Assembly (NCBI GenBank): GCA_002167435.2
Contig: NHBR02000002.1
Location: 1-64,000, forward strand
Reading direction: 5' to 3'
DNA: 64,000 nucleotides
From: Allomuricauda sp. TMED12
GTDB taxonomy: Bacteria > Bacteroidota > Bacteroidia > Flavobacteriales > Flavobacteriaceae
The notes under the pieces are model-generated. The model did no database searches. It saw only the letters and a program-made list of their open reading frames with translations, and was not told where the DNA came from. Both the position numbers and the translations under genes were made by a program. The number at the start of each line of letters is the position of its first letter. Position 1 is the first letter of the stretch. Of this stretch, positions 1 through 64,000 are shown one piece after another.

Positions 1-157
1 CATGCATAATAAATTTAGTTTAAGTGTAAGGGAATTTTAATAAAAAATGGAATGTGTTCCTCATACATCAATTCATAAGTGGTATTGGTCAGATCGTTTG
101 TTAATATATGGCGTGTTAATAAGATATTGTGAAAATACATTCACTTAAACATTAATT

Positions 158-1987
158 ATGAATATCAAAAACCTATTTTGTGCGATTATTTCGCTTGTAT
201 TTCTATGGTCCTGTGGTAAAGACGATAGCCCTGAACCACCCAAGAACAATGCTCCCAAAATTGAGGCGCAAAGCTTTACGGTTACTGAAGACATTGCGGA
301 TGATGTAACCATTGGCACTGTAGAGGCCACAGATACAGACAAGGATAAATTGACTTTTAGTATCAGCACTAATGATAACAACCTGTTTGAGATTAGCGAT
401 TCTGGGGTCTTGAGTTTAGCTTCCGGTAAGTCTTTAAACTTTTCTTCCAAAGCACAACACCAAATAGTTGTTTCAGTTACGGATGGCGAAGATAGTTCCA
501 ATGGGAGTATAACCATAAAAGTTACTTCGGTAACCGCCTTAAATCAGGCTCCACAATTGGAAGATCAAAGTTTTGATGCATCTGAGGATATTTCGGATAC
601 TGATATAATTGGAACAGTCGATGCATCAGATGTAGAAGGTGACAACCTTACCTATTCAATCACAGAAAATGATGGAGAACTTTTTGAAATTGATGAGAAT
701 ACAGGTGAGCTGAGCTTGGTTGCAGGGCAAAACCTGGACTTCGAACTTTTTGAGGAACATACTATTACTATATCGGTAACGGATGGCACTAACATCTCTG
801 AAGCCACTATTACCATTATAGTTGGAAACATTGTTGATTCCCTTTCTGAAGATAGCACATCTTTTGTTACCATATGGAAAACAGAAGTAGCCGAAAAAGA
901 GATTATTGTGGGAACCAATGACGAACTTGACCTAGCTTATGACTACACTATAGATTGGGGAGATGGAACTATTGAAAACTTAACTGAAGGCAATCCTAGT
1001 CATATTTATAGTAGTCCTGGAACATATACGGTTGCCATAAATGGGCAGTTTCCTTCAATTAGGATTGATAAAGATCTTTTTGATTTTGAACCAATCACTA
1101 CCTTAATCTCAATTGAACAATGGGGAACTATACAATGGAAAAATTTGGAATCAGCTTTTCATAATTGTGAAAACATGGAGTATAATGCCTCAGATGCTCC
1201 TGATTTATCTCAAATAACATCACTTTGGAATATGTTTAGATACGCAAGTAAATTCTCTGGAGCGGATTTAAACCATTGGGATGTTAGTACTGTGACAAAT
1301 ATGACCGGTATGTTCAATGGAACAGATTCAAATCTTTTGGTGGTAAGTCAATGGAATGTTGAAAATGTAGTACATATGGGAATTATGTTTAGAAAATCCG
1401 AATTTAATGACGATTTAAGTAATTGGAACGTGAGCAATGTTGAAGATATGGGATCTATGTTTGCATATGCTCCTAACTTTAATGGAAATTTAAGTACTTG
1501 GGATGTGAGTAATGTTACGGATATGAGTGGAATGTTTTCTTTGGCATCAACATTCAATCAAGACTTAAGTGCTTGGAATGTAGACAATGTAATTTTTATG
1601 GAAGGAATGTTTCATCAAGCAACGTCGTTTAATCAAGATATTAGTAATTGGCAGGTACAAAATGTTACCAATATGTACCTGATGTTCTGGGGAGCTGACT
1701 CCTTTAATCAAAACCTTGGCAACTGGGAAATTAGTAGTCTAGAGCCTGGAAATATCGACGGAGATGGATTATATGAAGCCTTTGATGATTCTGGAATGTC
1801 ACCAGAAAACCTAAGTGCCACTTTGATAGGGTGGGCCAATAATCCCAATACCGCTTTAGGTATTGTTTGCGGTATTGAAGGACTTTCTATGTGTGATAGT
1901 AATGAAGCAATTGATGCTTTTGCAAAACTAGCAGCGGAACTGGGATGGCAATTTTCCAGTTACCCTGATTTGGTAACCTGTCAATAA
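158..1987 (+). CDS. Surface lipoprotein with cadherin-like, PKD-like and BspA/DUF285 repeats
   Basis: The 609-residue protein starts with a lipoprotein signal (LVFLWSCGKDD, lipid Cys at about residue 19), so it is probably anchored at the outer membrane or cell surface. Residues about 30-125 and 129-225 are two cadherin-like domains, each opening NxAPxxExQSF and closing with VSVTDG. Residues about 235-300 look PKD-like (YTIDWGDG, then HIYSSPGTYTV). From about 325 to 535 there are roughly seven modules of about 25 residues of the type WDVSNVTDMSGMF, the BspA-like DUF285 signature found in secreted and adhesive proteins. A two-Cys tail follows (VCGIEGLSMCDS). An intrinsic terminator lies right after the stop. 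Adhesion or glycan/protein binding is inference; the domain calls are firm. Confidence 0.88.
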   Translation: MNIKNLFCAIISLVFLWSCGKDDSPEPPKNNAPKIEAQSFTVTEDIADDVTIGTVEATDTDKDKLTFSISTNDNNLFEISDSGVLSLASGKSLNFSSKAQHQIVVSVTDGEDSSNGSITIKVTSVTALNQAPQLEDQSFDASEDISDTDIIGTVDASDVEGDNLTYSITENDGELFEIDENTGELSLVAGQNLDFELFEEHTITISVTDGTNISEATITIIVGNIVDSLSEDSTSFVTIWKTEVAEKEIIVGTNDELDLAYDYTIDWGDGTIENLTEGNPSHIYSSPGTYTVAINGQFPSIRIDKDLFDFEPITTLISIEQWGTIQWKNLESAFHNCENMEYNASDAPDLSQITSLWNMFRYASKFSGADLNHWDVSTVTNMTGMFNGTDSNLLVVSQWNVENVVHMGIMFRKSEFNDDLSNWNVSNVEDMGSMFAYAPNFNGNLSTWDVSNVTDMSGMFSLASTFNQDLSAWNVDNVIFMEGMFHQATSFNQDISNWQVQNVTNMYLMFWGADSFNQNLGNWEISSLEPGNIDGDGLYEAFDDSGMSPENLSATLIGWANNPNTALGIVCGIEGLSMCDSNEAIDAFAKLAAELGWQFSSYPDLVTCQ

Positions 1988-2012
1988 TATTATTTTTGAA
2001 TCGAAAGAAAAC

Positions 2013-2043
2013 AAAAAACCAACGGTTTTCCGTTGGTTTTTTT
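2013..2043 (+). terminator. Intrinsic terminator after the repeat lipoprotein
   Basis: Stem CCAACGG / CCGTTGG with a TTTT loop, preceded by A6 and followed by a run of seven or more T. It lies 26 bases after the stop at 1987. Confidence 0.85.
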
Positions 2044-2059
2044 ATTGCTGGTAACTATG

Positions 2060-2181
2060 TCTGATGAGATTCTTCACTACGTTCAGAATGACAGTCATTT
2101 TAACTGAACCATACTGATTGTAAATGAGATTTCTCAACTGCTCCTTCGACTGCGCTCAGAATGACAGCTCGAAATGACAGT
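2060..2181. repeat. Cluster of short dispersed repeat units
   Basis: Two imperfect direct copies, at about 2063-2093 and 2124-2165, share the form GAGATT-TCT...ACTnCGnTCAGAATGACAG, and a partial third copy (CTCGAAATGACAG) follows. The core at 2144-2159 is CTTCGACTGCGCTCAG. Related sequence recurs at 9618-9675, 39912-39935 and, inside a coding region, at 4864-4885. The unit lies between two convergent genes and codes for nothing visible. Confidence 0.7.
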
Positions 2182-2212
2182 TAATCATTGCTATTTGAAC
2201 ATTGTAAATTAC

Positions 2213-3982
2213 TTAATGCCCATAAATATCATTATACAAATCGATGAATTTTGCTTTGATAATCTTTCGCTTTAGCTTGAGTGTGGGGGTGAGGAGACCT
2301 TCTTCCACACTCCAAACATCCGGTGTAAGTCTAAACTGTTTTACTTTTTCCCATTTGGCAAATTCTTGATTGGCCCAGTCCACTTCTTCCTGCATACGGG
2401 CAATAACCTTTTCGTTTTTAGCAATATCCGCATTTGAATCCAATTTTAACTCGTGGCGCTTGCCCCATTCCTTTACAAACTCAAAGTTGGGCTGAATCAA
2501 GGCAGCGGGCATTTTTTCGCCTTCACCGACTACCATAATCTGTTCTATGAACCGGGATTGCTTAAAGCGGTTCTCCAATAATTGTGGTGCTACGTATTTG
2601 CCTCCAGAGGTTTTGAACATCTCTTTTTTACGGTCAGTTATTCGTAAAAATCCTTCTGCATCAATCTCACCGATATCACCTGTATGGAAATAGTCGCCCG
2701 TCATTACCTGGGCAGTTTTTTCAGGGTCTTTGTAGTAACCTAGCATTACATTGGGCCCTTTGCAGAGGATTTCACCATCTTCTGCAATTTTAACTTCGAC
2801 CCTATCTATAATTTTACCTACAGTTCCAATTTTCCATCCCCTGTTTCGTTGATCGTTAACGGCTATTACCGGGGAAGTTTCAGTAAGACCATATCCCTCC
2901 ATAACTGGCATATCTGCAGCGCCAAAGATACGGGCGAGTCTGGGTTGAAGCGCAGCACTACCGGATACCATAACGGATAGATTTCCGCCAAGACCCTCTT
3001 TCCATTTGCTGAAAATCAATTTTCTCGCAAGTCCCAATTTTTTTCCATACCACCAACCATTCGCGCCATAAGGTTCAAATTTAAGTCCTAACTCGACTGC
3101 CCAGAAGAACAGTTTCTTTTTGATTCCTGTTAAAGCAGCGCCTTTTGCTATAATGGAGTCGTAAACTTTCTCTAACAGTCGGGGCACTACTGTCATCACA
3201 TTGGGTTTTACCTCCTTAACGTTATCACTGATTTTGTCCAATCCTTCAGCAAAATGGATTTCAACACCACAATATTGATAGAGATAGAGAATCATACGTT
3301 CAAAAATGTGGCATACGGGCAAAAAGCTAAGTGCGACGCCACCCGTTTCAAAGGGCACTCTTTTTTGGCTATCCACTACATTAGAAACAATATTGTCATG
3401 TGAAAGCATAACCCCTTTTGGTTTACCCGTGGTTCCTGAGGTATAAATCAGAGTGGCCAAGTCTTCAGGTTTAACCGTGTCTTTTAGTTTGTCGACTTCC
3501 TCTTGATTGGATGCATCAGTGCCTGCGTCCAGGACTTCTTTCCAGTTTTTACAATTATCAAGCTCGTCAAAGGAATAGACCTCTTCCAGTTTTTTGATTT
3601 TGGAACTGATCGCAAGTACTTTTTCCAATACCTCCTCACAGGAGACAAAGCAATATTTTGCTTCGGAATGGTTTAGAATGTACTCATAATCCTCTTCTGA
3701 AATAGTTGGGTATATGGGAACGGTCTGTGCGCCGATTTGTAGAACCCCGATATCCATGATGTTCCACTCTGTGCGATTTGTCATGGAAATAATGGCAATC
3801 TTATCGTTTGGTTTAACGCCCATTCGCAACAAAGCTCTACTTATAGCATTTGCTTTGTCAATGTATTCTTGGGTGGATGTAGTTATCCATTTGCCATCAC
3901 TTTTAGTGACCAATGATTTTTCTAAGGGATATTTTTCAAGTTGATAGTATGGGAAATCAAATAATCGGGTAACAGTTTGCAT
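2213..3982 (-). CDS. Long-chain acyl-CoA synthetase (AMP-forming)
   Basis: This is a 589-residue ANL-superfamily enzyme that activates fatty acids to acyl-CoA through an acyl-adenylate. The P-loop-like AMP motif LIYTSGTTGKPKGVMLS lies near residues 178-194. It is followed by EGYGLTETSP (A5-type motif), then YFHTGDIGEID and ITDRKKEMFKTSGGKYVAP with the hinge and the C-terminal lid containing Lys. Length fits the FadD15-like class of about 590-600 residues. The ATG at 3982 (MQTVTRLFDF) is chosen over an in-frame start nine codons upstream because the N-terminus then matches the family. There is no signal peptide, so it is cytosolic or membrane-associated. It is a single gene, convergent with the lipoprotein gene at 158-1987. 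Confidence 0.93.
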   Translation of the reverse strand: MQTVTRLFDFPYYQLEKYPLEKSLVTKSDGKWITTSTQEYIDKANAISRALLRMGVKPNDKIAIISMTNRTEWNIMDIGVLQIGAQTVPIYPTISEEDYEYILNHSEAKYCFVSCEEVLEKVLAISSKIKKLEEVYSFDELDNCKNWKEVLDAGTDASNQEEVDKLKDTVKPEDLATLIYTSGTTGKPKGVMLSHDNIVSNVVDSQKRVPFETGGVALSFLPVCHIFERMILYLYQYCGVEIHFAEGLDKISDNVKEVKPNVMTVVPRLLEKVYDSIIAKGAALTGIKKKLFFWAVELGLKFEPYGANGWWYGKKLGLARKLIFSKWKEGLGGNLSVMVSGSAALQPRLARIFGAADMPVMEGYGLTETSPVIAVNDQRNRGWKIGTVGKIIDRVEVKIAEDGEILCKGPNVMLGYYKDPEKTAQVMTGDYFHTGDIGEIDAEGFLRITDRKKEMFKTSGGKYVAPQLLENRFKQSRFIEQIMVVGEGEKMPAALIQPNFEFVKEWGKRHELKLDSNADIAKNEKVIARMQEEVDWANQEFAKWEKVKQFRLTPDVWSVEEGLLTPTLKLKRKIIKAKFIDLYNDIYGH

Positions 3983-4109
3983 AGTAAGTTTTGTGTAAAG
4001 CGATTGCAAATTAGCAAATCAGACCTTAACAATGAAACAGATTTAACAATTACCTAAGGTGAATTTTGAAAAATTCCCAATTTTTCACCCTTAAAAGAGG
4101 TGAATTATA

Positions 4110-7100
4110 CTAATTCTCCAAGTTTTCCAACCACTCCCGTGCATTTACAAATGCCTGTAGCCAAGGAGATACTTCATCGACTCTATCCTTTGGATAGTGC
4201 GCCCAGTTCCAAGGGAATGTTGAACGCTCAATGTGCGGCATGGTCACCAAATGTCTACCGGTTTTATCGCAAAGCATTGCAGTGTTATAATCACTTCCGT
4301 TTGGATTGGCAGGATATCCTTCGTAACCATATTTTGCCACAATATGGTATTGGTCCTCGGTATGCGGGAGACTGAATTTACCTTCACCATGACTGATCCA
4401 GACACCAAGTGTGGTTCCTGCCATATTGCTTAGCATAACCGAGTTGTTCTTCTGGATTTTTACTGAAGTAAAATTGCTCTCATGTTTGTGAGAGTCATTG
4501 TAGGTCATTTTACCATGAGTGTCGTGTTCCGGGTTGATCAAATCCAACTCCATAAATAGTTGACAACCATTACAAATCCCTACAGAAAGGGTATCAGGTC
4601 TGGCAAAGAAATCTTTTAATGCTTTATTGGCCTTTTCGTTGTATTTAAATGCTCCAGCCCAACCTTTGGCACTTCCCAATACATCGGAGTTGGAAAAACC
4701 ACCAACGGCACCAATAAATCGGATACCTTCCAAAGTTTCCCTACCAGTAATCAGGTCGGTCATGTGCACATCTTTCACATCAAAACCTGCCAAGTACATA
4801 GCATTGGCCATTTCGCGCTCGGAATTACTCCCTTTTTCACGTAGAATGGCAGCTTTGGGTCGATGGCTGAGCGGAGTCGAAGCTATTGGGAGTTTCCCTG
4901 CAAAACTAGAAGGAAAAACATAGTTTAAAGGTTGCTCTTTGTAATTGTCGTAGCGGTCCTTGGCCAACCCGTTCGCGGTCTGTTTATTGTCCAACAAATA
5001 GGAAGTTTTGAACCAAGTATCGCGCAAAGAGGAAATGTTCAATCCTATTTCGATGCTGTTGTTTTTGATTTTCAGGATGCTTTCTGATGTTGGGGTACCG
5101 ATTTTGGCAAAATTAATCCCTGCTGCTTGCATCACCTTTTCTATGGAAGCATCTTTAGCTTGCAACACTACACCAATATTTTCAGAGAACAATAGTTTGA
5201 TGATATCTTGTTCGCCAATACTGGATAAATCCAATTTTGCACCCAAATCTTTATCAGCAAAACAAAGTTCCAAGAGGGTAGTAATCAAACCACCTGAAGC
5301 TACATCGTGACCAGCCAAAATTTGATCATCTTTGATGAGTTTCTGCAAGGTATTGAAAACAGTTTTTAGATAATCAGCCTCCAAAACGGATGGAGCTTCA
5401 TCACCAATACCGTTCAAAATTTGAGCAAAGGAAGAACCACCTAATTTGTGGCTGTCCTTGGATATATTGATGTAGTAAATATCCCCGCCATCTTTTTGTA
5501 AAACAGGTTCCACTACTTGGTTGATATTGTTGCAATTCGCACCGGCAGAAATGATTACCGTTCCAGGGGACAATACTTCACCATCCTTATACTTTTGTTT
5601 CATGGAAAGTGAGTCCTTTCCTGTAGGCACGTTAATGCCCAAATCTATGGCGAACTTAGATAACGATTCCACTGCCGAATACAAACGTGCATCCTCACCT
5701 TCATTTCTACAGGGCCACATCCAGTTGGCGGAGAGCGATACGGATTTTAAGCCATCTTTTAATGGTGCCCAAACAATATTGGTCAAAGATTCCGCAACAC
5801 TATTTCTACTTCCGGCTACAGGGTCAATCAAAGCGGAGATAGGGGAGTGGCCAATACTCGTCGCAATCCCTTCTTTGCCTTTAAAATCGAGTGCCATTAC
5901 ACCACAGTTGTTCAAAGGTAATTGCAATGGTCCTGCACATTGTTGCTTTGCAACACGTCCGCCCACACAACGATCCACTTTATTGGTGAGCCAATCTTTA
6001 CACCCTACGGCTTCCAATTGTAGTACTTGCTCCAAATAATCGTGGAAATGTTCCAAAGAATAGGCTAGTGCAGGATACTTTTGTTGGGCAGTTTTATCGG
6101 CCATAATGGTTTTTGGAGAGCTTCCGAACATGTCTGAAAGTTCCAAGTTCATTGGTGTTTCCCCTGTTTTGCCAGAGGTGAATTTAAAAGTATGGTCGCC
6201 CGTAACTTCACCTACATTGTACATTGGGGCGCGTTCACGTGCCGAAACGCGGTTTAACAAATCCAAATCTTTTTCTCCGATTACTAATCCCATACGTTCT
6301 TGGGATTCGTTTCCAATCAATTCTTTTTTAGAAAGCGTAGGATCACCGACAGGTAATTTGTCCGTGTCGATGGTACCGCCAGTTTCTTCTACCAATTCAG
6401 ATAGACAGTTCAAATGTCCACCAGCTCCGTGGTCGTGAATGGAAACAATGGGGTTGTCATGACTTTCAAACAATCCGCGAACGGCGTTTGAAGCTCGTTT
6501 TTGCATTTCAGGGTTGGAACGTTGTACCGCATTCAGCTCGATAGCAGAGCTAAACTCTCCAGTATCTGCACTGGATACGGCGGCTCCACCCATCCCAATA
6601 CGGTAATTATCACCACCTAGAACGACTATTCTGTCTCCCTTGCTTGGTGTATCTTTTAAAGCTTGGTCGGTTTTTCCATACCCGATACCACCGGCCATCA
6701 TAATGACTTTGTCGAAGCCAAGTTTTCGTGCTTCTTCTTGATGTTCAAAAGTAAGTACAGACCCTGCGATTAAAGGTTGTCCGAATTTATTTCCAAAGTC
6801 GGATGCCCCGTTTGATGCTTTGATCAAAATATCCATGGGGGTCTGGTACAACCAATCCCTTTCTTGCATTCCCTTTTCCCACGGACGGTTTTCCTCCAAA
6901 CGGGAGTAGGAAGTCATATAAACAGCGGTTCCTGCCAAAGGCAATGAACCTTTTCCTCCAGCCAAACGGTCACGAATTTCGCCTCCGGAACCCGTAGCGG
7001 CGCCGTTGAAAGGTTCCACAGTGGTTGGGAAATTATGGGTTTCCGCTTTTAGCGATAGTACGGAATCAAACTCTTTTTCTTCGTAAAAATCAGGTTGGTC

Positions 7101-7781
7101 AGCACTTTTAGGTGCAAATTGGATGGCTTTTGGGCCCTTTATAAAGGCGACGTTGTCTTTGTAGGCGGAAACAATATCGTTAGGGTTGGCTTCGGATGTT
7201 TTTTTGATCAATTTAAATAGGGAAGAGGGCTTCTCTTCTCCATCGATCACAAAAGTTCCATTGAAAATTTTGTGCCTGCAGTGCTCGGAATTCACCTGAC
7301 TAAAGCCAAATACTTCGGAATCTGTCAACTTGCGTCCTAATTTCTTGGCGAGTCCTTCCAAATATTCAACCTCTTCATCGCTGAGAGCCAATCCTTCTTT
7401 TTGGTTGTAAGAAGCGATATCATCAATTTCCATAATAGGTTCAGGAACGATATCGATGGTGAAAATATCTTGTCCCAAAGAGGTATATTTTTGGGAAAGC
7501 ATGGGGTCGAAATCGGTAAAATCCTCTTCGACAGCATGGAACTCTTCAATTCGGATGATTCCTTGGACGCCCATGTTTTGAGTGATTTCGGTGGCGTTGG
7601 TACTCCACGGGGTCACCATGGCAGCACGTGGCCCAATAAAAAAGGCGTCGAGTGACGCCGCTTCAATTTTGGGTTGGTCGCCAAACAACCATGTCAGTTT
7701 ATTAATGTCTTCCTGAGCGATTTCCTGAGTGGTTTGGACGGCAAAAACCTTGGTAGCCTTGTCCCCAAAAAAATGGATCAT
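4110..7781 (-). CDS. purL: Phosphoribosylformylglycinamidine synthase, single-chain
   Basis: A 1223-residue FGAM synthase that converts FGAR, glutamine and ATP to FGAM in step 4 of purine synthesis. The order is the classical large PurL: an N-terminal PurS-like domain, two AIR-synthase-like halves (SLKAETHNFPTTVEPFNGA near residue 230; HDHGAGGHLNCLSE near 450), then a C-terminal class-I glutaminase domain beginning RPKAAILREKG near residue 974. The glutaminase nucleophile is Cys1070 in VGICNGCQLF, with SHGEGKF downstream. Residues 966-973, in the linker just before the glutaminase domain, are encoded by a copy of the flanking intergenic repeat (see the repeat at 4864-4885). A good -7 box (TAAATTTG on the minus strand, 7814-7821) lies about 33 bases upstream of the ATG. 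Confidence 0.97.
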   Translation of the reverse strand: MIHFFGDKATKVFAVQTTQEIAQEDINKLTWLFGDQPKIEAASLDAFFIGPRAAMVTPWSTNATEITQNMGVQGIIRIEEFHAVEEDFTDFDPMLSQKYTSLGQDIFTIDIVPEPIMEIDDIASYNQKEGLALSDEEVEYLEGLAKKLGRKLTDSEVFGFSQVNSEHCRHKIFNGTFVIDGEEKPSSLFKLIKKTSEANPNDIVSAYKDNVAFIKGPKAIQFAPKSADQPDFYEEKEFDSVLSLKAETHNFPTTVEPFNGAATGSGGEIRDRLAGGKGSLPLAGTAVYMTSYSRLEENRPWEKGMQERDWLYQTPMDILIKASNGASDFGNKFGQPLIAGSVLTFEHQEEARKLGFDKVIMMAGGIGYGKTDQALKDTPSKGDRIVVLGGDNYRIGMGGAAVSSADTGEFSSAIELNAVQRSNPEMQKRASNAVRGLFESHDNPIVSIHDHGAGGHLNCLSELVEETGGTIDTDKLPVGDPTLSKKELIGNESQERMGLVIGEKDLDLLNRVSARERAPMYNVGEVTGDHTFKFTSGKTGETPMNLELSDMFGSSPKTIMADKTAQQKYPALAYSLEHFHDYLEQVLQLEAVGCKDWLTNKVDRCVGGRVAKQQCAGPLQLPLNNCGVMALDFKGKEGIATSIGHSPISALIDPVAGSRNSVAESLTNIVWAPLKDGLKSVSLSANWMWPCRNEGEDARLYSAVESLSKFAIDLGINVPTGKDSLSMKQKYKDGEVLSPGTVIISAGANCNNINQVVEPVLQKDGGDIYYINISKDSHKLGGSSFAQILNGIGDEAPSVLEADYLKTVFNTLQKLIKDDQILAGHDVASGGLITTLLELCFADKDLGAKLDLSSIGEQDIIKLLFSENIGVVLQAKDASIEKVMQAAGINFAKIGTPTSESILKIKNNSIEIGLNISSLRDTWFKTSYLLDNKQTANGLAKDRYDNYKEQPLNYVFPSSFAGKLPIASTPLSHRPKAAILREKGSNSEREMANAMYLAGFDVKDVHMTDLITGRETLEGIRFIGAVGGFSNSDVLGSAKGWAGAFKYNEKANKALKDFFARPDTLSVGICNGCQLFMELDLINPEHDTHGKMTYNDSHKHESNFTSVKIQKNNSVMLSNMAGTTLGVWISHGEGKFSLPHTEDQYHIVAKYGYEGYPANPNGSDYNTAMLCDKTGRHLVTMPHIERSTFPWNWAHYPKDRVDEVSPWLQAFVNAREWLENLEN
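4864..4885 (-). repeat. Intergenic-type repeat embedded in purL
   Basis: On the minus strand the core reads CTTCGACTCCGCTCAG (4867-4882), which differs at one base from the intergenic core at 2144-2159. It is in frame and encodes IASTPLSH at PurL residues about 966-973, within the linker between the synthetase and glutaminase domains. No frameshift or stop results. Confidence 0.7.
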
Positions 7782-7813
7782 ACAATCTTTGCGTTGAACG
7801 GTTTAAGAAAGTG

Positions 7814-7821
7814 CAAATTTA
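7814..7821 (-). promoter_or_regulatory. Probable -7 element for purL
   Basis: The minus strand reads TAAATTTG, matching the Bacteroidota TAnnTTTG consensus, 32 bases before the purL ATG. No TTG sits at the usual -33 distance, so only the -7 half is supported. Confidence 0.5.
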
Positions 7822-7920
7822 CGATTTTGGAACGTAATTCATCTAACTACAAAGGTGTTTTGTTAACTAAACAATGTTGATAGCATGTTTGGTTGGTAAA
7901 ATAGAGGTGTTTATTTTAAT

Positions 7921-7966
7921 AATCCTCTAAAAGTTGAAAACGTCAATAGTTTAAACATAGAGGATT
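7921..7966. repeat. 9-bp inverted repeat upstream of the M20 gene
   Basis: Arms AATCCTCTA (7921-7929) and TAGAGGATT (7958-7966) are perfect complements around a 28-base centre. They lie about 50 bases before the ATG at 8018. They could be an operator or a hairpin; nothing decides between them. Confidence 0.4.
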
Positions 7967-8017
7967 AAAGTTGTTTTCCTATCTTAGGAGAATTATAGCT
8001 AACTCAAAACCAACCTT

Positions 8018-9610
8018 ATGAAAATTACCAAAATCCTCTTGTCAGGGATATTGCTTTTCGCTGGTATTACTACTTCAACAGCGCAAAAAAAGTACTCCAA
8101 AAATCAAGTCAAAAAATTTAAAACCGAAGTCGAATCCATTGTGGAAGCCAATAAAAAGCAGACACAGGTTATGGTGGACAAAATCTTCAGTTTTGCCGAG
8201 TTGGGCTTTCAAGAAGAAGAAAGTTCCAAATACCTCACAGGAATCTTGGAAGAAAACGGTTTCACCATTGAACATTCAGTCTCTAACATTCCTACCTCTT
8301 GGTTCGCCACTTGGAGCAATGGAGACGGGCCCGTTATTGCGTTGGGAAGTGATGTGGATTGTATCCCAAAAGCATCCCAATATCCTGGGGTAGCGTATCA
8401 CAAACCCATTGTTGAAGGTGCTCCAGGTCACGGAGAAGGTCATAATTCAGGTATACCCTTGAACATTACAGCTGCGCTGGCGGTAAAACAGGTAATGGAG
8501 AAAGAAGGTATTGGAGGAACATTGATTCTTTGGCCTGGAATTGCTGAGGAATTGGTGGCTGCAAAAGCATGGTACGTTCGCGATGGCCTTTTTGATGATA
8601 TTGACATGTGTATTTTCACCCATGTGAGTAGTAACTTGAGTGTTTCTTGGGGGCCGACTCGCGGAACAGGGTTAATCTCTGTAGAATATATGTTCGATGG
8701 GGAATCAGCACACTCCGCTGGCGCTCCTTGGAGAGGACGCAGTGCTTTGGATGCCGCAGAACTTATGGATGTGGGGTGGAATTATAAAAGAGAGCACTTA
8801 CACCCGCTAAAACGTTCTCATTCCATTTTTACGGATGCTGGGGATCAACCCAATGTTGTGCCATCCAAAGCTGGAATTTGGTTCTATTTTAGGGATGTCA
8901 CCTATGAAGGTATTATGGATATGTATGCCGAAGCCAACGATATTGCCAAAGGTGCTGCGTTGATGACCGGTACTACAATGACTTCACGTATATTGGGTAC
9001 CGCATGGCCAAGACACTACAATAAGGTAATTGCCGAAACCATGTATGAAAATATTAAGGAAGTTGGTCTTCCTGAGTGGACTGATGCCGACCAAGAATTG
9101 GCTAAAGCCGTACAGACTCAGGTAGAGTCCAGAAAAATAGAGGGCTTACCAACAGAACTGTCAGAAATAGGACTTCCAGTGGTGGAGCCCGTTAGTGGAG
9201 GTTCTGATGATATTGGAGATATTTCGTGGAAAATACCTACGGTAACCATGCGTTTTCCATCCAACATTCCTGGTTTGCCGGGTCACCATTGGGCCAATGC
9301 CATTGCAATGGCAACTCCAATTGCACACAAAGGAGCGACTGCTGGGGCCAAAGCTGAGGCTATGACGATTATGGATTTCTTGTTAAAACCTGAATTGTTG
9401 ACACAAGCCTGGGATTATTTTAATAACGAGCAGACAAAGGAGACCAAATACGAGCCAATGATTTCTGCTGATGATATGCCTCCAACATTCTTGAACAAGG
9501 ATAAGCAGGATATGTTCCGACCAGCATTGGAGAAATTCTACTATGATGAAACCAAGTACGATACGTATTTGGAACAATTGGGAGTAGAATACCCAACAGT
9601 GGAAAAGTAG
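8018..9610 (+). CDS. Exported M20-family amidohydrolase, AbgB-like
   Basis: A 530-residue protein with a Sec signal peptide (ILLSGILLFAGITTSTAQ). It belongs to the M20 dizinc amidohydrolases nearest aminobenzoyl-glutamate utilisation protein B. Seen motifs are GSDVDCIPKAS (first metal site), GHGEGHNSG in place of the usual GCGHN-type motif, AEELVAAKAWYVRDG, and the dimerisation-domain stretch GESAHSAGAPWRGRSALDAA. AbgB-type enzymes hydrolyse p-aminobenzoyl-glutamate or related N-acyl amino acids in the cytoplasm. Here the enzyme should act in the periplasm, so the substrate is probably an external acylated amino acid or peptide. It is monocistronic, with an inverted repeat upstream and a long hairpin downstream. 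Confidence 0.88.
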   Translation: MKITKILLSGILLFAGITTSTAQKKYSKNQVKKFKTEVESIVEANKKQTQVMVDKIFSFAELGFQEEESSKYLTGILEENGFTIEHSVSNIPTSWFATWSNGDGPVIALGSDVDCIPKASQYPGVAYHKPIVEGAPGHGEGHNSGIPLNITAALAVKQVMEKEGIGGTLILWPGIAEELVAAKAWYVRDGLFDDIDMCIFTHVSSNLSVSWGPTRGTGLISVEYMFDGESAHSAGAPWRGRSALDAAELMDVGWNYKREHLHPLKRSHSIFTDAGDQPNVVPSKAGIWFYFRDVTYEGIMDMYAEANDIAKGAALMTGTTMTSRILGTAWPRHYNKVIAETMYENIKEVGLPEWTDADQELAKAVQTQVESRKIEGLPTELSEIGLPVVEPVSGGSDDIGDISWKIPTVTMRFPSNIPGLPGHHWANAIAMATPIAHKGATAGAKAEAMTIMDFLLKPELLTQAWDYFNNEQTKETKYEPMISADDMPPTFLNKDKQDMFRPALEKFYYDETKYDTYLEQLGVEYPTVEK

Positions 9611-9617
9611 ATTAATT

Positions 9618-9675
9618 TGTCAGTTCGAGCGTAGTTGAGTTACTTAATAAATTCTCAACTACGCTCGATAAGACA
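9618..9675. repeat. Long inverted repeat between convergent genes
   Basis: Perfect 14-bp arms, CGAGCGTAGTTGAG (9626-9639) and CTCAACTACGCTCG (9654-9667), surround a 14-base AT-rich loop. An outer TGTC / GACA pair extends the symmetry. The right half matches the dispersed repeat family (CTCAACTACGCTCG, then GACA). It could terminate transcription from both sides, although no clean U-tract is present. Confidence 0.75.
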
Positions 9676-9690
9676 TTGAAATTATGGTGG

Positions 9691-10908
9691 CTAGTCTTTC
9701 TTCTTCATCAAGGCCATATAGAATCCATCAAAACCGGTTTCTGAAGCATAAATATTGCGTTCCCTCACAAGCTCAAAGTCTTTGCCGTTTTCGGATTCCA
9801 AGAACTTTTTGACCTGTTCCGAATTTTCTTGAGGTAGAATGGAGCAAGTGGCATAGACCATTTGTCCGCCTTTTTTGACCATTTTACTATAGTTCTGGAG
9901 AATATCTTGTTGTACTCCCATAATTCGGTCTACAAATTCTGGCTCCAATTTCCATTTGGAATCAGGATTTCTTTTGATAACCCCCAATCCGGAACAAGGG
10001 GCATCCAATAGCAGTCTATCTGCGCTATTGTGTAGTTTTTTAATCACTTTATTGGAGTCGATCACACGGGTCTCCACATTGTGAACACCGTTTCTTCTGG
10101 CACGTTTCTTAAGCTTTTTTAATTTACTTTCATAAATATCCAATGCGATCAATTGCCCCTTGTTCTGCATTTGCGATGCCAAATGAAGGGTTTTACCCCC
10201 AGCACCGGCACAGGCGTCAATAACACGTTGTCCTGGTTCCACTTCCAAAAAAGGAGCAACCAGTTGTGATGATGCATCCTGTACCTCGAACAAACCATCT
10301 TTAAATGCTTGTGTTACAAAAACATTTTGGCGTTCCACAAGTTTTAGGGCATCGGGATAACCATCAATAAATTCTGTGGCGATATCCTCCTTTGCCAAAA
10401 ATGATTTCAATTGTGGTTTTGGAACTTTGAGCGTATTGGTCCGTAGTATTACATCTGCCTGTTGGTTTTGGGCAGCAATCTCTTTTGTCCAAAGCTCTTC
10501 TCCTAATGATTTCACTCCCAGTTCATCCATCCAATCAGGAATCGACTCCCTGAACTTTCGGGTTTTGGACAGTTCATCAAATCTACCTTTTATGCGACGT
10601 TCCGGGGTACCTTCCAGTTGTTTCCAATCTGGAATGCGAATACCTCGAAGTACGCACCAAACGCCGAACAATCGGAACAAATGTTCACGGCTATACGGTT
10701 CGTGCACTTCGGCAATTTCAGAATACAGGCGTTTCCAGCGAACAATATCGTAGGTGGTCTCTGCAATAAAGCCACGATCGCGAGAGCCCCAGCGTTTATC
10801 GTAGCGCAATACTTTCTCAATCACCTTATCGGCATATTCCCCCTCATTAAAAATCATGTGAAGGGCATCAATTACGGCAAATACTAGGTTTCTGTGTAAA
10901 CGCATCAT
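9691..10908 (-). CDS. RsmB-like 16S rRNA (cytosine-C5) methyltransferase
   Basis: About 405 residues from ATG 10908 (MMRLHRNLVF). A NusB-like RNA-binding domain is followed by a Rossmann SAM methyltransferase of the NOP2/RsmB family. The SAM motif is VIDACAGAGGKTLHLA. The two catalytic cysteines of m5C enzymes are both visible, in LLDAPCSGLGVIKRNPD and in VYATCSILPQENSEQV. It probably methylates C967-equivalent 16S rRNA in the cytoplasm. It starts divergently from the BNR-repeat lipoprotein gene, and the promoters overlap. An earlier in-frame start at 10974 is rejected because it would run through that promoter. Confidence 0.92.
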   Translation of the reverse strand: MMRLHRNLVFAVIDALHMIFNEGEYADKVIEKVLRYDKRWGSRDRGFIAETTYDIVRWKRLYSEIAEVHEPYSREHLFRLFGVWCVLRGIRIPDWKQLEGTPERRIKGRFDELSKTRKFRESIPDWMDELGVKSLGEELWTKEIAAQNQQADVILRTNTLKVPKPQLKSFLAKEDIATEFIDGYPDALKLVERQNVFVTQAFKDGLFEVQDASSQLVAPFLEVEPGQRVIDACAGAGGKTLHLASQMQNKGQLIALDIYESKLKKLKKRARRNGVHNVETRVIDSNKVIKKLHNSADRLLLDAPCSGLGVIKRNPDSKWKLEPEFVDRIMGVQQDILQNYSKMVKKGGQMVYATCSILPQENSEQVKKFLESENGKDFELVRERNIYASETGFDGFYMALMKKKD

Positions 10909-10919
10909 ATAAAATAAGG

Positions 10920-10949
10920 TTGCAAAGGTATGATTTCTCCTTACTTTTG
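10920..10949 (+). promoter_or_regulatory. Promoter of the BNR lipoprotein, overlapping the rsmB-like promoter
   Basis: TTG at 10920-10922, 19 bases, then TACTTTTG at 10942-10949; the ATG is 15 bases further on. On the opposite strand TACCTTTG (plus coordinates 10923-10930) is a -7 match for the methyltransferase gene, so the two promoters interlock within about 30 bp. Confidence 0.65.
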
Positions 10950-10964
10950 AAGAAAATAAATACA

Positions 10965-11996
10965 ATGAGGTCAATCCTTTCCTTTTTAACCATTCTGGTT
11001 TTGTTTTCTTGTACCCAAGAACCTAAAAAACAACCTTTTCAAACTGTAGAGATAACGCCAGTTCTTGAAGACTCTGCAAGTATACGTGCAATTACATTTT
11101 TAGATGCTAGGACATTGGCCTTTGCAGGAAGTAACGGGATCTATGGAACTGTTGATGTAAACTCGAATCAGGTGAGGACTAGTAAGCAGAATTATGATTC
11201 CATTACGCCCAGTTTTAGGGCTGTTGGAGGTACTTCTGAAGATTTTTTTATGCTTTCCGTTGAAAGTCCGGCTTTGTTGTACAAAACTGGTGATCAAGGC
11301 AAAATGGAATTGGTGTATACCGAGGAAGGAGAAGGGGTTTTTTATGATAGCCTTACCTTTTGGGACGATACCGAAGGTATTGCTGTGGGCGATACGGTAG
11401 AGGGTTGCCTATCCATCATTATCACTAGGGATGGTGGCAATTCCTGGGTCAAAATCCCTTGCTCTGATTTACCTGAAGGAATAGTAGGCGAAGGAGCTTT
11501 TGCCGCCAGTAACAGTAACATTGCTGTTCAAGGAAACAAAGTTTGGATTGGTACCACGGAAGGAAGAGTTTACTATTCGGGCGATAGAGGAATGACTTGG
11601 GAAATACAGAAAACCCCAATAATCTCAGAAGAACCAACGCAAGGTATTTATTCCATGGATTTTTTTGATGAAAATATGGGTTTCGCTATCGGAGGGGATT
11701 ATACCCAGCCAGAATCCAATAATGCCAACAAAATAAAAACGGTCGATGGGGGTAAAACTTGGCAATTGATTGCCGATGGACAGGAACCAGGCTATAAAAG
11801 TTGTGTGCAATTTGTACCCAATTCGGACGGGGATGCATTGGTAGCCATTGGTTTTACAGGAATTTCTTATTCATCTGATGGAGGGGAAAACTGGAGATCA
11901 TTGAGTGAAGAACCATTCTTTACCCTTCGGTTTTTAAATGACTCCACTGCTTTTGCAGCTGGCAGCAAGCGAATCGCTAGATTGGATTTTAAATAA
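10965..11996 (+). CDS. YCF48/BNR-repeat beta-propeller lipoprotein
   Basis: A 343-residue lipoprotein (LTILVLFSCTQEP, lipid Cys about residue 14). The body is a beta-propeller of BNR/YCF48-like blades with repeated Asp-box-type motifs: TRDGGNSWVKI, SGDRGMTWEIQ, TVDGGKTWQLI and SSDGGENWRSL. Such proteins are often auto-annotated as oxidoreductases, but no redox motif is visible, and a binding or assembly role is as likely. The ATG at 10965 is chosen because it gives a proper lipoprotein signal and follows a good promoter; an in-frame start at 10920 would lie inside that promoter. A weak hairpin terminator follows the stop. Confidence 0.85.
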   Translation: MRSILSFLTILVLFSCTQEPKKQPFQTVEITPVLEDSASIRAITFLDARTLAFAGSNGIYGTVDVNSNQVRTSKQNYDSITPSFRAVGGTSEDFFMLSVESPALLYKTGDQGKMELVYTEEGEGVFYDSLTFWDDTEGIAVGDTVEGCLSIIITRDGGNSWVKIPCSDLPEGIVGEGAFAASNSNIAVQGNKVWIGTTEGRVYYSGDRGMTWEIQKTPIISEEPTQGIYSMDFFDENMGFAIGGDYTQPESNNANKIKTVDGGKTWQLIADGQEPGYKSCVQFVPNSDGDALVAIGFTGISYSSDGGENWRSLSEEPFFTLRFLNDSTAFAAGSKRIARLDFK

Positions 11997-12023
11997 AAAA
12001 GCGACGAGTTTATCGCCGCTTTT
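11997..12023 (+). terminator. Imperfect hairpin terminator
   Basis: AAAAGCGACGA and TCGCCGCTTTT pair with one mismatch around the loop GTTTA, immediately after the stop of the BNR lipoprotein gene. Confidence 0.5.
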
Positions 12024-12053
12024 CCAACTAACTAAAAACAAATCAATCAAAAA

Positions 12054-12407
12054 CTATATGTTTACAACGACATAATGTCGTCCTCTTTTTTTGTACCATA
12101 CGCCTCGGTATTGGTACAATCTTCTTCCATTTCGGTAAACTACTTTACTACCTCTTGGCAAGGTTTTAATTTTAACCCCTCTTGGTACGGCCGTAACCAC
12201 ATATTTTTTTCCTCTGGCTTTATACCATACGCCATCGGCGTAGTAGTAATTTGTCCTCTTGTGAACAATAACTCTTGGGTTGGATACCGTTCTTACGACG
12301 GTTCCATGTTTTGGATACACGCTTAGAACTGTTCTTGTTTGTGCTTGGGTGCCTATCATGGTTCCCAAAAATGCAGCGATAACCAAGTATACTTTTATCA
12401 GTTTCAT
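12054..12407 (-). CDS. Small basic exported protein with a duplicated DUF6515-like motif
   Basis: 117 residues from ATG 12407, with a Sec signal (LIKVYLVIAAFLGTMIGTQAQ). The mature part is very rich in Arg, Lys, Tyr and Val and contains two related blocks, YYYADGVWYKARGKKYVVT and LYQYRGVWYKKRGRHYVVV, separated by VPRGVKIKTLPRGSKVVYRNG. This layout resembles DUF6515, a family of exported Bacteroidota proteins of unknown function. It lies downstream of the terminator that closes the sigma-factor operon, so it is probably expressed separately. No enzymatic residues are evident; its strong positive charge suggests it binds an anionic surface, which is inference. Confidence 0.72.
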   Translation of the reverse strand: MKLIKVYLVIAAFLGTMIGTQAQTRTVLSVYPKHGTVVRTVSNPRVIVHKRTNYYYADGVWYKARGKKYVVTAVPRGVKIKTLPRGSKVVYRNGRRLYQYRGVWYKKRGRHYVVVNI

Positions 12408-12467
12408 AACATCGGATTTTATGGTTTCTGATAGTAAGACTGCAGTACTAAGGAAAGGTTTAATCAT

Positions 12468-12494
12468 AAAAAAAGAAGCCCGAAGGCTCCTTTT
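12468..12494 (-). terminator. UUCG-loop terminator of the sigma-factor operon
   Basis: On the minus strand AAAAGGAGCC and GGCTTCTTTT form a 10-bp stem (one G-U pair) closed by a TTCG tetraloop, and seven T follow. It lies 26 bases after the stop at 12520. Confidence 0.85.
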
Positions 12495-12519
12495 GTATTC
12501 TTTTTAGAATTTATTTTGT

Positions 12520-12960
12520 TTACCCTCTGCCTCGCCGCTTACGGAATTGTTGAATCATTTGTCTTTTGAAATCTTCTTCGGCCTTAACCAATAATAGTAC
12601 TTTTTTGGCTGGAATTACCGTTCTTAATTTTGATAAAAAATCACGCTCCGCTTTTTGTTTTTCAAATTGGAGTGCAAGAAGATTGTCCAAAAGCTTTTCG
12701 GACTCGTTCGTAGAAAGTTCTTGAGCCCTTGAAATGTTGGCATACAGCTCCATGCGTTCCTTTCTGCGCATATTTTCCAAGGTTTCTTCATGTTCGTTAT
12801 AAATGGGCCAAAATTGTTGAGCCTCCTTACTGGTCAAACCCACTTGCTCGGTAATAAAAGCAACTTTAAGGGTTTTAATGCGGTTTCTAACAGGCCCTTG
12901 CGCGTGCATCAAAAAGGTGCTAAATAATAGGGTGCATAGTATTAGTGCTCTCTTATTCAT
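12520..12960 (-). CDS. Spy/CpxP-like exported protein of the ECF sigma operon
   Basis: About 146 residues from ATG 12960, with a Sec signal (ALILCTLLFSTFLMHAQ). The mature part is a charged helical bundle: LTSKEAQQFWPIYNEHEETLENM near residues 40-65, then a long Glu/Lys/Arg helix and a basic tail (RKRRGRG). This resembles the LTxxQ-type Spy/CpxP proteins that Bacteroidota genomes often label sensor of ECF-type sigma factor. Its start overlaps the stop of the upstream membrane-protein gene by 8 bases, so translation is probably coupled. It should act in the periplasm, perhaps as stress sensor or chaperone for the sigma system. Confidence 0.75.
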   Translation of the reverse strand: MNKRALILCTLLFSTFLMHAQGPVRNRIKTLKVAFITEQVGLTSKEAQQFWPIYNEHEETLENMRRKERMELYANISRAQELSTNESEKLLDNLLALQFEKQKAERDFLSKLRTVIPAKKVLLLVKAEEDFKRQMIQQFRKRRGRG

Positions 12961-13486
12961 AATAGGTATCATCTAAATTCAAGTCTTCAATATCCCCAAC
13001 ATTTTCGTCCAAATATTCCATAATGATGTCGTCTTCTAAGTCATCATTTAAAATATCGTTCAACTCAACCTCTTCCAAAGAAACAACTTCCGCTATTTCA
13101 TAAGAAGTCATTTCAAAATCGGTATTTTCCAAATAGGACTCTATCTCGGCGTTGGCCAAATTGTCAAAAGTGATGGGTTCTGGGGTTGAATTCCAGGTCA
13201 TGTTGAAAATCAATATAAAAATAGCGGCTACGGCAGCAACACCATAATAGAAATTCCGATGGGGTTTTAATGGAACGACCTTGGTTTCTTTTGCAACGGT
13301 TTTGGAAAGAACAGTTGGTGTTACTTCATCAAAGTAGCTATCCGGAACTACAAAACCATCGGTTTTTGGAATCAAGGATGTTACTTCTCCCATATCTTCT
13401 TTTTTGATTCTGTCCATAAGACGATCATTGAAGTTATCGAAGTAGCCTTCTGGGGTATTAAAACTATTTTTTCCATTCTTTTTCAT
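12953..13486 (-). CDS. Acidic single-pass membrane protein in anti-sigma position
   Basis: 177 residues. A cytoplasmic N-terminal part (SFNTPEGYFDNFNDRLMDRI, a phrase repeated loosely as VPDSYFDEV) is followed by one membrane helix near residues 82-98 (YGVAAVAAIFILIFNM). The external C-terminal half is very acidic (DILNDDLEDDIIMEYLDE). The arrangement of sigma factor, this protein and a Spy-like protein is common in Flavobacteriia, and the middle gene is inferred to hold the sigma factor at the membrane. No zinc-binding anti-sigma (ZAS) HxxxCxxC motif is present, so the mechanism is unproven. Confidence 0.7.
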   Translation of the reverse strand: MKKNGKNSFNTPEGYFDNFNDRLMDRIKKEDMGEVTSLIPKTDGFVVPDSYFDEVTPTVLSKTVAKETKVVPLKPHRNFYYGVAAVAAIFILIFNMTWNSTPEPITFDNLANAEIESYLENTDFEMTSYEIAEVVSLEEVELNDILNDDLEDDIIMEYLDENVGDIEDLNLDDTYYE

Positions 13487-13519
13487 CTTGTTGTTATGAC
13501 TGCCAAATTCGCAAAAGGT

Positions 13520-14062
13520 TTAATTTTCTTTAAGATACGCTTCTATTTTTTTAACCGCCAAATGATAGGATGTCTTTAATGCTCCCTCGGATGTATCCAA
13601 CGCCTCCGAAATATCGTGGTATTTCATTTCTTGAAAATACTTCATCGTGAACACCAATTTCTGCTTATCAGGGAGCATGGCCAAAGCCTTCTGTAATTTG
13701 AGTTGAATCTCGTCACCATCAAAATAAACATCTGCTTCTAGGTTTTCCACCATTCTATCCTTCAGTTCTTGGTTGCTGACTCCCATTTTTCTTGATTTTT
13801 GCTTAAGGAATGTGAGCGATTCGTTAGTGGCAATACGATACATCCAAGAATACAGCTTACTATCACCTTTAAATTTCTCGATATTCCTGTAGATCTTGAT
13901 AAATGTGTTCTGAAGCACATCATCCGTATCATCGTGATTGAGGACAATCCTTCGAATATGCCAATACAAGCGTTCTTTGTAAGTGTTTACCAGCACTTCA
14001 AAGGCTCTTGCTCGGCTTTCTTCGAGTTTCAGTTCTTGGACCAAGGTTTCCTCAGCGATCAA
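13520..14062 (-). CDS. ECF-family RNA polymerase sigma factor
   Basis: 180 residues with sigma-70 region 2 (AFEVLVNTYKERLYWHIRRI, DDTDDVLQNTFIKIYRNI, YSWMYRIATNESLTFL) and region 4 (LPDKQKLVFTMKYFQEMKY, ISEALDTSEGALKTSYHLAV). The helix-turn-helix of region 4 recognises -35-type elements. The only possible start is TTG at 14062: reading upstream in frame meets a stop nine codons earlier with no ATG or GTG between. It is first in an operon with the membrane protein and Spy-like protein, an arrangement typical of envelope-stress ECF units. Confidence 0.92.
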   Translation of the reverse strand: MIAEETLVQELKLEESRARAFEVLVNTYKERLYWHIRRIVLNHDDTDDVLQNTFIKIYRNIEKFKGDSKLYSWMYRIATNESLTFLKQKSRKMGVSNQELKDRMVENLEADVYFDGDEIQLKLQKALAMLPDKQKLVFTMKYFQEMKYHDISEALDTSEGALKTSYHLAVKKIEAYLKEN

Positions 14063-14254
14063 TGTTCTTGTTGTTTGATGCTTTGACTAAGGTAAGGGGA
14101 AAAGGTTTAATTTTTAAATGGGCAATTATCAATAATAAATGAACGATTTTGGGTTAAATGTAAAAGTGTGAAGCAGGTTGATGTCATTTAGGGCATAGTA
14201 GATAAATTATTTTTTGGGGCAAGAGAAAATAAGTTAAGGACCGGAAACCCCTAA

Positions 14255-16078
14255 TCAAGTGAACGACTGCATCTCTACAAGCTTTTTATAGCTCTTGGCT
14301 GTTTTCATCAGTTCTTCGTGGGTGCCTTGCTCCGTAATTTTGCCTTTGCTCATGACTACAATACTATCTGCATTTTGTATAGTGGATAGTCGGTGTGCAA
14401 TCACGATGGAAGTTCGATTCTGCATCATTTTTTCCAAGGCATCTTGCACCAAGCGCTCACTTTCAGTGTCCAAAGCGGAAGTAGCTTCGTCTAAAATCAT
14501 GATGGGGGGATTTTTGAGCACTGCTCTAGCTATGGACAAACGTTGTTTTTGACCACCACTTAGCTTGTTTCCACTGTCACCGATGTTGGTGTCGTAACCG
14601 TGGGGCAATTCCATGATAAAATCGTGCGCATTGGCCACTTTGGCTGCTTCTATGATTTCATCCATTGTGGCATTTTCCTTGCCCAAAGCGATGTTACTCT
14701 TCACCGAATCGTTAAAGAGAATAGAGTCTTGTGTCACCAATCCCATAAGTCCGCGTAGCGACTTTTTGGCGATGTTTTTGATATTGGTGCCATCAATCAA
14801 AATTTCACCTTTGTTGACATCGTAAAAACGGGTCACCAAATTGGCCACCGTACTTTTACCACTACCAGATTGACCTACCAAGGCTACGGTTTTGCCTTTG
14901 TCAACCTTAAGGTTAAAGTCTTTTAAAACATAATCGTCTTCGTATTTGAAGGAAATGTTTTTGAGTTCAATACCTGAATTAAAATCTGTTTTATCCTCGG
15001 CGCCCGCAATATCGGAGATGGGGTTTTCGGATTCGAGTATCTCCAAAACACGTTCAGCCGCAGCATTACCTTTTTTAACCCCATAAGATGCCTTGCTGAT
15101 GGCTTTGGCGGGAGTAAGAATGTTATAGGCCAGCCCCATATAAGCAATAAAGGAAGAGGCATCCAAAGTTTTGTCCACCAATACCATTTTACCACCAAAC
15201 CATAATAAAACACCTATGACCAAAATCCCCAAAAACTCTCCTGTAGGGGAGGCCAGGTTTTGTCTGTTCAACAAGGAATTGGAGAAATGGAAAAAACGCG
15301 TAGTTGAATTCTTGAAAGTTTGGTAAAACCTAGATTCTGAATTAAATGCTTTGATAACACGAAGTCCACCCAAAGTTTCTTCAACAATGGAAAGAAACTC
15401 CCCTTGTTCTTTTTGTACTCGGTCCGATTTCTTTTTCAGCGATTTGCCAATTCGGGAAATAATCATCCCCGCCACTGGGATAAAAATAAAAACAAAGATG
15501 GTAAGCTTTGTGCTTATGCCGAACATGACCAGGATGGTAAAAAAGATGGTCAAGGGTTCTCGAACTATCAGTTCCAAAATAGAAAGAAAGGAGTGTTGTA
15601 TTTCCAACACGTCGGAAGTTATTCTGGCAATAACGTCACCTTTTCGTTTTTCGGAGAAATAGGAGATGGGTAGATCCATAATCTTCCGGTACATCTTGTT
15701 TCGGATATCCTTGAGTACTCCATTCCGTAAAAAGGTGATAAAGTACATGGCCAGATAATTAAAGGCATTTTTCAATAAGAAAAGCACAAGTACCAAACCT
15801 ATGACTAAGACCAAGGCTTTCATTTCCTCGTCCCCGGCATATGCTGTAATGCGATAGTTGATATAATCTTGCAGGTAATCTTTTGATTTGGCGAAGCCTT
15901 CGTATACAGGTTCCACAAGTACTTTCTCTTGTGGTTTAAAGAGTACATCAAGCATGGGAATCAAAGCCGCAAAAGACAATGCACTAAAAAGCGCATATAA
16001 AATATTAAAGAAAATATTCAAAAACCCATATTTACGGTACGGTCGCGCAAATTGGAGAATCTTTTTAAAGTAGTTCAT
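14255..16078 (-). CDS. ABC exporter, fused permease-ATPase (MsbA-like)
   Basis: 607 residues. An N-terminal six-helix type-IV ABC exporter domain (about 1-330) is fused to an ATPase domain with Walker A (VGQSGSGKST), Q-loop, signature LSGGQKQRLSIARA, Walker B (PIMILDEATSALD) and switch His (VIAHRLSTI). Length and layout match MsbA-type lipid A/lipid flippases of the inner membrane. The start lies 4 bases after the stop of the upstream phosphohexomutase, so the two are almost certainly co-transcribed. Substrate is inferred (lipid or lipo-oligosaccharide) from family and the glycosyltransferase upstream. Confidence 0.9.
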   Translation of the reverse strand: MNYFKKILQFARPYRKYGFLNIFFNILYALFSALSFAALIPMLDVLFKPQEKVLVEPVYEGFAKSKDYLQDYINYRITAYAGDEEMKALVLVIGLVLVLFLLKNAFNYLAMYFITFLRNGVLKDIRNKMYRKIMDLPISYFSEKRKGDVIARITSDVLEIQHSFLSILELIVREPLTIFFTILVMFGISTKLTIFVFIFIPVAGMIISRIGKSLKKKSDRVQKEQGEFLSIVEETLGGLRVIKAFNSESRFYQTFKNSTTRFFHFSNSLLNRQNLASPTGEFLGILVIGVLLWFGGKMVLVDKTLDASSFIAYMGLAYNILTPAKAISKASYGVKKGNAAAERVLEILESENPISDIAGAEDKTDFNSGIELKNISFKYEDDYVLKDFNLKVDKGKTVALVGQSGSGKSTVANLVTRFYDVNKGEILIDGTNIKNIAKKSLRGLMGLVTQDSILFNDSVKSNIALGKENATMDEIIEAAKVANAHDFIMELPHGYDTNIGDSGNKLSGGQKQRLSIARAVLKNPPIMILDEATSALDTESERLVQDALEKMMQNRTSIVIAHRLSTIQNADSIVVMSKGKITEQGTHEELMKTAKSYKKLVEMQSFT

Positions 16079-16082
16079 TCAC

Positions 16083-17789
16083 TTATAAATTCAGCTCGGA
16101 AAGGATACCTTCAATTTTGGTTTCCAACTGCGAATTTACGGATTTAAAATCCTCTGCCTTGCCCAATTTTGCATTTGTGCTGATGTAGAACTTTACTTTG
16201 GGCTCCGTGCCACTGGGTCGGGCTGCGATTCTAGTACCATCTTCCGTCTCGTAAATCAATACATTTGATTTGGGCAAGTGAAGCGTAAACTCTTCACCTG
16301 TCTGCACATTTTTAACGATGGAGGTGTTATAATCTTCAATGTACAGCAGTTTTGAGCCTTGTACGGTATCCACTGGATTTTCTTTGAAATCCTTCAACAT
16401 TTGTTTGATTTCCTCTGCGCCGCTCATCCCTTTTTTGGTAATGGAAATGAGTTTTTCCTTATAGAAACCAAATTCCACATAGGCATCGATTAAATCTTTA
16501 TAGAATGAACTGCCGTTGGCCTTGGCATTGGCCGCAATTTCACAGGCCAATAGGGTAGAGGTAACTGCATCTTTGTCGCGGACAAAATCCCCGACCATAT
16601 ACCCGAAACTTTCTTCACCACCTCCAATGAATTCGGAGCTAGGAAAGTCCTTGATCATTTTGCCTATCCATTTAAAACCCGTCAACGCGGTTTTGAACTC
16701 CACACCATACGATTTGGCCATTTGTTCCATCATTGGGGTAGAGACAATGGTTGAGGCAATAAATTCATTGCCTTTAAATCCTTTTTTCTTGTATTGGTCC
16801 AAAAGGAACTTGGTCATCAAAACCATGGTTTGGTTTCCGTTGAGCAACTCCATTTTGCCATCCATGTTACGCACGGCTATGCCCAATCGGTCACTATCTG
16901 GGTCCGTGCCTACTACCATATCAGCCCCAATTTCTTCGGCTTTGGCAATGGCGATGGACAAAGCTTCGGGCTCTTCCGGATTTGGAGATTCCACCGTAGG
17001 GAAATCTCCATCAGGTTCCGCCTGCTCTTCAATTATAGTAACGTTCTTGTAACCGGCGCGCTTCAAAACTTCTGGAATGGCGGTTATGGATGTTCCGTGC
17101 AACGAAGTGAACACAATTTTAAAATTGTCTTTTCCCTGGGCATCAAAATTTCCATTTTTCACGGATGCATCAAAAAAGGCTTCGTCAACCTCTTCATCGA
17201 TTAGGTGAATAAGACTTTCATCCTTATCAAATTTGATATCTTCAAAAGAAAGCGCATTGATCTCTGCTATGATTTCGCCGTCTTGTGGAGGTACAATCTG
17301 TCCGCCATCGGCCCAATATACTTTGTATCCATTGTATTCGGGTGGGTTATGGGAGGCTGTCAAAACAATACCAGCATGGCAACCAATATGTTTTACAGCA
17401 AAGGAAAGCTCAGGGGTTGTTCTCAAATCAGAAAAGAGGTGTACTCGAATCCCGTTGGCGGAAAAAACTTCTGCAACGGTTCTGGCCAAGGATTTTGAAT
17501 TATGCCTGCAATCGTAAGCAATCACTACTTGAAGGTCATTGTCCGTGTAGCTCTTTTTTAGGTAATTGCTGAGGCCTTGGGTGTTTTTTCCCAAGGTGTA
17601 TTTGTTTATTCTATTGGTGCCAACACCCATTATACCGCGCATTCCACCAGTACCAAACTCTAAATTCTTATAAAAACGTTCCTTGAGTTCCTCAGGGTCG
17701 TTTTCCATAAGATGTTTGATTTCTTTCTTCGTGTCTTCGTCAAAAAAATCGGTCAACCACGTTTTCGCCGTATCGGTAATGGAATCCAT
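16083..17789 (-). CDS. Phospho-sugar mutase (phosphoglucomutase/phosphomannomutase)
   Basis: 568 residues, alpha-D-phosphohexomutase family of the PgcA/PGM2 length class. The catalytic phosphoserine is Ser146 in LTASHNPPEYNGYK. The metal loop is TDPDSDRLG near residue 295. The sugar-binding loop GGGEESFGYMVGDFVRDKD and the phosphate-binding loop RPSGTEPKVKFY are intact. It interconverts hexose-1-P and hexose-6-P in the cytoplasm and supplies sugar nucleotides. It sits between a GT2 glycosyltransferase (58 bp upstream) and the MsbA-like exporter. Confidence 0.93.
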   Translation of the reverse strand: MDSITDTAKTWLTDFFDEDTKKEIKHLMENDPEELKERFYKNLEFGTGGMRGIMGVGTNRINKYTLGKNTQGLSNYLKKSYTDNDLQVVIAYDCRHNSKSLARTVAEVFSANGIRVHLFSDLRTTPELSFAVKHIGCHAGIVLTASHNPPEYNGYKVYWADGGQIVPPQDGEIIAEINALSFEDIKFDKDESLIHLIDEEVDEAFFDASVKNGNFDAQGKDNFKIVFTSLHGTSITAIPEVLKRAGYKNVTIIEEQAEPDGDFPTVESPNPEEPEALSIAIAKAEEIGADMVVGTDPDSDRLGIAVRNMDGKMELLNGNQTMVLMTKFLLDQYKKKGFKGNEFIASTIVSTPMMEQMAKSYGVEFKTALTGFKWIGKMIKDFPSSEFIGGGEESFGYMVGDFVRDKDAVTSTLLACEIAANAKANGSSFYKDLIDAYVEFGFYKEKLISITKKGMSGAEEIKQMLKDFKENPVDTVQGSKLLYIEDYNTSIVKNVQTGEEFTLHLPKSNVLIYETEDGTRIAARPSGTEPKVKFYISTNAKLGKAEDFKSVNSQLETKIEGILSELNL

Positions 17790-17847
17790 AGTGTTTATAG
17801 TTGTTTAGATGTTTAAAAATACAAAGATTGTAGGGTTTGAGAATGGC

Positions 17848-18795
17848 CTAAAGGTTAATTTTATCCGAGATATTGTATCGGGTGTCGTTTTTTCGGGACC
17901 GCACCATAATTTCTCCGATGAAACCTGCTAAAAATAATTGCGTACCGATAATCATGGCCGTCAATGCAATATAGAATTGGGGTTTTTGTGTAATAAGACG
18001 CCCCGTGGGATTAATGAAGAGCTTGTCAACCCCCAAATAAAGCGAAAATCCAAAACCTACAAAGAACATGAGTACGCCCCAGGCTCCAAAAAGATGCATT
18101 GGTCTTCGGCCAAACTTGGAAACGAACCAAATAGTGATTAAATCCAAGAAGCCATTGATAAAGCGCTCTGCTCCAAATTTTGTTGAGCCATATTTACGGG
18201 CTTGGTGTTGCACTATTTTTTCCGAAATATCCAAAAATCCTGCGTTTTTGGCCAAAACAGGAATATATCGATGCATTTCTCCCGATACCTCAATGGTTTT
18301 TACCACTTTTTGGTTGAAAGCTTTGAGACCACAGTTAAAATCGTGCAATTTTACCCCGGAAGTTTTCCTTGCTGCCCAATTGAACAGTTTGGAGGGGATA
18401 TTTTTAGTGATCACGGAATCGTACCGTTTCTTTTTCCAGCCCGATACCACATGATGGCCCTCTTGGGTAATCATCTGATACATCTCTGGGATTTCCTCTG
18501 GATTGTCCTGGAGATCTGCATCCATGGTGATGACAACCTCGCCCTCGGCAGCTTTAAAACCGGCATGCAAGGCTTGGGACTTTCCGAAGTTCTTTAAGAA
18601 CCGGATACCCTTCACATTTTCGTTGAGTTTGGAAAGCTCGGAGATGGTTTCCCACGAGCCGTCGGTACTGCCATCATCTATAAAGATGATTTCATAAGAA
18701 AAATGATTGGATTGCATTACCTGTACAATCCAATCATGTAGTTCTTTTAGGGATTCTTGCTCGTTAAGTAAAGGAATTACAATGGAAATCTGCAT
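17848..18795 (-). CDS. GT2 polyprenyl-phosphate glycosyltransferase-like membrane protein
   Basis: 315 residues. A GT-A fold opens with SIVIPLLNEQESL, followed by IDDGSTDGSW (about 39-48) and the metal-binding DAD at 92-94 (TMDADLQDNPEEIPEM). Two hydrophobic segments follow (about 233-255 and 272-292). This is the DPM1/ArnC/GtrB-like arrangement, in which a sugar is transferred from a nucleotide to undecaprenyl phosphate on the inner membrane. It lies in a same-strand run with DUF4199 upstream and the mutase downstream. Confidence 0.88.
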   Translation of the reverse strand: MQISIVIPLLNEQESLKELHDWIVQVMQSNHFSYEIIFIDDGSTDGSWETISELSKLNENVKGIRFLKNFGKSQALHAGFKAAEGEVVITMDADLQDNPEEIPEMYQMITQEGHHVVSGWKKKRYDSVITKNIPSKLFNWAARKTSGVKLHDFNCGLKAFNQKVVKTIEVSGEMHRYIPVLAKNAGFLDISEKIVQHQARKYGSTKFGAERFINGFLDLITIWFVSKFGRRPMHLFGAWGVLMFFVGFGFSLYLGVDKLFINPTGRLITQKPQFYIALTAMIIGTQLFLAGFIGEIMVRSRKNDTRYNISDKINL

Positions 18796-18837
18796 TGTTT
18801 GATTCTGGAATTCCTTTCAAAAATAGTATTTTTTGTT

Positions 18838-19359
18838 TTAGTAATCCGCTTTGGACTTTTTCAATATTAAGCCACTTATTAGACCTAAGATCAAACCGAG
18901 TACACAGTTCATGATCAAGAGTACGGGATATTGTATCCAAGCAAAGCTTTTTTGCATTTCTACGCCTTGTTCCCATTGCTCCTCGGTCATATTGGGGTTT
19001 TGTGCCATGGCCTTTGGTTTTGCAATTTCCATGGCCTTGTCCATAAAGTCTGGTTCAATAAAGTTGGTTAGTACAAATTGGTAGACCAAAGAAATTATGG
19101 CACCGACCAAGGCGACCCCTACGGCAACTTTTAGTGCCTCCGAAATGGTTAAATAGCCACCATTTGCTTTTTTAAAGGCGTTGATCGCTAAAAAAATAAT
19201 TGCCGCCAAGATTACGATAGAGATCACGATTACCGCCGTACTTGTCTCATAGTGCATTTTCTGGGTATAGAGCATAACGCCGAACACCACAGAAATCAGT
19301 CCCATTAAAAGACCGTAGTTAAGTGCAAATTTTCCTGTTTTAACTTGTTGTTCTTCCAT
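18838..19359 (-). CDS. DUF4199 membrane protein
   Basis: 173 residues with four hydrophobic segments (GLLMGLISVVFGVMLY; STAVIVISIVILAAIIFLAI; VAVGVALVGAIISLVYQF; PVLLIMNCVLGLILGLISGL) and a long amphipathic stretch between the third and fourth. This matches DUF4199, a Bacteroidota inner-membrane family of unknown function that commonly precedes a DPM1-like glycosyltransferase, as here (42 bp gap). It may assist the glycosyltransferase, but that is inferred only from neighbourhood. Confidence 0.85.
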   Translation of the reverse strand: MEEQQVKTGKFALNYGLLMGLISVVFGVMLYTQKMHYETSTAVIVISIVILAAIIFLAINAFKKANGGYLTISEALKVAVGVALVGAIISLVYQFVLTNFIEPDFMDKAMEIAKPKAMAQNPNMTEEQWEQGVEMQKSFAWIQYPVLLIMNCVLGLILGLISGLILKKSKADY

Positions 19360-19453
19360 TTTTTTGAAATTTGTGTTGATTACAGTTGGTTAGTGCGAGA
19401 TCGCTTAAATTTGTTACATATAAATTTAACTTTATTTTTTTAGTGATTTTAAG

Positions 19454-19483
19454 TTGGATGTATCAAAGAAATCATTAAATTTG
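19454..19483 (+). promoter_or_regulatory. Promoter of rpmE2
   Basis: TTG at 19454-19456, 19 bases, TAAATTTG at 19476-19483: a full match to the Bacteroidota -33/-7 consensus, 35 bases before the ATG. Confidence 0.85.
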
Positions 19484-19518
19484 CACCCTGAAAATTCTGA
19501 GATTAAGCATTTAAGACA

Positions 19519-19788
19519 ATGAGAAAAGATATACACCCAGAAAACTATAGATTGGTTGCTTTTAAGGATATGTCCAACGACGATGTGTTCCTTACAAAGT
19601 CCACTGCTGAAGCGAAAGAGACCATCACTGTGGATGGTGTTGAATATCCATTGGTAAAATTGGAAATTTCTAGAACTTCACATCCATACTACACTGGTAA
19701 AACTAAATTGGTTGACACCGCTGGTAGAATTGACAAGTTCAAGAACAAGTACAAGAAATTCAAGAAAGAAGAGAAGGAGACCGAGTAG
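19519..19788 (+). CDS. rpmE2: 50S ribosomal protein L31, type B
   Basis: 89 residues starting [19 protein letters not shown], with the characteristic [11 protein letters not shown] and [10 protein letters not shown]. It contains no cysteine, so it is the zinc-independent (C-minus) form of L31. It has its own consensus promoter and a strong terminator, so it is monocistronic. Confidence 0.97.
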
Positions 19789-19815
19789 GTCGCACTTTTC
19801 AACGAAATATATAGG

Positions 19816-19846
19816 CGCTCTCGATGGTATTCGAGAGCGTTTTTTA
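19816..19846 (+). terminator. Terminator after rpmE2
   Basis: Perfect 9-bp stem CGCTCTCGA / TCGAGAGCG, loop TGGTAT, then T7. Confidence 0.9.
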
Positions 19847-19879
19847 TTTTTACAGTAAATAGACTCTCAAAGCTGTGCT

Positions 19880-21055
19880 ATGAACTATATCCTTTCTGAC
19901 GGTAACCACCGCGAAGACCTTTTCCCTTTCACGTTCACACGGCCCGTATCTGAGATTCGTGTGGGTATTTTGACCATTAGCGAGAAATGGGAAAAATGGT
20001 TGAAGGCCCCGGTAAGTTTTCAAACCGAAGAGTATCTATCCGAAAAGTATCCATTGACTGTTGCTGCCGAAAACATGGTGATCAACGGGAGTTATCTGCC
20101 CAACAAAGCCTTGATAGAGGCTATTCAAAACTTGAAAATGGGCGAAGCCTTGATGGATGGGGAGGATTATGTTGCCTATACCACGGACAGCCCTAATGAA
20201 TTTTTTTCCAGTGAAGATTATGTAACAGTTCATTTTAAAAGTGACTGTACAATAATCAAAAATACCTGGGATATTTTTTCCAACAATGCAGCGGCACTTC
20301 AAGCTGATTTTGATGTATTGACCCAAGGAAGAAAAAGCCAACCCATATCCAACACCAATAAAGTAAAGAGCCCTGAAAATATTTTTATTGAAGAGGGGGC
20401 TACGGTGGAGTTCTGTATTTTAAACGCATCCACAGGACCTATCTACATTGGTAAAAATGCTTTGATGATGGAAGGCTGTATGGTCAGGGGCGGATTGGCA
20501 CTTTGTGAAAACGCCATTTTAAAAATGGGCGCCAAAATTTATGGAGCCGTCACCGCTGGACCGGGCTGTAAACTTGGTGGAGAAGTCAATAATGCAGTAC
20601 TGTTCGCTAATTCCAACAAAGGACACGATGGCTTTTTAGGTAACTCTGTGATAGGGGAATGGTGCAATATCGGAGCCGATACGAATACGTCCAACCTAAA
20701 GAACAATTATGCTCCCGTACGCCTGTGGAATTACCAAACCGAAGGTTTTGCCAAAACAGGTCTTCAATTTTGTGGTTTGATGATGGGCGATCATAGCAAG
20801 TGCGGCATCAATGTGATGTTCAACACAGGAACCGTCATCGGGGTGAGTGCCAATATTTTTGGTAGTGGTTTTCCCCGAAATTTTATTCCAAGTTTTAGTT
20901 GGGGCGGGGCTTCAGGATTTACCGCATTTCGAACCAATAAAGCTTTTGAGGTGGCCGAGGCCATGATGAAACGCCGTAATATGGAGTTCAACGATACCGA
21001 AGCCAAAATTTTGGAACACGTTTTTGAGTTCACGCAGAAGTGGAGAAACTACTAA
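19880..21055 (+). CDS. GlmU-like sugar nucleotidyltransferase/acetyltransferase, Bacteroidota type
   Basis: 391 residues. The N-terminus (MNYILSDGNHREDLFPFTFTRPVSEIRVG) is typical of the Bacteroidota-specific GlmU-like family rather than classical GlmU. The C-terminal half is a left-handed beta-helix with hexapeptide repeats (from FIEEGATVEFCILNA to GVSANIFGSGFP), including KGHDGFLGNSVIGEWCNIGA. The family is thought to substitute for GlmU (glucosamine-1-P acetylation and UDP-GlcNAc formation), but the pyrophosphorylase signature of GlmU is not evident at the N-terminus, so the uridylyl activity is uncertain. Confidence 0.85.
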   Translation: MNYILSDGNHREDLFPFTFTRPVSEIRVGILTISEKWEKWLKAPVSFQTEEYLSEKYPLTVAAENMVINGSYLPNKALIEAIQNLKMGEALMDGEDYVAYTTDSPNEFFSSEDYVTVHFKSDCTIIKNTWDIFSNNAAALQADFDVLTQGRKSQPISNTNKVKSPENIFIEEGATVEFCILNASTGPIYIGKNALMMEGCMVRGGLALCENAILKMGAKIYGAVTAGPGCKLGGEVNNAVLFANSNKGHDGFLGNSVIGEWCNIGADTNTSNLKNNYAPVRLWNYQTEGFAKTGLQFCGLMMGDHSKCGINVMFNTGTVIGVSANIFGSGFPRNFIPSFSWGGASGFTAFRTNKAFEVAEAMMKRRNMEFNDTEAKILEHVFEFTQKWRNY

Positions 21056-21079
21056 GGAACCCACATTTCTGCGGGTTCC
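21056..21079. terminator. Hairpin between convergent genes
   Basis: GGAACCC (21056-21062) pairs with GGGTTCC (21073-21079) just after the GlmU-like stop and 20 bases before the convergent S41 protease stop. There is no long U-tract, so strength is uncertain. Confidence 0.5.
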
Positions 21080-21099
21080 CTTAATACTATTTGTTCAAT

Positions 21100-22545
21100 T
21101 TAGTTGTTCAATGTTTCAGTAACAAAATCTATCCATTTGTAGGCGGGGATACTTTTGTCAATGTATAAATCCGGTTGTATACCTTTGTTATCGATTGTCA
21201 TGTCCGGAATTCTCATGCTTCTGGATAAACTATATCCAAATTCCAGATCACCACATGGAGATGTAATCAGGTACATATTGGAAATGTCCAGCACACCAAC
21301 CGTTGTTGTACCGAACAGCTTCACCTTTTTACTTTGTTTTGCAGCCAATAAAAATTGTTCTGCGGTACTACCATTTCCTTCGTTGATAATGATTCCGACG
21401 TTTTTGGGAAATTGATGAATTGTATCGTATTTGGTAATATCGACAACAGTGGAGTCTAGATTTACGAATTCCCCTTTTCGCTTATCCAGAATCTCAAACG
21501 ACTCCTGAGCCCATTTTTTTCCTTCTTCGTCGAACCCATAAGAAGGATCATTTATAAAATCCAACATTCTTTGATTATTCAGGGGTGTTGAAAGAAACTC
21601 TACACCAACGGTCCGTATGGGGTTGGTGTATAATATGGGCAGTAACTCGTAATAACTTCGATCACTTCCTCCTCCATTATTCCTGATGTCGATAATAAAG
21701 TTGTGGGTTTTTAATATCAAGTCTTTGTTTGCGGCTATAACACTGTCAATAACACTTTTTTCGGCACCGTTGAATGTTGGAATCCGTAAATACGTTGTGT
21801 TGTCATCAATAATTTCAAAATAGGGTTTGTTGGCGTTGATAGCATTAAAATAGCGCTCAATTTCCGGGTTGCTATCATACTTAGGTGCTACTCTTTTGAG
21901 CGTGATAAACCCTGTTTTCATATAATTATCACTCAAAAGCTCCACACTTGGAAAAGTTTGCTCGGAATGATCTCTCAAGTAATACACCGAAGAATTATCT
22001 GCTTTTATTTTGAACTTTACCTGTCCTTTGGTCCAATATACCCCATCCGCTTCAATAATGAACCCTACGTATTCATCCTTGATCTTTTTGATACCTATTT
22101 TATAAGGTTCGGAAACCCAAATGCCTTCATAGTCTACTTCTTTCTTGGCCTCCAGATATTTGGTGAATTCTTCCAAATTGACATTTACCCTTTCTGAATC
22201 TTTGTAACGTGCAATAATGTCCTTATCGGATGGTGTTTCTGAATTGCCGGTACTGGCTGGACCGGCCAGGCCTACATAAACATGACCTGAGCGAAAAAAG
22301 GCAAGCCACTCCTTGATCGTTGCCACACATTCATTGGGGTCTTCAATACTTTTTATTCTTTTGGCGAAAGATTCGTTATGGGCTTGGTACGCCTGCTCTC
22401 CCTTACTCTCCAATGCATAGGCAAACCCTGCATCGTTCTTTTCAAAAGTTGTTTTCACCCAATTAAAATTGGTTTCGCAATCGCAATTTTGGGAAAACAT
22501 GAGAAATGGTAAAACTAGTAGTGTAATTAAGATTGGTTTGTTCAT
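21100..22545 (-). CDS. Exported S41-family (tail-specific) protease
   Basis: 481 residues with a Sec signal ending near LMFSQNCDCE. Family S41 features are FIIDIRNNGGGSDRSYYELL and the serine region IIINEGNGSTAEQFLLAAKQSKKVKLFG with the Ser...Lys pair, followed by TTTVGVLDISNM. No clear PDZ domain is visible between the N-terminal helical domain and the protease core, unlike CtpA. It probably acts in the periplasm or on the cell surface; the substrate is unknown. It follows the LamG-like gene on the same strand (104 bp), so co-transcription is possible. Confidence 0.85.
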   Translation of the reverse strand: MNKPILITLLVLPFLMFSQNCDCETNFNWVKTTFEKNDAGFAYALESKGEQAYQAHNESFAKRIKSIEDPNECVATIKEWLAFFRSGHVYVGLAGPASTGNSETPSDKDIIARYKDSERVNVNLEEFTKYLEAKKEVDYEGIWVSEPYKIGIKKIKDEYVGFIIEADGVYWTKGQVKFKIKADNSSVYYLRDHSEQTFPSVELLSDNYMKTGFITLKRVAPKYDSNPEIERYFNAINANKPYFEIIDDNTTYLRIPTFNGAEKSVIDSVIAANKDLILKTHNFIIDIRNNGGGSDRSYYELLPILYTNPIRTVGVEFLSTPLNNQRMLDFINDPSYGFDEEGKKWAQESFEILDKRKGEFVNLDSTVVDITKYDTIHQFPKNVGIIINEGNGSTAEQFLLAAKQSKKVKLFGTTTVGVLDISNMYLITSPCGDLEFGYSLSRSMRIPDMTIDNKGIQPDLYIDKSIPAYKWIDFVTETLNN

Positions 22546-22649
22546 TTTTTGAATTTATTTAAAGATGCTATTATGATATGTGCGTTACAGTTGAATTGTA
22601 CTTTGCTATACGTAATTGAGGGCTGAAGATTGCACCTCCTTCGCCTTAT

Positions 22650-23729
22650 CTATTCAATTTTCCCCATCAACCCCCAGCCATTAGCCTTGTCGATCACCAC
22701 ACAATGCAAAGTGTTGAATCCCTTTTTAAGTTGAAGTGGCAGCTTGTTGGCGGATAAACCTAAATGACCTTGAAACTGGTTGTTTTTGGACCGAAAGGCA
22801 TTGTTACCGTAGAAAATGGGCTCTCCATTTAAGTACACAACGATTTTATCGCTGTAATCGAACAAAAAGAACCTAGTCTGGGCCTGATCAACGGCAATAG
22901 TTGTAGAGGCTACCGTGAAAGCTTCTTGATTGCGTTCAAAGTTGCCCGAAGTTGGCTTTGCCAGATATCTGGAAATGGGCAAAAGGCCCGATTGTTCTGT
23001 ATAAACAGTGATGGTCTTTGCCTTTTCAAAATCTTTGAAATCTATTTGATTTTCTACATAAGGTTTGGCTTCTGTGAGGTCCCATTCGGAGATGATACCT
23101 TTCTCGGGAGTAACAATTGGGTAAGGTTCTTTTGCGATGGCTTCTCCCATTTTGGTGACTTTTAGGTTGGCGAATCGATTTCCAAACAGGGCAAAAAGTC
23201 CAATTCCCCCATTAAGATTGCCCGATCTTAATCGATCTATCTGCATCACCTCTTTACCATTAATAAACAAGGTAGCGGTTAAATCTTCTACATCTATGCG
23301 GAAAAGGTTCCAACCCTCTGTCTTAAAGGCAACATTCGCCTGAAATTCTGGATATAACTGCCAGTTGCTCTCGTTGTTGTAGGTAGGGGTATATTGCACC
23401 GCATCCACTTGTCTCGATTTGTGCATGCGCATATACACCTCTTCAAAATTTCCATCATGTTTACGGAAAACTACGCCGGCAAAGCTGCGTTTTTGGTTGG
23501 CGTACACCTCCATTTCCAGTACACCATTCGAAAATTCAAACCCATTGGCAAAAGCAGTGCCATTCACTACGATGGTTTCTCTTCCATCAAAAGATTCAAA
23601 GGAAATCTCACTGCCTTGGGCAGTGGTCCAATGGCCCACATTTAAAGGTATAGTTTGAGTGTTCTGTCCTTGAATCAACCAACCAGATAATAGGATGTAG
23701 AAAAGCAAAGGGATACGTACTATGTGCAC
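22650..23729 (-). CDS. Exported LamG/DUF1080-like sugar-binding or glycosidase-like protein
   Basis: 359 residues with a signal peptide (IPLLFYILLSGWLIQGQ). The first 200 residues form a jelly roll resembling DUF1080/LamG modules: ISFESFDGRETIVVNG, then YANQKRSFAGVVFRKHDG, then WNLFRIDVEDLTATLFINGKEV. The C-terminal 120 residues are a second beta domain (FFLFDYSDKIVVYLNGEPIFYG) resembling carbohydrate-binding jelly rolls. No catalytic pair is obvious. The only suitable start in front of the signal is GTG at 23729. The precise substrate is unknown. Confidence 0.65.
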   Translation of the reverse strand: MHIVRIPLLFYILLSGWLIQGQNTQTIPLNVGHWTTAQGSEISFESFDGRETIVVNGTAFANGFEFSNGVLEMEVYANQKRSFAGVVFRKHDGNFEEVYMRMHKSRQVDAVQYTPTYNNESNWQLYPEFQANVAFKTEGWNLFRIDVEDLTATLFINGKEVMQIDRLRSGNLNGGIGLFALFGNRFANLKVTKMGEAIAKEPYPIVTPEKGIISEWDLTEAKPYVENQIDFKDFEKAKTITVYTEQSGLLPISRYLAKPTSGNFERNQEAFTVASTTIAVDQAQTRFFLFDYSDKIVVYLNGEPIFYGNNAFRSKNNQFQGHLGLSANKLPLQLKKGFNTLHCVVIDKANGWGLMGKIE

Positions 23730-23940
23730 TTGTTCGTTTTTTGATTGGTGAATGATTGGTTATTAGTCGAATCTGATATGTATCCCTAACAAGATCAAAA
23801 GGTATTCCCCGATTTTTTTTAAGGAAAACAACAATAGGGGCTTTTTACTCTTTGCCCAGTACAGTTATTTTAGTAAAACACCTAAATAAGCCATATCTAG
23901 GTTAAATACTTTGAAAGTTATGGTGATGTATAATTTATTA

Positions 23941-24783
23941 TCAAATCTTTTCTGCTATAAGGGTGATGTCCGGTTCTGTAAGGGTCAGCGATTTCACCTT
24001 GTCTTTCTGTATGTTGAATGAGATGGTCACCGAGGGTGTGCCATTGTAAGTGAAGAGGTTATCTCCGATTTTGTACAGGGCACCCCCAAACCCACCAATT
24101 GGGCCTAAGGATAGCAGTTTTCTCATGTTTACACCTATGGTGAAACCATCATTTTCACCCTGGCCATATTTGTAATCACCCAAGTACTTTTTCTGTTCTT
24201 CGGAGCTTACATTTATATAATCTGTACCATTAGCGTTGCCCAAACCGGATAAATAATCAATGGTCTGTTCCAGTGATTCAATTTCTGATTTGGTCATTTG
24301 GTCCTTCATGCGTTCCCCCGCATACGCATGGTCCAATAAACTAATTCCATGGGGTCCTGTGGTTTCCTGTATTCCAGGTGTTGCTTCAATGGCTGATTTT
24401 ACCACATTAAAATGGCCCAACATCGTAAAAGTGAAAAGGGTAGGGCGGGCACCTTTGCTCATAAGGTATAATGCGATATCTCTTCTGCCTACATGGGATG
24501 CGGCTCCAATGGCAGACTCAAAATCACCAAAACGCCACTCCCAAACCGATCTTGAGAGCTCTGGTCTTTTTTCGACCAATGATTTCACCCCATCCAAATC
24601 AAAATGGGATTTCCCAACCACTTCTTCAATAATTTCAGGGGGTATATTGGGGAAGTGTTTGGACATCTTGATATTGCTCTTCTGTTCAGCCCATGTCACA
24701 CTTGGAAATGACAATCCCAGGATGGTCAGTGCTGATGTCCTTAAGACAGTTCTTCGGTTTATGATGTTGTTTTTCATTTCCAT
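23941..24783 (-). CDS. Tat-signal ankyrin-like protein of unknown function
   Basis: 280 residues. The N-terminus has a twin-arginine-like signal (INRRTVLRTSALTILGLSF) ending near WAEQ. Residues about 50-150 look like degenerate ankyrin repeats (LDGVKSLVEKRPELSRS; SAIGAASHVGRRDIALYLMSKGARP; LGHFNVVKSAIEATPG; GISLLDHAYAG). The C-terminal 90 residues form a beta-rich domain (KYLGDYKYGQGENDGFTIGV ... KVKSLTLTEPDITLIAEK), like the short lipocalin-like domain attached to exported hydrolases. The start could equally be the second ATG at 24777. It is separated from the DsrE operon by a strong terminator, so it has its own promoter. Confidence 0.68.
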   Translation of the reverse strand: MEMKNNIINRRTVLRTSALTILGLSFPSVTWAEQKSNIKMSKHFPNIPPEIIEEVVGKSHFDLDGVKSLVEKRPELSRSVWEWRFGDFESAIGAASHVGRRDIALYLMSKGARPTLFTFTMLGHFNVVKSAIEATPGIQETTGPHGISLLDHAYAGERMKDQMTKSEIESLEQTIDYLSGLGNANGTDYINVSSEEQKKYLGDYKYGQGENDGFTIGVNMRKLLSLGPIGGFGGALYKIGDNLFTYNGTPSVTISFNIQKDKVKSLTLTEPDITLIAEKI

Positions 24784-24799
24784 TTTCTTAAAAGTACCA

Positions 24800-24835
24800 A
24801 AAAAGAAAAAGGGACCATGCTTCCATGGTCCCCTT
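24800..24835 (-). terminator. Strong terminator of the DsrE operon
   Basis: Minus strand: GGGACCATG, GAAG loop, CATGGTCCC, then T5C and T6. It sits between the dsrE-like stop (24858) and the ankyrin-like start (24783). Confidence 0.9.
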
Positions 24836-24857
24836 TAACAACATAAACCAGGTTTTT

Positions 24858-25283
24858 TTACAAAGTAATGCTCAAAAACCCATCTTTTTGCAGGTTAAAA
24901 TCATACAGAATACCATTGGCCACTACTCCCATTTCCTTGGGTAGTTTTGTGGCATCCACTCCGAATTTTTTAAGGGAGAAACCACAGGCCAACAACTTTA
25001 TCTTTTCACTTTTGGCCAAATCCAGAAACGGTTGCATTTGTTCCATGTCGGTTAGTCCTTTTACGGTCTCCCCACAGATGACCACATGGAACTCCCCGAA
25101 CTTGGCACCATCATCGGCGGCCAGTTCATCGGCGGCCAACAAGATGGCCTTTAATTGTGGAATTTTGCGGGTAAGCACAATGTAGTTGTTCTGGTCCTTG
25201 TTATACGTGGTTTGGGCACTGACTTGACTAAGCCCGGTCAAAAAGGTGATGGCCACTAGGGCCACCATGAATATTTTTTTCAT
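24858..25283 (-). CDS. Exported DsrE-family protein
   Basis: 141 residues from ATG 25283, with a Sec signal (MVALVAITFLTGLSQVSAQ). The mature 118 residues are a DsrE/DsrF-like fold: NYIVLTRKIPQLKAILLAADEL, FHVVICGETVKGL, FLDLAKSEKIKLLACGFSLKK, ending NGILYDFNLQKDGFLS. Two cysteines remain after processing, Cys70 and Cys100; the latter sits in the LLACGFSL position where DsrE-type sulfurtransferases keep their catalytic Cys. Cytoplasmic DsrE proteins pass persulfide sulfur; this one is predicted to work in the periplasm. It begins 2 bases after the DoxX stop and is last in its operon. Confidence 0.85.
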   Translation of the reverse strand: MKKIFMVALVAITFLTGLSQVSAQTTYNKDQNNYIVLTRKIPQLKAILLAADELAADDGAKFGEFHVVICGETVKGLTDMEQMQPFLDLAKSEKIKLLACGFSLKKFGVDATKLPKEMGVVANGILYDFNLQKDGFLSITL

Positions 25284-25285
25284 GT

Positions 25286-25684
25286 TTATTGTTTTTTCAG
25301 TTTTGGATTCAATACAAAAAAGAGGAGTCCGCCCAGAATAGCAATATTCTTGAACAACGGCCCTACGGTCGCCATTTGACCCACTTGAATGGTCAAGGTG
25401 ATGGGGATCAGCATAACGATCAGCAGTATGGCGGCCCATTTGGTCCGAAAACCCACAGCTAGGGAAATGCCGGCAAGCAGCATCACCACTCCGGAGGCCA
25501 TCACCGCAATTTCTGGAGGGCCCAACAAATGACCCAATGCACCAAACTTGGCATTTTCGATGCGTGCAACGGCCTTATCCGTATTGATCAAATGGTTTAA
25601 ACTGGCCACGATGAATATCAAACTCACCATAATCCTTAACACAGCTACCGAACTACGGTTGACTTCAATCTTATTGTTTTGCAT
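25286..25684 (-). CDS. DoxX-family membrane protein
   Basis: 132 residues from ATG 25684 (MQNNKIEVNRSSVAVLRIM), with four hydrophobic helices: SVAVLRIMVSLIFIVASL; IAVMASGVVMLLAGISLAVGF; WAAILLIVMLIPITLTI; IAILGGLLFFVLN. This matches DoxX, the family that includes the small subunit of thiosulfate:quinone oxidoreductase and the DoxX subunit of mycobacterial membrane oxidoreductase complexes. It starts 7 bases after the SoxB-like stop and is followed 2 bases later by the exported DsrE gene. Quinone interaction is inference from the family. Confidence 0.87.
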   Translation of the reverse strand: MQNNKIEVNRSSVAVLRIMVSLIFIVASLNHLINTDKAVARIENAKFGALGHLLGPPEIAVMASGVVMLLAGISLAVGFRTKWAAILLIVMLIPITLTIQVGQMATVGPLFKNIAILGGLLFFVLNPKLKKQ

Positions 25685-25691
25685 GCCTGTT

Positions 25692-27320
25692 TTAATGAAA
25701 TTGATAGTCGGTACCCGGTAATTGGGACAATACATTTGGACCTAAATCCAAGGCTTTGGCCCTGCCATCCAAAGATGGGGCAATGGTGCCTTTTTCTTTT
25801 AGGTATTCCTCGATGACATCGTGAATCGTGTAGTCCATCACTTCGGTTTCCACGGTGTTGGGCATACGGCAGAGGGTAGGTAAGGGTTCACCTTCCCTAC
25901 GACAAGCGGACATGGTGTACAGTTTGTTATCTTGAATGGGTTCGCCGCCAATTTTTATGGAGGCTACGCGCTCACCTTTGGGCTTGTTCGCATAGAAAGT
26001 CAGTTCCATGCCCGAAAAGCGCACCAACCAACCACCAAATCGTTCTGTGGGGTTCTGGGCGAATACATTGTGCAGTTCTTTTTCCAGCCAATCCTTGATT
26101 TGTTTACCACTGGCCTTCCCAATTTTCACTTTTTCATTTACGGGGAGCATGCTCCAAAGGTCTGCCTTGGTAATTGGGGATTTACCTCCTTCTTCAACAG
26201 AAATGGGTGTACTGAATCGGAATCCGTTGGAAATAGAGACGTCAACACCGGTTTTCCATCGGGCGGCATCCGTGATAAAGTTGTCCATGGGGTTTTCCAC
26301 TACAAAATATCGGTACAGGGGAACACTGGTGTATCCCAAAACTTCATTGGCTTCTTCTTGATACGGAGCAGTAGCTGTTTCAATAATTTGGGCCACTTTT
26401 TCGTCCGCTGCGTATGTTGATGGGTCCACTTCCAAAAGGTCATAGGCTTCGTCCACTACTTTGCCATCTTTTACCGTTAAGGTAAGCTTGCCCACAAAGG
26501 AAGCAAAAGCTCCGGGCTCGGTCACTTTGGTAAACTTCGCCTGCAGGGGCTTACGGATGCGTTCGTGGGTGTCGTTGCCGAGTACGTAGTCCACGCGCTC
26601 CAAGGCGGGATTGTTGGCCAGGTCGTATTGTTTGCTGATGCCGATATGCGTTACCAAAAACAGCACATCCACATGTTGGTTGTCCTTGAGTTCCGTGATG
26701 AGCGCTTCGAGGTTTTCCTCGATGGGTTCAAAATGGATACCCTTGCTGAAGGATGGATTTTGACGCACTGGAATTTCGGGATCATTGTAGGAGATGAACC
26801 CCAGTTTTACACCTTTCAGTTCTTTTATAAAATATTGCGGAAACAGGGATTCCCCATTGGCTTCGTGGTACATATTGGCCGAAATTACCGGGGTGTCGTA
26901 TTGGGTGAGTACGTCCATCATGGTTTGTTTGCCGTACACCACTTCCCAGTTACCGGGAATTAGAAAGTCGTAGCCCATTTCTTGGACAATGGGGGCGAAG
27001 GCCTTTCCTTCTGAGAGTGCGGCATACGCACTCCCTTGGATGAGGTCACCACCATCCAAAATCAAGGTGCCTTCGGGGTTTTTGTTACGTTCTTGCTCAA
27101 AGAGGGTCTTTACATGGGCCAATCCACCCAATTTTCTAAAGGTAATCTGCTCGTCTTCCCAAAAGAGTTCGTCGTGGGGAAACAGCTGCCCGTGAATGTC
27201 GGCGGTCTGTAATATGGTGATGGTCTGTTGGGTGTCTTGCGAAGGGGTTTTGGCATCCTTGCAAGCGGATAAGGTTCCGAAAAGCAGGGCGATAAGGCCC
27301 AAATATTTTATAGTTTGCAT
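25692..27320 (-). CDS. SoxB-like/5'-nucleotidase-family metallo-esterase lipoprotein
   Basis: 542 residues, lipoprotein (GLIALLFGTLSACKDA, lipid Cys20). The N-terminal metallophosphoesterase domain has TADIHGQLFPHD (Asp41, His43), ILDGGDLIQGS (Asp92), GNWEVVYG (123-130), VTHIGISKQYD and GNDTHER. The C-terminal 5'-nucleotidase domain has NPMDNFITDAARW, SISNGFRFS and a VFAQNPTERFGGWLVRFSGM stretch. Ordinary 5'-nucleotidases have GNHEFD where this has GNWE; SoxB thiosulfohydrolases have GHWEFTYG there, so this protein reads closer to SoxB. No soxYZ or soxAX is present in the window. The operon partners DoxX and exported DsrE also belong to sulfur-linked families. Actual substrate (a sulfur compound or nucleotide/phosphoester) is open. 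Confidence 0.8.
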   Translation of the reverse strand: MQTIKYLGLIALLFGTLSACKDAKTPSQDTQQTITILQTADIHGQLFPHDELFWEDEQITFRKLGGLAHVKTLFEQERNKNPEGTLILDGGDLIQGSAYAALSEGKAFAPIVQEMGYDFLIPGNWEVVYGKQTMMDVLTQYDTPVISANMYHEANGESLFPQYFIKELKGVKLGFISYNDPEIPVRQNPSFSKGIHFEPIEENLEALITELKDNQHVDVLFLVTHIGISKQYDLANNPALERVDYVLGNDTHERIRKPLQAKFTKVTEPGAFASFVGKLTLTVKDGKVVDEAYDLLEVDPSTYAADEKVAQIIETATAPYQEEANEVLGYTSVPLYRYFVVENPMDNFITDAARWKTGVDVSISNGFRFSTPISVEEGGKSPITKADLWSMLPVNEKVKIGKASGKQIKDWLEKELHNVFAQNPTERFGGWLVRFSGMELTFYANKPKGERVASIKIGGEPIQDNKLYTMSACRREGEPLPTLCRMPNTVETEVMDYTIHDVIEEYLKEKGTIAPSLDGRAKALDLGPNVLSQLPGTDYQFH

Positions 27321-27383
27321 GTTGTTGTTTTATAATTAATCTAAAGATAAGGGGTAGGCAATGCCTGATGTAGAAAGAACTGT

Positions 27384-27758
27384 TTACGAATAGATTTTGA
27401 ACTGCCGATATAAAATGTAGAGGGGAACTACCGAAGCAAAGTTTTGCTTTTCGGCGGCGTAAAAGTGCTTTCCGCTGTTGGAAGCGGTAAAATAGCTCGG
27501 GGTTGTTACGGCTGGTAATTGGGCAGTGGTCCTATCCAACTGGTGGGATTCGATATTCTCGCTATGCTGCACGGCCTCGTAGGAAGCGCAGGAAGTGGAT
27601 ACGGTAGTTTTTATTTTATTGGAGATCTCGGATTTTTCCAAGCCTAGGGCATGTTCCAAGGAATTACGGACTTTGCAGGGCGCCACCAAAAGCAATCCTG
27701 CCAACAAAGCGATGAACAGGATGCGGATATCAAATGTGGATTTGTGGATTCCCGGCAT
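27384..27758 (-). CDS. Small membrane/periplasmic protein with CKVRN motif, first gene of the SoxB-like operon
   Basis: 124 residues, no recognised family. One N-terminal hydrophobic helix (ILFIALLAGLLLVAP) is followed at once by CKVRNSLEHALGL, a Ser/Thr-rich region with a second Cys (TVSTSCASYEAV), and an end of VVPLYILYRQFKIYS. It is probably exported or membrane-tethered with the bulk outside. It lies 63 bp upstream of the SoxB-like gene on the same strand, and the palindrome at 27791-27808 is 33 bp before its ATG, so it is probably the first gene of the operon. Confidence 0.65.
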   Translation of the reverse strand: MPGIHKSTFDIRILFIALLAGLLLVAPCKVRNSLEHALGLEKSEISNKIKTTVSTSCASYEAVQHSENIESHQLDRTTAQLPAVTTPSYFTASNSGKHFYAAEKQNFASVVPLYILYRQFKIYS

Positions 27759-27790
27759 ATTCCAAAGAAAGCATTAATTGGGCAAAAAAG

Positions 27791-27808
27791 ATGTAACTAA
27801 AGTTACAT
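27791..27808 (-). promoter_or_regulatory. 18-bp palindromic operator, Crp/Fnr-like
   Basis: ATGTAACT-AA-AGTTACAT is a perfect palindrome with 8-bp arms. Its centre is about 41 bp upstream of the ATG at 27758. The TGTAAC-N4-GTTACA form resembles Crp/Fnr-family sites. A weak -7-like TTTCTTTG lies about 5-12 bases before the ATG, which would put the palindrome at a class II activator distance. Confidence 0.6.
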
Positions 27809-27853
27809 AGGTAGGGTCAAAGTGAGTTTCGTTATCGGTCTTGTATATGAAAA

Positions 27854-27873
27854 GTAGCGTCCGGCAGGGCGCT
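27854..27873 (-). terminator. Weak hairpin after the ATPase gene
   Basis: TAGCG and CGCTA arms with a mostly paired interior around CGGCA lie 29-48 bases downstream of the ATPase stop; on the minus strand ACTTTTC follows. Weak as a terminator. Confidence 0.35.
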
Positions 27874-27901
27874 ATTGCTTTTAGGTTTCGTTGATGGTGG
27901 T

Positions 27902-29422
27902 TTATTGCTCATTCTCCATTCTCCCAATATAGTCTTCAGTTTTTTCACCTTCATCACTATTAAAAGCTATTAAGGCTCTTTCTAAATGATAGGTTGGTGA
28001 TTCTCTTACTCCAATACGTCTATGTCCCTCATCAAATTTCCAAAATTCAACTATTTGAATTCCTCTCTTCCGAGGCTCCATGAAAAGCGAGAAGTCTAAA
28101 GTGTATGCTTCAAACCTACCTTGACGACCGGAGGCAGCAGAGGTGTCTGGTTCGACCACATGAATTAGTTTAAAATCCATTAGTTGTAGAATAAGCTCAT
28201 GCATGTCACTATGTTTTTGGGCTTCGTCCTGAGAAATTAAAAAACAAGTTCTTTTTTTCTCTTCAATACAGAATTTCAAAATATCTCTAAAAACTGACTC
28301 AAGTCTAGATGCTTCAACGTTAACATCTTTTCTAAGAGCTTTTAATTTTGATTGGTACGAAAAACTACTTGCAGCTTTCCAAATATTAGTTGCTGTAAGA
28401 TGCTGCATCTTGTCTACAGAGATTGCTTGGTCAATTGCGTTGACAAATATAGTCAGGAAATCGCGGGGCACGCCACCGGAGGCAATAACTAGTTCTTCAA
28501 ATGAATTATGATTGAATAATTTTTCCTTTACATTGTCCAAACCAACTTCTTGAGACATGTAATTTAGGATTCTACCTAAATATTCACTTGGAGATGATAA
28601 ATCTTCTAAAGTTCTATCTAAATTGATTTCTTCTACATCCTGATTTAGTTCAACTCCAATAGTTTGTTGTTCATGCCTAATTAATTCAGTCCTATGTCTT
28701 ATGGTAGCAACTTTTAAATAATAATCAGTACCTCGAACCAATCTATGAACGTAGTCTAAGACGTCAGGTTGTTTATCTTTCTTAATTAGGTAGAAATCAT
28801 CCAAAAGAATAAAACAAGCGTCATATTTACTTTTCTTAAGCTCTTTTTCAATAGCTGTTTTGTAGTCAGGAAGATGCCTTTCTAATTCATCTAGTTTATT
28901 TTCTTGAAATTCGCTAAGCTTTCCTAAACTATTGGTACGGTCGGCACTTGCTATCATCCCCTTAATTTCACCACCCCCGCTGAACTTAGATTCTCTTTCT
29001 TCTTTTTCTTGTACTTTTCTAGTTTCAGCTCGATTCAGAAGTTTCCTAAGATCCTTGATGTGCTTTTGAACATTTGTTTCTCGAAAAAGGAATTTTCGCC
29101 ATTTCTGTTTTGATGAGGGAATAGATTCCATGATTTGGAGTAGCAACCTTATTAGGACATCAGGATATCCTAGTCTTTTTATGTCATCAGTAGAAACGTA
29201 TATTGATAATATTTTTTGGTTCTTTCCTACGTCATTTTTATAGTGAACCAATAGACAAGATTTGCCCGAACCTCTCCGTCCAAAAATCACTTGTTGTTGT
29301 TTTGATCCAAGACGATCTAAGTGTCCCTCGACATCAATATACTTAGGTTTATGGTTCGGCCTTATTCTAAAAGAATCCCTTATAAGAGTCTGTAATGCTT
29401 TTACTTTCTTGTCATTGAGCAT
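27902..29422 (-). CDS. ORC/Cdc6-like AAA+ ATPase, AT-rich singleton
   Basis: 506 residues. Walker A is GRRGSGKS at 48-55 (QQVIFGRRGSGKSCLLVHY). Walker B is CFILLDDFYLI (203-213), followed by LKVATIRHRTEL in the sensor-1 position. Between them lies a long charged coiled-coil insertion (about 120-200, with a GGGE break at 149-152). The C-terminal third (about 340-490) looks like one or more winged-helix domains (CFLISQDEAQKHSDMHELIL; LIHVVEPDTSAASGRQGRFE). The layout resembles ORC/Cdc6-type ATPases that turn up in accessory and defence-type islands. The gene is AT-richer than its neighbours and is alone in its orientation block. Its function is unknown; DNA-linked sensing is inference. Confidence 0.7.
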   Translation of the reverse strand: MLNDKKVKALQTLIRDSFRIRPNHKPKYIDVEGHLDRLGSKQQQVIFGRRGSGKSCLLVHYKNDVGKNQKILSIYVSTDDIKRLGYPDVLIRLLLQIMESIPSSKQKWRKFLFRETNVQKHIKDLRKLLNRAETRKVQEKEERESKFSGGGEIKGMIASADRTNSLGKLSEFQENKLDELERHLPDYKTAIEKELKKSKYDACFILLDDFYLIKKDKQPDVLDYVHRLVRGTDYYLKVATIRHRTELIRHEQQTIGVELNQDVEEINLDRTLEDLSSPSEYLGRILNYMSQEVGLDNVKEKLFNHNSFEELVIASGGVPRDFLTIFVNAIDQAISVDKMQHLTATNIWKAASSFSYQSKLKALRKDVNVEASRLESVFRDILKFCIEEKKRTCFLISQDEAQKHSDMHELILQLMDFKLIHVVEPDTSAASGRQGRFEAYTLDFSLFMEPRKRGIQIVEFWKFDEGHRRIGVRESPTYHLERALIAFNSDEGEKTEDYIGRMENEQ

Positions 29423-29626
29423 ATTTATTCTTTAAATTACCGCCAACATTTAAAAATGTAAATCGCTTTAAATGATTTATACTAACCAATACTGAAACGA
29501 GTTCAGCACAGGTAACGAAGTTAACAGAAAAAACTTACAAGTACTTGTGGTTTTCCGTAAGTACTCAACACTTTTATCAACAGTAATGCATTGGTATAGC
29601 GTGCAGTAGGTATATATCAGACGTTT

Positions 29627-31219
29627 TTATACATCCGGTTGGTTTGGCTCAAAGGCTACATCCAATCGCTGTACTTTTGGGTATTTCTCCGGTGTTAGTG
29701 TAAAAAAGATGTTTACTTTCCCATTTTCGGCCTGTAGGGTGTAGCGTCCCCGTAGCTGGTTTATGGGGTGTAGGTCACCCACCGCTTCAATGGCCCCGGC
29801 TTTTTCCAAAACTTCCTGTATGGCTGCCCTTCTTTTTTCTCGCGATCGGTCCAAGTAAAAATTCTCGGCCAGGAGCTGCTCTTCCAAAGCGGGTTCCCAT
29901 TGCTGGATCAGTTGGGTAAGCTGTTCTTGTCGTTCCAACAGCACATCGGAAGCGGGCAATTTCCGTGGTTGTAGATTGGCAGTCTCAAACAATAGTTTAC
30001 TAAGCTCGTTAAAGGACCAGGGCGAGGTATAGGTAAGGTTGCAAAAGGCCATAATGCCTACGCCATATTCGGGGTAAAAGGTATAGTTGCTGCCAAAGCC
30101 GGGCAACGCGCCCCCGTGCGAGACCCTTTTAAGGCCATTGCAGTATTCCGTAATGCCCAATCCAAAACCGTAACCGGCCAATACAGCACAATCGTCACCC
30201 TTATAATCCCTTGCATTGGCATACAACCTTGGGAACTGTGGCGTTTGCATTTCGCGCAACGAACTCCGTTTTATGGGGCCATTGTCATCATCGTTTCGTG
30301 GAGGCCAGGCCGAAAGATGAAAGCTTACATATTTACTAAAATCTTCTATGGAGGTGATGAGCCCTCCCATGGCGCCAAAAGAGCCGTCGTGCAGCATAGG
30401 TTCCAGTTCCCACTGCTCATCTTCCCAGCGATACCCGATGGCCAGTTGTTCTTCGGGAATGCCTTCGTATTCCCAATAGGTGTGGTCCATGCCCAAGGGC
30501 TTAAAAATATTTTGGGTGATATAGTCCTGATAGGGCATCCCAGAAACCTTGGAAACAATATGCCCTAAAAGGGCATAGCCGGTATTGCTGTATTCGTACC
30601 CGTAGGAAGGAACATTGGAAAAGGAGATTCCTTCATCCACTAGATCGATCAACATTTCATCGGGTTCGTCCAATTGGCGGTCGCCCCAGGGATTGTCCTC
30701 GGGAAACCCGGCCGTCATGGTCAACAGGTTTTCAATGTCTATGGTCGGTGCATCCTTGGTCAGGTAGGTGAGCTTCGACATTTCGGGAACATACTTGCTG
30801 ACAGGGTCGTTCAGCGACAGTTTTCCTTCATCCCTAAGCTTTATAATGGCCATTGCGGTAAAACTTTTGGTCATGGAGGCTATTCGGAAAGCGGATGAGG
30901 GCGAAGCAGGAATCTCCTTCTCAAGGTTCAGGTATCCGGTGGAAGAAGTAAACACCAATTCGTTGTCCACTACAATTCCGAAGGCAACCCCCGGTAAATG
31001 CTCGGCCTTGGCATGCTCCTCGATGGATTTTTGTAGCTCGGGGGCTATTTTTTTGATTTTTGCTATCCGATCATCGGGCTCAAAAATCGGCGCTTTGTAC
31101 GATTCGGAATAGGAGCGGACTGGACTTTCGACCGTTGTTTCGGTGGTTTGTTTTGTATTGCAGGAGAAAAGGCTCATCACCAAACAAATGGCGGTAAGCT
31201 GGTAAAGTAAGTGTTTCAT
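29627..31219 (-). CDS. Class-C beta-lactamase-family serine hydrolase lipoprotein
   Basis: 530 residues, lipoprotein (CLVMSLFSCNTK, Cys20). The catalytic set is SMTK (Ser115, Lys118), the Tyr motif YEYSNTGYALLG and the third motif SHGGALPGFGSN. A 120-residue C-terminal extension ends with a small beta domain (GRYTLQAENGKVNIFFTLTP), common in this group. It may be a periplasmic peptidase or esterase acting on D-amino acid peptides or glycan esters. It follows the ChbG/YdjC gene by 43 bp and the GH51 gene further up, consistent with a three-gene operon. Confidence 0.88.
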   Translation of the reverse strand: MKHLLYQLTAICLVMSLFSCNTKQTTETTVESPVRSYSESYKAPIFEPDDRIAKIKKIAPELQKSIEEHAKAEHLPGVAFGIVVDNELVFTSSTGYLNLEKEIPASPSSAFRIASMTKSFTAMAIIKLRDEGKLSLNDPVSKYVPEMSKLTYLTKDAPTIDIENLLTMTAGFPEDNPWGDRQLDEPDEMLIDLVDEGISFSNVPSYGYEYSNTGYALLGHIVSKVSGMPYQDYITQNIFKPLGMDHTYWEYEGIPEEQLAIGYRWEDEQWELEPMLHDGSFGAMGGLITSIEDFSKYVSFHLSAWPPRNDDDNGPIKRSSLREMQTPQFPRLYANARDYKGDDCAVLAGYGFGLGITEYCNGLKRVSHGGALPGFGSNYTFYPEYGVGIMAFCNLTYTSPWSFNELSKLLFETANLQPRKLPASDVLLERQEQLTQLIQQWEPALEEQLLAENFYLDRSREKRRAAIQEVLEKAGAIEAVGDLHPINQLRGRYTLQAENGKVNIFFTLTPEKYPKVQRLDVAFEPNQPDV

Positions 31220-31262
31220 TATTGTTGTGTTAGATGGTGCATGTTAAAGATAGGATTCATTT

Positions 31263-32129
31263 TTAAAATGAATTGAAGGTTTTAATATCGCCCCAGGTTA
31301 CCAATTGGATGTTGTGCTTTTGGAGGGTTGCTTTGGTCTTTTCACTGGTAAAAAAGTCAAAGTCCTGTTGTCGCCAATTGGAACCAAAATTGGGATGGTT
31401 GATGGTGACCCCTTGCATTTCGTGTTCGTCAAAGGCAGGGTGGATCAAGATGAGATTTAGTCCAGGGTTTAAATTTTCCAAAATGGATTGATAATAGGCC
31501 GCCAATCCTTCCTTTTCAAAATAGTGGAACTCGCCCACGTAGGTATGGTCGATTACAAAGTCATCTTTTTTAATGTGGATTTTGGGATCTAGACCTACCA
31601 TTTGCATTACTTGCTCATTCACCAAAACGGAAAGATTGTAATGTTCTCCCAAGCGTTTATAAATTTTTAAATACTCGGGATGGGAACCCACACTATACAT
31701 ATGTGAATCGATATGGGTGGGGGCGAGGCCATAATTAAGAGCTTTTTCTATCTGGGCCCGGAGTTCTTTTTCCACATCTTCGGGAGTTGCATTTTCGCGC
31801 AGTTGTTCCCTTTTTTTAAAGAAATGTCCGTGCTCGTCCACCAAACTGGGCACTTCGGAAACGGGCAACACGGGCCCAAAACGGTAATTTTCCCATTCGC
31901 AAGTAAGAGTAAGGTGAATCCCGAGATCGTATTGCGGGTTGTTTTTGGCGAACTTGGCCATTTCGTGAAACCACGCACAGGGTACCATAATACTGTAGGA
32001 ATTCACGATGCCTTTTTCCAACGCTTGAATGGTAGCTTGATTTTCGGAATGTGCAAGACCAGCATCGTCTGCGTGAATAATCAATAGTTTGGTGTTCTTT
32101 TCAAATCCCAATCGTTGTGCTGTGTTCAT
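31263..32129 (-). CDS. ChbG/YdjC-family carbohydrate deacetylase
   Basis: 288 residues from ATG 32129 ([12 protein letters not shown]); the longer reading starts at TTG. The metal triad of the family is visible in [14 protein letters not shown] and in [18 protein letters not shown]. NodB-like fold members such as ChbG remove acetyl groups from chitooligosaccharides. There is no signal peptide, so it acts in the cytoplasm on imported sugars. It lies 33 bp downstream of the GH51 gene on the same strand. Confidence 0.9.
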
Positions 32130-32162
32130 TTGCAAAAAGAAGTTTTGTTGATAGCGAATGTA

Positions 32163-33689
32163 CTATTGAAGTTGCACCAAGACAATGGAATGTGGTGGAA
32201 TTTCCACGCTAAGATTGTTGCCTTTCGCTTTGGCGACATCAAAATCTTGAATCATTACCTTTTCTTTTTTACCAAAATCGTTGTAATCCGTTATGTTATT
32301 CGCACTTACAATTTTGCCGCTGATATTTTTAAAGGATTTGCCCAAATCAAAATTGAGGGGCATGGCCTCGTCGGGATTGGCATTGGTGATGGTAATGTTG
32401 ACCATTCCATCTTTTTCGGATGCCGAAGCTGTTAACCCGGGAATGGATTCGCCATCGAATTCATAGTTTTCTGTTTCCAGGGTAGTGGGGATGAGCTGGG
32501 CATCTTGGTGGACATTGTACAATTGAAATGCATAGTAGGTGGGGGTTTTGACCATTTGTGCCCCGTTGGTGCGAATCACGGATTGCAAAACATTTACAAT
32601 TTGAGCTACGTTCGCCATACTAATGCGGTCTGCATGGTTATTGAAAATATTCAGGTTGATCCCGGCCACCAAGGCATCGCGTAGCGTGTTTTGCTGTTGT
32701 AAAAAACCTTCTTTGGTACCAGGGAGTTTATCGTACCACGTGCCCCATTCGTCCACCATCAGTTTTATCTTTTTATCTGGATCGTATTTATCCATGATGA
32801 CCAAATGTTGTTGGATATAATCTTCGATAACCATGGTGTTCTTTATGGTCTTGAACCACATTTCCTCACCAAAATCGGTGGAAGAGCCCTTGCTGCTCCA
32901 ATCTTTGGTGGGAAGGGTGTAGTAGTGGAGCGAAAGACCTTGTGCCAAATAAGTTTTATTGTCGAGTGTTTCCAGTATCTTTTCGGTCCAATTGGTATCT
33001 CCTCCGGAAGGCCCACAAATCACTTTTTGAAAATCCTCCCCGCGAATGTAGGAAGAGAAATTCCGGAATACATTCGCGTAATAATCAGGGGCCATATCGC
33101 CACCGCATCCCCAGTTTTCGTTTCCGATGCCCCAGAACTTTACATTCCAGGGTTCTTCGCGTCCGTTTTTTTTGCGCAAGGCCGTCATGGGGCTTTCGTT
33201 GCTCGAGGTCACATATTCCACCCAATCGCGGGCTTCTTGGACAGTACCCGAACCCACATTGATGCTCAAGTAGGGTTCTGTACCAATGAGTTCACAAAAG
33301 GTTAAAAATTCGTGGGTACCAAAGCTGTTGTCTTCCGTAACGCCGCCCCAAAATACGTTTACAATGGAAGGTCGGTCCTCTTTCGGGCCAATGCCATCTT
33401 TCCAATGGTAGGTGTCGGCAAAACACCCCCCAGGCCAACGCAATACGGGAACCTTCAATTCTTTTAAGGCTTCTACTACGTCGGTTCTATACCCGTTTAT
33501 ATTGGGTATTTCGGAATCCTCACCTACATAGATACCTTCATAAATACAGGTGCCCAAATGTTCTGAGAAATGGCCGTAGATCTCTTTTTCTATTTTGATG
33601 TTGGAGTCGTCAAAATTTAAAGTCAGTTGGTTTTGTCCAAAAAGGTTGTAGCTGAGAACAAGGCAGAAGGCCAGTGCAAGATGTTTCAT
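32163..33689 (-). CDS. GH51 alpha-L-arabinofuranosidase, exported
   Basis: 508 residues with a short Sec signal (LALAFCLVLSYNLFGQ). GH51 signatures are RWPGGCFADTYHWKDGIGP, the acid/base Glu in FWGIGNENWGCGG and the nucleophile Glu in KLMVDEWGTWYD. A C-terminal beta-sandwich ends with LSVEIPPHSIVLVQLQ. It releases arabinofuranose from arabinoxylan or arabinan side chains; the export signal points to a periplasmic location. First gene of the probable GH51 - ChbG/YdjC - serine hydrolase operon. No SusC/SusD pair is nearby, so this is not a classical PUL. Confidence 0.93.
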   Translation of the reverse strand: MKHLALAFCLVLSYNLFGQNQLTLNFDDSNIKIEKEIYGHFSEHLGTCIYEGIYVGEDSEIPNINGYRTDVVEALKELKVPVLRWPGGCFADTYHWKDGIGPKEDRPSIVNVFWGGVTEDNSFGTHEFLTFCELIGTEPYLSINVGSGTVQEARDWVEYVTSSNESPMTALRKKNGREEPWNVKFWGIGNENWGCGGDMAPDYYANVFRNFSSYIRGEDFQKVICGPSGGDTNWTEKILETLDNKTYLAQGLSLHYYTLPTKDWSSKGSSTDFGEEMWFKTIKNTMVIEDYIQQHLVIMDKYDPDKKIKLMVDEWGTWYDKLPGTKEGFLQQQNTLRDALVAGINLNIFNNHADRISMANVAQIVNVLQSVIRTNGAQMVKTPTYYAFQLYNVHQDAQLIPTTLETENYEFDGESIPGLTASASEKDGMVNITITNANPDEAMPLNFDLGKSFKNISGKIVSANNITDYNDFGKKEKVMIQDFDVAKAKGNNLSVEIPPHSIVLVQLQ

Positions 33690-33818
33690 TGGTATTGGTT
33701 AGTTTGATGATTATGTGCTTACTAAATGTAAGAAGTAAAAGTCTAACCTCCTATACAATCCAGTTTTACCTCTTTAAAATAAACATAAGTGGTTGTTTTT
33801 TTTGAAATCAAAAAACAA

Positions 33819-33849
33819 AAAAGCCAGCAGCAAAATACCACTGGCTTTT
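33819..33849 (-). terminator. Terminator after the amidohydrolase gene
   Basis: Minus strand: AAAAGCCAG, a 13-base loop, CTGGCTTTT with further T. It lies 20 bases after the stop at 33869. Confidence 0.8.
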
Positions 33850-33868
33850 AAATATAATTTAAAAGAGG

Positions 33869-35914
33869 TTATTCGGTTACCTCAGGTTTTTGGGTAAATG
33901 GGGTGATCCCGAATTCAGGATATACCTCGGAAGGGTAGTAAAAAGTTCCGTTACTCGATACCATAGCAATGGTTTTAATGGCTTTAATGTCCTCCAGTGG
34001 GTTACCGGGCACCAAGAAGAAATCGGCCAATTTACCGGGTTCAATGCTTCCCAAATCTTCCTGACCTAGATACTGTGCCATGTCGTAACTGGCCAATTTT
34101 AAGACTTCGGCAGGGGTGTAGCCCAGTTGTTGGTTGTACAGTTCCATTTCACGGTGCAGGTTAAAAGCACCGCCCAAATCGGTTCCGGCCACGATCAAAA
34201 TACCTTCGTCCTTCATGAGTTTTAGGGTTTCCACAATTTTATCGTAGGCTTCGCGATAGGCTTTGTCCTCCTCTTCGTCCGCAATCTGGGCCAGGGCCAC
34301 TTTTAGGCTACGTTGCTCGTTGGGTGGCATATTATCCACATAATCCAAAGCGCCGGGCGTTACTTCTCCGTTTCGGGAAAGCATTAAACGCTCGTGGATG
34401 GCCAATGTGGGATCCATGGCTGTTTTGTTCGCTACAAACAGGTCCAAGGTTTCTTGCACCTTCGGGCTGTTCAAATCGAGATCGGGGAAACGTTTCATGG
34501 CGGTTAGTCGTAACAATGTTCTTGTGTCTTCCTCAGGTTCCAACACCCAGCCCAGCATGGTTTGGTTAATGTGGGTCATCTCGTCATAACCAGCCCGTAG
34601 CATATCGTTGGCGTTGGAGAATGCAGGCACGTGACCGGCTACGAACAAGCCTTGGTCGTGCGCTTTTTTTACAATGGCAGGGGCCCAATCGCCGTTCATG
34701 CTATTGTAAAGTTTTACGCCGTAAAAGCCGAGACTGTCGTAAGTATCCACAGCGGCAAGAGCTTCTTCTTGGCTTTCCACCAAAATGCCGTTGTTGCTGC
34801 TGTACGGACTTTTCCCTTCTATAAACCCAAGGCGGGTAACACGGGGTCCGGCCAATATGCCGGTGTTTATTTTCTCGATCAAGTTACTCAGTACTTCGGT
34901 GTTGTTTCCCATATCTCGGAAAGAGGTCACGCCCGCCAAAACGTTCAACAAGGCGCCGTTGTCGCCGGTGTGGGCATGCATTTCGTACAATCCGGGAACT
35001 AAAGTTCCCCCGTTGCCCTCGATCACTACTTCATCTTCACCAGAGGCATCGGCAGCTTCGACAGCGGTAATTTTTTCACCTTCGACCACCACGGAAACAG
35101 GGTCGGTCAAGGACAGTGTCTTGGGGTCAAAAACCTTTACATTTTTGATGCGTACCTTTTTTCCGTAATTGTGGGCATATTCCTTTTGAAGTTTTTCATA
35201 GCGCTCGGCAGAATAGTTTTCGGCCAATTCGCGCAAGCCTTTTTCTTCGGCTTCGTAGCCATCCCGAATTACAATATATCTTGGAGAGATTGCCGCAAAG
35301 AACTCCTTGTTTTCATCCATAATAAAATAGGAAGGGTTCATCTCCGCACCGGAAAGCGCGTAGGTGGTCAAGGCCAATTCGCCTTCACCTGATGCGTTTG
35401 GCACGGTCACATCCTCCATTTTGGTCAGGGTCAAGTTTCCGGCCGGAAGCACGGGCAAGGTGTTCTCAGGTGCGTTCAAAAGTAAGCGCGCAGCCAAAAC
35501 CGCGGTGTATGGGCTTCCAAATTGGTTTACGTAGATCTGTGGGGCATCCACAGTGGCACTTCCAGAGCCAGTGGCATCGGACCAAGAGGCTTCTCCACCC
35601 TCGAGGGAGAACTGCTCGTTAACGGCATTGCCAAAGGTGGTGTTTCCAGTGACTTCCCAGTTTACGGGATAGCCCTCAGCGTTCAGTACAATGGTTTCTT
35701 TCATGGTTGGGCCACGACCATTGTTTTTGTAATCGTAATCGATGTTGATGGTGTCCCCAGAGGTGTTGGCTTTCATAAAGCCTACCTTGTTTTCACCGAC
35801 GATCACAGTGAAATTTTCTTCCCCTTGGTAATCGGCCAAAGAAGAGGTTGGTTCCTTTTTACAAGAAAAGCTGGCCATCAAAACAAAGGCCAGCAATGTA
35901 ATTTTGAGTTTCAT
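33869..35914 (-). CDS. Amidohydrolase-family lipoprotein
   Basis: 681 residues, lipoprotein (LAFVLMASFSCKKEP, Cys18). The first 240 residues are a beta domain unlike standard amidohydrolases. The TIM-barrel amidohydrolase begins near residue 250, with EMHAHTG (first metal pair), HDQGLFVAGHVPAF, DEMTHINQT and VAGTDLGG, and the terminal small-domain motif EDLGSIEPGKLADFFLV. This layout belongs to the imidazolonepropionase/prolidase-like amidohydrolases of Bacteroidota. The substrate is probably a dipeptide or cyclic amide taken up in the periplasm; not determinable here. Single gene with its own terminator. Confidence 0.88.
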   Translation of the reverse strand: MKLKITLLAFVLMASFSCKKEPTSSLADYQGEENFTVIVGENKVGFMKANTSGDTINIDYDYKNNGRGPTMKETIVLNAEGYPVNWEVTGNTTFGNAVNEQFSLEGGEASWSDATGSGSATVDAPQIYVNQFGSPYTAVLAARLLLNAPENTLPVLPAGNLTLTKMEDVTVPNASGEGELALTTYALSGAEMNPSYFIMDENKEFFAAISPRYIVIRDGYEAEEKGLRELAENYSAERYEKLQKEYAHNYGKKVRIKNVKVFDPKTLSLTDPVSVVVEGEKITAVEAADASGEDEVVIEGNGGTLVPGLYEMHAHTGDNGALLNVLAGVTSFRDMGNNTEVLSNLIEKINTGILAGPRVTRLGFIEGKSPYSSNNGILVESQEEALAAVDTYDSLGFYGVKLYNSMNGDWAPAIVKKAHDQGLFVAGHVPAFSNANDMLRAGYDEMTHINQTMLGWVLEPEEDTRTLLRLTAMKRFPDLDLNSPKVQETLDLFVANKTAMDPTLAIHERLMLSRNGEVTPGALDYVDNMPPNEQRSLKVALAQIADEEEDKAYREAYDKIVETLKLMKDEGILIVAGTDLGGAFNLHREMELYNQQLGYTPAEVLKLASYDMAQYLGQEDLGSIEPGKLADFFLVPGNPLEDIKAIKTIAMVSSNGTFYYPSEVYPEFGITPFTQKPEVTE

Positions 35915-35984
35915 AAAGTTGGTTTTAATGAATGCTCAATTTAGGAATTTTTGTTGAATAGTCTTGGGTTTAAGCAGACTGGTG

Positions 35985-36866
35985 TTAAGCAATTCGCAAT
36001 GACATCATACTTATGGAACCGCCCACTGTTTTGTCATTGAAAAGGGTCACCTCTTCCTTTTTTCCTTTTAATGCCAAGGTGTAGAGTAGCGGCAGATAAT
36101 GCTCAGGCGTAGGAATGGACAAAGCAAAGCTGGAGCCTTGCTTATGATAATCGATCAAAGCATTGTAATTGCCATCCATGATGAATGATTTCATTTTATC
36201 ATTGGCCTCCTGTGCCCAATCCCATGCATAGGTTTCGTTCAATTTTCCCCAGGCGACCTTACGAAGATTATGGACCACATTACCACTACCTACGATCAAT
36301 ACTCCTTTGTACCTTAATTTTTCCAATTGTTGGGCCAACTCAAAGTGATATTGTGGGGATTTGGTATAATCCAAGCTCAATTGTATCACAGGTACATCAG
36401 CATCTGGGTACATGTGTTTGATTACGCTCCAAGCCCCGTGGTCCAATCCCCAATGGTGGTCGAGTTCCACATCTGTCTTGGTGATCAGCTCCTTTGTCGC
36501 TTTGGCCAATTCAGGACTTCCGGGTGCAGGGTATTGCACATCGAACAACGCCTGTGGAAAACCGCCAAAATCGTGAATGGTTGGTGGGTTTTGCATAGCA
36601 GTCACCTTGGTTCCCCGGGTTTCCCAGTGTGCCGAAACACAAAGGATAACCTTTGGTTTGGTCACTTCTTTGCCCAATTGCCTGAATCTGGAAACAAATT
36701 CATTTTCCTCAATGGCGTTCATTGGACTGCCATGTCCTAAAAATAGAACAGGCATTTTCTCCGTATTGGGGAGGCTTTCGTTTAATGAATTTAAGGTGTG
36801 TAAATCTGTCATGGCTCTAGTTAAAGGTAATAATCCCAAGGTTTTGATAAAATCTTTTCTTTTCAT
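35985..36866 (-). CDS. ygiD: YgiD-type extradiol dioxygenase (4,5-DOPA dioxygenase family)
   Basis: 293 residues of the LigB superfamily. Metal-binding segments are FLGHGSPMNAIEEN, VSAHWETRGTKV and IVGSGNVVHNLRKV, with LDHGAWSVIKHMYPDADVPV. YgiD opens DOPA at the 4,5 bond in vitro. The first 30 residues (RKDFIKTLGLLPLTRAM) look like a weak leader, but no clean signal peptidase site is visible. It lies downstream of yceI (60 bp) with a hairpin between them. Confidence 0.9.
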   Translation of the reverse strand: MKRKDFIKTLGLLPLTRAMTDLHTLNSLNESLPNTEKMPVLFLGHGSPMNAIEENEFVSRFRQLGKEVTKPKVILCVSAHWETRGTKVTAMQNPPTIHDFGGFPQALFDVQYPAPGSPELAKATKELITKTDVELDHHWGLDHGAWSVIKHMYPDADVPVIQLSLDYTKSPQYHFELAQQLEKLRYKGVLIVGSGNVVHNLRKVAWGKLNETYAWDWAQEANDKMKSFIMDGNYNALIDYHKQGSSFALSIPTPEHYLPLLYTLALKGKKEEVTLFNDKTVGGSISMMSLRIA

Positions 36867-36884
36867 AAAAAGCGAAAACTTTTA

Positions 36885-36913
36885 ATAGTCCGGATTCAAG
36901 GGATCCGGACTAT
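36885..36913 (-). terminator. Hairpin between yceI-like and ygiD
   Basis: 11-bp perfect arms ATAGTCCGGAT / ATCCGGACTAT separated by 7 bases, 14 bases downstream of the YceI stop and before the ygiD ATG. On the minus strand TTAAAAGTTTT follows, so it may terminate or attenuate. Confidence 0.7.
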
Positions 36914-36926
36914 CAACATACTGTAA

Positions 36927-37457
36927 TTATGCTTCGGTCTTTGCAAATTGAACCTCTGCGGTAATTTTCACATCATCACTAACCAAAACTCCACCTGTTT
37001 CAAGGGCTGCATTCCAGTTAAGTCCAAAATCTTTACGGTTGATCTTTCCTTCAATGGAAAAACCTGCTTTTTGGTTTCCGTATGGGTCTTTCATGTAACC
37101 ACCAAATTCCACATCCAGTTCCACGGTTTTAGTGGTTCCTTTGATGGTCAATTCACCTATCAAGGTGTATTCACCCTCATCTTCTTTTGTGATGGAAGTA
37201 CTCTCAAATTTTAAACTGGGATAAGTCTCAACTTCAAAGAAATCGGCACTTTTTAGGTGACCATCCCGGTCTGTGTTGTTGGTAAAGACCGATGCGGCAT
37301 CAACGGTTGCCGTGATTTTTGAATTTTCAAAGGTATCGCCTTCGATCGTGGCGTTGAATTTGGTGAATTCTCCCTTTACATTGGAGATCATAAGGTGTTT
37401 TACCTTAAAGGTAAGTTCACTGTGCGTTGGATCTAAATTCCAAATTGTATTTGACAT
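36927..37457 (-). CDS. YceI-family lipid-binding protein
   Basis: 176 residues starting MSNTIWNLDPTHSELTFKVKHLM, the YceI signature, with INRKDFGLNWNAALETGG and VSDDVKITAEVQF at the end. YceI proteins are lipocalin-like barrels that hold isoprenoid or amide lipids. No signal peptide is visible, so this copy should be cytoplasmic. It lies 98 bp downstream of the AraC regulator gene. Confidence 0.93.
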   Translation of the reverse strand: MSNTIWNLDPTHSELTFKVKHLMISNVKGEFTKFNATIEGDTFENSKITATVDAASVFTNNTDRDGHLKSADFFEVETYPSLKFESTSITKEDEGEYTLIGELTIKGTTKTVELDVEFGGYMKDPYGNQKAGFSIEGKINRKDFGLNWNAALETGGVLVSDDVKITAEVQFAKTEA

Positions 37458-37555
37458 GTTATTGATTTTTGGGTTAATGATCTATTTGAATCTTCAGTGC
37501 AAAGATCCTGCATGAACAAGGGTAGGAGGTAATACCTTTAAGAAGATGTGTTGTA

Positions 37556-38383
37556 CTATTCGGAAATGAGCTGTTTCATTTCGTTACGAAAGGCGGTCGG
37601 GGTTTGTCCGGTCTTGCGCTTAAAGACCTTGGAGAAGTAGGCCTTTTCGTTGTAGCCAAGTTCAAACCCGATTTCTGCAATGGTTTTGTTGGTGTTGATC
37701 AACAAGTTTTTGGCTTCGGTAAGTTTTCGGGTCTCGATGATCTCTCCTACACTTTGCTGCATTACTTCTTGACAGATAAGATTGAGGTTTCGCTCGCTCA
37801 TAAAAAGCTTTTCCGCATAAAAGGAAATCTTGACCGGTCTTCGAAAATTCTCTTCAAGAATATGTAGAAAATTCGCGTAGGTCTGCGAATGTGCATTGTC
37901 CGTTTCAAGTTCCAGGTTTTCAGGTTTTTCGTTGTACACCATGGTAATCAGGGTGGTCAGCAGTTGCCTGATAATGGACAGGTTGGGATTTGTTTGTTGA
38001 ATTTCATCATACATCATTTCACATAGCGAAGAGAGCCTATTGAAGCACCGATTAGTGGGAAGGGTGATGTTCGCCCTGTTATGAAAGTATCCGTATAATT
38101 TAAAAATGGTTTCGGACATAAACTCCGAACGGAACCGAACGACCCAAAGGTCACACTCGTCATTATGGGTTTGTGGTCGTAATTTATGGGGTTTGCCTTG
38201 GGTCACAAAGGTAACGAAGGGGGCGTAAACGGTTTCATCGTCAAAATCGATAAAATGGGAAATCTTACCCTTGTTCCCAATGATCAACTCTTCAAAATCA
38301 TGTATGTGGGGTTCAATGCTTTCATCCTCCAGGGCTTTGGCATCTTCGGTGGTAAACCTGAAAATTTTAAAAAGTTGTTCCAC
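37556..38383 (-). CDS. AraC-family transcriptional regulator
   Basis: An N-terminal cupin-like sensing domain (HIHDFEELIIGNKGKISHFID) and a C-terminal double helix-turn-helix (MSERNLNLICQEVMQQSVGE, IAEIGFELGYNEKAYFSKVF, TGQTPTAFRNEM). No ATG start exists: the open frame runs back to TTG 38461, but its first 26 residues look unlike the family. GTG at 38383 (reading MEQLFKIFRFTTEDAK) gives the expected N-terminus and is preferred. It lies just upstream of, and probably controls, the yceI-like and ygiD genes. Confidence 0.88.
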   Translation of the reverse strand: MEQLFKIFRFTTEDAKALEDESIEPHIHDFEELIIGNKGKISHFIDFDDETVYAPFVTFVTQGKPHKLRPQTHNDECDLWVVRFRSEFMSETIFKLYGYFHNRANITLPTNRCFNRLSSLCEMMYDEIQQTNPNLSIIRQLLTTLITMVYNEKPENLELETDNAHSQTYANFLHILEENFRRPVKISFYAEKLFMSERNLNLICQEVMQQSVGEIIETRKLTEAKNLLINTNKTIAEIGFELGYNEKAYFSKVFKRKTGQTPTAFRNEMKQLISE

Positions 38384-38511
38384 AGCACTATAATTCTGCA
38401 AGGTAGATTCGAAAAGACTAAAATACTGTAAAACCCCGAAAAGGCAGGGTATGGAGAGCAAAAAGAAACCATGCCAATTTTTGGTTGTTTGGTTATAGCT
38501 TTTCCTTTGGT

Positions 38512-39813
38512 TTAATCAATAGTGACTTCAAGTACAAAATCCGCTTGATCATAATCACGATTTTTAGGAAGCGCTATCAAGGTGCCGTAGGAATTGGTGC
38601 TGTGCTTCAGCTTTTTCTTGGTTTGAAAATCGGTAACACTCTTAATGTCTCCTTCAATATTGGGAAAAAAGAAATTGTCGGTTTTCCAATCCATAATATG
38701 GATATAGATTTTATCGTCTTTATGGGTTGATACGCCCCAACTTTGCGGTGGAATAGGTCCGCCTCGGGTTCCGTAGATGGAATTACCGTAATTGTCAGTC
38801 CATTCTCCGATAATTTTTAAGGTGTCGATAAATTCGGGTTGAATTTTTCCGTTGGGCATGGGGCCGACATTTAAAAGAAAGTTGGAATTGTAGCCCGCCG
38901 CCTTCACCAAATATTGAATCAGTTCCTTGGAGGACTTATAGGCTTTGTCTTGCAAGGAGAAACCCCATCGTTGCGCCATGGTCTCGGCAGTTTCGAGGGG
39001 TAGATTGCCCACTTCTGAGTCGCCACTGAAACCTCCTTTGTTTTCCCCGGGCAGGTCTTTTTCAAACATCTGGAAGTCTTCCCCGGCATTCGGTGCTTGG
39101 TGATGGTTGCTTCCAATCATGGCTTGTGGCTGCAAATCATGGATGAGGTCATACGTTTTTCGAAGTTGCCAGTCAGCCTCTTTTTTGTCCCACCAGCCAT
39201 CAAACCAAATACCGCCTATTTCCCCGTAATTTGTCAGCAATTCGGTGAGCTGACCGTTCATGTAATCCAGGTATTTTTCCCAGTTGCCATTATCCGGTCT
39301 TCCAGCTTTCTGCCCCGTATCCCCTCTGGGGTAATAGTCGTTATGGTGCCAATCCAACTGCGAATAGTACAAGAATAGCTTTAAGCCATGCTTTTTACAG
39401 GCTTCGGCCATTTGTTTAATGACATCTTTTTTGTAAACGGTTCTATCCATAATATCCCAGTCGGATATTTTACTATCGAACATGGCAAAACCATCGTGGT
39501 GCTTTGTGGTTATGGTGATGTATTTCATACCTGCCGATTTGGCCATCAAAACCCATTCTTCCGCGTTAAACTCGGTAGGGTTGAAAAACGCAGGTATTTT
39601 TTCATAAGTCGTTTTGTCGATGGATTGCGTTTCCATCACCCACTCGTGCACACCCAGAACAGAATACACACCCCAATGGATGAACATCCCAAACTTGGCA
39701 TCTTGGAACCATTCCCTGTTCTCTAAATTTTCAGGCGCAGGCTTATATTCTTGGGCAGAGGAGAAATTGGTGCAAACCAATAAAATCAATGTAGGGATTA
39801 TACATTTTTTCAT
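38512..39813 (-). CDS. GH29 alpha-L-fucosidase, exported
   Basis: 433 residues from ATG 39813, with a Sec signal (CIIPTLILLVCTNFSSAQ). GH29 features are WFQDAKFGMFIHWGVYSV, ITTKHHDGFAMFDSKISDWD, the nucleophile Asp in GEIGGIWFDGWWDKK, and FLLNVGPMPNGKIQP. The protein removes fucose from external glycans. The longer open frame (to 39894) is rejected because the signal peptide begins at 39813. Divergent from mtaB; a dispersed repeat lies between. Confidence 0.93.
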   Translation of the reverse strand: MKKCIIPTLILLVCTNFSSAQEYKPAPENLENREWFQDAKFGMFIHWGVYSVLGVHEWVMETQSIDKTTYEKIPAFFNPTEFNAEEWVLMAKSAGMKYITITTKHHDGFAMFDSKISDWDIMDRTVYKKDVIKQMAEACKKHGLKLFLYYSQLDWHHNDYYPRGDTGQKAGRPDNGNWEKYLDYMNGQLTELLTNYGEIGGIWFDGWWDKKEADWQLRKTYDLIHDLQPQAMIGSNHHQAPNAGEDFQMFEKDLPGENKGGFSGDSEVGNLPLETAETMAQRWGFSLQDKAYKSSKELIQYLVKAAGYNSNFLLNVGPMPNGKIQPEFIDTLKIIGEWTDNYGNSIYGTRGGPIPPQSWGVSTHKDDKIYIHIMDWKTDNFFFPNIEGDIKSVTDFQTKKKLKHSTNSYGTLIALPKNRDYDQADFVLEVTID

Positions 39814-39911
39814 ACGGTTGGTATTTTGGTTGGTATGGGCAAACAAGTTACTTAAAAGATGATAGATTATTGGTAGATGGGAGATTGTAGTCATTGTATA
39901 TGGACTAGATT

Positions 39912-39935
39912 TCTTGACTGCGCTCGAAATGACAC
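39912..39935. repeat. Dispersed repeat unit between fucosidase and mtaB
   Basis: TTGACTGCGCTCGAAATGACA at about 39914-39934, matching the CGACTGCGCTC-AATGACAG family seen at 2060-2181. Confidence 0.65.
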
Positions 39936-39972
39936 ATTAAACAATTAGTAGATGCCCTCAACCATCAGCTCT

Positions 39973-40004
39973 TTGCGATAACTCCCAACAAATCACTATC
40001 TTTG
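39973..40004 (+). promoter_or_regulatory. Promoter of mtaB
   Basis: TTG at 39973-39975, 21 bases, TATCTTTG at 39997-40004; ATG at 40030. Confidence 0.7.
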
Positions 40005-40029
40005 CGCCCCTAAAACGCAAGGCAGGCAT

Positions 40030-41358
40030 ATGAACAAAAAGGTTGCATTTTACACACTGGGCTGTAAGCTTAATTTCTCTGAAACCTCTACGATTGCACG
40101 AGGTTTTGAAAAGGAAGAGTTTGAGCGTGTGGACTTTTCTGAAAAAGCGGATGTGTATGTGATCAATACTTGTTCTGTGACCGAAAATGCGGATAAGCGT
40201 TTTAAAACCATTGTAAAGCAAGCCCAAAAAGCCAATTCTGAAGCTTTTGTGGCGGCAGTGGGTTGCTACGCACAGCTCAAACCCGAAGAATTAGCTGTTG
40301 TGGATGGTGTGGATTTGGTACTTGGAGCTACAGAAAAATTCAAGATTACGGATTACCTGAACGACCTTACCAAAAACGATAGGGGAGAAGTACATTCTTG
40401 CGAAATTGAGGACGCTGATTTTTATGTGGGCAGCTATGCCATTGGTGACCGTACACGTGCCTTTTTAAAGGTTCAGGATGGTTGTGATTACAAATGCACT
40501 TACTGCACCATTCCTTTGGCACGAGGCATTTCCCGTAGTGATACCTTGGGCAATGTGTTGCACAATGCCAAAGAAATTGCCTCACAGGATATCAAGGAGA
40601 TTGTTTTGACCGGTGTGAATATCGGTGATTACGGAAAAGGGGAATTCGGTAACAAAAAACACGAACACACTTTTCTGGATTTGGTAAAGGCATTGGACAC
40701 CATTGATGGCATTCATCGTCTTCGCATATCTTCCATTGAACCCAATTTGCTTAAGAACGAGACCATTGATTTTGTGGCCCAAAGCAATTCCTTTGTGCCT
40801 CATTTTCATGTGCCCTTGCAGAGCGGAAGTGATGACATTTTGAAGAAGATGCGCCGACGTTATTTATCCAATTTGTATGTGGATAGGGTAAATCGCATTA
40901 AAAGGGCCATGCCACATGCCTGCATTGGGGTGGATGTAATTGTTGGTTTTCCTGGTGAGACGGATGAACATTTCTTGGAGACGTATCATTTCTTGAACGA
41001 ACTCGATATTTCTTACCTCCACGTATTTACTTATTCCGAAAGAGATAATACCGTGGCAGCCGAAATGGATGAAGTAGTGCCTAAAAAAGTACGTAGCAAG
41101 CGCAGCAAGATGCTTCGTGGGCTATCGGCCAAAAAGCGTAGGGCATTTTACGAGAGTCAGTTGGGAACCGTGCGTACTGTTTTGTTCGAAGGAGAGAACA
41201 AGAAAGGCTATATCAACGGGTTTACCGAAAATTATGTAAAAGTGAAAGCACCTTGGAACCCTGACTTGGTGAACACCTTGCGCCAAGTGGAGCTTACCGA
41301 TATTGATGATGATGGTCTGGTACGATTTGAATTTATTTCCAACGAAGTAATGGCATAA
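40030..41358 (+). CDS. mtaB: tRNA t6A37 methylthiotransferase
   Basis: 442 residues, radical-SAM methylthiotransferase that converts t6A37 to ms2t6A37 in ANN-decoding tRNAs. The UPF0004 domain opens with FYTLGCKLNFSETST. The radical-SAM Cys cluster is Cys152, Cys156 and Cys159 (GCDYKCTYCTIPLARG). GVDVIVGFPGETDEHF and LHVFTYSERDNT are further family motifs. The end reads as a TRAM-like beta region (VLFEGENKKGYINGFTENYV). It has its own promoter and terminator. Confidence 0.95.
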   Translation: MNKKVAFYTLGCKLNFSETSTIARGFEKEEFERVDFSEKADVYVINTCSVTENADKRFKTIVKQAQKANSEAFVAAVGCYAQLKPEELAVVDGVDLVLGATEKFKITDYLNDLTKNDRGEVHSCEIEDADFYVGSYAIGDRTRAFLKVQDGCDYKCTYCTIPLARGISRSDTLGNVLHNAKEIASQDIKEIVLTGVNIGDYGKGEFGNKKHEHTFLDLVKALDTIDGIHRLRISSIEPNLLKNETIDFVAQSNSFVPHFHVPLQSGSDDILKKMRRRYLSNLYVDRVNRIKRAMPHACIGVDVIVGFPGETDEHFLETYHFLNELDISYLHVFTYSERDNTVAAEMDEVVPKKVRSKRSKMLRGLSAKKRRAFYESQLGTVRTVLFEGENKKGYINGFTENYVKVKAPWNPDLVNTLRQVELTDIDDDGLVRFEFISNEVMA

Positions 41359-41386
41359 AAAAACCTCTCGTTTGGGAGAGGCTTTT
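41358..41386 (+). terminator. Terminator after mtaB
   Basis: A6CCTCTC, loop GTTTGG, GAGAGGCTTTT, beginning at the mtaB stop. Confidence 0.85.
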
Positions 41387-41410
41387 CATACTTTTTTACT
41401 GATAGGTTTA

Positions 41411-41704
41411 TCAGATTCGGATACCGACAGGTAACATTTCCTTGTATTGCCTGTTTTTTCTCAAAAAACCTGCAATCTGAGGACTCGTGGGTACCACTCT
41501 AAGTTCATTTTCTTGGATTTCGTTCAAAACCGCTTTGATGAAATCCTCTTTAAAACCTTCTCTTGTAATTTCTTCCGGAATAACCAGTTTGGTCAAAAAT
41601 ACTTTGCGCTCCTGTGAAGAGTACTCAATTTTGGCTAAATGCCCATTGACCTTAGTTTCAAATTGACGTAAGAAACTATTGTCAGTGATTTCCAATGTTG
41701 TCAT
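41411..41704 (-). CDS. Small GNAT-like acetyltransferase (Acetyltransf_CG type)
   Basis: 97 residues from ATG 41704 (MTTLEITDNSFLRQFETKV). The short fold VNGHLAKIEYSS, KVFLTKLVIPEEITREGFKE, then ELRVVPTSPQIAGFLRKNRQYKEML matches the small GCN5-related family typified by YidJ/CG-type proteins; VVPxxPxxxxxxxxxxxYxxL is the recognisable part. The acetyl-CoA loop is degenerate (TREGFKE where the family usually has RGKGxG), so activity is doubtful. Convergent with mtaB and divergent from the alpha/beta hydrolase. Confidence 0.7.
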   Translation of the reverse strand: MTTLEITDNSFLRQFETKVNGHLAKIEYSSQERKVFLTKLVIPEEITREGFKEDFIKAVLNEIQENELRVVPTSPQIAGFLRKNRQYKEMLPVGIRI

Positions 41705-41869
41705 ATAGTACTTGTTTTTTAAAATGACTTGTGGAGATACCCTGAAAAGATATTTCCATGTCCCCCTGATTAAAAAAATGTGTTCATTTGGCGGGGTAAG
41801 CTGCAAAAGGGATACAAAAGTAGTCAAAATATTGCTAATTTCCTAGTCCTTGTCGATATTTGGTGCGAT

Positions 41870-42532
41870 ATGTCCGATAACAAAATCCATGTTTACCTAA
41901 TGCCGGGAATGGCTGCCAATTCTTCTATTTTTGAAGACATCAAACTTCCCAAAAATCAATTTGAAACCCATGCTTTGGACTGGTTTGTCCCTGAAAAGGG
42001 GATGAGCCTTATTGATTATGCCGAAAGGATGTGTGAGAAAATAACGGAACCCAGCCCTGTTTTGCTGGGAGTTTCTTTTGGTGCTATGTTGGTGCAGGAG
42101 ATGGCTAAGATTATCCCCACGCGAAAAGTTATTGTGGTATCATCGGTTAAAAGCAAACACGAGCTCCCCAAGCGAATGATTTTCGCCAAATACACCAAGG
42201 TGCACAAATTGTTGCCTACGGGCTTGGTGAACAATGTGGAATTGTTGGCCAAATACGCTTTTGGTGAAACAGTGACCAAGCGCTTGCATTTATACGAGAA
42301 GTATTTATCGATACGCGACAAATATTATATTGATTGGTCTATCGATCAAATTGTAAATTGGGACCAAGAAGTTGTACCAAACAATGTAATCCATATACAA
42401 GGAGATCGGGATGCCGTTTTCCCAATAAGCAAAATCAAGGATTGTATTCCAGTAAAAAACGGAACGCATACCATGATCATTCATCGGTATAGATGGTTTA
42501 ATGATCATCTACCCACAATTATTTTGGAATAA
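41870..42532 (+). CDS. Alpha/beta hydrolase
   Basis: 220 residues from ATG 41870 (MSDNKIHVYLMPGMAANSS). The nucleophile elbow is GVSFGAM (Ser within GxSxG), the acid region is VIHIQGDRDAVFPI and the His is in VKNGTHTMIIHRYR. There is no signal peptide, so it is cytoplasmic. It ends 50 bp before the transglycosylase gene on the same strand; a possible operon. Substrate unknown. Confidence 0.83.
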   Translation: MSDNKIHVYLMPGMAANSSIFEDIKLPKNQFETHALDWFVPEKGMSLIDYAERMCEKITEPSPVLLGVSFGAMLVQEMAKIIPTRKVIVVSSVKSKHELPKRMIFAKYTKVHKLLPTGLVNNVELLAKYAFGETVTKRLHLYEKYLSIRDKYYIDWSIDQIVNWDQEVVPNNVIHIQGDRDAVFPISKIKDCIPVKNGTHTMIIHRYRWFNDHLPTIILE

Positions 42533-42581
42533 TTTCGTCTATATAATAGTATCTTTACATAGGAATATTAATTGGGAAGAC

Positions 42582-43550
42582 ATGAAACACTTAAAAAACA
42601 TATTGGCTTTTATTGGATTGATAGCCGTTGTGAGCACGTTGATTTTTGCCGTGCAGTCGAATGAAATGGATGAAAAACCGGAAGTTAAAGAGTCCGAAAA
42701 GGTTACCACGGATAAGAATGTAGCGGAGACGTATCAGATTAGCGCTATTGAAATTCCAGAGGATCTCAATTTTGCAGGGGAAACTGTTCCACAAGAAGAC
42801 CCGGAGATTATGGAGCGTGTGGATCGCGAGTTTTTGGTGAATACTTATTGGCAGTCGAATGCACTTTTGTTAATGAAAAGGGCCAATAAATACTTCCCGA
42901 TTATAGAACCAATCCTTAAAAAGAATGGAATCCCGGATGATTTTAAATATTTGGCTGTTGCAGAGAGTGGTCTGCAAAATGTTGTTTCACCTGCCGGAGC
43001 CACTGGTTTTTGGCAGATTATGAAAGCAACCGGAAGAGAATATGGCCTTGAGGTTAACGATAATGTGGATGAACGCTACCATGTTGAAAAAGCCACGCAG
43101 GTGGCCTGCGATTACCTCAAAAAATGGAAAGACCGTTTTGGAAGCTGGACCTTGACGGCCGCAGCTTACAATGCTGGACCTGCCGGAGTGCAAAAATATA
43201 TGGACATTCAGCAAGTGGATGACTATTACGATCTATTGCTGGGTCAGGAGACAGGGCGCTATGTATTCCGTATTTTGGCCATTAAAGAAATTATCTCCAA
43301 TCGAGACAAGTATGGGTTTCAGTTAGAAGACGAGGATATGTACGAAAAAGTGCCCACATTTAAGGTGGAAGTGGATACCGCTGTGACCAACTGGGCCGAT
43401 TTCGCATCTCTTTACGAAATCAACTACAAAGTATTGAAGCGACACAATCCTTGGTTGCGCGAGCCACATTTGAACAATTCCTCAAGAAAAAAGTACACCA
43501 TCGAAATTCCGAACAAAGGGTATTACCGAGTGGGAAATGCTGGGAAGTAG
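42582..43550 (+). CDS. MltD-like membrane-bound lytic transglycosylase
   Basis: 322 residues from ATG 42582. The N-terminal helix (ILAFIGLIAVVSTLIFAV) is a signal anchor. The SLT goose-lysozyme-like domain has the catalytic Glu in FKYLAVAESGLQNVVSPAGATG, then FWQIMKATGREYGL and LTAAAYNAGPAGVQKYM. The last 60 residues are LysM-like (FASLYEINYKVLKRHNPWL). It cleaves peptidoglycan in the periplasm. The final 82 bases are repeated almost exactly at 45893-45974. Confidence 0.9.
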   Translation: MKHLKNILAFIGLIAVVSTLIFAVQSNEMDEKPEVKESEKVTTDKNVAETYQISAIEIPEDLNFAGETVPQEDPEIMERVDREFLVNTYWQSNALLLMKRANKYFPIIEPILKKNGIPDDFKYLAVAESGLQNVVSPAGATGFWQIMKATGREYGLEVNDNVDERYHVEKATQVACDYLKKWKDRFGSWTLTAAAYNAGPAGVQKYMDIQQVDDYYDLLLGQETGRYVFRILAIKEIISNRDKYGFQLEDEDMYEKVPTFKVEVDTAVTNWADFASLYEINYKVLKRHNPWLREPHLNNSSRKKYTIEIPNKGYYRVGNAGK

Positions 43551-43758
43551 GTAGGCTGCCTGAAAATAAGAGGATGGAAAAAGTATAGATTTCAGGAGTT
43601 GACAAAGCAAGGAAGAAGGACATAACGACTACATTATAGGTTAGGTTTTGTATTTGAGTAAAAAGAAAAGCAATTTGTCGAATAAACTTACATTTAACCA
43701 AGCTTTTTAAGTCACGTATACCTTAAAATTGATACTTTAGGGGAACTAAATTTTACTG

Positions 43759-45624
43759 ATGTTCAAAAAGTTTCTACCAAAGTTTTTTTCAATTTTCTTC
43801 ATATTTTTTTTAGGCTGCAGTGAGCAGGAAAGTAACGATGCTCCCCCCGATATTGATAACCAAGAGATAAACCTTGACCCCCAGGATATTGAACTTTCTA
43901 TACAGGACGGTGCCTATTTGGAGGATGAAGAAATTCTAATTGGCCTACCAGAAGGACTGAACTACGGTTTGATAAAAGTTTATGTGAACTCGGAAGTAAT
44001 TTTGGAATTGCCAAAGGGTGAATTGATTTTTAGAGTAACCCCTGAAAATTTCAATGATGGAATAGTGGAAATGAAAATTGAAATCATTGGGAATGGCAAA
44101 GTTATTGGAACCAAAGTCGCAAATATAAAAATTGACAATAACGGACCCCAAGTGGATTTTGGAATTTTAATTGAAGATAGTTCCATTTGTGAAGGACTTT
44201 CTTTGCCTTTAAATATATCAGATCAAATATCAGAGATAACATCGATAAAAGCTTTTTGGGGCCAAGAGGAGATAGAACAATTCTCTCCGATGGATTCAGA
44301 CTTTTCTTTTGAGTTTGACTCTAGTAAGCTTGGAATCGGTGAACAATATCTGAAATTGGAACTTGAAGATGCGAGAAATAACATTACCGTAGATTCTATT
44401 CTGGTCAAATTGGCGAAAAAAATCACACAGATTAATTTTCCTGATGGTTTTGTCAGGCCAGGTGTGGACGAAATTCATGTGATTTTATCAGCATCAGACG
44501 GAAGTTTTATTAACTCGGTAACACATTCTTCTGGATTGGCTGAAACTTTGCCCATATGTTCCGATATAGAAATTGGTGAAGCAGACGAATTTATATTAAC
44601 CTTTGTATCTGATTTCGAAGATGTCGTGTATGGCATCTACCCTTATCATAACTTAACTCTTGACGCAGTTGGTTCTGAGATTAATTTGGCAAAAAGGTCT
44701 GGAGGGTTAAGCCCAGGCACTGTAAATATCGAATTGCCCGACTACAAAGAAGGCGATTACATTAGAGCTTCCGGGCAATGGAGTTCTGCTTTGAATTATC
44801 AAGGAAACATTCTTAGCGGACATTTTTCAAGGAATTATACGCTTGAAAGTCTTGGGTCGAATAAATTTTTTATTATGAATTTCAATCCAGACATAATCGA
44901 AAGCTACAAATGGGCATTCATCGAAGACCCGCATACTGTTTTTAAATTGGAGGATAAAGATTTTAGTGCCAACGATGTCATAAATTCAAATATCGAGATG
45001 GTTGGGACAAATTTGGACCCATTTTTGGCTGTTTATGGATTTGAAAATGAAACTCATTTTGACGCTATGGTTTCTCATATGATTTATTGGAATCCAAGGT
45101 TAAATAGATTTAACGGGTATGACTATTCATACGCCAATATATTCTACGATGTTCTTTACTCCATAAAAGTAAGTAACTACAGTATTGAAGGTATAGGTGC
45201 CCCTCCATCAACAGTTACTGTTCCAAATAGTTCTATTGATTATTCTTTTCAAAACAATACGTTATCGTTTTCTGGATTGCCAAATTTTGAAGTAGGTAGA
45301 GCTCAATTTAGAAATACCGATAATGCCCATATATTTGTGGAAATGTATTTTAATGGAACATCTTCGGATATTGTTATGCCAGAGATGCCTGAATTTCTTG
45401 GAAATCAAGTTACGGATATTGTCAATGGTGGCGCTTTAGATATAGTACAATGTGTAGCTGAAGATTATACCTACATCAATAATTATAAAGAATATATAAC
45501 GAATATCGTAGTGCCATCAATCCCTTTTTATAAGGTTTCACCGAGTAGGGAGCGGATTTTCAAATCATCTGTTAGCACTTCATTACTGCCAATGACTGAG
45601 TTTCCATTTTATGAGAGATTTTAA
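43759..45624 (+). CDS. Large AT-rich lipoprotein of unknown function
   Basis: 621 residues, lipoprotein (FFSIFFIFFLGCSEQE, Cys about residue 20). Residues about 55-130 and 145-230 look like Ig-like or Big domains (LIKVYVNSEVILELPKGE; SSICEGLSLPLNISDQISEI). The remaining 390 residues are beta-rich and unrecognised. The gene is AT-richer than flanking housekeeping genes and sits in the first gap of the duplicated mltD/TPR junction, both signs of an accessory gene. No enzymatic motif is apparent. Confidence 0.75.
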   Translation: MFKKFLPKFFSIFFIFFLGCSEQESNDAPPDIDNQEINLDPQDIELSIQDGAYLEDEEILIGLPEGLNYGLIKVYVNSEVILELPKGELIFRVTPENFNDGIVEMKIEIIGNGKVIGTKVANIKIDNNGPQVDFGILIEDSSICEGLSLPLNISDQISEITSIKAFWGQEEIEQFSPMDSDFSFEFDSSKLGIGEQYLKLELEDARNNITVDSILVKLAKKITQINFPDGFVRPGVDEIHVILSASDGSFINSVTHSSGLAETLPICSDIEIGEADEFILTFVSDFEDVVYGIYPYHNLTLDAVGSEINLAKRSGGLSPGTVNIELPDYKEGDYIRASGQWSSALNYQGNILSGHFSRNYTLESLGSNKFFIMNFNPDIIESYKWAFIEDPHTVFKLEDKDFSANDVINSNIEMVGTNLDPFLAVYGFENETHFDAMVSHMIYWNPRLNRFNGYDYSYANIFYDVLYSIKVSNYSIEGIGAPPSTVTVPNSSIDYSFQNNTLSFSGLPNFEVGRAQFRNTDNAHIFVEMYFNGTSSDIVMPEMPEFLGNQVTDIVNGGALDIVQCVAEDYTYINNYKEYITNIVVPSIPFYKVSPSRERIFKSSVSTSLLPMTEFPFYERF

Positions 45625-45647
45625 TAAGGGAACTTTTTTCCCTTTTT
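45625..45647 (+). terminator. Weak terminator after the large lipoprotein
   Basis: AAGGG and CCCTT arms around AACTTTTTT with a following T-run, directly after the stop. Confidence 0.5.
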
Positions 45648-45723
45648 GAATTAAAAAACTGGTTGGTTACACCCGAGGCTTGGACGAAGTAGGTGTTTAA
45701 AAGACAAGACATCTATTTCAATC

Positions 45724-45863
45724 TTAAATCTTCTTCATTTGCTGCAGTATCATCTTGATCAGCTCAGTAAGCATGTTGTTCTTGGTCTCTTTGAATAGCT
45801 TGGCAGCATGAATTCTAAGCTTTTGTCCGGGAATGCACACAAAGCTTAGTTTTGGTATCGCCA
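45724..45863 (-). pseudogene. Degraded 3' end of a TPR membrane-protein gene
   Basis: The minus-strand frame reads ...PKLSFVCIPGQKLRIHAAKL...KNNMLTELIKMILQQMKKI and stop. It aligns with the last 45-50 codons of the intact gene at 49311-49826 (...AKLSLAGIAMQKRRKREATQ...KNNMLTDQIKMMQQQMKKI). There are several substitutions and a 12-base in-frame deletion, and the homology stops near 45863. No 5' part of the gene is present. It abuts the mltD remnant at 45866. Confidence 0.8.
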
Positions 45864-45865
45864 CC

Positions 45866-45974
45866 CCGCAACCCTTGGTTGTGTTAGCCATATTTGAACA
45901 ATTCCTCAAGAAAAAAGTACACCATCGAAATTCCGAACAAAGGGTATTACCGAGTTGGAAATGCTGGGAAGTAG
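45866..45974 (+). pseudogene. Duplicate 3' end of the mltD-like gene
   Basis: The last 82 bases (45893-45974) match the end of the mltD-like gene (43469-43550) with one visible mismatch, including the TAG stop. About 27 bases before that match with several changes. Homology ends exactly at the stop. There is no start; it is a fragment. Confidence 0.9.
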
Positions 45975-46013
45975 TTTTTTTGATTTATAAAGTGGGTAAT
46001 AATGGGGTTTAAG

Positions 46014-46670
46014 CTATTTAACCCTCAGCTTTAATGCATCATAAGAATCACTTCTTATCCCGATTAGGCCATGTTTGGTTTCCCCTTTTTTTATGACAGT
46101 ACCGTTAATGTTGTATTTCAATAACTCAGTCCTGAATTTTTTGTTGGCCGAACCAGCAGCTATCATATTTCCACCGGCTAAACCGGGCCCCAATACCAAA
46201 CCTATAGGTGTTGAACTCGTTTGTTCGGGTAAACCATACGAATTTGTCTTTGTGGTGTAAAGGTTTAACGGGGTCAAAAGCAGGTACCACAAATAGGAAG
46301 CGGGACTTTGTTTTAAGGTCTTAAAGACTTTTTCATTGTCCATCACATAAACGTTGTAATCATTTTCGAACGCTAACGTGACATCTTTGCCAAATGTTAC
46401 ATCCCTGTTCGAGTTGTTGGTAATTTTAATGGCAACCAATTTGACTCCCTTTTTTTCCTCTTTCTTCTCATATTTCTTGTGCAGCAATTCATATCTGTAT
46501 TGAAGAGTCAGTCCATCAACTTCGTTTTTGGAGATATAATTGATTGTTTTTGGTTGAATCATTTTATAGCCTGAAGCGCAGCTTGTCAAGCATAGGACGA
46601 TAACAAATACAGAGGAAGCTTTAATAAATTTCAAAATGGTATTGTGTTTTAATTGATTGCTCTTGGTCAT
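46014..46670 (-). CDS. Hypothetical lipoprotein
   Basis: 218 residues from ATG 46670 with a lipoprotein signal (SSVFVIVLCLTSCASGYK). The mature part opens IQPKTINYISKNEVDGLTLQYRYELL and continues VKLVAIKITNNSNRDVTFGKDV, then a Gly-rich hydrophobic patch (PIGLVLGPGLAGGNMIAAGSANKKF). It resembles FixG-like or small beta-sandwich lipoproteins of Bacteroidota, with no named family that I recognise. It lies in the second gap of the duplicated junction. Confidence 0.7.
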   Translation of the reverse strand: MTKSNQLKHNTILKFIKASSVFVIVLCLTSCASGYKMIQPKTINYISKNEVDGLTLQYRYELLHKKYEKKEEKKGVKLVAIKITNNSNRDVTFGKDVTLAFENDYNVYVMDNEKVFKTLKQSPASYLWYLLLTPLNLYTTKTNSYGLPEQTSSTPIGLVLGPGLAGGNMIAAGSANKKFRTELLKYNINGTVIKKGETKHGLIGIRSDSYDALKLRVK

Positions 46671-46686
46671 CGATTGGAAATTTGAT

Positions 46687-46848
46687 ATGAGCGGCGAAGA
46701 AATAAGAAAAAAGGTAAAAAAGCACCAACAATTGACCAATGCCCCATATCAATTGACGGATGTGGACTTCATAGGAATTTATACCAATAAGGTTATGGTC
46801 CAGTTTTTGACTAAGATGTGTTGCCAGAGGAGAGTTAGCCTATCTTAA
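46687..46848 (+). other. Short open frame, possible gene remnant
   Basis: 53 codons from ATG 46687 (MSGEEIRKKVKKHQQLTNAP). The composition looks protein-like, but it is antisense to its neighbours, has no recognised family and shows no ribosome-binding site. It may be a remnant; it is also the only content of the 174-base space between the lipoprotein and M23 genes. Confidence 0.25.
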
Positions 46849-47504
46849 AACTTAAACAAAAAATATGGCGAAGGGAAATACGTTTCCACTTTTGGCAGTA
46901 ATTCTGGCGAAATATATCCCCAATCCATATATCCAGCATCAATCGCTGCTTGGGTCAGGATTTGTAAATGCACATGGCAAAACCAACCCCCACTATCACT
47001 TTCTTCCCCAATATGCGCAAACTTTTGACCTACCTTGATTATTTCACCAGTACTCACTACGTGCGGTGTTTTTAAGTGCCCGTAGAAAGAATAAAAGACG
47101 ACTCCATTAATATCATGTTTTAGGATAATATAGCCCCCATAATTGCCAACCGTGGTTTCTTTCCCTGTCTTGTAGACCTCAGCATCTAAAGGGGAAAACA
47201 TAGGAGTATTAAAAGGCGTAATAATATCCAGGCCAAGGTGATAATACCGTTTTTCTTCAATAATATTGGGGTAGGCCCGTAGGAGTGTTTTTCGTTCTTC
47301 CAAATACTTGCCAATGCCCCATTGGTGGTTAGAAGCCTCCAATTCATCAAAAATCATGGTATTGAACTGTTCAAAATCAAACAGGGTGTACTCCAGAGTT
47401 TTGGGGTTGTTGGATGAAAAATCAAAGATATAAGGTGCTCCTTTTAAGAAATCCCCAAATAATGGGTAGATGTTGACACCATTGAGGTTGAGTGGGTAAT
47501 ACAT
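46845..47504 (-). CDS. M23-family peptidase-like protein without signal peptide
   Basis: 219 residues. The C-terminal LytM/M23 core is complete: HLGLDI (first His and Asp), SFYGHLKTPHVV and CHVHLQIL (HxH), with the usual GETVxxGQ-like segment (STGEIIKVGQKFAHIG). The N-terminal 90 residues are unlike known M23 attachments. No signal peptide or membrane helix is visible, which is odd for a peptidoglycan endopeptidase; either it leaves by another route or it is a non-peptidase member. The stop lies within the small plus-strand frame noted at 46687. Confidence 0.82.
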   Translation of the reverse strand: MYYPLNLNGVNIYPLFGDFLKGAPYIFDFSSNNPKTLEYTLFDFEQFNTMIFDELEASNHQWGIGKYLEERKTLLRAYPNIIEEKRYYHLGLDIITPFNTPMFSPLDAEVYKTGKETTVGNYGGYIILKHDINGVVFYSFYGHLKTPHVVSTGEIIKVGQKFAHIGEESDSGGWFCHVHLQILTQAAIDAGYMDWGYISPELLPKVETYFPSPYFLFKF

Positions 47505-47756
47505 ATTGAAGTGTGAAAAAGGATAAAGCTACACATAATTAGGGATAGGACGAGTAGCTGAACATGCATTCGATGATTTTTAGTGAACCAGACAGAACAA
47601 TGGTTATTACTCCGTTGAGAATTCATGGAAATAGACGGGAAAGTTTTACCATAATGGCATTAAATCCCTTTGAATTAATATCGCCCAGAATGATTTTATG
47701 ATTTTTTTAAGAAAATTAGTATACTTACACACTTGAAATTTTAGGGAACATAGATT

Positions 47757-49241
47757 ATGAAGAAAAGAATTATTGCCATTTGTCTTGTTGCAGGGCTGCT
47801 TTTGGTTGGTTTTCAGGTGGCAAACAACCACCTACACTTGCTACAATCCCCCGGAGTGGTAATTTCAGATTATGTAGAACCGGATTATGAACTAGGCCCA
47901 AGCCATGTTGATTCACTATTGCCATTTCCTGATGTTAAAAAAGGAGAGCGTACTCCATTTGATCTTTGGCGCTATGGAGGAAAGGGAAAAACATCGTTCA
48001 CAACTCCTGATTTGCGTATGTCGTGGGAAGAGTGGTTGGCCTATAATAAAAAGCAGAAGCCGGAACTTATGGCAGATGTGAGGGAATACATGGACTCACG
48101 TTACGATTTCAACGGTGAAGTGTATGAGGGCAAGTTCATGTCTGGTGGAAGAAATCCAATCATGAAAGGGCCGATTACTAGATTGCCTAAAGGTGTCAAG
48201 TCCTTTGAGGAATTGTCCGAGCTTACGGCATATGAAATCAGGGAAAGGGATTTGTTCCCTTTTAAACCGTTGGCTCACCCGTTGGCATCAACCGCCCATA
48301 TGGTGTTTCCGGACAATTGGAACGAAGCCCATCCAGAGCATGTCAGAATCGATATGGATCATGACTTTCCAGTGGAGTACCTTCCCGAGTTTCCACCACC
48401 GATGTTTTTGACAACACACAAGGAGTTGGGCGATGTTACCAAAGGTAGGGAGGTGACCATTGCCAATTATTACGAGATTTTCAATGGTCTACTTACTCCA
48501 GAACAAATGGAGGGATTAAAGGAACTGTTGCGTCCATCTCCAACCACCTGGTTCAATCATACGACCCATAGGGTGACCGAGGCCCCCAGTGCCGGGGTAT
48601 CCTGTTTTTCATGTCACGTAAATGGGCATACCAATGGTGCTTTTGAGCTTGGTCCGGATAGTCGTCCCAACTTGGCAAGGTTGAGAGTGGGAACACCGAC
48701 CATGCGCGGAAATTATAATTTGATGCAGTTGTCCTCTAAAAGATCTATACGTAGTATGGACCACTTTGCAGAGGTTGAGGAATATTTTGATGGTGACCCG
48801 GGCATGCAACAGCACATTGGTCCGCGGAGTCAAAAGAGAGAAGTAACTAACCGTATGGGAGACTTTAATTCTATCCTTGATTTTCCGCCAGCACCTAAAC
48901 TCGACGGTATGGGGAACTTGATTCCTGAAAAATCCACTAAGCAAGAATTGTTGGGGCAGGAATTGTTCCGCGGGAAAGCCAAATGTGTCCAATGCCATTA
49001 TGGTCCTGCTTTTGTGGATGATTATATGCACGATTTAAAAGTAGAGCGTTTTTATAAAGGTCGGCCCGAAGGACCGATTAAAACTTTTCCTTTGAGAGGT
49101 ATTAAAGATTCGCCACCTTATCTTCACGATGATAGATTGCCTACTTTGGACGATGCCACCGAATTTTTTAATGTTGTTCTCGAGTTAGGTTTGACCAAAG
49201 AGGAGAAGGATGCCATCACAGCTTATATGATGTGTTTATAA
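47757..49241 (+). CDS. Di-haem c-type cytochrome (CcP/MauG-like)
   Basis: 494 residues with an N-terminal signal anchor (IIAICLVAGLLLVGFQV). Two haem-c motifs are present: CFSCH at 283-287 and CVQCH at 410-414. The end matches cytochrome-c peroxidase-type proteins: FPLRGIKDSPPYLHDDRLPTLDDATEFFN, then GLTKEEKDAITAYM. The long N-terminal half (30-270) is not part of standard CcP. It should be a periplasmic electron carrier or peroxidase; reductant and substrate are unknown. Second-gap cargo of the duplicated junction. Confidence 0.85.
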   Translation: MKKRIIAICLVAGLLLVGFQVANNHLHLLQSPGVVISDYVEPDYELGPSHVDSLLPFPDVKKGERTPFDLWRYGGKGKTSFTTPDLRMSWEEWLAYNKKQKPELMADVREYMDSRYDFNGEVYEGKFMSGGRNPIMKGPITRLPKGVKSFEELSELTAYEIRERDLFPFKPLAHPLASTAHMVFPDNWNEAHPEHVRIDMDHDFPVEYLPEFPPPMFLTTHKELGDVTKGREVTIANYYEIFNGLLTPEQMEGLKELLRPSPTTWFNHTTHRVTEAPSAGVSCFSCHVNGHTNGAFELGPDSRPNLARLRVGTPTMRGNYNLMQLSSKRSIRSMDHFAEVEEYFDGDPGMQQHIGPRSQKREVTNRMGDFNSILDFPPAPKLDGMGNLIPEKSTKQELLGQELFRGKAKCVQCHYGPAFVDDYMHDLKVERFYKGRPEGPIKTFPLRGIKDSPPYLHDDRLPTLDDATEFFNVVLELGLTKEEKDAITAYMMCL

Positions 49242-49256
49242 GACTAATAACATCTT

Positions 49257-49277
49257 AGGGTTGTTTTGATCAACCCT
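49257..49277. terminator. Hairpin between convergent genes
   Basis: AGGGTTG and CAACCCT separated by TTTTGAT, 16 bases after the cytochrome stop; GGAAAAAT follows. Confidence 0.5.
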
Positions 49278-49310
49278 TAGGAAAAATGAAAGATAAGAAG
49301 GGAAGAGAGA

Positions 49311-49826
49311 CTAAATCTTCTTCATCTGCTGCTGCATCATCTTGATTTGGTCGGTAAGCATGTTGTTTTTGTCCAACTTCTTGGCTTCCTTCAATAATTG
49401 GGTCGCTTCACGCTTTCTGCGCTTTTGCATAGCAATGCCCGCCAGGCTTAATTTGGCCATGGCCACATCATAATCCATGGTCAAACCAAATTTAAGGGCC
49501 TTTTTAAAGTACTTTTCGGCCTGTGTCAGGTTTTTTTGTGAATAGATGATACCGTGCAAGTAGTTAAAGTACCCTTGTTGTTTTTTGATCAAGGCAGCCT
49601 CAGGATTCTTTATTTTATCAAGCCATTTTTGAACCCCATCCATATCTTGCTTTCTCATTTTAAGAAAGGCCAATAGGATAAACTCATTTCTAAAGTAAAG
49701 AAAAATGAATACGAGGGAGAGCAAGATCAACGCAATTCCGTTGCCAATGTTGCCTTCCACAAACTGATAAACAGCATAAGCAATGATAAGAACGGCAATA
49801 ACGAGCTTGATATTTTTATTGAACAT
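49311..49826 (-). CDS. Membrane protein with TPR-like repeats
   Basis: 171 residues. Two N-terminal hydrophobic helices (IKLVIAVLIIAYAVYQFV; GIALILLSLVFIFLYF) are followed by a cytoplasmic helical-repeat domain with TPR-like units (FNYLHGIIYSQKNLTQAEKYFKKAL; AMAKLSLAGIAMQKRRKREATQ) and a Met/Gln-rich end. A degraded copy of its 3' end lies at 45724-45863. Its role is unknown; divergent from rpmH, it is in a conserved-looking chromosomal spot. Confidence 0.75.
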   Translation of the reverse strand: MFNKNIKLVIAVLIIAYAVYQFVEGNIGNGIALILLSLVFIFLYFRNEFILLAFLKMRKQDMDGVQKWLDKIKNPEAALIKKQQGYFNYLHGIIYSQKNLTQAEKYFKKALKFGLTMDYDVAMAKLSLAGIAMQKRRKREATQLLKEAKKLDKNNMLTDQIKMMQQQMKKI

Positions 49827-49903
49827 AATGTCTAGTGATTTTTACCTAATGTTAAGCGCTGGCAAAAGTACTAAAAAGTTAATTAAATATTTTAAGTTTA
49901 GGC

Positions 49904-49933
49904 TTGCCAAAGTAAAAAGTCTTCGTATATTTG
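49904..49933 (+). promoter_or_regulatory. Promoter of rpmH
   Basis: TTG at 49904-49906, 19 bases, TATATTTG at 49926-49933, a full consensus match; the ATG is 62 bases further. Confidence 0.85.
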
Positions 49934-49995
49934 CGCCCAGAATTTTTTAGGGAAAACAAATTTCCCGACATCAAAATCCATAAAACAGTTCGGAA

Positions 49996-50154
49996 ATGAA
50001 AAGAACGTATCAACCATCCAAAAGGAAGAGAAGAAACAAGCATGGTTTTAGGGAGCGCATGGCGACTGCCAATGGTAGAAAAGTTCTTGCGAGAAGAAGA
50101 GCCAAGGGAAGAAAGAGATTAACTGTTTCCTCTGAGCCAAGACATAAAAAATAA
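49996..50154 (+). CDS. rpmH: 50S ribosomal protein L34
   Basis: 52 residues, [18 protein letters not shown]..., ending SEPRHKK, with [21 protein letters not shown]. This is the complete L34. It is monocistronic, with a consensus promoter and a terminator. carB follows on the same strand. Confidence 0.97.
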
Positions 50155-50177
50155 TGAGAGTATTTATTATTTAAATT

Positions 50178-50211
50178 AAAGGTGTTACTTTTCCAGTAAC
50201 ACCTTTTTTTT
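50178..50211 (+). terminator. Terminator after rpmH
   Basis: AAAGGTGTTAC, 7-base loop, GTAACACC, then T8. Confidence 0.92.
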
Positions 50212-50247
50212 GACATATAAGCAGATAACGAGAAACCCCTATTGAAA

Positions 50248-53100
50248 ATGCCCAAGAGAAAAGATTTAAATTCCATTTTGATTATTGGTTCTGGTCCGAT
50301 TATCATCGGTCAGGCATGTGAGTTCGATTATTCAGGTTCCCAAGCACTTAGATCGCTTCGGGAGGACGGTATTGAAACTATTTTGATAAACAGCAACCCC
50401 GCCACTATTATGACGGACCCGACCATGGCGGACCATGTTTATCTAAAACCTTTGAATACCAAATCCATAGTCGAAATACTTAAAAACCATCCAAATATTG
50501 ATGCTGTATTGCCGACCATGGGTGGACAAACTGCACTGAATCTTTGTATCGAGGCCGATGAAAAAGGTATTTGGGAAGATTTTGGAGTGGAAATCATTGG
50601 GGTTGATATTGATGCCATCAATATTACCGAAGACCGTGAAAAGTTTAGGGAATTGATGCTCAAAATAGGTGTGGGCATGCCTCCGCAGGCTTCGGCAACA
50701 TCGTTCCTAAAAGGAAAGGAAATTGCACAAGAGTTTGGTTTTCCATTGGTAATTAGGGCTTCTTTTACCCTTGGAGGTGCTGGTGCTGGTATCGTATATG
50801 ATCCCGAACATTTTGATGATATGTTGAGCCATGGTCTGGAAGTTTCTCCGATCCACGAGGTAATGATCGATAAGGCCTTGATGGGCTGGAAAGAATATGA
50901 ACTGGAATTGCTACGTGACAAAAACGACAACGTGGTCATCATCTGTACCATCGAGAATATGGACCCAATGGGTATCCACACAGGGGATTCCATTACCGTA
51001 GCCCCTGCAATGACCTTGTCCGATAGGACGTTCCAACGCATGAGGGATATGGCCATCCACATGATGCGTAGTATAGGGGACTTCGCAGGTGGATGTAACG
51101 TTCAGTTTGCCGTGAGCCCGGATGAGAAAGAAGATATTATCGCTATCGAGATCAACCCAAGGGTATCCAGATCATCTGCTTTGGCCTCCAAGGCTACAGG
51201 ATATCCGATTGCCAAAATTGCCGCTAAATTGGCCATTGGTTACACGTTGGATGAGTTGGATAACCAGATTACCAGGTCTACATCAGCTTTGTTTGAACCC
51301 ACATTGGATTATGTTATCGTAAAAATACCTCGTTGGAACTTTGATAAGTTCGAAGGTTCCGACAGAACACTAGGTCTCCAGATGAAGTCCGTAGGAGAGG
51401 TGATGGGTATCGGGCGATCGTTCCAAGAAGCCTTGCACAAAGCCACGCAATCCCTCGAAATCAAGCGAAATGGATTGGGTGCCGATGGAAAAGGATACAA
51501 AGATTACGAAACTATTATTGAAAAATTGAGAGTACCCAGTTGGGACAGGGTTTTCGTTATCTACGATGCCATTCAACTTGGAATTCCATTAAAGCGTATC
51601 CACGAAATCACCAAGATAGATATGTGGTTCCTTAAACAATACGAGGAATTGCACTTCTTGGAAATGGAAATATCAAAATACACGATAGAAAGCTTGCCCA
51701 AGGCATTGTTGTTGGAAGCAAAGCAGAAAGGTTTTGCCGATAGACAGATTGCCCATATGTTGGATTGTTATGAAAGCGAGGTGCATAGCAAAAGGACTGA
51801 CCTGAATATCAATCGTGTGTATAAATTGGTGGATACCTGTGCTGCTGAGTTTAAAGCGGTGACTCCTTATTATTATTCCACTTTCGAAGAAGAAATAGAG
51901 ACTGCTGACGGTACTAAATACGTGGCCAACGACAGTGTGGTTACCGATAAGAAAAAAGTGGTTGTCCTAGGGTCCGGACCAAACCGAATTGGGCAGGGAA
52001 TCGAGTTCGATTACTGTTGTGTGCATGGCGTTCTGGCCGCAGCCGAGTGCGGTTATGAGACCATTATGATCAATTGCAACCCAGAAACCGTTTCCACGGA
52101 TTTTGATACGGCGGACAAATTATATTTTGAGCCTGTATTTTGGGAACATATCTATGATATTATCCTTCACGAAAAACCAGAAGGTGTAATTGTACAGTTG
52201 GGAGGCCAAACCGCATTGAAATTGGCCGAAAAACTAGATAAGTACGGAATAAATATTATAGGAACCAGTTTCCAATCTTTGGATTTGGCCGAGGACCGTG
52301 GAAGTTTTTCCACCTTGTTGAAAGACAACGATATTCCTTATCCACGATTTGGAGTGGCCGAGACCGCAGATGAAGCTTTAGACTTGGCCGAGGAATTAAA
52401 GTTCCCATTATTGGTGAGACCATCTTATGTATTGGGTGGCCAGGGAATGAAAATCGTGATCAACAAAGAGGAACTGGAAGCACATGTGGTGGATTTGTTG
52501 CGTAAAATACCGAATAACAAATTGCTGTTGGACCATTATTTGGATGGTGCTATCGAAGCAGAGGCAGATGCCATTTGTGATGGTGAGGATGTATATATTA
52601 TTGGAATTATGGAGCACATTGAGCCATGTGGAATCCACTCAGGTGATTCCAACGCCACGCTTCCACCATTTAACCTAGGTGAGTTTGTATTGCAACAAAT
52701 TAAGGACCACACCAAAAAGATTGCCTTGGCACTTAACACCGTTGGATTGATCAACATTCAGTTTGCGATCAAGGATGATACTGTGTACATTATAGAGGCC
52801 AACCCAAGGGCGTCCCGTACGGTTCCGTTTATTGCAAAAGCATACAAGGAGCCTTATGTAAACTACGCAACCAAAGTAATGTTGGGCGAGAAAAAAGTCA
52901 AGGATTTTGACTTTAACCCGCATTTAGACGGTTATGCGATCAAGCAACCAGTATTCTCTTTCAACAAGTTCCCTAATGTGAATAAAAACTTGGGACCAGA
53001 AATGAAGAGTACAGGGGAGAGCATTCTATTTATTGATAGCTTAAAAGATGATGAGTTCTACAACTTGTACGCAAGGCGAAAAATGTACTTGAGTAAGTAA
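50248..53100 (+). CDS. carB: Carbamoyl-phosphate synthase large subunit
   Basis: 950 residues from ATG 50248; the frame opens at a TTG two codons earlier, which is less likely. Two homologous ATP-grasp halves are visible: IIGSGPIIIGQACEFDYSG and later VLGSGPNRIGQGIEFDYCC, with INSNPATIMTDP and INCNPETVSTDFD as matching second loops. It makes carbamoyl phosphate for arginine and pyrimidine synthesis with CarA, which is not in the window. Length is about 100 residues shorter than the E. coli CarB because the allosteric C-terminal domain is reduced or absent: the chain ends soon after SILFIDSLKDDEFYNLY. Confidence 0.95.
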   Translation: MPKRKDLNSILIIGSGPIIIGQACEFDYSGSQALRSLREDGIETILINSNPATIMTDPTMADHVYLKPLNTKSIVEILKNHPNIDAVLPTMGGQTALNLCIEADEKGIWEDFGVEIIGVDIDAINITEDREKFRELMLKIGVGMPPQASATSFLKGKEIAQEFGFPLVIRASFTLGGAGAGIVYDPEHFDDMLSHGLEVSPIHEVMIDKALMGWKEYELELLRDKNDNVVIICTIENMDPMGIHTGDSITVAPAMTLSDRTFQRMRDMAIHMMRSIGDFAGGCNVQFAVSPDEKEDIIAIEINPRVSRSSALASKATGYPIAKIAAKLAIGYTLDELDNQITRSTSALFEPTLDYVIVKIPRWNFDKFEGSDRTLGLQMKSVGEVMGIGRSFQEALHKATQSLEIKRNGLGADGKGYKDYETIIEKLRVPSWDRVFVIYDAIQLGIPLKRIHEITKIDMWFLKQYEELHFLEMEISKYTIESLPKALLLEAKQKGFADRQIAHMLDCYESEVHSKRTDLNINRVYKLVDTCAAEFKAVTPYYYSTFEEEIETADGTKYVANDSVVTDKKKVVVLGSGPNRIGQGIEFDYCCVHGVLAAAECGYETIMINCNPETVSTDFDTADKLYFEPVFWEHIYDIILHEKPEGVIVQLGGQTALKLAEKLDKYGINIIGTSFQSLDLAEDRGSFSTLLKDNDIPYPRFGVAETADEALDLAEELKFPLLVRPSYVLGGQGMKIVINKEELEAHVVDLLRKIPNNKLLLDHYLDGAIEAEADAICDGEDVYIIGIMEHIEPCGIHSGDSNATLPPFNLGEFVLQQIKDHTKKIALALNTVGLINIQFAIKDDTVYIIEANPRASRTVPFIAKAYKEPYVNYATKVMLGEKKVKDFDFNPHLDGYAIKQPVFSFNKFPNVNKNLGPEMKSTGESILFIDSLKDDEFYNLYARRKMYLSK

Positions 53101-53138
53101 ACTATATCAACTAGTATATAAACCTTTAAGGCGGTGTC

Positions 53139-53726
53139 CTAATCAACAAGTTCAAAAGATTCGGCAATCGTTTTAAAGGTTTTTTTATGCTCTATCTTTT
53201 TATTCTTTAAGGTCCAGGCCATGATCATATACACCCTATCGTCCCCTTCAATAAAGGTCAAAAAATAGGAGATTTCGTTGGCAACGCCCTCTATATTGGC
53301 ATCCAGCTCCATAGTTTCAGCATCCAACCCATTTATTTTCAAAAACTCTGGTTTGGTTTTACGGTTGATTTCTGTAGTTCGTGAAAGTATTTTTATTCTG
53401 GCGTCCCGATAATTCTGCATGATGGAAAGATCATCATCATATTGGTTTAAGTCACGATATACTTCTTCAAAACCAGCTTTGGGTTCGTCAATTACAAGAA
53501 GATATGCCTCTTTGAGCAGACTTTGATATTGCAAGGAAGCTTCTTCGTTCAAACCAGTGGTTCCTGTCATAAATTTTGGGATACTTAACTTGTAATCCTG
53601 ATTAATGGAAACTGTGTAGAAAGTCTCGGTGCCCAATGAAGAATCATCTTTTTTGTTTTTTGAGTCAATACATGATGTTATGGGAAAAAAAATGACCGAA
53701 ATAATGACGAAAAGACGACTTTTCAT
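53139..53726 (-). CDS. Hypothetical lipoprotein
   Basis: 195 residues from ATG 53726, lipoprotein (VIISVIFFPITSCIDSK). The mature chain has YKLSIPKFMTGTTGLNEEASLQYQSL, VIDEPKAGFEEVY and ISYFLTFIEGDDRVYMIMAWTLKNKK, resembling the PsbP-like or DUF1795-type exported domains that start with a LSIP-like strand. Single gene, convergent with carB. Confidence 0.68.
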   Translation of the reverse strand: MKSRLFVIISVIFFPITSCIDSKNKKDDSSLGTETFYTVSINQDYKLSIPKFMTGTTGLNEEASLQYQSLLKEAYLLVIDEPKAGFEEVYRDLNQYDDDLSIMQNYRDARIKILSRTTEINRKTKPEFLKINGLDAETMELDANIEGVANEISYFLTFIEGDDRVYMIMAWTLKNKKIEHKKTFKTIAESFELVD

Positions 53727-53946
53727 ATGGAAATGATTGTATTTCAATTATAACGAAGATAAAATTTAAATGGTTGTGAATGTATTAGACTGTTCAGTTT
53801 TCTATTAGACGTCATTTTTTTAGTTAAAATTCATTATTTCCTGAAGTTTGATTTTACGGTAAATGGATTTTTCCCCTCTCGCTACAAAATTTTCATCAAG
53901 AATAATAGCCATTAAATAAAATTTAACCAATATTAACAAGTACTAT

Positions 53947-53977
53947 TTGTGTGAATAGTTTGGGTAACCTAGTTTTG
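53947..53977 (+). promoter_or_regulatory. Promoter giving a near-leaderless transcript
   Basis: TTG at 53947-53949, 20 bases, TAGTTTTG at 53970-53977. The ATG at 53986 is only 8 bases after the -7 box, so transcription would begin at or just before the start codon. Confidence 0.6.
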
Positions 53978-53985
53978 TTCCCCAA

Positions 53986-54387
53986 ATGAAAAAGGCATTT
54001 GCAAAATACTTGTTTCCCCTATTCATCCTTTTATTGGGAGGATTCATTAATTTATATGCAGATTCGCAAGAAACTTCCTTTGCGGAAAATGCCTGCTATC
54101 TACAAAATTTAGAAAATCAACATTCCTACGCCTCGTTCAATGCGATGCAATTGGGTTTAGAGAAAAGGCACTGTGCCGAAATAGACGTTGAAGAACAAGA
54201 AGAACGTGAGGAAGAAGTAGCATCATATAGTTTTTCTTTTAAGTATGGCAGTTTTTTAACTGCCAATTTTTTTGACCCTTCTTGGGGCCAATTGTTTTTG
54301 GAATCTAACACCAATTGCGGGTTGTCACAACCCAAGTCCGCTTCATCCTTAAAGAAGCATGTTAGGTTTCAGGTGTTCAGAATTTAG
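53986..54387 (+). CDS. Small exported protein of unknown function, upstream of the efflux operon
   Basis: 133 residues with a signal peptide (YLFPLFILLLGGFINLYA). The mature part has a highly acidic run (IDVEEQEEREEEV) and then FSFKYGSFLTANFFDPSWGQLF; it ends KKHVRFQVFRI. No family is recognised. In layout (short exported protein, basic/hydrophobic end, first before a transport operon) it resembles the small gene at 27384-27758. It lies 145 bp before the efflux adaptor, separated by a hairpin. Confidence 0.6.
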   Translation: MKKAFAKYLFPLFILLLGGFINLYADSQETSFAENACYLQNLENQHSYASFNAMQLGLEKRHCAEIDVEEQEEREEEVASYSFSFKYGSFLTANFFDPSWGQLFLESNTNCGLSQPKSASSLKKHVRFQVFRI

Positions 54388-54402
54388 AATTTTACTTTTT
54401 GT

Positions 54403-54425
54403 GTAAAGAGCCTACGGCTCTTTAC
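54403..54425 (+). terminator. Hairpin between the small exported protein and the efflux operon
   Basis: Perfect 10-bp stem GTAAAGAGCC / GGCTCTTTAC with a TAC loop. No U-tract follows, so it may be a processing or partial-termination hairpin rather than a full stop. Confidence 0.5.
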
Positions 54426-54532
54426 AGATATCTACAACCCTTTGGGTAACAATCAATAACCGAGGGTAGGTCCCTTTATGCGGATTCGGACTTCCCTTGA
54501 TCATTTCTAAACATTTTTTAAACAATAAAACT

Positions 54533-55615
54533 ATGAGGAGATTTTCCATCTTCATCGGCTTGTTTGTGGCATTGAGCTATACAAGTTGCGAATCCAAAAA
54601 ACACGAAAACAAGGAAGAAACCAAGTATCTCGTATCAAGCCCCATTCAAAAGGATACTTCAATTACTAAAGACTATGTATGTCAAATCCATTCCATTAGA
54701 CACATCGAGCTTAGAGCTTTGGAAAAAGGATACCTGCAACATATTTATGTGGATGAAGGGCAACATGTAAAAAAAGGACAGCAAATGTTCCACATAATGC
54801 CAAATGTGTACGAAGCCGATCTGCAAAAAGCCAAAGCAGAGGCAGAGGTCGCTGAAATTGAATATAAAAACACCAAACTCCTGGCAGATGGCGATGTGGT
54901 ATCTGCGAACGAACTGGCCATGGCCAAAGCAGAATACGATAGGGCCAAAGCAGAGGTTAGTTTGGCAGAGACCCATTTGGGGTTTACAGATATCCGCGCC
55001 CCGTTTGATGGGATAATGGACCATTTGGAAGCAAGGGAAGGAAGCCTTTTGGATGAGGGAGAATTGTTGACCAACCTTTCCGACAACTCTAAGATGTGGG
55101 TCTATTTTAATGTTCCCGAGTCCGAGTATCTGGATTACATTATTAGTGCCAAAAAAGATGAAAAACAAGAAGTTGAACTTTTAATGGCCAATAACAAAAA
55201 ATTCAACCAGCCCGGTGTTGTTGAAACCATTGAAGGTGAATTCAACCACGAAACAGGGAACATTGCCTTTAGAGCAACCTTTTCCAATCCTGATGGTATT
55301 TTAAGGCATGGTGAAACGGGAAGTATCTTAATGAGGGTACCGTTGGACAAAGCTATGCTTATTCCACAAAAAGCAACTTTTGAGGTTTTGGACAAAAAAT
55401 ACGTGTTTGTTATTGATGAGAACGATACGGTACAGCAGCGTGAAATTGAAGTAGGTGCCGAACTTCCACATCTTTTTGTAGTGGAAAAAGGACTTTCGTT
55501 AAATGACAAAGTGCTCTTGGAGGGTATCCGTATGGTTAAAAGTGGAGAGAAAATTCACTACGAATTTGAGAAACCCGAATCCATACTGTCCAATCTTGAG
55601 TTGTACACTGAGTAA
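54533..55615 (+). CDS. RND efflux periplasmic adaptor (membrane fusion protein)
   Basis: 360 residues from ATG 54533, lipoprotein (LFVALSYTSCESKK). The biotinyl-lipoyl halves (LRALEKGYLQHIYVDEGQHVKKGQ and TDIRAPFDGIMDHLEAREGSLLDEGELLTNLSD) flank a coiled-coil hairpin (DLQKAKAEAEVAEIEYKNTK ... AKAEYDRAKAEVSLAET). Typical of AcrA/HlyD adaptors. It is first of three genes with the RND pump 23 bp downstream. Confidence 0.93.
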   Translation: MRRFSIFIGLFVALSYTSCESKKHENKEETKYLVSSPIQKDTSITKDYVCQIHSIRHIELRALEKGYLQHIYVDEGQHVKKGQQMFHIMPNVYEADLQKAKAEAEVAEIEYKNTKLLADGDVVSANELAMAKAEYDRAKAEVSLAETHLGFTDIRAPFDGIMDHLEAREGSLLDEGELLTNLSDNSKMWVYFNVPESEYLDYIISAKKDEKQEVELLMANNKKFNQPGVVETIEGEFNHETGNIAFRATFSNPDGILRHGETGSILMRVPLDKAMLIPQKATFEVLDKKYVFVIDENDTVQQREIEVGAELPHLFVVEKGLSLNDKVLLEGIRMVKSGEKIHYEFEKPESILSNLELYTE

Positions 55616-55638
55616 CAATCCCATAATCTTTAGTTATT

Positions 55639-58600
55639 ATGTTTAAAAAATTTATACACAGACCTGTATTGGCCATTGTGATTTCTGTCATAATTGTGTT
55701 TACGGGATTGTTGGCCATAAAACAACTGCCCATATCGCAGTTCCCCCAAATTGCGCCTACTACGGTAAATATATTTATAGCCTATCCCGGTTCAAGTGCC
55801 GATGTATTGGTGAAATCAACCCTAATTCCCTTGGAAACCTCGATTAATGGGGTACAAGGTATGCGGTATATCGCTTCCGATGCAACCAGTGCTGGAGAAG
55901 GAACCTTAAGGGTAATCTTTGAACCAGGCACCGACCCCAACCAAGCAGTGGTTCGGGTAAAGACCAGGGTAGACCAAGTAATGCCATTATTACCAGAACT
56001 GGTACAACGGGAAGGAGTGGTTATTACTCCTGTGCAGCCCAGTATGTTGATGTACGTTAACCTGTATAGTGATTCCAAGAACAACGATGAAAAGTTCTTA
56101 TACAACTATGCATACACTAAAATGATTCCTGAAATACAACGTATCAACGGTATCGCAAGTGCCAAGATTCTGGGTAGCCGTAAGTTTGCCATGCGGGTTT
56201 GGCTTAAACCAGACCGAATGCGAGCCTATAATGTTTCTGCAGAAGAAATACTGGAGGCCATGGAGGAGCAAAGCATCCTGGCCAGGCCTGGACGTTTAGG
56301 TAGAAGTTCCGGTAAAAAAGCACAATCGTTGGAATATGTATTGGTTTATCAGAACAGATATAATGAACCACAGCAATACAAGGATATCATTATTAAAGCC
56401 AATGAAGAAGGAGAGATTTTAAAATTAGGTGACGTCGCCGATGTGGAACTCGGAAGTGAGTTCTTTGATATCTATTCCAACTTGGATGGAAAACCATCGG
56501 CATCCATTGTATTAAAACAGACTTTTGGCAGTAACGGTAGTGATGTTATCAAATCCGTTAAAGAAAAATTGGATGAACTTGAGGCCGATATGCCACCGGG
56601 CATCGATTATAAGATCAGTTATGATGTATCCAATTTTTTGGATGCCTCTATTGATCAAGTATTGCATACCCTTCGAGATGCCTTTATCTTGGTGGCCATT
56701 GTGGTTTTCCTGTTCTTGGGTGATTGGCGCTCTACCTTAATCCCAATTATTGCCGTGCCCGTTTCCCTTATCGGGGCATTCTTTGTAATGCAGCTCTTTG
56801 GATTGTCCATCAATCTGATTACCCTGTTTGCCTTGGTACTGGCCATTGGTATTGTGGTGGATAACGCCATTGTGGTAGTAGAGGCCGTCCACGTTAAAAT
56901 GGAGGAGGAGAATCTCACGCCCTATAAAGCATCCTATGAAGTTTTAGGTGAAATCGGTGGGGCCATTGTTGCCATTACCTTGGTAATGACCTCTGTGTTT
57001 ATCCCCATTTCCTTCATGACAGGACCTGTAGGGGTTTTCTATAGGCAGTTTTCCATTACCATGGCAGGTTCTATTGTGATATCGGCTATTGTGGCCCTTA
57101 CCTTAACACCAGTGCTTTGTGCCATGATGTTGAAGAACACACATGGAAAACCACGAAGAAAGTCACCGGTAAATCGATTTATCGATTGGTTTAATGGTAG
57201 GTTCGAGAAACTTACGGGACGCTATGTTGGGGTGTTGAGCAAAATTGTAAATCGAAGAGTAGTTACTTTTGGACTATTGTTGGCATTTTGTGCAGGTATT
57301 TTCTTTACCAACCAAGTGCTACCGGCAGGATTTATTCCCAATGAGGACCAAGGGATGATCTATGCCATCATCCAGACTCCTCCGGGAGCTACTTTGGAAC
57401 GAACCAATGAAGTGGCCCGAAAACTTCAGGCCATTTGTGAAGAGACCGAAGGAGTAGAATCTGTTTCCTCTTTGGCAGGGTATGAAATTATGACAGAGGG
57501 TCGTGGTTCCAATGCAGGTACTTGTCTTATCAACCTAAAACCATGGTCAGAGCGAGAGCATTCCGTCCACGAGATTATGGAGGAGTTGGAAGAAGAGACT
57601 AAGGACCTTGGGGCTGTAATCGAATACTTTGAACCGCCAGCAGTTCCTGGTTTTGGTTCCTCTGGCGGTTTTGCCATGCGTTTGTTGGACAAGACCAATG
57701 GTACCGATTATCATGAGTTTGAGCGAATCAATAACGATTTTATGGATGCCTTGCGAGAACGTAAGGAACTGGCAGGTTTGTTCACGTTCTATGCCGCCAA
57801 TTATCCACAATATGAGTTGAAAATCAATAATAAGGCCGCCATGCAGAAGGGAGTTTCCATAGGAAGAGCGATGGAAAACCTCAACATTCTTATCGGTAGT
57901 ACCTATGAGCAAGGTTTTATCCGTTTTGGGCGATTCTTTAAGGTATATACCCAAGCGGCACCGGAATATCGTGGATTGCCCTCAGATTTGGAAAAACTCT
58001 TTGTGAAGAACGAAGAAGGCGAAATGGTACCCTATTCCGCATTTATGACCATGGAGAAAAAACTGGGTCCCAATGAGGTGACTCGATATAACCTTTATAA
58101 TTCTGCGGCTATTCGTGGATTACCAGCTGCTGGGTATACTAGTGGCGATGCCATTGGTGCCATAAAAGAAGTGGCCGAGCAAACCTTGCCTCGAGGCTAC
58201 GATATTGCTTGGGAGGGACTCTCCTATGATGAGGCACAACGTGGAAATGAATCCATTTACATATTTATGGTAGTGCTCATATTCGTGTATTTGGTTTTGG
58301 CCGCCCAGTACGAAAGCTTCTTGTTACCATTGGCGGTAATCCTTTCGCTCCCTGTTGGGGTGTTTGGATCCTTCATGTTGTTGAAGTTTATGGGATTGTC
58401 CAATGATGTATATGCTCAGATCGGTATGATCATGCTGGTGGGACTTTTAGGTAAAAACGCCGTATTGATCGTGGAATTTGCTGTTCAGAAGCATAGAGAA
58501 GGCATGCCTGTACTGGAAGCAGCCATTGAAGGCTCCAAACAACGTTTCAGGCCTATTTTAATGACATCTTTTGCATTTATCGCTGGTTTGATACCCTTGG

Positions 58601-58908
58601 TTGTTGCTTCAGGTGCAGGAGCCATTGGTAACCGTACCATTGGAGGTTCTGCCTTGGGAGGAATGCTTATCGGAACCATTTTCGGTGTGTTGCTGATACC
58701 TGGATTGTATTATGTATTTGCAAAAATGGCCGAAGGCAAGAGTCTTATTAAAGATGAACATGATGAGCCAATCTCAGAGGAGTTCTTCAAACATAATGAC
58801 ACTGAAAGCAAATTGCGCGCACGTTTGCGTGAAGTGAACAAACTTTTGAAAAAAATGACCACAAGAAATGGAAAGAAAAAGAAAAATGGTGACCAAGATG
58901 AAGCATAG
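55639..58908 (+). CDS. RND multidrug efflux pump, HAE1 type
   Basis: 1089 residues, the AcrB/MexB-like inner membrane pump with twelve membrane helices and two large periplasmic loops. It starts MFKKFIHRPVLAIVISVII. The proton-relay region reads IGIVVDNAIVVVEAVH: Asp408 is present but the second acid of AcrB's Asp pair is Asn409. The TM10 Lys is kept in MLVGLLGKNAVLIVEFA. The C-terminus continues into a Lys-rich tail. It is followed, with an 11-base overlap, by the outer membrane factor gene. No local TetR or MarR regulator is visible. Confidence 0.95.
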   Translation: MFKKFIHRPVLAIVISVIIVFTGLLAIKQLPISQFPQIAPTTVNIFIAYPGSSADVLVKSTLIPLETSINGVQGMRYIASDATSAGEGTLRVIFEPGTDPNQAVVRVKTRVDQVMPLLPELVQREGVVITPVQPSMLMYVNLYSDSKNNDEKFLYNYAYTKMIPEIQRINGIASAKILGSRKFAMRVWLKPDRMRAYNVSAEEILEAMEEQSILARPGRLGRSSGKKAQSLEYVLVYQNRYNEPQQYKDIIIKANEEGEILKLGDVADVELGSEFFDIYSNLDGKPSASIVLKQTFGSNGSDVIKSVKEKLDELEADMPPGIDYKISYDVSNFLDASIDQVLHTLRDAFILVAIVVFLFLGDWRSTLIPIIAVPVSLIGAFFVMQLFGLSINLITLFALVLAIGIVVDNAIVVVEAVHVKMEEENLTPYKASYEVLGEIGGAIVAITLVMTSVFIPISFMTGPVGVFYRQFSITMAGSIVISAIVALTLTPVLCAMMLKNTHGKPRRKSPVNRFIDWFNGRFEKLTGRYVGVLSKIVNRRVVTFGLLLAFCAGIFFTNQVLPAGFIPNEDQGMIYAIIQTPPGATLERTNEVARKLQAICEETEGVESVSSLAGYEIMTEGRGSNAGTCLINLKPWSEREHSVHEIMEELEEETKDLGAVIEYFEPPAVPGFGSSGGFAMRLLDKTNGTDYHEFERINNDFMDALRERKELAGLFTFYAANYPQYELKINNKAAMQKGVSIGRAMENLNILIGSTYEQGFIRFGRFFKVYTQAAPEYRGLPSDLEKLFVKNEEGEMVPYSAFMTMEKKLGPNEVTRYNLYNSAAIRGLPAAGYTSGDAIGAIKEVAEQTLPRGYDIAWEGLSYDEAQRGNESIYIFMVVLIFVYLVLAAQYESFLLPLAVILSLPVGVFGSFMLLKFMGLSNDVYAQIGMIMLVGLLGKNAVLIVEFAVQKHREGMPVLEAAIEGSKQRFRPILMTSFAFIAGLIPLVVASGAGAIGNRTIGGSALGGMLIGTIFGVLLIPGLYYVFAKMAEGKSLIKDEHDEPISEEFFKHNDTESKLRARLREVNKLLKKMTTRNGKKKKNGDQDEA

Positions 58909-60325
58909 AAAATCACTTTTAATCGGAATGATAGTGTTGGTGGCCTTTTATTCTTGTGTACCAACCCGTGAAATCAGAGACGAGAACATCGCCGTTCCCG
59001 ACAATTACCAAAACCAGTCTGCGGATACAGTAAACACTGGTTTGGTGGAGTGGAAGCAGTTTTTTAAAGATTCCAATCTCATTGCCCTGATCGATACGGC
59101 TCTGGTGAAGAACCAAGAGCTGAACATTATGTTGCAACGGGTGGACATGGCCAAGAATGTAATTCAGGCCAAAAAGGGTGAGTATTTGCCTTTTGTAAAC
59201 TTTCAAGCAGCTGCCGAAGTTGAAAAAGTGGGCGAATATACCCGAAATGGCGCCGTGGAAAAGAACTTGGAAGTTAAGGAAGGTGAAGAGTTCCCAGAAC
59301 CCCTGACCAATTATATGGTCGGGGCCTATGCTACATGGGAATTGGATGTTTGGAAGAAACTGCGCAATGAGAAAAAGGCTGCGGTTTTCGAATATCTGTC
59401 CAGTGTAGAAGGCAAGAACTTTATGGTGACCAATTTAGTGGCGGAAATTGCTAATTCCTATTATGAGTTGATGGCTTTGGACAATCAAATGGCAATAATT
59501 GACCAAAACTTGGAGATTCAGCAGAATGCGTTGCAAATGGTTAAGTTGCAAAAGCAAGCTGCACGTGCCACGGAATTGGCCGTTAAGCGTTTTCAGGCCG
59601 AGGTGATGAAAAACAGAAGCCATAAATATGAGATTCAACAACAAATAGTGGAGGTAGAGAACCGGTTGAACTTTTTGATTGGTCGTTCACCGCAGCATAT
59701 TCAGCGTGAGTCCGATAACTTTATCGATACGCCTATTGATACAGTATATGCGGGTATACCTTCGCAATTGTTGCAGAACCGCCCCGATGTACGTAGTGCC
59801 GAGTTTGAATTGGCAGCAGCCAAGTTGGATACCAAAGCGGCCAAGGCTAATTTTTATCCTCAGTTTACGATTAAGGCAGGTTTAGGTCTAGAAGCTTTTG
59901 ATACCAAATACCTCACGACTACGCCAGAATCTGTTTTATATTCAGCGATTGGAGACATGGTTGCTCCCTTGATCAACAGAAATGCAATCAAGGCGCAATA
60001 CAGAAATGCTACAGCTCAACAGTTGCAAGCGGTGTACGAATACGAAAAGGCCATTTTGAACGCATATATCGAGGTGGCCAACCAGTTGTCCAACATCGAA
60101 AATCTTAAAAAGAGCTATGAATTAAAAGATGGTCAAGTGCAGGCCCTAACGGAATCCATAGACCTGTCCACGCGTTTGTTCCAGTCCGCGAGAGTGGAAT
60201 ATATCGAAGTGCTTTTGGCACAACGTGAGGCTTTGGAATCCCGTATGGAACTGGTAGAGACCAAAAAAGACCAGATGCTGGCCCAGGTAAATATGTACCG
60301 CGCCTTGGGCGGTGGCTGGAATTAA
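58898..60325 (+). CDS. TolC-family outer membrane efflux lipoprotein (NodT-like)
   Basis: 475 residues from ATG 58898, lipoprotein (IGMIVLVAFYSCVPTRE). It has two OEP repeats with long helices (LVAEIANSYYELMALDNQMA ... LAVKRFQAEVMKNRSHK; LLQNRPDVRSAEFELAAAKL ... AKANFYPQFTIKAG), the form of NodT/OprM channels. Its start overlaps the pump stop by 11 bases, indicating coupled translation. Completes the tripartite system. Confidence 0.94.
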   Translation: MKHRKSLLIGMIVLVAFYSCVPTREIRDENIAVPDNYQNQSADTVNTGLVEWKQFFKDSNLIALIDTALVKNQELNIMLQRVDMAKNVIQAKKGEYLPFVNFQAAAEVEKVGEYTRNGAVEKNLEVKEGEEFPEPLTNYMVGAYATWELDVWKKLRNEKKAAVFEYLSSVEGKNFMVTNLVAEIANSYYELMALDNQMAIIDQNLEIQQNALQMVKLQKQAARATELAVKRFQAEVMKNRSHKYEIQQQIVEVENRLNFLIGRSPQHIQRESDNFIDTPIDTVYAGIPSQLLQNRPDVRSAEFELAAAKLDTKAAKANFYPQFTIKAGLGLEAFDTKYLTTTPESVLYSAIGDMVAPLINRNAIKAQYRNATAQQLQAVYEYEKAILNAYIEVANQLSNIENLKKSYELKDGQVQALTESIDLSTRLFQSARVEYIEVLLAQREALESRMELVETKKDQMLAQVNMYRALGGGWN

Positions 60326-60379
60326 ATATCCCAAATCGATGGTTTTACCTGCTGTCTTGGCTATTGATTTACCCAAAAT

Positions 60380-60411
60380 GAAGCCCGATTCACAATTGTG
60401 AATCGGGCTTC
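60380..60411. terminator. Perfect 32-bp palindromic bidirectional terminator
   Basis: GAAGCCCGATTCAC, AATT loop, GTGAATCGGGCTTC, between the convergent TolC-like and RidA-like genes. A T-run (CTGATTTTAT) follows on the plus strand and CATTTTGGGT on the minus strand. Confidence 0.88.
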
Positions 60412-60477
60412 TGATTTTATCGTATTTAAAAATTTACGGTTTTAATAGTTGCTGAAAAATGTGTGCAGTTATAATTT

Positions 60478-61008
60478 TCATTCAGGTTTGTGTACCTCCA
60501 ATTCAATTTCGATCATAAATTCTGGAAGTGCCAATTCCTTTACTCCGAGCCAAGAACCGGCTGGAAAGTTAGTAGTGTAAATCGAGCTTCTATAGGCTGC
60601 ATTTTCAATAAATGATGCCATATCTGTAGTAAATATGTTTTCAACCACTACATCGTCAAATGTACAACCATAGTGAGTCAATATTTTCTCCAAATCGGCG
60701 TAGCAATTCTTCATTTGCTGACCTAGATCACCAATTGCGGTTGGATTCCCTTCATCATCCATACTTACAGCACCGGAAATTTTTATGTCGTTTCCTATTT
60801 TAACAGCATGTGAGTATCCGTAAGCTTGCTCTAGCTCAGGTCTTAGTTGAAAATATTCAGGTTTTTCAGACTCTACGATTGTAATCCCTTGTTCAATTTC
60901 TGGGATTAATTCCTTTTTTTCTTTCTTACAACTTTGAAATACTAGAATTGTTGAGCAAAATATGAAAATTAAGATGAATCGGTGGTTGAGGTTGTTTGGT
61001 TTTTTCAT
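60478..61008 (-). CDS. RidA-family lipoprotein lacking the catalytic-type Arg
   Basis: 176 residues with a lipoprotein signal (ILIFIFCSTILVFQSCKKE, Cys27). The RidA fold is intact (YGYSHAVKIGNDIKISGAVSMD; MKNCYADLEKILTHYGCTFDD; VVENIFTTDMASF; FMIEIELEV). RidA imine deaminases carry Arg in the PARS motif (E. coli Arg105). Here the equivalent is PAGSW, so that Arg is Gly. RidA is normally cytosolic; this one is predicted to be membrane-anchored outside the cytoplasm. A different ligand or activity is likely. Confidence 0.85.
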   Translation of the reverse strand: MKKPNNLNHRFILIFIFCSTILVFQSCKKEKKELIPEIEQGITIVESEKPEYFQLRPELEQAYGYSHAVKIGNDIKISGAVSMDDEGNPTAIGDLGQQMKNCYADLEKILTHYGCTFDDVVVENIFTTDMASFIENAAYRSSIYTTNFPAGSWLGVKELALPEFMIEIELEVHKPE

Positions 61009-61044
61009 AATGATGTTTATTTGTTTTCTATTTTTTTAAATGGT

Positions 61045-61290
61045 TTATTCAGTCATTGGGGAATCTGAAACCTGACTTGGCAAAGGCATTTCTGTTACGG
61101 GTGCATCCCAGACCACTTTCTACTCTCCATCAATTTTTTTCCAAAGGTTCCCCTTATCTTCCATTTTGGGTATTGGCAATGTCTCATTTGGCGAAAATGT
61201 CAGGGTGTATTTTCCGTATGCTGTGGATAAATCACGGCTAGCTTTTACTTCTTGGGTATCGATATTGAATTGCCATTTTCCATGATGACG
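61045..61290 (-). pseudogene. Decayed SnoaL/DUF4440-like gene remnant
   Basis: Minus strand, ending TAA at 61045. The frame reads GKWQFNIDTQEVKASRDLST, then YGKYTLTFSPN, NLWKKIDGE, an in-frame TAG where Trp is expected, KVVWDAPVTEMP, then the stop. The GKYxxxWKKxxDGxWKVxxD pattern is the C-terminal end of SnoaL/DUF4440 (NTF2-like) proteins. No 5' part exists: about 18 bases separate it from the penicillin acylase stop and an in-frame stop lies there. A remnant, not a gene. Confidence 0.65.
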
Positions 61291-61307
61291 TTAATGATTC
61301 AAAAATG

Positions 61308-63713
61308 TTAATTTTTTGGAACCAAAAATTCTTTACCAACTGTTGTCGCCTCGATTTTATCCCTTGAATAATACACTGGAAAATATTTGTCATTGGCCCA
61401 ATCTTCGAACAGATTTTGGTAGAATGAACTCTCTGGGTCGCCGGATTGCCCCGGTGAATTAGTCCCAACGGATTGATCCCAGTCGTTTACGTCAACAATA
61501 ATCCTGAAGGTAGCACCGGATGTTTGGTTGTCATTGCTTCCGGTTACCCCAGGAGTGTATTGGTTGCCTCCCCTTGGTAATTTGGCGGTGTTCAATTTAG
61601 CTTGTAGCTCTGCATTGACTACCTTGCCCAAGGGATGTACAATTTGGACATGTTTGTAATCATCTCGTCCATATTTCCATGTTGTTATATCCGTTCCAAA
61701 TTTACCGGATAGACCATTGACGGCAGAAATAAAGGTTTCCGTTAAAAACCGATTTCTTTTATCCGTGGCATTTTGACCAAATTTTGACTTGGGATGATGT
61801 ATCCATTCCATTAACTTGTTCATTTGTATTCTGGAAATGACGGATTGCACTTCAGGATTTGGAAAATAATCAAAGTAGCCGTTAAGCAACTCTCTTTCCC
61901 AAGCAACATATACTGCTGCTTCACTTGAATTTTTATCCAAGATATAATCCCAGGCCAACAATTGTTGTTGTGCCTGCTTTTGTAAATCATCGGTGAAGGT
62001 GTGATTTTTCAGGAGTGGGACAAGGGAACGAGCTGGTATGGACAGATAATCTGTTTGTAATGCCTTCATGTCCTCCATGGTCAATTTTTCGCCCGACCCC
62101 AAAACTTCTTTCAGCCTATCCCCACGAAAAGGATCGCTCCACATGTATCCAATGGCATCCCACTCCGTATAGTTTTCCGATGTTACATTTTGATTAGCGG
62201 TGGCAATAAAACCACTTGTGGGATTGTAATCATGTGGTTTCTGTTTGATGGGAAGGTACCCATCCCACTCATACCTACCGTCTCCGGGAACAGGTACTAG
62301 GCCACTGAAATTTTTGCGGATAGGTGCAATTCCTACCGCTTGCCAACCAATATTTCCATTCTTGTCCGCCCAAATCATATTTTCCCCAGGAATATTACTG
62401 TAGTTGCATGCATCCCTGAACTCTTCCCAATCTTTGGCCTGATTCATCCTTAAGGAAGCTAAATAAGGGGAGCTTCCAGGTTCCATCCAGGCACAGCGTA
62501 CAGCATAGGCGACATGGTTCAAGGAATCTATATAGGTAACCGGTCCATGCCTAGTGTATCTTAGTTCCACCTCGGCATCATCACTGTTTTTAACGGGAAT
62601 CGTTTCATGGATTACTTTCATGTCTTCCCAGCCATCTTTGTATTTATATTGATTGAGATTGTCAGGGTTTAATTCATAGACCATCAAATCTTCTCCATCC
62701 GTACGGAAAACGGTCAATCCCCAAGCACCATATGGATTGTGACCAATCGATATGCCAGGAATCTCTGGTTCACCACCACCGATTACATCCCAACCGGGGG
62801 CAGATAAATGCACCCAATAACGAAGGGAGGGAACTGCCAAGGTTCTGTGCGGGTCGTTGGCCATATAGGTGTGCCCGTTTTCGGAAAGTGAAGGATCTGT
62901 TACCCAATTGTTACTCCCTATCCACATTTTGTCCGCTTCTGATGGATTGATTTTCAGCTCGGCATTAAGACTTACACTTGGTTCGACACGATATTCCGGT
63001 TGAATGTCTTCGGGTTTAAATTTTACGGAAGTTCGATAGGCCTCATATAGTTCCAATATATCATCACTCAATAGCTCTGGGTCAATTGCGGGATCCAAAT
63101 CTAAAATGGGCTCTTTGGGATGAAACCAATAATATTCTTTGACCTTCTCAGGGCCTAATTTGGCAACCGCCCTTCCTATGTCCAATTCGGATGTTATGTT
63201 GCCCAGTAAGCCCTGATGTCTTGAAATGACCACTTCAGGTGTCCATTTTTGAGGTAAAATATCTAAAGCCTTGAAGGTTACGGGCAATAATTCCGGGTTT
63301 TGTAGGACTTCTTCAATATATGCGTTTACCCCATTGGTATAAGCCGTGATGATTTCTTCCCCATCGGGATGATAGTGTTGCATTTCGGTCTTCATATCTC
63401 CCCTGAATTTGAACAAACGGGTTCCGATATCCCTTTTCAGTTCTCTTTCGCCCAGAATTTCCGCAACTGTTCCCGTGGCCTGTCTTCGCCATATTTCAAA
63501 TTGAAACAGACGGTCTTTTGCGGCATAATATCCTTGTGTGAAAAACAGGTCGTGTTGGTTGTTGGCATAAATGTGGTTGATACCGACTTCATCACGAAGT
63601 ACCTCCACTTTATCCGTCAGACCATCAATTTGAACAGTATTGGTACCCTCTTGTTTTTTGCAGGAGGTGACGATAATAATAAGTGAAAATAGGAAACTTC
63701 GAAATGTCTTCAT
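61308..63713 (-). CDS. Penicillin acylase-family Ntn-hydrolase lipoprotein
   Basis: 801 residues from ATG 63713, lipoprotein (FLFSLIIIVTSCKKQ). The N-terminal A-chain has HIYANNQHDLFFTQGYYAAKDR and FQFEIWRRQATG. The autocleavage site is MWIGSNNWV, with Ser267 as the mature N-terminal nucleophile. The B-chain continues NDPHRTLAVPSLRYWVHL and ends with RGGNQYTPGVTGSNDNQTSG and the conserved DQSVGTNSPGQSGDPESSFY. Members hydrolyse amides such as penicillins, acyl-homoserine lactones or N-acyl lipids. Here it is periplasmic or surface-anchored; the substrate is open. Confidence 0.92.
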   Translation of the reverse strand: MKTFRSFLFSLIIIVTSCKKQEGTNTVQIDGLTDKVEVLRDEVGINHIYANNQHDLFFTQGYYAAKDRLFQFEIWRRQATGTVAEILGERELKRDIGTRLFKFRGDMKTEMQHYHPDGEEIITAYTNGVNAYIEEVLQNPELLPVTFKALDILPQKWTPEVVISRHQGLLGNITSELDIGRAVAKLGPEKVKEYYWFHPKEPILDLDPAIDPELLSDDILELYEAYRTSVKFKPEDIQPEYRVEPSVSLNAELKINPSEADKMWIGSNNWVTDPSLSENGHTYMANDPHRTLAVPSLRYWVHLSAPGWDVIGGGEPEIPGISIGHNPYGAWGLTVFRTDGEDLMVYELNPDNLNQYKYKDGWEDMKVIHETIPVKNSDDAEVELRYTRHGPVTYIDSLNHVAYAVRCAWMEPGSSPYLASLRMNQAKDWEEFRDACNYSNIPGENMIWADKNGNIGWQAVGIAPIRKNFSGLVPVPGDGRYEWDGYLPIKQKPHDYNPTSGFIATANQNVTSENYTEWDAIGYMWSDPFRGDRLKEVLGSGEKLTMEDMKALQTDYLSIPARSLVPLLKNHTFTDDLQKQAQQQLLAWDYILDKNSSEAAVYVAWERELLNGYFDYFPNPEVQSVISRIQMNKLMEWIHHPKSKFGQNATDKRNRFLTETFISAVNGLSGKFGTDITTWKYGRDDYKHVQIVHPLGKVVNAELQAKLNTAKLPRGGNQYTPGVTGSNDNQTSGATFRIIVDVNDWDQSVGTNSPGQSGDPESSFYQNLFEDWANDKYFPVYYSRDKIEATTVGKEFLVPKN

Positions 63714-64000
63714 GGTAAATATTGTTGGTTTCTGTTTGTTCTTGTGCATTTTTAATTCTTTTTCAATACGTTATATGAATTGCACCACCAGATAATTGAA
63801 TTCCGTCATGTAATCGTTTGATTCGTGGAACCAAGAAAGGTCCAGATAGACCAATTTCCTGAACGCCAAGGTTTTTAATTGCTCCATATTGGATTGTTTG
63901 GTTATTGCAGGGCAATACTTTTAAGGTCAACAAGTATTACATTTTATTTGTAACTAAGATAAGGAATCTATTCTCTTAATGGATGTATTATGCTATTGGG
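63714..64000. other. Intergenic region at the right edge
   Basis: 287 bases upstream of the penicillin acylase gene. It holds only a 38-codon minus-strand frame (63771-63887, MEQLKTLAFRKL...) with no recognised family and no ribosome-binding site. I see no RNA gene, repeat or complete promoter in it. Confidence 0.4.

Follow-up and report, generated by a model that had tools for sequence, protein, structure and literature searches.

Relics of core-gene 3' ends at a variable mltD/TPR junction in Flagellimonas suggest stacking of accessory genes without an integrase

Convergent core genes for an mltD-like transglycosylase and a TPR-like protein enclose a variable interval in genomes of Flagellimonas (the genus also named Allomuricauda/Muricauda). 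Here, we describe this interval in Allomuricauda sp. TMED12 (GCA_002167435.2, contig NHBR02000002.1), analyzed within a 64,000-nt stretch (the window), where it holds cargo genes together with copies of the 3' ends of both flanking genes. Its parts are as follows.

42501..43550, plus strand: mltD-like transglycosylase ORF with SLT domain, intact, the left core gene (Pfam SLT, E of 2e-21)
43445..43550, plus strand: mltD 3' end, the source of the copy at 45869-45974 (sequence comparison)
43759..45624, plus strand: predicted lipoprotein of 621 aa (by eye), without a Pfam or NCBIfam family, probably newer cargo
45724..45868, minus strand: TPR' relic, the TPR gene's 3' end in a decayed state (alignment and profile)
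45869..45974, plus strand: mltD' relic, read as an older mltD 3' end (alignment)
45893-45974, plus strand: conversion-like tract of 82 nt with one mismatch, within mltD' (alignment)
46014..46739, minus strand: small lipoprotein of cluster c2 whose coding start is probably close to 46664, probably older cargo (ORF and cluster)
46730..46757, minus strand: GTCAATT-N14-GTCAATT without a mismatch, an operator-like motif upstream of the c2 gene (motif search)
46845..47504, minus strand: M23 peptidase, cluster c0, in 25/67 genus loci, probably older cargo (family match and cluster)
47757..49241, plus strand: MauG/di-heme-peroxidase-like cytochrome, cluster c1, in 7/67 genus loci, probably older cargo (weak match)
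49311..49826, minus strand: TPR-like protein, intact, the right core gene (ORF; TPR models below Pfam cut-offs)

A later ATG lies inside the mltD ORF at 42582, and mltD was matched in 56 of 59 genomes, in some through paralogues only. Family matches agree with the gene names given in a preliminary description of this DNA (SLT/MltD-like transglycosylase, M23 peptidase, and TPR-like protein), weakly so for the MauG/di-heme-peroxidase-like cytochrome. Relatives of the 621-aa protein (37 to 44% identity) occur at other loci in other Flagellimonas; its structure model (mean pLDDT, 47) is confident just over about residues 36 to 220, which are beta-rich. The search for a donor of the 621-aa unit gave none, and no genome was found with this gene as sole cargo between mltD and TPR. 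Against a defence library, 27 families came up, nearly all with one match among the 72 cargo proteins scanned across loci.

The last 106 nt of mltD (ending at 43550) are repeated at 45869-45974 (100/106 identical). The preliminary description had seen 82 bases of this copy (45893-45974) with one mismatch. The alignment extends the copy to 106 nt and 6 mismatches; the first 24 nt contain 5 of these, and the remaining 82 nt contain 1 (Fisher p = 0.002). It had also placed a decayed TPR 3' end on the minus strand just before the mltD copy, and TPR' indeed has a profile match (E of about 1e-22) and aligns with the TPR gene (49311-49826) over 60 ungapped nt at 87% or, at greater length, with 106 identities, 33 mismatches, and 17 gap positions. 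Nucleotide alignment to both parents supports the origin of the two fragments from mltD and TPR. TPR' (minus strand) abuts mltD' directly at 45868/45869, and at this joint the parents have a 10-nt microhomology (9/10; 49472-49481 and 43446-43455); a random joint would show one as good with P of about 5e-4.

Among the matches listed by a 47-ORF scan of the 64-kb window for copies of gene ends in noncoding DNA up to 12 kb away, TPR' and mltD' were the only two. Chance repetition was excluded, as that scan lists just two copies and a similar architecture exists at locus L115. Nor is an assembly artefact likely, since several assemblies contain relics independently of each other, including two that consist of a single contig (G004, locus L073; G082, locus L106, which contains a run of N), and since TPR' is decayed and not a fresh copy. 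Whole-gene duplication was rejected because the gaps in the fetched stretches show no mltD or TPR beyond such tails.

The 82-nt tract has 1 difference to the window's mltD, from which the F. lutimaris mltD differs by 6. Because the tract is nearer to its own mltD than F. lutimaris mltD is, and because the mismatches of the 106-nt copy are clustered, it was probably renewed later through gene conversion from the intact mltD. The preliminary description had suggested such conversion; near-identity, clustering, and the unlike state of TPR' speak for it and fall short of proof. Among 105 TPR genes compared with TPR', the window's own ranks 27th, no closer than genes of other species.

Of 71 genus genomes, 67 had both flanks together on a single contig; those left out were G011 (mltD not found in its stretch), G063 (contig ends), and G029 and G013 (the two genes split between contigs), and L118 was counted though a contig end cuts its TPR. 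Over these 67 loci, the gap measures from 3 to 8066 bp (the maximum, in L106, includes a run of N), exceeds 500 bp in 52, and holds 81 ORF clusters. Bare junctions (gap, ≤90 bp) were found at 9/67 genus loci and 29/39 loci outside the genus set. At the mltD/TPR junction, the core genes on either side are conserved and the cargo that they enclose varies, and relatives contain both the bare convergent junctions and the other cargo that the preliminary description had said to look for. Its two-slot accessory locus is contradicted by the presence of up to six cargo ORFs at one junction (L138). A divergence profile of the two flanking genes showed neither a clear donor-derived 3' end nor a clear signal of raised recombination.

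Besides the window, nine other genomes carry tail relics, which are weak in two of the nine. Outside the window, mltD 3' relics are present in L115 (E of 5e-29), L080 (2e-18), L162 (7e-7), L108 (7e-6), L106 (2e-5), L064 (4e-4, weak), and L073 (0.03), and TPR 3' relics are present in L147 (1e-38) and L063 (7e-10). The L073 relic was accepted for its flank, L101 (E of 0.03) was dropped, and L064 was kept as weak. An ORF scan of G004 missed the weak mltD relic seen by profile, so such scans undercount. Strong copies of other gene parts are also present (e.g., L205, L160, and L162). All eight mltD relics, including that of the window, lie on the plus strand at or near the stop-codon end. Eight of the ten relic genomes carry the relic of one gene (mltD in L080, L073, L108, L106, L064, and L162; TPR in L147 and L063), and both tails stand side by side in the window and L115 only; the L115 TPR tail, of 19 nt, shares its position with the beginning of the mltD relic there. 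An accepted relic is absent from 43/52 genus loci with a gap of >500 bp (44 if L064 is discounted), and replacement or decay must therefore account for those.

For two genomes, the relic can be placed in time. The noncoding DNA from relic to next gene in L073 matches the DNA between mltD and the same gene in L071 (80/89), and that in L115 matches its counterpart in L107 (68/77); the DNA 3' of the intact mltD in L073 and L115 does not match the L071/L107 counterpart. Since noncoding DNA behind the relic matches DNA behind intact mltD elsewhere, the relic in L073 and L115 is the older junction, with newer cargo inserted in front together with a fresh mltD tail. For the window, the c2 lipoprotein gene lies directly behind mltD in L063 and L138, and the 39 nt between mltD' and c2 gave no match to either; judged by gene order only, the right-hand set was probably the earlier arrival, and the left-hand unit would have followed it, bringing a new mltD tail. 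L080 likewise agrees with another species on its relic side by gene order only, and no relative with a matching order behind mltD was found for L108, L106, L064, or L162.

These relics bear on in-place tandem duplication, by which junction tails would have been copied within one genome, perhaps while the junction was bare, with cargo then entering each. Such duplication predicts an identical final order of parts, and it is in keeping with the microhomology where TPR' and mltD' abut and with the overlapping tails of L115. It would leave mltD-only and TPR-only relics unexpected unless the partner decayed, the window TPR' is not nearest to its own TPR, and L115 resembles two different alleles joined end to end (left [c6] as L082, right [c1] as L107/L086). 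We regard in-place duplication as unlikely. From the preliminary description, which had read the interval as a duplicated junction later filled, the duplication is retained; filling after duplication is less likely than stacking, given one-gene relics in 8 of 10 genomes and the DNA behind relics that elsewhere lies behind intact mltD.

We favor, with a probability of roughly 0.6, a reading of the mltD/TPR junction as an integrase-free hot spot of Flagellimonas, to which genes are added through recombination in the flanking core genes, by an end-joined fragment and a single crossover. DNA of a related strain would enter with cargo beside the 3' part of one flanking gene or between those of both. 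The fragment ends would be joined at microhomology into a circle (for the window, by linking the TPR tail with the mltD tail), which one homologous crossover in mltD (TPR in other genomes) would integrate. The target gene would be kept whole, its 3' end supplied by the incoming copy, and the old 3' end would stay as a relic before the older cargo and then decay. In the window, the newer unit would comprise the mltD tail, the 621-aa lipoprotein gene, and TPR', and the older set mltD', the c2 lipoprotein, M23, and cytochrome genes, and TPR. The mltD' and TPR' relics with their 9/10 microhomology read as a partial target duplication ending at an end-joined joint; the circle, the donor, and the DNA entry route are parts of the proposal that we infer. 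This genome encodes a Pfam Competence-family protein, which we take to be ComEC-type; the family also matches in 10/14 control genomes, so that the match does not prove competence.

A linear fragment might instead have been joined by homology on one side and by end joining on the other, without a circle (homology-facilitated illegitimate recombination). Its product would by our reasoning be equal if the illegitimate joint fell upstream of the crossover, and in the sections of an Escherichia coli study drawn on here (PMC3240628), most such joints have 3 to 10 bp of microhomology. The products reported there mostly carried deletions, and circles gave the duplications, which makes this route very unlikely here.

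A scar of the same kind is carried by a second convergent junction, cdaA/ABC, where extra cargo is absent in 36/41 genomes and an ABC 3' relic accompanies it in 4 of the 5 genomes that have it. These relics begin at nearly one place (76-83 nt), and all four have about 140 nt of adjoining sequence in common. Four independent scars were therefore rejected in favor of one event, spread by descent or transfer, which also explains the near-constant start.

Site-specific integration into the 3' end of mltD, TPR, or ABC, by an element carrying a copy of the tail, would also leave the target whole and the old tail beyond the insert, and the common start of the ABC relics might suggest a fixed site. 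That boundary is accounted for by the single event, and mltD relic starts vary by genome: the three best kept begin at profile positions 68, 133, and 142 of 240, unlike a fixed crossover core. As first described, the window cargo proteins gave no integrase or transposase match in a Pfam/NCBIfam-type family search of the window gap; among the 25 of 99 Pfam families listed for the 72 cargo proteins from across loci, there was no integrase and a single genome contributed an IS110 transposase. Integration of this type is thus highly improbable.

Some cargo genes have the operator-like motif in common. Gap sequence totaling 125,464 nt contains 30 sites with ≤3 mismatches, and the reversed pattern has none. 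Eight further motif sites in this genome showed no gene-end copy in the noncoding DNA around them. Flanks upstream of the relics in L106, L108, L162, and L073 resemble flanks before TPR in other genomes; the motif may explain this likeness, which was thus not used as evidence, and a reading of it as stacked alleles was dropped. The motif presents as paired direct repeats of about 21-nt period upstream of genes, a LytTR-like feature. LytTR-type operators have repeats at two-turn spacing, and further members are known beyond AgrA. Direct repeats are described for these operators, including that of AgrA (PMC4227749, in the part used here). The likeness lies in two direct repeats upstream of a gene; the link of this motif to a regulator, for which 20 LytTR-domain matches in this genome are candidates, is putative.

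A wider reading, distinctly doubtful at present, is that convergent Flagellimonas junctions form an integrase-free, cassette-like gene stack run only by host recombination. Each newcomer would be a self-sealing unit in which cargo comes with a tail to replace that of the neighboring core gene, often with its own operator for a common regulator, and the old tail would be left as a decaying scar. If true, this would be a cassette-like accessory-gene system without an integrase. Entry into integrase-free hot spots has so far been inferred mostly from recombination statistics; here, scars survive, and they speak for end joining and a single crossover. The decayed flanking tails suggest that cargo can be added, not just swapped, and show the side and, in some genomes, the order of addition. 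With the ABC scar and the enrichment of the motif in cargo, route and regulation are testable in cultivable marine bacteria.

Genomic islands at the ends of tRNA or protein genes carry a copy that replaces the target 3' end, while the old end persists. The mltD/TPR junction is alike in its replaced and retained tails and differs in that no integrase or fixed core site was noticed there and that its cargo amounts to one to six ORFs. Integrase-free hot spots described in 2017 often lack mobile-element genes, and double recombination at the flanks was proposed for them (PMC5635113). As far as that source is drawn on here, they resemble the mltD/TPR junction in conserved flanks, fast cargo turnover, and the proposed entry by flanking core-gene recombination; mltD/TPR differs in keeping old and new cargo, with tail relics from which it can be read which came first. 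In E. coli, recircularized fragments integrate by single crossover, beside homology-facilitated illegitimate recombination; a duplication PCR product was obtained in 56/60 clones, and the 14 sequenced had duplications of 109 to 950 bp (PMC3240628). Judged by those results, both cases yield a partial duplication of the homologous target, that of E. coli in a lacZ laboratory assay and that of mltD/TPR as natural scars repeated at one junction in several species.

Copies of both gene tails lie in the gap between mltD and the convergent TPR gene, as the preliminary description of the window, one contig of a 4.34-Mb genome, had claimed, and both are recovered by alignment:

45869-45974, plus strand: mltD' relic, a copy of the final 106 nt of mltD (100/106 identical)
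45724-45868, minus strand: TPR' relic, a decayed TPR tail directly before mltD'

Mismatches between mltD' and mltD are clustered (5/24 versus 1/82; Fisher p = 0.002, with the cut at 24 nt picked after the mismatches had been seen), and the parent genes have a 9/10 microhomology at the TPR'/mltD' joint (random P about 5e-4, its place likewise picked by eye). By closeness, the window's own mltD ranks first of 106 mltD tails for mltD', and its own TPR only 27th of 105 for TPR'. The next closest mltD tail differs at six positions of the same 82-nt tract; it comes from F. lutimaris (L066; contig as L149), whose mltD-TPR gap yielded no relic. Because of this, a later gene conversion of the relic with intact mltD as the donor, already hinted at in the preliminary description, is the simplest reading of the sequences. 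The alternative source of the near-identical tract is a recent crossover in the mltD tail.

Matches were found in 56/59 genomes for mltD (some through paralogues only) and in 59/60 for TPR. The genus set (Flagellimonas/Allomuricauda/Muricauda) comprised 71 genomes, 67 of which had both genes on one contig and were counted as loci. Their gaps range from 3 to 8066 bp (the longest, in L106, includes a run of N), with 9/67 at ≤90 bp and 52/67 at >500 bp. Outside the genus set, the gap is ≤90 bp in 29/39 further loci; nine of the remaining ten each have one plus-strand gene (487-494 aa) that resembles a cardiolipin synthase by eye, and the tenth (L162, F. olearia) has different cargo. The bare junction is thus probably ancestral. 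Comparing the interval across relatives, as proposed beforehand, yielded bare junctions inside and outside the genus set, and genomes with other cargo.

Cargo in the 67 genus loci formed 81 open reading frame (ORF) clusters, 63 of them singletons (the pick was mechanical, with a minimum of 70 aa, and may include small ORFs that are not genes). The M23 peptidase gene is the most frequent (25 of 67 loci). Most of the longer cargo ORFs (at least 100 aa) lie in the TPR gene's direction (116 minus versus 10 plus). A Pfam scan of 72 cargo proteins matched 99 families; the 25 listed include hydrolases, helix-turn-helix proteins, DUF6364, and one IS110 transposase, 23 having one member and two (one FMN reductase, one helix-turn-helix) having two. 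The IS110-family transposase (L138, 4144-5199) was the only transposase noticed in gaps among the families listed. A toxin-antitoxin-like PIN-domain/DUF6364 pair is a cargo unit at the junction in L071 (1213-1884) and L073.

Relics were searched for with nucleotide profiles of mltD tails and of TPR tails. Besides the window, nine genomes carry them: mltD tails (plus strand) in L115, L080, L108, L106, L064, L162, and L073, and TPR tails (minus strand, as in the window) in L147 and L063. L064 and L073 are weak by profile (E 0.03 for L073). In L115, 19 nt of TPR tail overlap the start of the mltD relic. A control scan of 80 TPR-flank loci (1.5 Mb, 1264 ORFs) for same-strand copies of gene tails in noncoding DNA downstream found seven, six of them from mltD or TPR:

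mltD/TPR matches: L191 (= L147), L181 (= L115), L154 (= L063), L167 (= L106), L162, L170 (= L108)

These two genes are enriched among tail copies (6/about 154 versus 1/about 1110; Fisher p = 2e-5). Other copy classes gave 19 matches, three at <1e-10: in L205 an upstream copy of a tail, and in L160 and L162 copies of 5' parts. The L160 copy (7224-7278, reverse-complement coordinates; 55 nt, 85%) lies in noncoding DNA upstream of its source, a 219-aa gap gene with the position and length of the M23 gene; 5' fragments are thus also present.

A relic that is the original tail, never moved, is expected to be followed by sequence matching what follows intact mltD in other species. The noncoding DNA behind the relic matches L071 in L073 (80/89) and L107 in L115 (68/77); the DNA behind the intact mltD of either genome gives no such match. 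L115 reads as an allele mltD-c6-TPR' set in front of an allele mltD'-c1-c64-TPR (c6, c1, and c64 being cargo clusters, c1 a cytochrome with weak MauG/di-heme-peroxidase similarity). In the window (versus L138, L063) and L080 (versus L082, L115), the match behind the relic stems from the next gene, so there only gene order points to an older junction. For L108, L106, L064, and L162, no relative with matching DNA behind intact mltD was found.

A scan of 0.8 Mb (687 ORFs) of G004 (the genome of L073), in which that genome's weak mltD relic was missed, gave a single downstream same-strand tail copy (73 nt, 85%, from an ABC transporter gene) and six upstream copies from three genes. The ABC relic follows a cdaA-like gene by about 8 nt and is separated from the intact ABC gene by lipoprotein-like genes (by eye):

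L252 17451 into L253 (G004:C1:477451-483123): cdaA-like/ABC transporter junction, the second convergent one, holding inserted lipoprotein-like genes plus a relic of the ABC 3' end

L269, L289, and L291 carry this scar too. Extra cargo is absent here from 36/41 genomes, and 4/5 with extra cargo have the relic; the four relics share about 140 nt of adjoining sequence and therefore represent one event. A third junction scarred in this way is possible in L166, where a noncoding stretch of 33 nt (792-824, reverse-complement coordinates) repeats the 3' end of a 681-aa gene at 91%.

Gaps also carry an operator-like motif, GTCAATTNANANGGGNNATNSGTCAATT, which resembles LytTR operators:

46730-46757, minus strand: operator-like motif, a pair of GTCAATT repeats with a 21-nt period

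At ≤3 mismatches, it has 30 sites in 125,464 nt of genus gaps, 8 in 0.8 Mb of G004, and 5 in 510 kb of flanking DNA that excludes known gaps; the reversed pattern has none in any of these. Elsewhere in the genome the motif is far less frequent than in gaps, a contrast inflated by deriving the pattern from the same gaps. It lies -20 to 250 nt upstream, in the gene's direction, of 26/126 cargo ORFs of at least 100 aa (20 clusters). The window's whole genome has nine sites (control, 0); several genes downstream of the other eight are exported- or lipoprotein-like by eye, and no gene-end copies were seen in noncoding DNA near those eight. An ORF for a predicted lipoprotein of 609 aa (158-1987) is preceded, at a distance of 64 nt, by a weaker copy of the motif (67-94, plus strand; 4 mismatches).

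Relics of this kind suggest a single crossover by homology within a flanking gene, combined with end joining at one other junction. Under this inferred mechanism, a crossover in mltD would place the newcomer next to mltD and leave the former tail on its far side (window, L115, L080, L073, and others), and one in TPR would give the mirror image (L147, L063). In E. coli, cut fragments re-circularised and integrated by single crossover left target duplications (PCR-positive in 56/60 clones; 14 sequenced, 109-950 bp; PMC3240628). Competence may be a candidate entry route in Flagellimonas: a competence-family gene is present in the window's genome and in 10/14 control genomes, and the relative Riemerella is reported to be competent and Flavobacterium johnsoniae, under the same conditions, not to be.

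Hot spots that lack integrases and recombine through their flanking genes are already described (PMC5635113), and duplication by single crossover is also known. Searches of open papers gave no account of the mltD-TPR junction or of tail relics as stacking scars, left where a newer unit would have been added in front of older cargo.
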